NCBI GenBank assembly: GCA_016199325.1
Contig: JACQGW010000268.1
Span: forward strand, 1-8,977
Source: Chloroflexota bacterium
Lineage (GTDB): Bacteria > Chloroflexota > Dehalococcoidia > JACQGW01
Length of the DNA stretch: 8,977 nucleotides
Reading direction: 5' to 3'
Shown here: positions 1 to 8,977 of the stretch, piece after piece
Numbering within the stretch: the first letter of the stretch is position 1
How the letters are laid out: each line of letters starts with the position of its first letter
The notes under the pieces: generated by a model
What the model saw: only the letters and a program-made list of their open reading frames with translations
Database searches by the model: none
What the model was told of the DNA's origin: nothing
Translations under genes and position numbers: made by a program

Positions 1-130
1 GCCCGGGGACAACATCAAGATGACGATCGGGCTGATCCAGGCGGTGGCGCTGGAAGAGGGGCTGCGGTTTGCCATCCGGGAGGGCGGGCGGACCGTGGGC
101 GCCGGCGTCGTCACCAGGGTCTTGGAGTAA
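1..130 (+). CDS. tuf: Elongation factor Tu, C-terminal fragment (5' end outside window)
   Basis: The reading frame starting at base 2 gives 42 residues and ends at TAA 128-130. It contains the hallmark EF-Tu C-terminus [20 protein letters not shown] followed by VTRVLE, part of beta-barrel domain 3. EF-Tu is the cytoplasmic GTPase that brings aminoacyl-tRNA to the ribosomal A site. The G domain lies upstream of the window and cannot be checked. The stop is only 6 nt before rpsJ, and the last codons (TTG GAG TAA GGA) supply the Shine-Dalgarno of rpsJ. The two genes are therefore probably co-transcribed, and the str-type cluster runs into the S10 cluster. Identity is clear from the motif; the fragment alone cannot show whether a second tuf copy exists elsewhere. 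Confidence 0.95.
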
Positions 131-136
131 GGACCA

Positions 137-445
137 ATGGCACGACAGAAGATTCGCATCAGGCTGAAAGCCTTCGACCACCGGATTCTCGACCAGTCTG
201 CGGCGCAGATCGTCGAGACCGCCGAGCGGACCGGCGCCGCGGTAGCCGGACCGGTGCCGCTGCCGACGCACATCGAGAAGTTTACGGTCATTCGATCGCC
301 GCACATCGATAAGGACTCGCGGGAGCAGTTCGAGATCCGCACGCACAAGCGGTTGATCGACATCCTGGAGCCGACGTCCAGGACGGTGGACGCGTTGATG
401 CGGCTGAATCTGCCGGCCGGTGTCGACATCGAGATCAAGCTGTAG
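137..445 (+). CDS. rpsJ: 30S ribosomal protein S10
   Basis: This 102-residue protein has the usual length for bacterial S10. It carries the diagnostic stretch [20 protein letters not shown] (about residues 55-74) and the loop motif GPVPLPT that reaches into the 30S head. S10 is a 30S head protein; in E. coli, as NusE, it also joins NusB in transcription antitermination. It follows tuf by 6 nt. The AGGA at 130-133 is close to the ATG, while GGAG at 124-127 is better spaced; both lie in or at the end of tuf, so translational coupling is likely. The short gap leaves no room for an E. coli-style L4-binding leader in front of rpsJ. No anomaly is seen in the protein. Confidence 0.98.
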
Positions 446-454
446 GGTAATACG

Positions 455-1075
455 ATGCCAGTTGAAGGGCTGTTGGGCCGGAAGCTGGGCATGACGCAAC
501 TGTTCCGCGAAGACGGCACGACTGTTCCGGTGACCGTCATCGAGGCGGGGCCCTGCGTCGTCACTCAGGTCCGTACCCCCGAAAAGGAAGGCTACGCGGC
601 GGTGCAGATCGGCTTCGAGGCCAGCCGCCGTCTGAACAAGCCGGAGAAGGGCCACCTGAAAAGCCTGCCGGGGCTGCGGCACCTGCGGGAGGTGTCGGCT
701 TCGGATCCGGGCGCCGTCCGCGTGGGCCAGACGATCACCTGCGGCATCTTCCAGCCCGGCGAGCGCGTCGACGTGATCGGCACCTCCAAAGGCAAAGGGT
801 TTGCCGGCGTCGTCAAGCGGCACCACTTCCGGGGCGGGCCGCGCACCCACGGCCAGTCGGACCGGCTGCGCGCCCCCGGCTCGGTCGGCGCCACGACGAC
901 GCCCGGGCGCGTCCTGAAGGGGACGCGCATGGCCGGGCACCTGGGCAACGTCCGGGTCACCGCGCAGAATCTCGAGGTGGTCCGGTCGGAGCCGGAACGG
1001 CATCTGCTCTTCATCAAGGGCGCTGTGCCGGGCGCGCGGGACGGGCTCGTGCTGGTCCGGCGCACCGTCAAGTAA
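455..1075 (+). CDS. rplC: 50S ribosomal protein L3
   Basis: The 206-residue product starts [13 protein letters not shown], the standard L3 N-terminus. The long loop that reaches toward the peptidyl transferase centre has the family motif GPRTHGQSD, then [12 protein letters not shown] and [11 protein letters not shown] (about residues 130-165). L3 binds 23S rRNA early in 50S assembly. In E. coli the loop glutamine after GSIG is methylated by PrmB; here the matching residue appears to be Ala146, as in many other bacteria, so that modification is not expected. The gene sits 9 nt after rpsJ. Its Shine-Dalgarno is weak (AGGGT, 444-448), which suggests coupling to rpsJ translation. Length and sequence are otherwise ordinary. 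Confidence 0.98.
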
Positions 1076-1103
1076 GAGAGAGCCAGCAAAGAGAGCGATC
1101 ACG

Positions 1104-1823
1104 ATGGAACTACCGATTCACAACACGCAGGGCGAGGTGGTCGGCTCGCTGCCGCTCGACGAGACGGTTTTTGGGCTGCGGCCGCACGTCGCCATTATGC
1201 ATCAGGCGATGCTGCGCCAGCTCACCAACGCTCGCCAGGGCACGGTCAACACGCTGACCCGTGGCGAGGTCACCGGCGGCGGGCACAAGCCGTACAAGCA
1301 GAAGGGCACCGGACGCGCCCGGCAGGGCAGCCGGCGGGCGCCGCACTTCCGCGGCGGCGGCGTCGTCTTCGGCCCGCACCCGCGCCAGTTCGAGCATCGC
1401 ATGCCGCGGAAGATGCGGCAGGTCGCGCTGCGATCGGCCCTCTCGACCAAGGCGCAGGCCCAGGAGTTGATCGTCGTCGACGAGATCGTCTTCCCGGAGC
1501 CGCGCACCCGGGATCTGGCCGCCATCCTGAGCCGGTTGAACGTTCAGGGCTCGGCGCTCCTTGTCCTGGCCGACGGCGCGGTGAACGTGATCAAGTCCGC
1601 CCGGAACCTGGCGGGCATCGACATGCTGCCGGCCAACGCGCTGAACGTCGTCGCGCTGCTGAGACACCGCTATCTGGTCATGCCGGTGGCCGCCGTTCGG
1701 CAGATCGAGCAGTTGTACCGGCCTGCCGAAGCGGAGGTGACCGAAGAGGCGGCATCGGCGGCGGCCGGAGAGGCTGCCGAGGGAACGGATGAGACGACGA
1801 CAGCCGAGGTCACCGTCGAGTAG
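1104..1823 (+). CDS. rplD: 50S ribosomal protein L4 with acidic C-terminal tail
   Basis: The 239-residue protein has the L4 core signature: [20 protein letters not shown] followed by [20 protein letters not shown], the extended loop that lines the exit tunnel. L4 binds 23S rRNA domain I and in E. coli also represses the S10 operon through the mRNA leader. The core ends near residue 207 (EQLYRP). The last 32 residues are an Ala/Glu/Thr-rich tail with ten acidic residues and no Lys or Arg, likely disordered. This makes the protein longer than the roughly 200 residues of E. coli L4. The start is chosen because MELPIHN matches the usual N-terminus; the purine-rich upstream spacer has only a weak Shine-Dalgarno. 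A 167-nt palindromic spacer follows. Confidence 0.97.
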
Positions 1824-1990
1824 GAACACTCAAGAGAACGAACCGCAGAGACGCAAAGCACGCTGAGAACAGACGAGGTTTCTGGTTTGGGGCTGCGCCG
1901 ACGCCCCTCGAACCAGAAACAAGAAACCACAAACCAACAAACCCGTCTCTGCGCCTCTGCGGTTCGTATCGGACTGGAAAGGCGACTGTC
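1824..1990. repeat. Nested palindromic spacer between rplD and rplW, possible MITE-like insertion
   Basis: The spacer is much longer than most in this cluster. An outer inverted repeat pairs 1839-1858 with 1947-1966 (18 of 20 positions; left arm begins CGAACCGCAGAGACGC). Inside it, 1878-1887 (GTTTCTGGTT) pairs perfectly with 1911-1920, and 1889-1893 (GGGGC) with 1903-1907, closing a 9-nt loop. After the inner hairpin, 1921-1944 is A/C-rich with few G (AAGAAACCACAAACC), and part of it (1922-1928) could also pair with 1877-1883. There is no U-tract after the hairpin, so an intrinsic terminator is not supported. No open reading frame with recognisable product and no clear target-site duplication are seen. 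The last 24 nt hold the AAAGG Shine-Dalgarno (1978-1982) of rplW. The best reading is a short dispersed palindromic repeat; a structured regulatory RNA is the alternative. Confidence 0.7.
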
Positions 1991-2284
1991 ATGCCAGAGC
2001 TGCACGTGTACCAGGTTTTGAAGCGGCCGCTCGTCACCGAGAAGGTGACCGCCAATCTTCCGCTGGGCAAGTACGCGTTCGAAGTGGACCCGGCGGCGAA
2101 CAAGCTGCAAATCAAGCAGGCCGTGGAAGTGGCGTTCAACGTGACCGTATCGGACGTCAACGTGCTCCGGATCCCGGGGAAGCTGCGGCGCGTCGGCAAG
2201 CACCGGGGGATGACCTCGGGGTACAAGAAGGCGATCGTGACGCTGCAACCGGGCGACAAGATCGAGCTGTTCGAGGGCGTGTAA
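1991..2284 (+). CDS. rplW: 50S ribosomal protein L23
   Basis: The 97-residue product has the family length. It starts with LHVYQVLKRPLVTEKVT, and its C-terminal part holds MTSGYKKAIVTLQPGDKIEL, both typical of bacterial L23. L23 sits at the polypeptide exit of the 50S subunit and is the docking site for trigger factor and signal recognition particle. The start ATG is preceded by AAAGG (1978-1982), 8 nt away. The gene is isolated on both sides by long spacers (167 and 155 nt), unlike all others here. The stop codon lies just 2 nt before the -35 box of a likely internal promoter. Confidence 0.97.
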   Translation: MPELHVYQVLKRPLVTEKVTANLPLGKYAFEVDPAANKLQIKQAVEVAFNVTVSDVNVLRIPGKLRRVGKHRGMTSGYKKAIVTLQPGDKIELFEGV

Positions 2285-2286
2285 CC

Positions 2287-2316
2287 TTGAAGACGCCGGC
2301 GCCCATGACGTATACT
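2287..2316 (+). promoter_or_regulatory. Sigma70-type internal promoter upstream of rplB
   Basis: The sequence shows TTGAAG (2287-2292) as a -35 element, an 18-nt spacer, and TATACT (2311-2316) as a -10 element. That is 4 of 6 and 5 of 6 matches to the sigma70 consensus. The region after the -10 (TTTCATATTG) is AT-rich and stands out in this GC-rich window. Transcription would start near 2322-2325, a few nt before the long hairpin at 2328-2407. It would give rplB and the downstream genes a transcript independent of tuf-rpsJ. The call rests on sequence match and position only. Confidence 0.65.
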
Positions 2317-2322
2317 TTCATA

Positions 2323-2439
2323 TTGCGAAAAGGTCGACGGCCCAAAATCGATTACGGCCGGCAGTGCGTGTCGGCTAGCTCGATAGGGGAGGGCCGGGCG
2401 ACCTTTTGCTGTGGGCGCTGAACGACAGGAGGATCGGGA
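2323..2439 (+). promoter_or_regulatory. Structured 5' leader of rplB, candidate r-protein autoregulatory RNA
   Basis: The stretch from 2328 to 2407 can fold as one long hairpin with four stacked helices. The first is AAAAGGTCG 2328-2336 with CGACCTTTT 2399-2407 (9 bp). The second is GGCCC 2339-2343 with GGGCC 2391-2395. The third is ATCGA 2347-2351 with TCGAT 2380-2384. The fourth is GCCGGC 2357-2362 with GTCGGC 2370-2375 (one G-U), closing a 7-nt loop AGTGCGT. The internal loops are asymmetric and partly purine-only: AC/GGG, AAA/AGGGGA and TTACG/TAGC. The RNA lies between a likely promoter and the strong Shine-Dalgarno of rplB. This is the usual layout of an r-protein leader, where a ribosomal protein binds its own mRNA. 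The binding protein is unknown; L2 or another product of the operon is the natural guess. The TTTT end could alternatively act as a weak terminator. Confidence 0.6.
2427..2432 (+). promoter_or_regulatory. Strong Shine-Dalgarno of rplB
   Basis: AGGAGG lies 7 nt before the rplB ATG. This is a full consensus site, stronger than most in the cluster, where many genes rely on partial sites and short spacers. It begins 19 nt after the 3' end of the leader hairpin, so control of its access is possible. Confidence 0.85.
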
Positions 2440-3264
2440 ATGCCGATCAAGCAGTTCAAGCCGACCTCCCCGGGCCGCCGGGGGATGATCGGCAACGCGT
2501 TTACGGAGATCACCAAGGACAAGCCCGAGCGGTCGCTGCTCGCCCCGTTGCGGCGGAAGGCGGGCCGGAACAACATGGGGCGGGTGACAACGCGCCATCG
2601 TGGCGGCGGCTCCAAGCGCATGTACCGGATCATCGACTTCAAGCGCGACAAGTTCGGGGTCCAGGGTCGGGTGGCCGCCATCGAATACGATCCGAATCGC
2701 TCGGCGCGGATTGCGCTGATCCAGTACAGCGACGGCGAGAAGCGCTACATCCTCGCGCCGCTCGGCCTCAAGGTGGGCGACGCCGTGCTGTCGGGCCCGC
2801 AGGCCGAGATTCGCCCCGGCCACGCGCTGCCGCTGCGGAACATCCCGACGGGCACGCTCATCCACAACATCGAGCTCCATGCAGGTCGGGGGGGGCAGAT
2901 GGTGCGAAGCGCTGGCGTGGCGGCCCAGCTCATGGCAAAAGAGGGGGACTACGCGACGCTCCGGCTGCCATCCGGCGAGATGCGCCGCGTGCGGGCCGAG
3001 TGTCTGGCCACGGTCGGGCAGGTGGGCAACGTCGAGCACGAGAACGTGAAGCTCGGCAAGGCCGGCAAGACCCGCCACCAGGGACGCCGGCCGACGGTGC
3101 GCGGCTCGGCGATGACGCCCCGGGACCATCCCCACGGGGGCGGCGAAGGCAAGGCGCCGATTGGCATGCCTGGCCCGAAGACGCCCTGGGGCAAGCCGGC
3201 GATGGGCTATAAGACGCGCCGCCGCAAGGTGAGCGACCGGCTGATCGTGAAGCGCCGGAAGTAG
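2440..3264 (+). CDS. rplB: 50S ribosomal protein L2
   Basis: The 274-residue protein has the normal length. The N-terminal OB-like half contains [20 protein letters not shown]. The C-terminal SH3-like half contains [20 protein letters not shown] (about residues 229-248) and a basic end [18 protein letters not shown]2 is needed for subunit association and for peptidyl transferase activity. His230 in DHPH corresponds to E. coli His229, implicated in activity, and is kept. The residues just before it, MTPRD, differ slightly from the common MNPVD. The gene has its own promoter-like sequence, structured leader and consensus Shine-Dalgarno, so it may begin a transcription unit that runs through the spc genes. 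Confidence 0.98.
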
Positions 3265-3289
3265 TCGGGATCAGAGAAGGGAAGCTGGT

Positions 3290-3577
3290 ATGGGGCGTTC
3301 GACTCGGAAAGGGCCTTTTGTTGAGCAGAAGCTGATCCGCCGGATCGACCTGTTGAACCGCAGTGGGCAGCGGGCGGTCCTGAAGACCTGGTCGCGGGCG
3401 TCGACGATTCTGCCACAGATGGTGGGGCACACCATCGCCGTCCACGATGGGCGACGGCACGTGCCGATCTACGTGACGGAGAACATGGTGGGCCATCGCC
3501 TGGGCGAGTTCGCCCCCACCCGGACGTTCCGCGGCCATGTGGCGAGGAGCGAGCGGTCGACAGCGGTCAAGTCGTAA
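3290..3577 (+). CDS. rpsS: 30S ribosomal protein S19
   Basis: The 95-residue product starts [15 protein letters not shown]. It includes the family motifs [20 protein letters not shown] and [17 protein letters not shown]19 is in the 30S head next to S13 and contacts the A-site finger of the 50S subunit. AAGGGA lies at about 3277-3282, some 7 nt before the ATG. The gene sits 25 nt after rplB and 20 nt before rplV, fitting one transcript. Length is normal and nothing is odd. Confidence 0.98.
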
Positions 3578-3597
3578 TCGAGGCTGAGGACACGACC

Positions 3598-3930
3598 ATG
3601 GAAGTACAGGCAAAGGCCAAGTATCTGAAGGTGTCGTCGCGCAAGCTCCGGCTGGTGGCCGACGCGGTGCGGGGCAAACGCGTCGGCGATGCACTCGCCA
3701 CCCTGCGGTTCATCCCCAGCCCGGCTGCCAGGCTCGTCGCCAAGGCGGTCAAGTCGGCATCGGCCAACGCCGAGAACAACTTTCAGATGGCGCCGGAGGC
3801 GTTGACGATCACCCGGATCGCGGCCGACGAGGGGCCCACGGTGAAGCGGTTCCGGCCGCGGGCTCATGGTCGCGTGAGCCCCATCCTCAAGCGAACAAGC
3901 CATCTGACGGTCGTCGTCGACGAGCGGTAG
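3598..3930 (+). CDS. rplV: 50S ribosomal protein L22
   Basis: The 110-residue product has the L22 pattern. The N-terminal helix region is [20 protein letters not shown]; then come [13 protein letters not shown] and the C-terminal hairpin [20 protein letters not shown], whose loop reaches into the exit tunnel. L22 contacts all domains of 23S rRNA, and with L4 it forms the tunnel constriction; macrolide resistance changes fall in that loop. No insertion in the loop is visible. The gene follows rpsS by 20 nt, with GAGGA in the spacer, and precedes rpsC by 22 nt. The length matches E. coli L22 (110 residues). Confidence 0.98.
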
Positions 3931-3952
3931 AGGGAGAACGGCAGGAGAACGT

Positions 3953-4627
3953 ATGGGACAGAAAGTTCATCCGATTGGCTTCCGGCTCGGCGTGATCCGC
4001 AGTTGGCAATCGCGCTGGTATGCCGACAAGGGGTATACCGACCTGCTCCAGGAAGACCTCCGGATCCGCCGGCACATCTTCAAGAAGCTCAGGGAAGCCG
4101 GGATCCCGCGGATCGAGATCGAGCGCGCGGCGAATCAGGTTTCGGTCATCGTGCATACGGCGAAGCCCGGGATCGTGATCGGCAAGGGAGGCGCCCGCGT
4201 CGACGAGCTGAAGAACGAGTTGGAGAAGCTCACCGGCAAGAAGGTTCGGTTGACGATCCAGGAGATCCGGCAGCCGGAGCTCGAGGCGACGCTGGTCGCC
4301 CGCAATATTGCGGAGCAGCTCGAAAAGCGCGTCGCCTACAAGCGAGCCATCAAGCAGGCCGTCGCGCGGGCCATGCAGCGCGGCGCCAAGGGCGTCAAGG
4401 TCATCGTCGCCGGCCGGCTGGCCGGCTCGGAGATGAGCCGGCGGGAGACCGAGAAGGCGGGCCAGGTGCCGCTGCAAACGCTGCGCGCCGACATCGACTT
4501 CGGCCAGGCCGAGGCGCATACGACGTTCGGGCGCATCGGCGTCAAGACCTGGATCTACAAGGGCGAGATCCTGCCGGAGCGCAAGGAGCGGCCGCCGCTG
4601 CCCATCCCCGCAGAAGTGGGGGCCTAG
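3953..4627 (+). CDS. rpsC: 30S ribosomal protein S3
   Basis: The 224-residue protein begins [18 protein letters not shown], the standard S3 start. A type II KH domain follows with the RNA-binding GKGG loop at residues 77-80. The C-terminal domain contains [20 protein letters not shown] and ends with a tail of basic and proline residues. S3 lines the mRNA entry channel of the 30S subunit and takes part in the helicase activity there. AGGAG at 3943-3947 is 5 nt before the ATG. The stop is 6 nt before rplP. Length is close to that of other bacterial S3 proteins. Confidence 0.98.
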
Positions 4628-4633
4628 CGAGCG

Positions 4634-5098
4634 ATGCTTCAGCCAAAGCGCGTCAAGTACCGGAAAACGCAGCGCGGGTCGATGGCCGGCAAAGCGACCC
4701 GCGGGACGAGCATCGCCTTCGGCGAGTTCGGCATCCAGGCGCTGGAGCCGGCCTGGATCGATGCCCGGCAGATCGAGGCCGCCCGCCGGGCCATTACCCA
4801 CCACCTCAAGCGTGGCGGCAAGGTCTGGATTCGGATTTTTCCTGACAAATCGGTCACGGCGAAGCCGGCGGAGACCCGTATGGGCAGCGGAAAGGGTGCG
4901 CCGGATCGCTGGGTCGCCATCGTCAAGCCCGGTCGCGTCCTGTTCGAGGTTGGCGGGGTCCGGGAGGACCTTGCTCGGGAGGCGCTTCGCCTGGCCGCGC
5001 ACAAGCTGCCCATCGAGACCAGGTTCGTCCTTCGCACGGTGGAAGCCGGCGGGGCCGTCGAAGGCGAGCCGGTCGAAGTTGCGGAGGGTGAAGCATGA
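4634..5098 (+). CDS. rplP: 50S ribosomal protein L16 with short acidic tail
   Basis: The 154-residue protein starts [19 protein letters not shown]. It contains [38 protein letters not shown] and [20 protein letters not shown], all typical of L16. L16 sits near the A-site and P-site tRNA elbows and is added late in 50S assembly. Arg82 in TRMGSGKG matches E. coli Arg81, the residue hydroxylated by YcfD/RoxA. The family core ends near residue 136; the last 18 or so residues are Glu/Gly/Val-rich and acidic. The codons of this tail also carry the GGAGGG site (5083-5088) of rpmC. The gene is 6 nt after rpsC, with no clear Shine-Dalgarno, so coupling is likely. Its end overlaps rpmC by 4 nt (ATGA). 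Confidence 0.98.
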
Positions 5099-5295
5099 AG
5101 CCCGCTGAGCTCCGAGAGCTCAACACCGACGAGCTCCGTCGCCAGCTCGACGAAGCGTATCACGAGCTCTTCAACCTGCGTTTTCGCAAGGCGACGCGAC
5201 AGCTCGACAACACCGCCGCGGTCGGCAAGGCACGGCGAGAGATCGCTCGGATTCGAACGATCGTGCGCGAGCGCGAGCTGGTCGGAGAAGCGTAG
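5095..5295 (+). CDS. rpmC: 50S ribosomal protein L29
   Basis: The 66-residue protein starts [20 protein letters not shown] and continues [16 protein letters not shown], then [17 protein letters not shown]. This is the complete two-helix L29 pattern. L29 lies beside L23 at the exit of the nascent chain tunnel. The ATG overlaps the rplP stop as ATGA, and the GGAGGG site lies 6 nt upstream inside rplP, so reinitiation after L16 is likely. Length is normal for the family. Confidence 0.98.
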
Positions 5296-5304
5296 GAGGG
5301 TGAT

Positions 5305-5312
5305 GAGGGAGG
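5305..5312 (+). promoter_or_regulatory. Shine-Dalgarno that decides the rpsQ start
   Basis: GAGGGAGG lies 5 nt before the ATG at 5318. Two earlier in-frame starts exist, GTG at 5300 and ATG at 5303. The upstream AGGAGG (5294-5299) abuts the first and is only 3 nt from the second, too close for good initiation. This points to 5318 as the true start. Confidence 0.75.
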
Positions 5313-5317
5313 CCGGA

Positions 5318-5632
5318 ATGCCAGAAGCGAAGACGAAGCACCGCTTGAGCCTGATCGGCCGGGTGGTGAGCGACAAGATGAAGAAGACGGTGGTTGTCGA
5401 GGTCGAGAGGCGCAAGTCCCACCCGCTCTACCATCGCATCGTCCGGAAGACGAAGCGCTACAAGGCCCATGACGAGCAGGGCGTGGCACATCTGGGCGAT
5501 CGGGTTCGGATCGAGGAGACGCGGCCCATCTCCAAGGACAAGCACTTTCGCGTCGTGGAGATCGTCCAGCACCGGGAGGTCGTCGAGATCCCGACCGAGC
5601 TGGTGACGCCGACCGCCGAATCAGGAGCGTAA
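5318..5632 (+). CDS. rpsQ: 30S ribosomal protein S17
   Basis: From ATG 5318 the product is 104 residues: [20 protein letters not shown], then [18 protein letters not shown] and [20 protein letters not shown], the OB-fold signature of S17. Starting at GTG 5300 would add MMREAG, which is not family-like and lies on the Shine-Dalgarno. S17 binds 16S rRNA helices 7 and 11 early in 30S assembly. The protein is longer than the 84-residue E. coli S17, mainly because of a C-terminal extension after the core ([18 protein letters not shown]). The stop is 3 nt before rplN, whose Shine-Dalgarno lies in the last codons of this gene. Confidence 0.96.
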
Positions 5633-5635
5633 GCC

Positions 5636-6004
5636 ATGATTCAGCCGATGAGCCGGCTCAAGGTCGCCGACAACACCGGCGCCCGGGAGCTGCTGTGCAT
5701 TCGTGTGATGGGCGGCTCAGCCCGGAAATACGGGACGGTCGGCGACGTCATCGTTGCGTCGGTGAAGGCCGCGGCGCCCGGCGGCGCGGTCAAGAAGGGC
5801 GAGGTCGTCAAGGCGGTGATCGTTCGCGTGGCCCGACCGTACGGCCGACCGGACGGATCGTACATCCGCTTCGACGAGAACGCCGCGGTGATCCTGACCG
5901 ACAAGAACAATCCGCGCGGCACCCGGATCTTCGGACCGGTCGCCCGGGAGCTGCGAGAGAAGAACTTCATGAAGATCATCTCGCTCGCCCCGGAAGTGCT
6001 GTAG
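5636..6004 (+). CDS. rplN: 50S ribosomal protein L14
   Basis: The 122-residue product has the exact usual length. It starts [20 protein letters not shown] and continues with [13 protein letters not shown], then [20 protein letters not shown] and [21 protein letters not shown]14 is at the subunit interface, forms bridges with 16S rRNA helix 14, and is the binding site for the silencing factor RsfS. AGGAG at 5623-5627, inside the end of rpsQ, is 8 nt before the ATG. This gene marks the start of the spc part of the cluster, but no separate promoter is visible in the 3-nt gap before it. Confidence 0.98.
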
Positions 6005-6016
6005 AGGGTCGGAAAC

Positions 6017-6337
6017 ATGACGAGAATTCGGAAGGACGACACCGTCCAGGTGATCGCCGGCAAGAGCAAGGGAAAAACCGGCAAGGTGCATCGGGTGATC
6101 CCGAAGGAGAGCCGGGTCATTGTCGAAGGCGCCAACATCGTCAAGCGACACGTGCGCCCCCGGCCCGGGATCCGCCAGGCCGGCATCGTCGAGATGGAGG
6201 CGCCGATCCACCTCTCCAATGTGATGCTGGTGTGCTCCCGCTGCGACCGGCCGACGCGGGTCGGCTTCCGCTACCTGGAAGACGGCACGAAAGTCCGTTA
6301 CTGCAAGCGTTGCCAGGAAGTGATCGAGTCACGGTAG
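6017..6337 (+). CDS. rplX: 50S ribosomal protein L24, four-cysteine form
   Basis: The 106-residue protein has an N-terminal KOW segment, with [20 protein letters not shown] at residues 10-29. The middle part reads [10 protein letters not shown]. At the C-terminus four cysteines, C73, C76, C96 and C99, form a CxxC-19-CxxC zinc ribbon-like pair around [19 protein letters not shown]24 starts 50S assembly and lies near the tunnel exit. E. coli L24 lacks this full cysteine set, but it is common in other phyla. The upstream AGAGGG (6003-6008) overlaps the rplN stop, 8 nt before the ATG. The gap to rplE is 10 nt. Confidence 0.97.
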
Positions 6338-6347
6338 GAGAGCAGGC

Positions 6348-6896
6348 GTGTCGAGGTTAGTCGAGAAGTATCGCACAGATGTCGTTCCGCAGTTGATGCG
6401 GGACTTCCACTACACCAATCCGATGCAGGTCCCGCGCCTGGCGAAGGTCGTCCTGAACATCGGCATGGGCGAGGCCCTGCAGAACGCGCGCGCGCTCGAC
6501 GCCGCCGTGAAGGACCTGGAGGCGATCGCGGGGCAGCATCCGGTGATCACCCGGGCGAAGCGATCCATCGCGGCGTTCAAGGTGCGCGCCGGCAACCCGA
6601 TCGGGGCGATGGTGACGCTGCGCGGCGAGCGGATGTACGAGTTCCTGGACAAGCTCATCAACGCCGCGCTGCCCAGGACGCGGGATTTCCACGGCGTGTC
6701 GCCGAAAGCGTTCGATGGCCGCGGGAACTTCACGCTCGGCCTGCGGGAGCAACTGATCTTCCCGGAGATCGAGTACGACAAAGTGGACAAGATTCGGGGA
6801 ATGGAAGTCTCCATCGTGACGACGGCGCGCACCGACGAGGAAGCCCGGCGGTTGCTCACCTTGCTGGGCATGCCTTTCAGCAGGAACGGCCGGTAA
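6348..6896 (+). CDS. rplE: 50S ribosomal protein L5 (GTG start)
   Basis: The 182-residue product starts at GTG with [25 protein letters not shown] (6336-6340) lies 7 nt upstream and there is no nearby in-frame ATG that keeps the conserved N-terminus. The family motifs are [35 protein letters not shown] and [20 protein letters not shown], with MEVSIVTTA and [14 protein letters not shown] at the end. L5 binds 5S rRNA with L18 and L25 in the central protuberance and contacts the P-site tRNA. Length is normal. In E. coli the spc operon is controlled by S8 binding the mRNA around the start of this gene; no matching structure is evident here by eye. Confidence 0.97.
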
Positions 6897-6909
6897 AAGG
6901 GGGAACGAG

Positions 6910-7095
6910 ATGGCGAAAACGTCGCAGATCATTAAGTCCCAGCGGAAACCGAAGTTCGCGGTCCAGCACCGCAACCGGTGCAAGCAGTGCGGCCGGCCGC
7001 GCGCCTATATTCGGAAGTTCGGACTTTGTCGCATCTGTTTCCGCAAGCTGGCCCTGGAAGGGCAGTTGCCGGGCGTGACAAAGTCGAGCTGGTAG
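6910..7095 (+). CDS. rpsN: 30S ribosomal protein S14, zinc-binding (type Z)
   Basis: The 61-residue protein is the short, zinc-binding form of S14. It has cysteines C24, C27, C40 and C43 in [21 protein letters not shown], followed by [18 protein letters not shown], the standard C-terminus. S14 sits in the 30S head beside S3 and S10. The longer, cysteine-free form typical of E. coli is not present here. Genomes may carry both, with the zinc-free one induced when zinc is scarce; that cannot be seen from this window. AAGGGGGA (6897-6904) lies 5 nt before the ATG. The type Z gene is sometimes named rpsZ or rpsN1. Confidence 0.97.
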
Positions 7096-7102
7096 ACCCG
7101 GC

Positions 7103-7107
7103 GGAGG
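7103..7107 (+). promoter_or_regulatory. Shine-Dalgarno that decides the rpsH start
   Basis: GGAGG lies 9 nt before GTG 7117 and 15 nt before the in-frame ATG at 7123. The spacing favours the GTG, which also gives the N-terminus [10 protein letters not shown] expected for S8. Confidence 0.7.
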
Positions 7108-7116
7108 ATAGCGCGA

Positions 7117-7515
7117 GTGAACATGACCGATCCGATTGCCGATATGCTGACCCGGATTCGCAACGGCGTGGCGGCCAAGCACGATTTCGTGCTGGTGCCC
7201 GCGTCGAAGCTGAAGCTGGCGATTGCAAAGATCTTGAAGGAAGAGGGCTACATCCGCGACTTCGAGATCGTGAAGGACGCGCAGCCCAGGACGATGAAGG
7301 TCCATCTCAACTACACAGGCAAGAAGGTGCCGGCCGTCACCGGGATCCAGCGAGTCAGCAAGCCGGGGCTGCGGGTATACGTCCAGCGGTCCGAGATTCC
7401 CCGGGTCTACGGGGGCCTGGGTATCGCCATTCTATCGACGCCACAGGGCGTGATGACCGGCCAGCAGGCCTGGCGACAGCGCATGGGCGGCGAAGTCCTC
7501 TGCTACGTCTGGTAG
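7117..7515 (+). CDS. rpsH: 30S ribosomal protein S8 (GTG start)
   Basis: The 132-residue protein starts [20 protein letters not shown], contains [39 protein letters not shown] and ends GGEVLCYVW, all hallmarks of S8. S8 binds 16S rRNA helix 21 and organises the platform. In E. coli it also represses the spc operon. The GTG start is chosen from the Shine-Dalgarno spacing; ATG 7123 would drop two residues. The length is normal. The gene is 21 nt after S14 and 23 nt before L6. Confidence 0.97.
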
Positions 7516-7538
7516 CCGGTCTGAGGAGAGGAGATACG

Positions 7539-8093
7539 ATGTCGAGAATTGGACGAGCCCCGATCCCGGTCCCGACCGGCGTGCAGATCCAGGTCGAGGA
7601 CGACCGCATTCGGGTGACGGGGCCCAAAGGGGAGCTGGCCCGGTCGATTCCGGGCGGCATCACGGCCCGGCTCGCCGACGGCCACATCATGGTCGACCGC
7701 GCCAGCGATGCGCGCGCGCATCGGGCGCTCCACGGCCTGACCCGCACATTGATCGCCAATATGGTCGAGGGTGTGACGAAGGGCTTCCAGAAGAACCTGG
7801 AGATCAGTGGCGTCGGCTATCGAGCGACCAAGAGCGGCGACCGCCTGGTGCTCTCACTGGGCTATTCGTCGCCGGTGGAATTGCTGCCACCGCCGGGCAT
7901 CAGCTTCATGGTCGAGAGCCCGACGAAGCTGGGCGTTGCCGGGATCGACCGCGAGCTCGTCGGGCGGATCGCGGCGCAGATCCGCGCCGTTCGCCCGCCC
8001 GAGCCGTACAAGGGCAAGGGCATGCGGTACGCCGACGAGCGGATCCGACGCAAGGCCGGCAAGGGTGGCAAGGCCGGCGCCAAGAAGAAGTAG
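7539..8093 (+). CDS. rplF: 50S ribosomal protein L6
   Basis: The product has 184 residues and starts [20 protein letters not shown]. The second L6 domain contains [19 protein letters not shown] and ends with [20 protein letters not shown] plus a Lys/Gly-rich tail ([12 protein letters not shown]). L6 binds 23S rRNA helix 97 near the sarcin-ricin loop. The frame stays open far upstream through rpsN and rpsH, but the real start is set by the family N-terminus and the purine-rich GAGGAGAGGAG site (7523-7533), 5 nt from the ATG. Length matches the family (about 177-185). L18 follows after 11 nt. Confidence 0.97.
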
Positions 8094-8104
8094 GGAGTGG
8101 CGCG

Positions 8105-8473
8105 ATGTTCAAGCCCGTCGACACGCGCGCGGCCCGGCAACGCCGCCATCGGCGCGTCCGCGCCAGGATCAGCGGCACGGCCGGTCGGCCGCGCCTGAAC
8201 GTCTTTCGCAGCCTTCAACACGTGTATGCCCAGGTGATCGATGACGACCGGGGCCACACCCTCGTCGCGGCGTCCAGCCTGGACCCGGAGCTCCGCAGTC
8301 AGCTCGCCGCCGGCAAGAAGCAGGATCAGGCCGTGCTTGTCGGCCGGCTGGTCGCCGAGCGAGCCCGGGCCGCCGGCATTGAGGCCGTGGTGTTCGACCG
8401 CGGCGGCTATTTGTTCCATGGTCGCGTCAAATCGCTGGCCGACGCCGCCCGCGAGGCGGGGCTGAAGTTCTAA
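8105..8473 (+). CDS. rplR: 50S ribosomal protein L18
   Basis: The 122-residue protein has the L18 signature: [35 protein letters not shown], and near the C-terminus [20 protein letters not shown] with AAREAGLKF at the end. L18 binds 5S rRNA with L5 in the central protuberance. The N-terminus is rich in Arg, as usual for the rRNA-binding tail. AGGGAG (8092-8097) overlaps the rplF stop and lies 7 nt before the ATG. Instead of running straight into rpsE, the gene is followed by a 94-nt repeat-filled spacer. Confidence 0.97.
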
Positions 8474-8567
8474 CGGGGGTCGGCAGTCGAGAGTCGGCAG
8501 TCGAGGGTCGGGAGACGGACTGCCGACCGCCGACTCTGGACCGCCGACTCGTAGGATGGAGTCACAC
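8474..8567. repeat. Tandem plus inverted repeat spacer between rplR and rpsE
   Basis: Two 14-bp units, GTCGGCAGTCGAGA at 8479-8492 and GTCGGCAGTCGAGG at 8493-8506, are followed by a partial third (GTCGGGAG, 8507-8514). The complement follows at once. GACTGCCGAC (8518-8527) pairs perfectly with GTCGGCAGTC at 8479-8488 or 8493-8502, GCCGACTCT (8529-8537) pairs with AGAGTCGGC (8490-8498), and GCCGACTC recurs at 8543-8550. The RNA could fold into competing hairpins. The last 17 nt hold the rpsE Shine-Dalgarno (AGGA 8553-8556 and GGAG 8558-8561). No promoter, terminator U-tract or gene is seen. It looks like a simple palindromic repeat insertion, different in sequence from the one before rplW. Confidence 0.75.
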
Positions 8568-8977
8568 ATGCCAAGAATTCAACCAGGTGCGCTTGCGCTC
8601 TCCGAGAAGGTTGTCCAGGTCAACCGGGTGGCTAAGGTCGTCAAGGGCGGACGGCGCTTCAGTTTTAGCGCGGTGGTCGTCGCCGGCGATGGCGCCGGCC
8701 ACGTCGGCGTCGGGCTGGGCAAGGCGAACGAAGTGCCCGAGGCGATTCGCAAGGGAGTCGAGGACGCCAAGAAGCACCTCATCGAAGTGCCGATGGTCGA
8801 TACGACGATCCCCCATGCGATCGTCGGCGAGTACGGAGCGGCGCGGGTGATTCTCAAGCCGGGCGTCCCCGGCACCGGCATCATCGCCGGCGGCGGCGTC
8901 CGGGCGGTGCTCGAATCCGCGGGCGTTCGGGACGTGGTGACGAAGTCGCTCGGCAGCTCGAACCCGGTCAACGTGAC
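8568..8977 (+). CDS. rpsE: 30S ribosomal protein S5, N-terminal part (3' end outside window)
   Basis: The visible 136 codons start [20 protein letters not shown]. They contain [40 protein letters not shown] and [19 protein letters not shown] with [20 protein letters not shown]. This covers the double-stranded RNA-binding-like N-terminal domain and most of the C-terminal domain of S5. S5 lies at the mRNA entry side of the 30S subunit and affects decoding accuracy. GGAG (8558-8561) lies 6 nt before the ATG. The sequence stops mid-codon after NPVNV, so the last few tens of residues are missing only because the window ends. Confidence 0.97.

Follow-up and report, generated by a model that had tools for sequence, protein, structure and literature searches.

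The closest described systems to the element considered here are leader RNAs of the S10 gene cluster, namely the E. coli S10 leader, which is bound by L4, and the S10-Clostridia family (RF03136). Stabilising stem-loops of the ompA type stand at the 5' end of bacterial mRNAs, and our element is like them in its predicted 5'-terminal placement. Passages of PMC10931766 describe the control of the S10 operon by L4 and state that the E. coli-like mechanism lacks wide conservation, even in gamma-proteobacteria. A leader in front of rplB is also of a described kind, as parts of PMC7247131 present the L2 leader of Alphaproteobacteria (RF03142; Eckert and Weinberg 2020) as a borderline case whose ligand was assigned by a closest-gene rule. 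How the synthesis of large r-protein clusters is balanced is mostly unknown outside the well-studied bacterial groups, and no title on an S10 or rplB leader in Chloroflexi was found in searches of open-licence papers.

The window, that is the whole 8,977-nt stretch of DNA analysed here, covers the S10-spc cluster, beginning at the end of tuf and running through rpsE. Ten gene names were assigned by Pfam, while the remaining ones were presumed from the usual gene order. EF-Tu and S10 were confirmed by Pfam and the gap between tuf and rpsJ is 6 nt, as an earlier note on this DNA had claimed, leaving no room for a leader before rpsJ, as it had also argued. In this respect the window differs from both the E. 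coli and the RF03136 arrangements, and RF03136 was absent from the window at E values up to 5 and from positions 2270-2450 at E values up to 10. In 10 of the 18 loci scanned, that family was located about 2.1-2.4 kb before rplB, where we expect rpsJ to begin. The L2 protein of the window is closest to genomes labelled Chloroflexi and is 76-77% identical to those of G001, G016, G015, G020 and G165 alike, so that the nearest accessible relatives are distant; L2 and L23 similarity suggests that the window belongs to the class of G001. By L23, relatives with 81% and 77% identity (P0002 and P0003) exist. The features around the rplW-rplB spacer are the following:

1991 to 2284, plus strand: rplW (L23), the gene 5' of the spacer, PF00276
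2285 to 2439, plus strand: rplW-rplB spacer, 155 nt, second longest of the window's 19 junctions
2287 to 2316, plus strand: sigma-70-type promoter-like site TTGAAG-N18-TATACT, one found against 0.1 expected in 1800-2500
2297 to 2420, plus strand: predicted outer helix P0, 10 bp, 2297-2306 with 2411-2420
2328 to 2407, plus strand: rod-shaped hairpin P1-P4 with asymmetric internal loops, from the fold of 2320-2442
2427 to 2432, plus strand: Shine-Dalgarno sequence AGGAGG of rplB
2432 to 2448, plus strand: predicted 6-bp hairpin GATCGG/CCGATC with the rplB AUG within its 5-nt loop
2440 to 3264, plus strand: rplB (L2), the gene 3' of the spacer, PF00181 and PF03947

The predicted fold of 2320-2442 places the rod in four helices, P1 (2328-2336 with 2399-2407, 9 bp), P2 (2338-2343 with 2391-2396, 6 bp), P3 (2347-2351 with 2380-2384, 5 bp) and P4 (2356-2363 with 2369-2376, 8 bp), separated by asymmetric internal loops of 1x2, 3x6 and 4x3 and capped by an apical loop of 5 nt. 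The four-helix rod and its asymmetric loops, both described in the earlier note, were therefore recovered, while the dimensions given there (9, 5, 5 and 6 bp with a 7-nt loop) differed slightly from those of the fold. The fold of 2320-2442 returned a z of -2.54, with 2 of 200 shuffles as good, and -2.43 in a repeat run (5 of 300). The rod alone reached -4.65 (0 of 300 shuffles), a value obtained with bounds chosen post hoc. Extending the fold upstream gave -3.48 for 2285-2442 (0 of 200 shuffles as good) and -2.70 for 2285-2439, better than 296 of 300 shuffles with 4 as good. The mean over 222 sliding windows of the contig was -0.41; the lowest values fell on palindromes at about 1841-1963 and 8441-8603, followed by 7161 in rpsH and then by 2321. 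Judged against shuffled sequences, the hairpin predicted at 2328-2407 is real, beyond chance. Folding the minus strand of 2320-2442 gave a good result too (z -3.4, 1 of 300 shuffles), so structure alone cannot fix the sense strand. A small ORF spanning the rod (2305-2420, ATG to TGA), seen by eye, lacks a Shine-Dalgarno sequence and was set aside.

The rod ends at 2407 and the AGGAGG stands at 2427-2432, in agreement with the distance of 19 nt previously reported. In four folds running into rplB the AUG was unpaired and the Shine-Dalgarno sequence mostly so, the exceptions being its last base and, in the shortest fold, also its first two bases. When the fold was stopped at the AUG (2285-2442), four Shine-Dalgarno bases (2429-2432) paired with 2285-2288. 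Nine of the ten P0 pairs were listed in the long read-through fold, with probabilities of 0.63-0.99. Neither P0 nor the hairpin at 2432-2448 had been mentioned in the earlier note. Since the 5' arm of P0 (2297-2306) precedes the putative start near 2323, P0 would form only in read-through transcripts from upstream, in which the rod is predicted to be enclosed by P0 as part of a larger fold.

The earlier note had placed the beginning of the rod within a few nt of a predicted transcription start, and a plausible promoter does lie directly upstream, at 2287-2316; the start would fall near 2323, about 5 nt before the rod. A strict scan (at least 4/6 and at least 5/6 hexamer matches, spacing 16-18) of 120 S10-spc spacers from 29 operons returned 8 forward sites and 1 reverse site against 0.95 expected from shuffles, and such sites are thus in excess over chance. 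Six of the forward sites stand before rplD, one between rplP and rpmC (G018), and one is the window site before rplB, whose score is the lowest of the 8 (4/6 and 5/6). The six sites in front of rplD belong to two sets of relatives and are conserved inside each set, a result that lends credit to the scan. The window hexamers differ by one base from the TTGACG-18-TATACT of G016. The promoter at 2287-2316 is probably real, and whether the rod is a 5' UTR of rplB depends on its use.

Spacers between rplW and rplB were collected from 78 of 80 genome loci, two having no rplW match, and further ones from 27 genomes of the class and from 30 loci of a search of 400 genomes of the phylum. A covariance model of the rod (R1), built from a single sequence and hence rough, gave no match at E<1 outside the window in 92 other loci (93 sources with the window, 445 kb). 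Within the window three further weak matches were returned, the best of which (4672-4704, 33 nt, compact, E 0.019) lies inside rplP and was taken as chance. Against 29 genomes of the class, 14 matches occurred in 10 genomes, the best at only E 0.05, on contig C258 of G030, whose S10 locus is on C315. The same model was run against the 23S rRNA locus of G011 for mimicry and gave only weak matches, the best two (E 0.013 and 0.023) just outside the rRNA and the best inside it, on the rRNA strand, at E 2.4; this candidate was dropped.

Conservation of the hairpin in close relatives, on which the earlier note had made its proposal depend, is thus largely contradicted by the absence of any relative of the hairpin from the 92 other loci and 29 genomes, the nearest relatives being distant (L2 77%). 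In G015 and G020, as close by L2 as G001 and G016, the rplW-rplB spacers are 7 and 8 nt long. G001 and G016, two members of one family, have spacers of 138 and 120 nt with long hairpins (z -1.5 and -4.7, respectively), each single copy in its own genome, which show no match to each other although the L2 proteins are 87% identical. Aligning the spacers of the window and of G016 with MAFFT gave nothing meaningful, and the alignment was discarded. With no detectable relative the rod has no covariation behind it, and, the nearest accessible relatives being distant (77% identity in L2), it may be a leader peculiar to this lineage.

Scanning the window with Rfam gave nothing above gathering, in line with the earlier view that no known leader class is recognised here. 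In a permissive scan of the spacer, RF03142 was the only r-protein leader family listed, with 10.4 bits and, on another stretch, 8.2 bits, whereas its gathering score is 37.8. The E-values were 2.4 and 9.9 over all families, or about 0.0006 to 0.002 when RF03142 is counted as a single family (2.4 or 9.9 divided by 4227 families). Like the rod, the RF03142 leader sits before rplB; unlike a member, the window match scores far under gathering. As the alignment takes in only a minor part of the rod and its pairing spans the rplB start codon, the match does not amount to membership.

The structure of the spacer was compared with that of other junctions in the window, in 27 genomes of the class and in G165, taken from the phylum search; of the 29 genomes available from the class of G001, two had no L23 match. 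Spacers of at least 60 nt occurred at rplW-rplB in 6 of 29 cases, at rplE-rpsZ in 15 of 27, at rpsJ-rplC in 9 of 27 and at rpsS-rplV in 9 of 28, with others elsewhere. A z below -3 was found for 39 of 120 S10-spc spacers (50-320 nt), spread over 13 of the 19 junctions, and for 4 of 7 rplW-rplB spacers (window, G016, G028 and G021). The control set, drawn from 36 stretches in 16 of the surveyed genomes, consisted of ordinary co-directional spacers 50-170 nt long, defined by simple ORF calls of at least 240 nt and not by annotation, and only 1 of 104 fell below -3. Under equal length limits the S10-spc figure was 35 of 113 against the same 1 of 104, and within the same 16 genomes 15 of 66 against 1 of 104 (Fisher 2.6e-6). 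The S10-spc spacers of these Chloroflexota (L151-L178 and the window) are far more structured than ordinary co-directional ones. A further survey found z below -3 in 35 of 117 spacers from other Chloroflexota loci, a group including one locus under the title Gracilibacteria and three labelled just bacterium, and in 13 of 76 from Firmicutes loci; this survey used rplF and rpsE queries shifted by a single base, and the loci mostly end before these genes.

The window has three long spacers, each of them structured (z -4.8, -3.0 and -5.4). Between rplD and rplW a long palindrome occupies 1838-1967. A 15-base word of it, searched with up to one mismatch, matches 18 times in G028, where the reversed control word matches 3 times, and 6 times in five other genomes (29 searched), which makes this palindrome one of a dispersed kind. 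The second palindrome, with inner repeats, lies at 8474-8548 in the rplR-rpsE spacer, the one with z -5.4. Among the relatives, G021 has hairpin spacers with sequence in common, and one hairpin spacer of G024 matches other stretches of its own genome. A second place in the same S10 locus was found only for spacers of G021 and for two of G027; apparent copies in G028 and G015 were rejected, the matches being palindromes matching themselves. The rplN-rplX spacers of G016 (L151) and G001 (L152) carry long hairpins with a shared stretch at the base of the stem and a differing tip, and a word of the 24-bp hairpin of G001 occurs nowhere else in its genome. From these sequence comparisons, part of the predicted S10-spc spacer structure is made of repeated palindromes and part is not. 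In L163 (G027, contig C74, 108000-125000) the rpsJ-rplC spacer has a second copy in the same locus (98.6% over 70 nt), a portion of the rplW-rplB spacer is also copied within the locus, and another, partial L23 match lies close by, a pattern that would suit a partial duplication of the S10 cluster.

Leader candidates were observed in front of another gene of the cluster. In four relatives a promoter-like sequence, TTGAGC-17-TATAAT, is followed before rplD by a structured element (model R2), located as follows:

L160 (G009), 9460 to 9515, minus strand: rplD leader candidate
L162 (G011), 1233 to 1304, plus strand: rplD leader candidate
L164 (G012), 9670 to 9725, minus strand: rplD leader candidate
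L172 (G010), 4434 to 4489, minus strand: rplD leader candidate

The R2 element covers 56 model positions ending at the Shine-Dalgarno sequence and contains 19 pairs, 2 of which are changed on both sides; this number was reached by 78 of 500 column shuffles and is only suggestive, while the changes stand out against slid partners. The model found one place per genome in 4 of the 13 genomes of the order. In G001 and G016 the region before rplD shows a conserved promoter and a 12-bp hairpin (model R3). Neither R2 nor R3 matched the window spacer with filters off, and an Rfam scan of 17 loci, three of the four R2 genomes included, returned no family at gathering score. Like the window, these units combine an internal promoter-like site, a short structured leader and a Shine-Dalgarno sequence inside the S10 cluster; they differ from it in gene, sequence and structure. 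Putative internal promoter-leader units inside the S10 cluster thus have precedent in this group, and their occurrence before rplD, the L4 gene, in six relatives suggests that relocated S10 control has precedent at another gene. Between rplD and rplW of the R2 loci, a hairpin rich in G+C, with a run of three or four T behind it, was seen at L160:8766-8824 (minus), L162:1946-1999 (plus), L164:8979-9034 (minus) and L172:3745-3797 (minus); a terminator after rplD is only a guess, as the terminator scan did not report the hairpin in the two loci tested.

We lean, tentatively and short of calling it probable, towards the rod being a lineage-specific structured 5' UTR of an internal promoter that drives rplB and the downstream genes. 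Transcription from the 2287-2316 promoter would yield a second message for rplB and its downstream genes, with a start near 2323 and the rod almost at its 5' end; beyond the rod would come a Shine-Dalgarno sequence that is mostly open and an AUG in a hairpin loop. The most likely role of the rod would be to tune the amount of rplB-distal message, protecting the 5' end against decay and leaving the initiation region accessible, and read-through transcripts would carry the same rod within the extra outer helix. In favour of this reading are the fold better than shuffles, the promoter-like site directly upstream and the excess of such sites, the rod beginning about 5 nt past the putative start, the unpaired AUG and mostly unpaired Shine-Dalgarno sequence in folds running into rplB, and the unusual structure of long S10-spc spacers in this group. 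We infer the use of the promoter, the stabilisation of the message by the rod and any response to an r-protein. Several results speak against this 5' UTR: the rod has no detectable relative, the window promoter scores lowest of the 8 sites, the fold stopping at the AUG pairs four Shine-Dalgarno bases, the minus strand folds well, and G015 and G020, with 7- and 8-nt spacers, do without a rod. If promoter and rod are real, the S10-spc cluster would be split in two units, with L2 onward set apart from L3, L4 and L23. Autoregulation through L2, L4 or L23 is possible. In its full form, an r-protein leader would have excess L2, L4 or L23 bind the rod and lower translation or transcription of rplB and the downstream genes, replacing the S10 leader as the earlier note had suggested. 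The position, the promoter-like site, the strong asymmetric rod, the missing room before rpsJ and the four relatives with a leader before rplD (2 of 19 pairs changed on both sides) agree with such a leader, and rplB leaders are a kind described in parts of PMC7247131. We nevertheless regard it as rather unlikely, as the rod is not conserved and the spacers of G015 and G020 measure only 7-8 nt, no Rfam match exceeds gathering, no significant likeness to the G011 23S rRNA appeared, the Shine-Dalgarno sequence is not hidden in folds running into rplB, and many other junctions also have structured spacers.

About as likely as the r-protein leader is an inserted, since decayed palindromic element, or some other neutral hairpin that serves no function itself. 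This is a real alternative because the other two long spacers of the window carry palindromes, one of them dispersed (18 against 3 word matches in G028); the shared hairpin spacers of G021, the repeated spacer of G024 and the lack of positional conservation point the same way. The asymmetric loops of the rod, in which no tandem words were seen, are at odds with this origin, as are the single-copy rplW-rplB spacers of G001 and G016, the single-copy rplN-rplX word of G001 and the failure to find any copy of the rod beyond weak matches in the window, the 92 other loci and the 29 genomes. A processing or attenuation hairpin, either an RNase III cut site or a weak terminator with an AAAA/TTTT-flanked stem that tunes transcription from rplW into rplB, would suit the long double-stranded rod, whose 3' arm ends in CGACCTTTTG with AAAA on the 5' side. 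We consider this quite improbable: there are only four T, paired inside the stem, internal loops are unusual for a terminator, and an intrinsic terminator scan of 1800-2500 did not report the rod. The boldest reading takes S10-spc control to be rewired in one Chloroflexota group, with no rpsJ leader and internal promoter-leader units at genes that differ between lineages (rplD in six relatives, rplB here), the rod being an r-protein-responsive leader of a new structural type for the rplB-distal part only; we hold it to be unlikely.

Apart from the fate of the rod, the survey is of wider use, as the gaps of this cluster are far more structured than ordinary ones and conserved leader candidates can be picked from them, before rplD and, in some Clostridia, before rplB. 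In front of the Clostridia rplB a conserved two-hairpin RNA was observed at L047:2930-2990, L050:2928-2985, L054:2930-2984, L060:2920-2984, L062:2924-2984 and L076:2930-2986, in loci titled Anaerofilum, Fournierella, Gemmiger, Faecalibacterium (twice) and Ruthenibacterium. In these 6 sequences 4 of 10 pairs are changed on both sides, and no Rfam match above gathering was found there (4 of the 6 loci scanned). This two-hairpin RNA is a better rplB leader candidate than the rod of the window. Other conserved-looking hairpin elements occur between rplW and rplB of Clostridia at L028:2929-3000, L033:2464-2533, L073:2933-3000 and L075:2932-3000, and a second such set at L030:2752-2810, L031:2936-3000, L063:2942-3000 and L077:2631-2694; both sets are perhaps related to the two-hairpin RNA.
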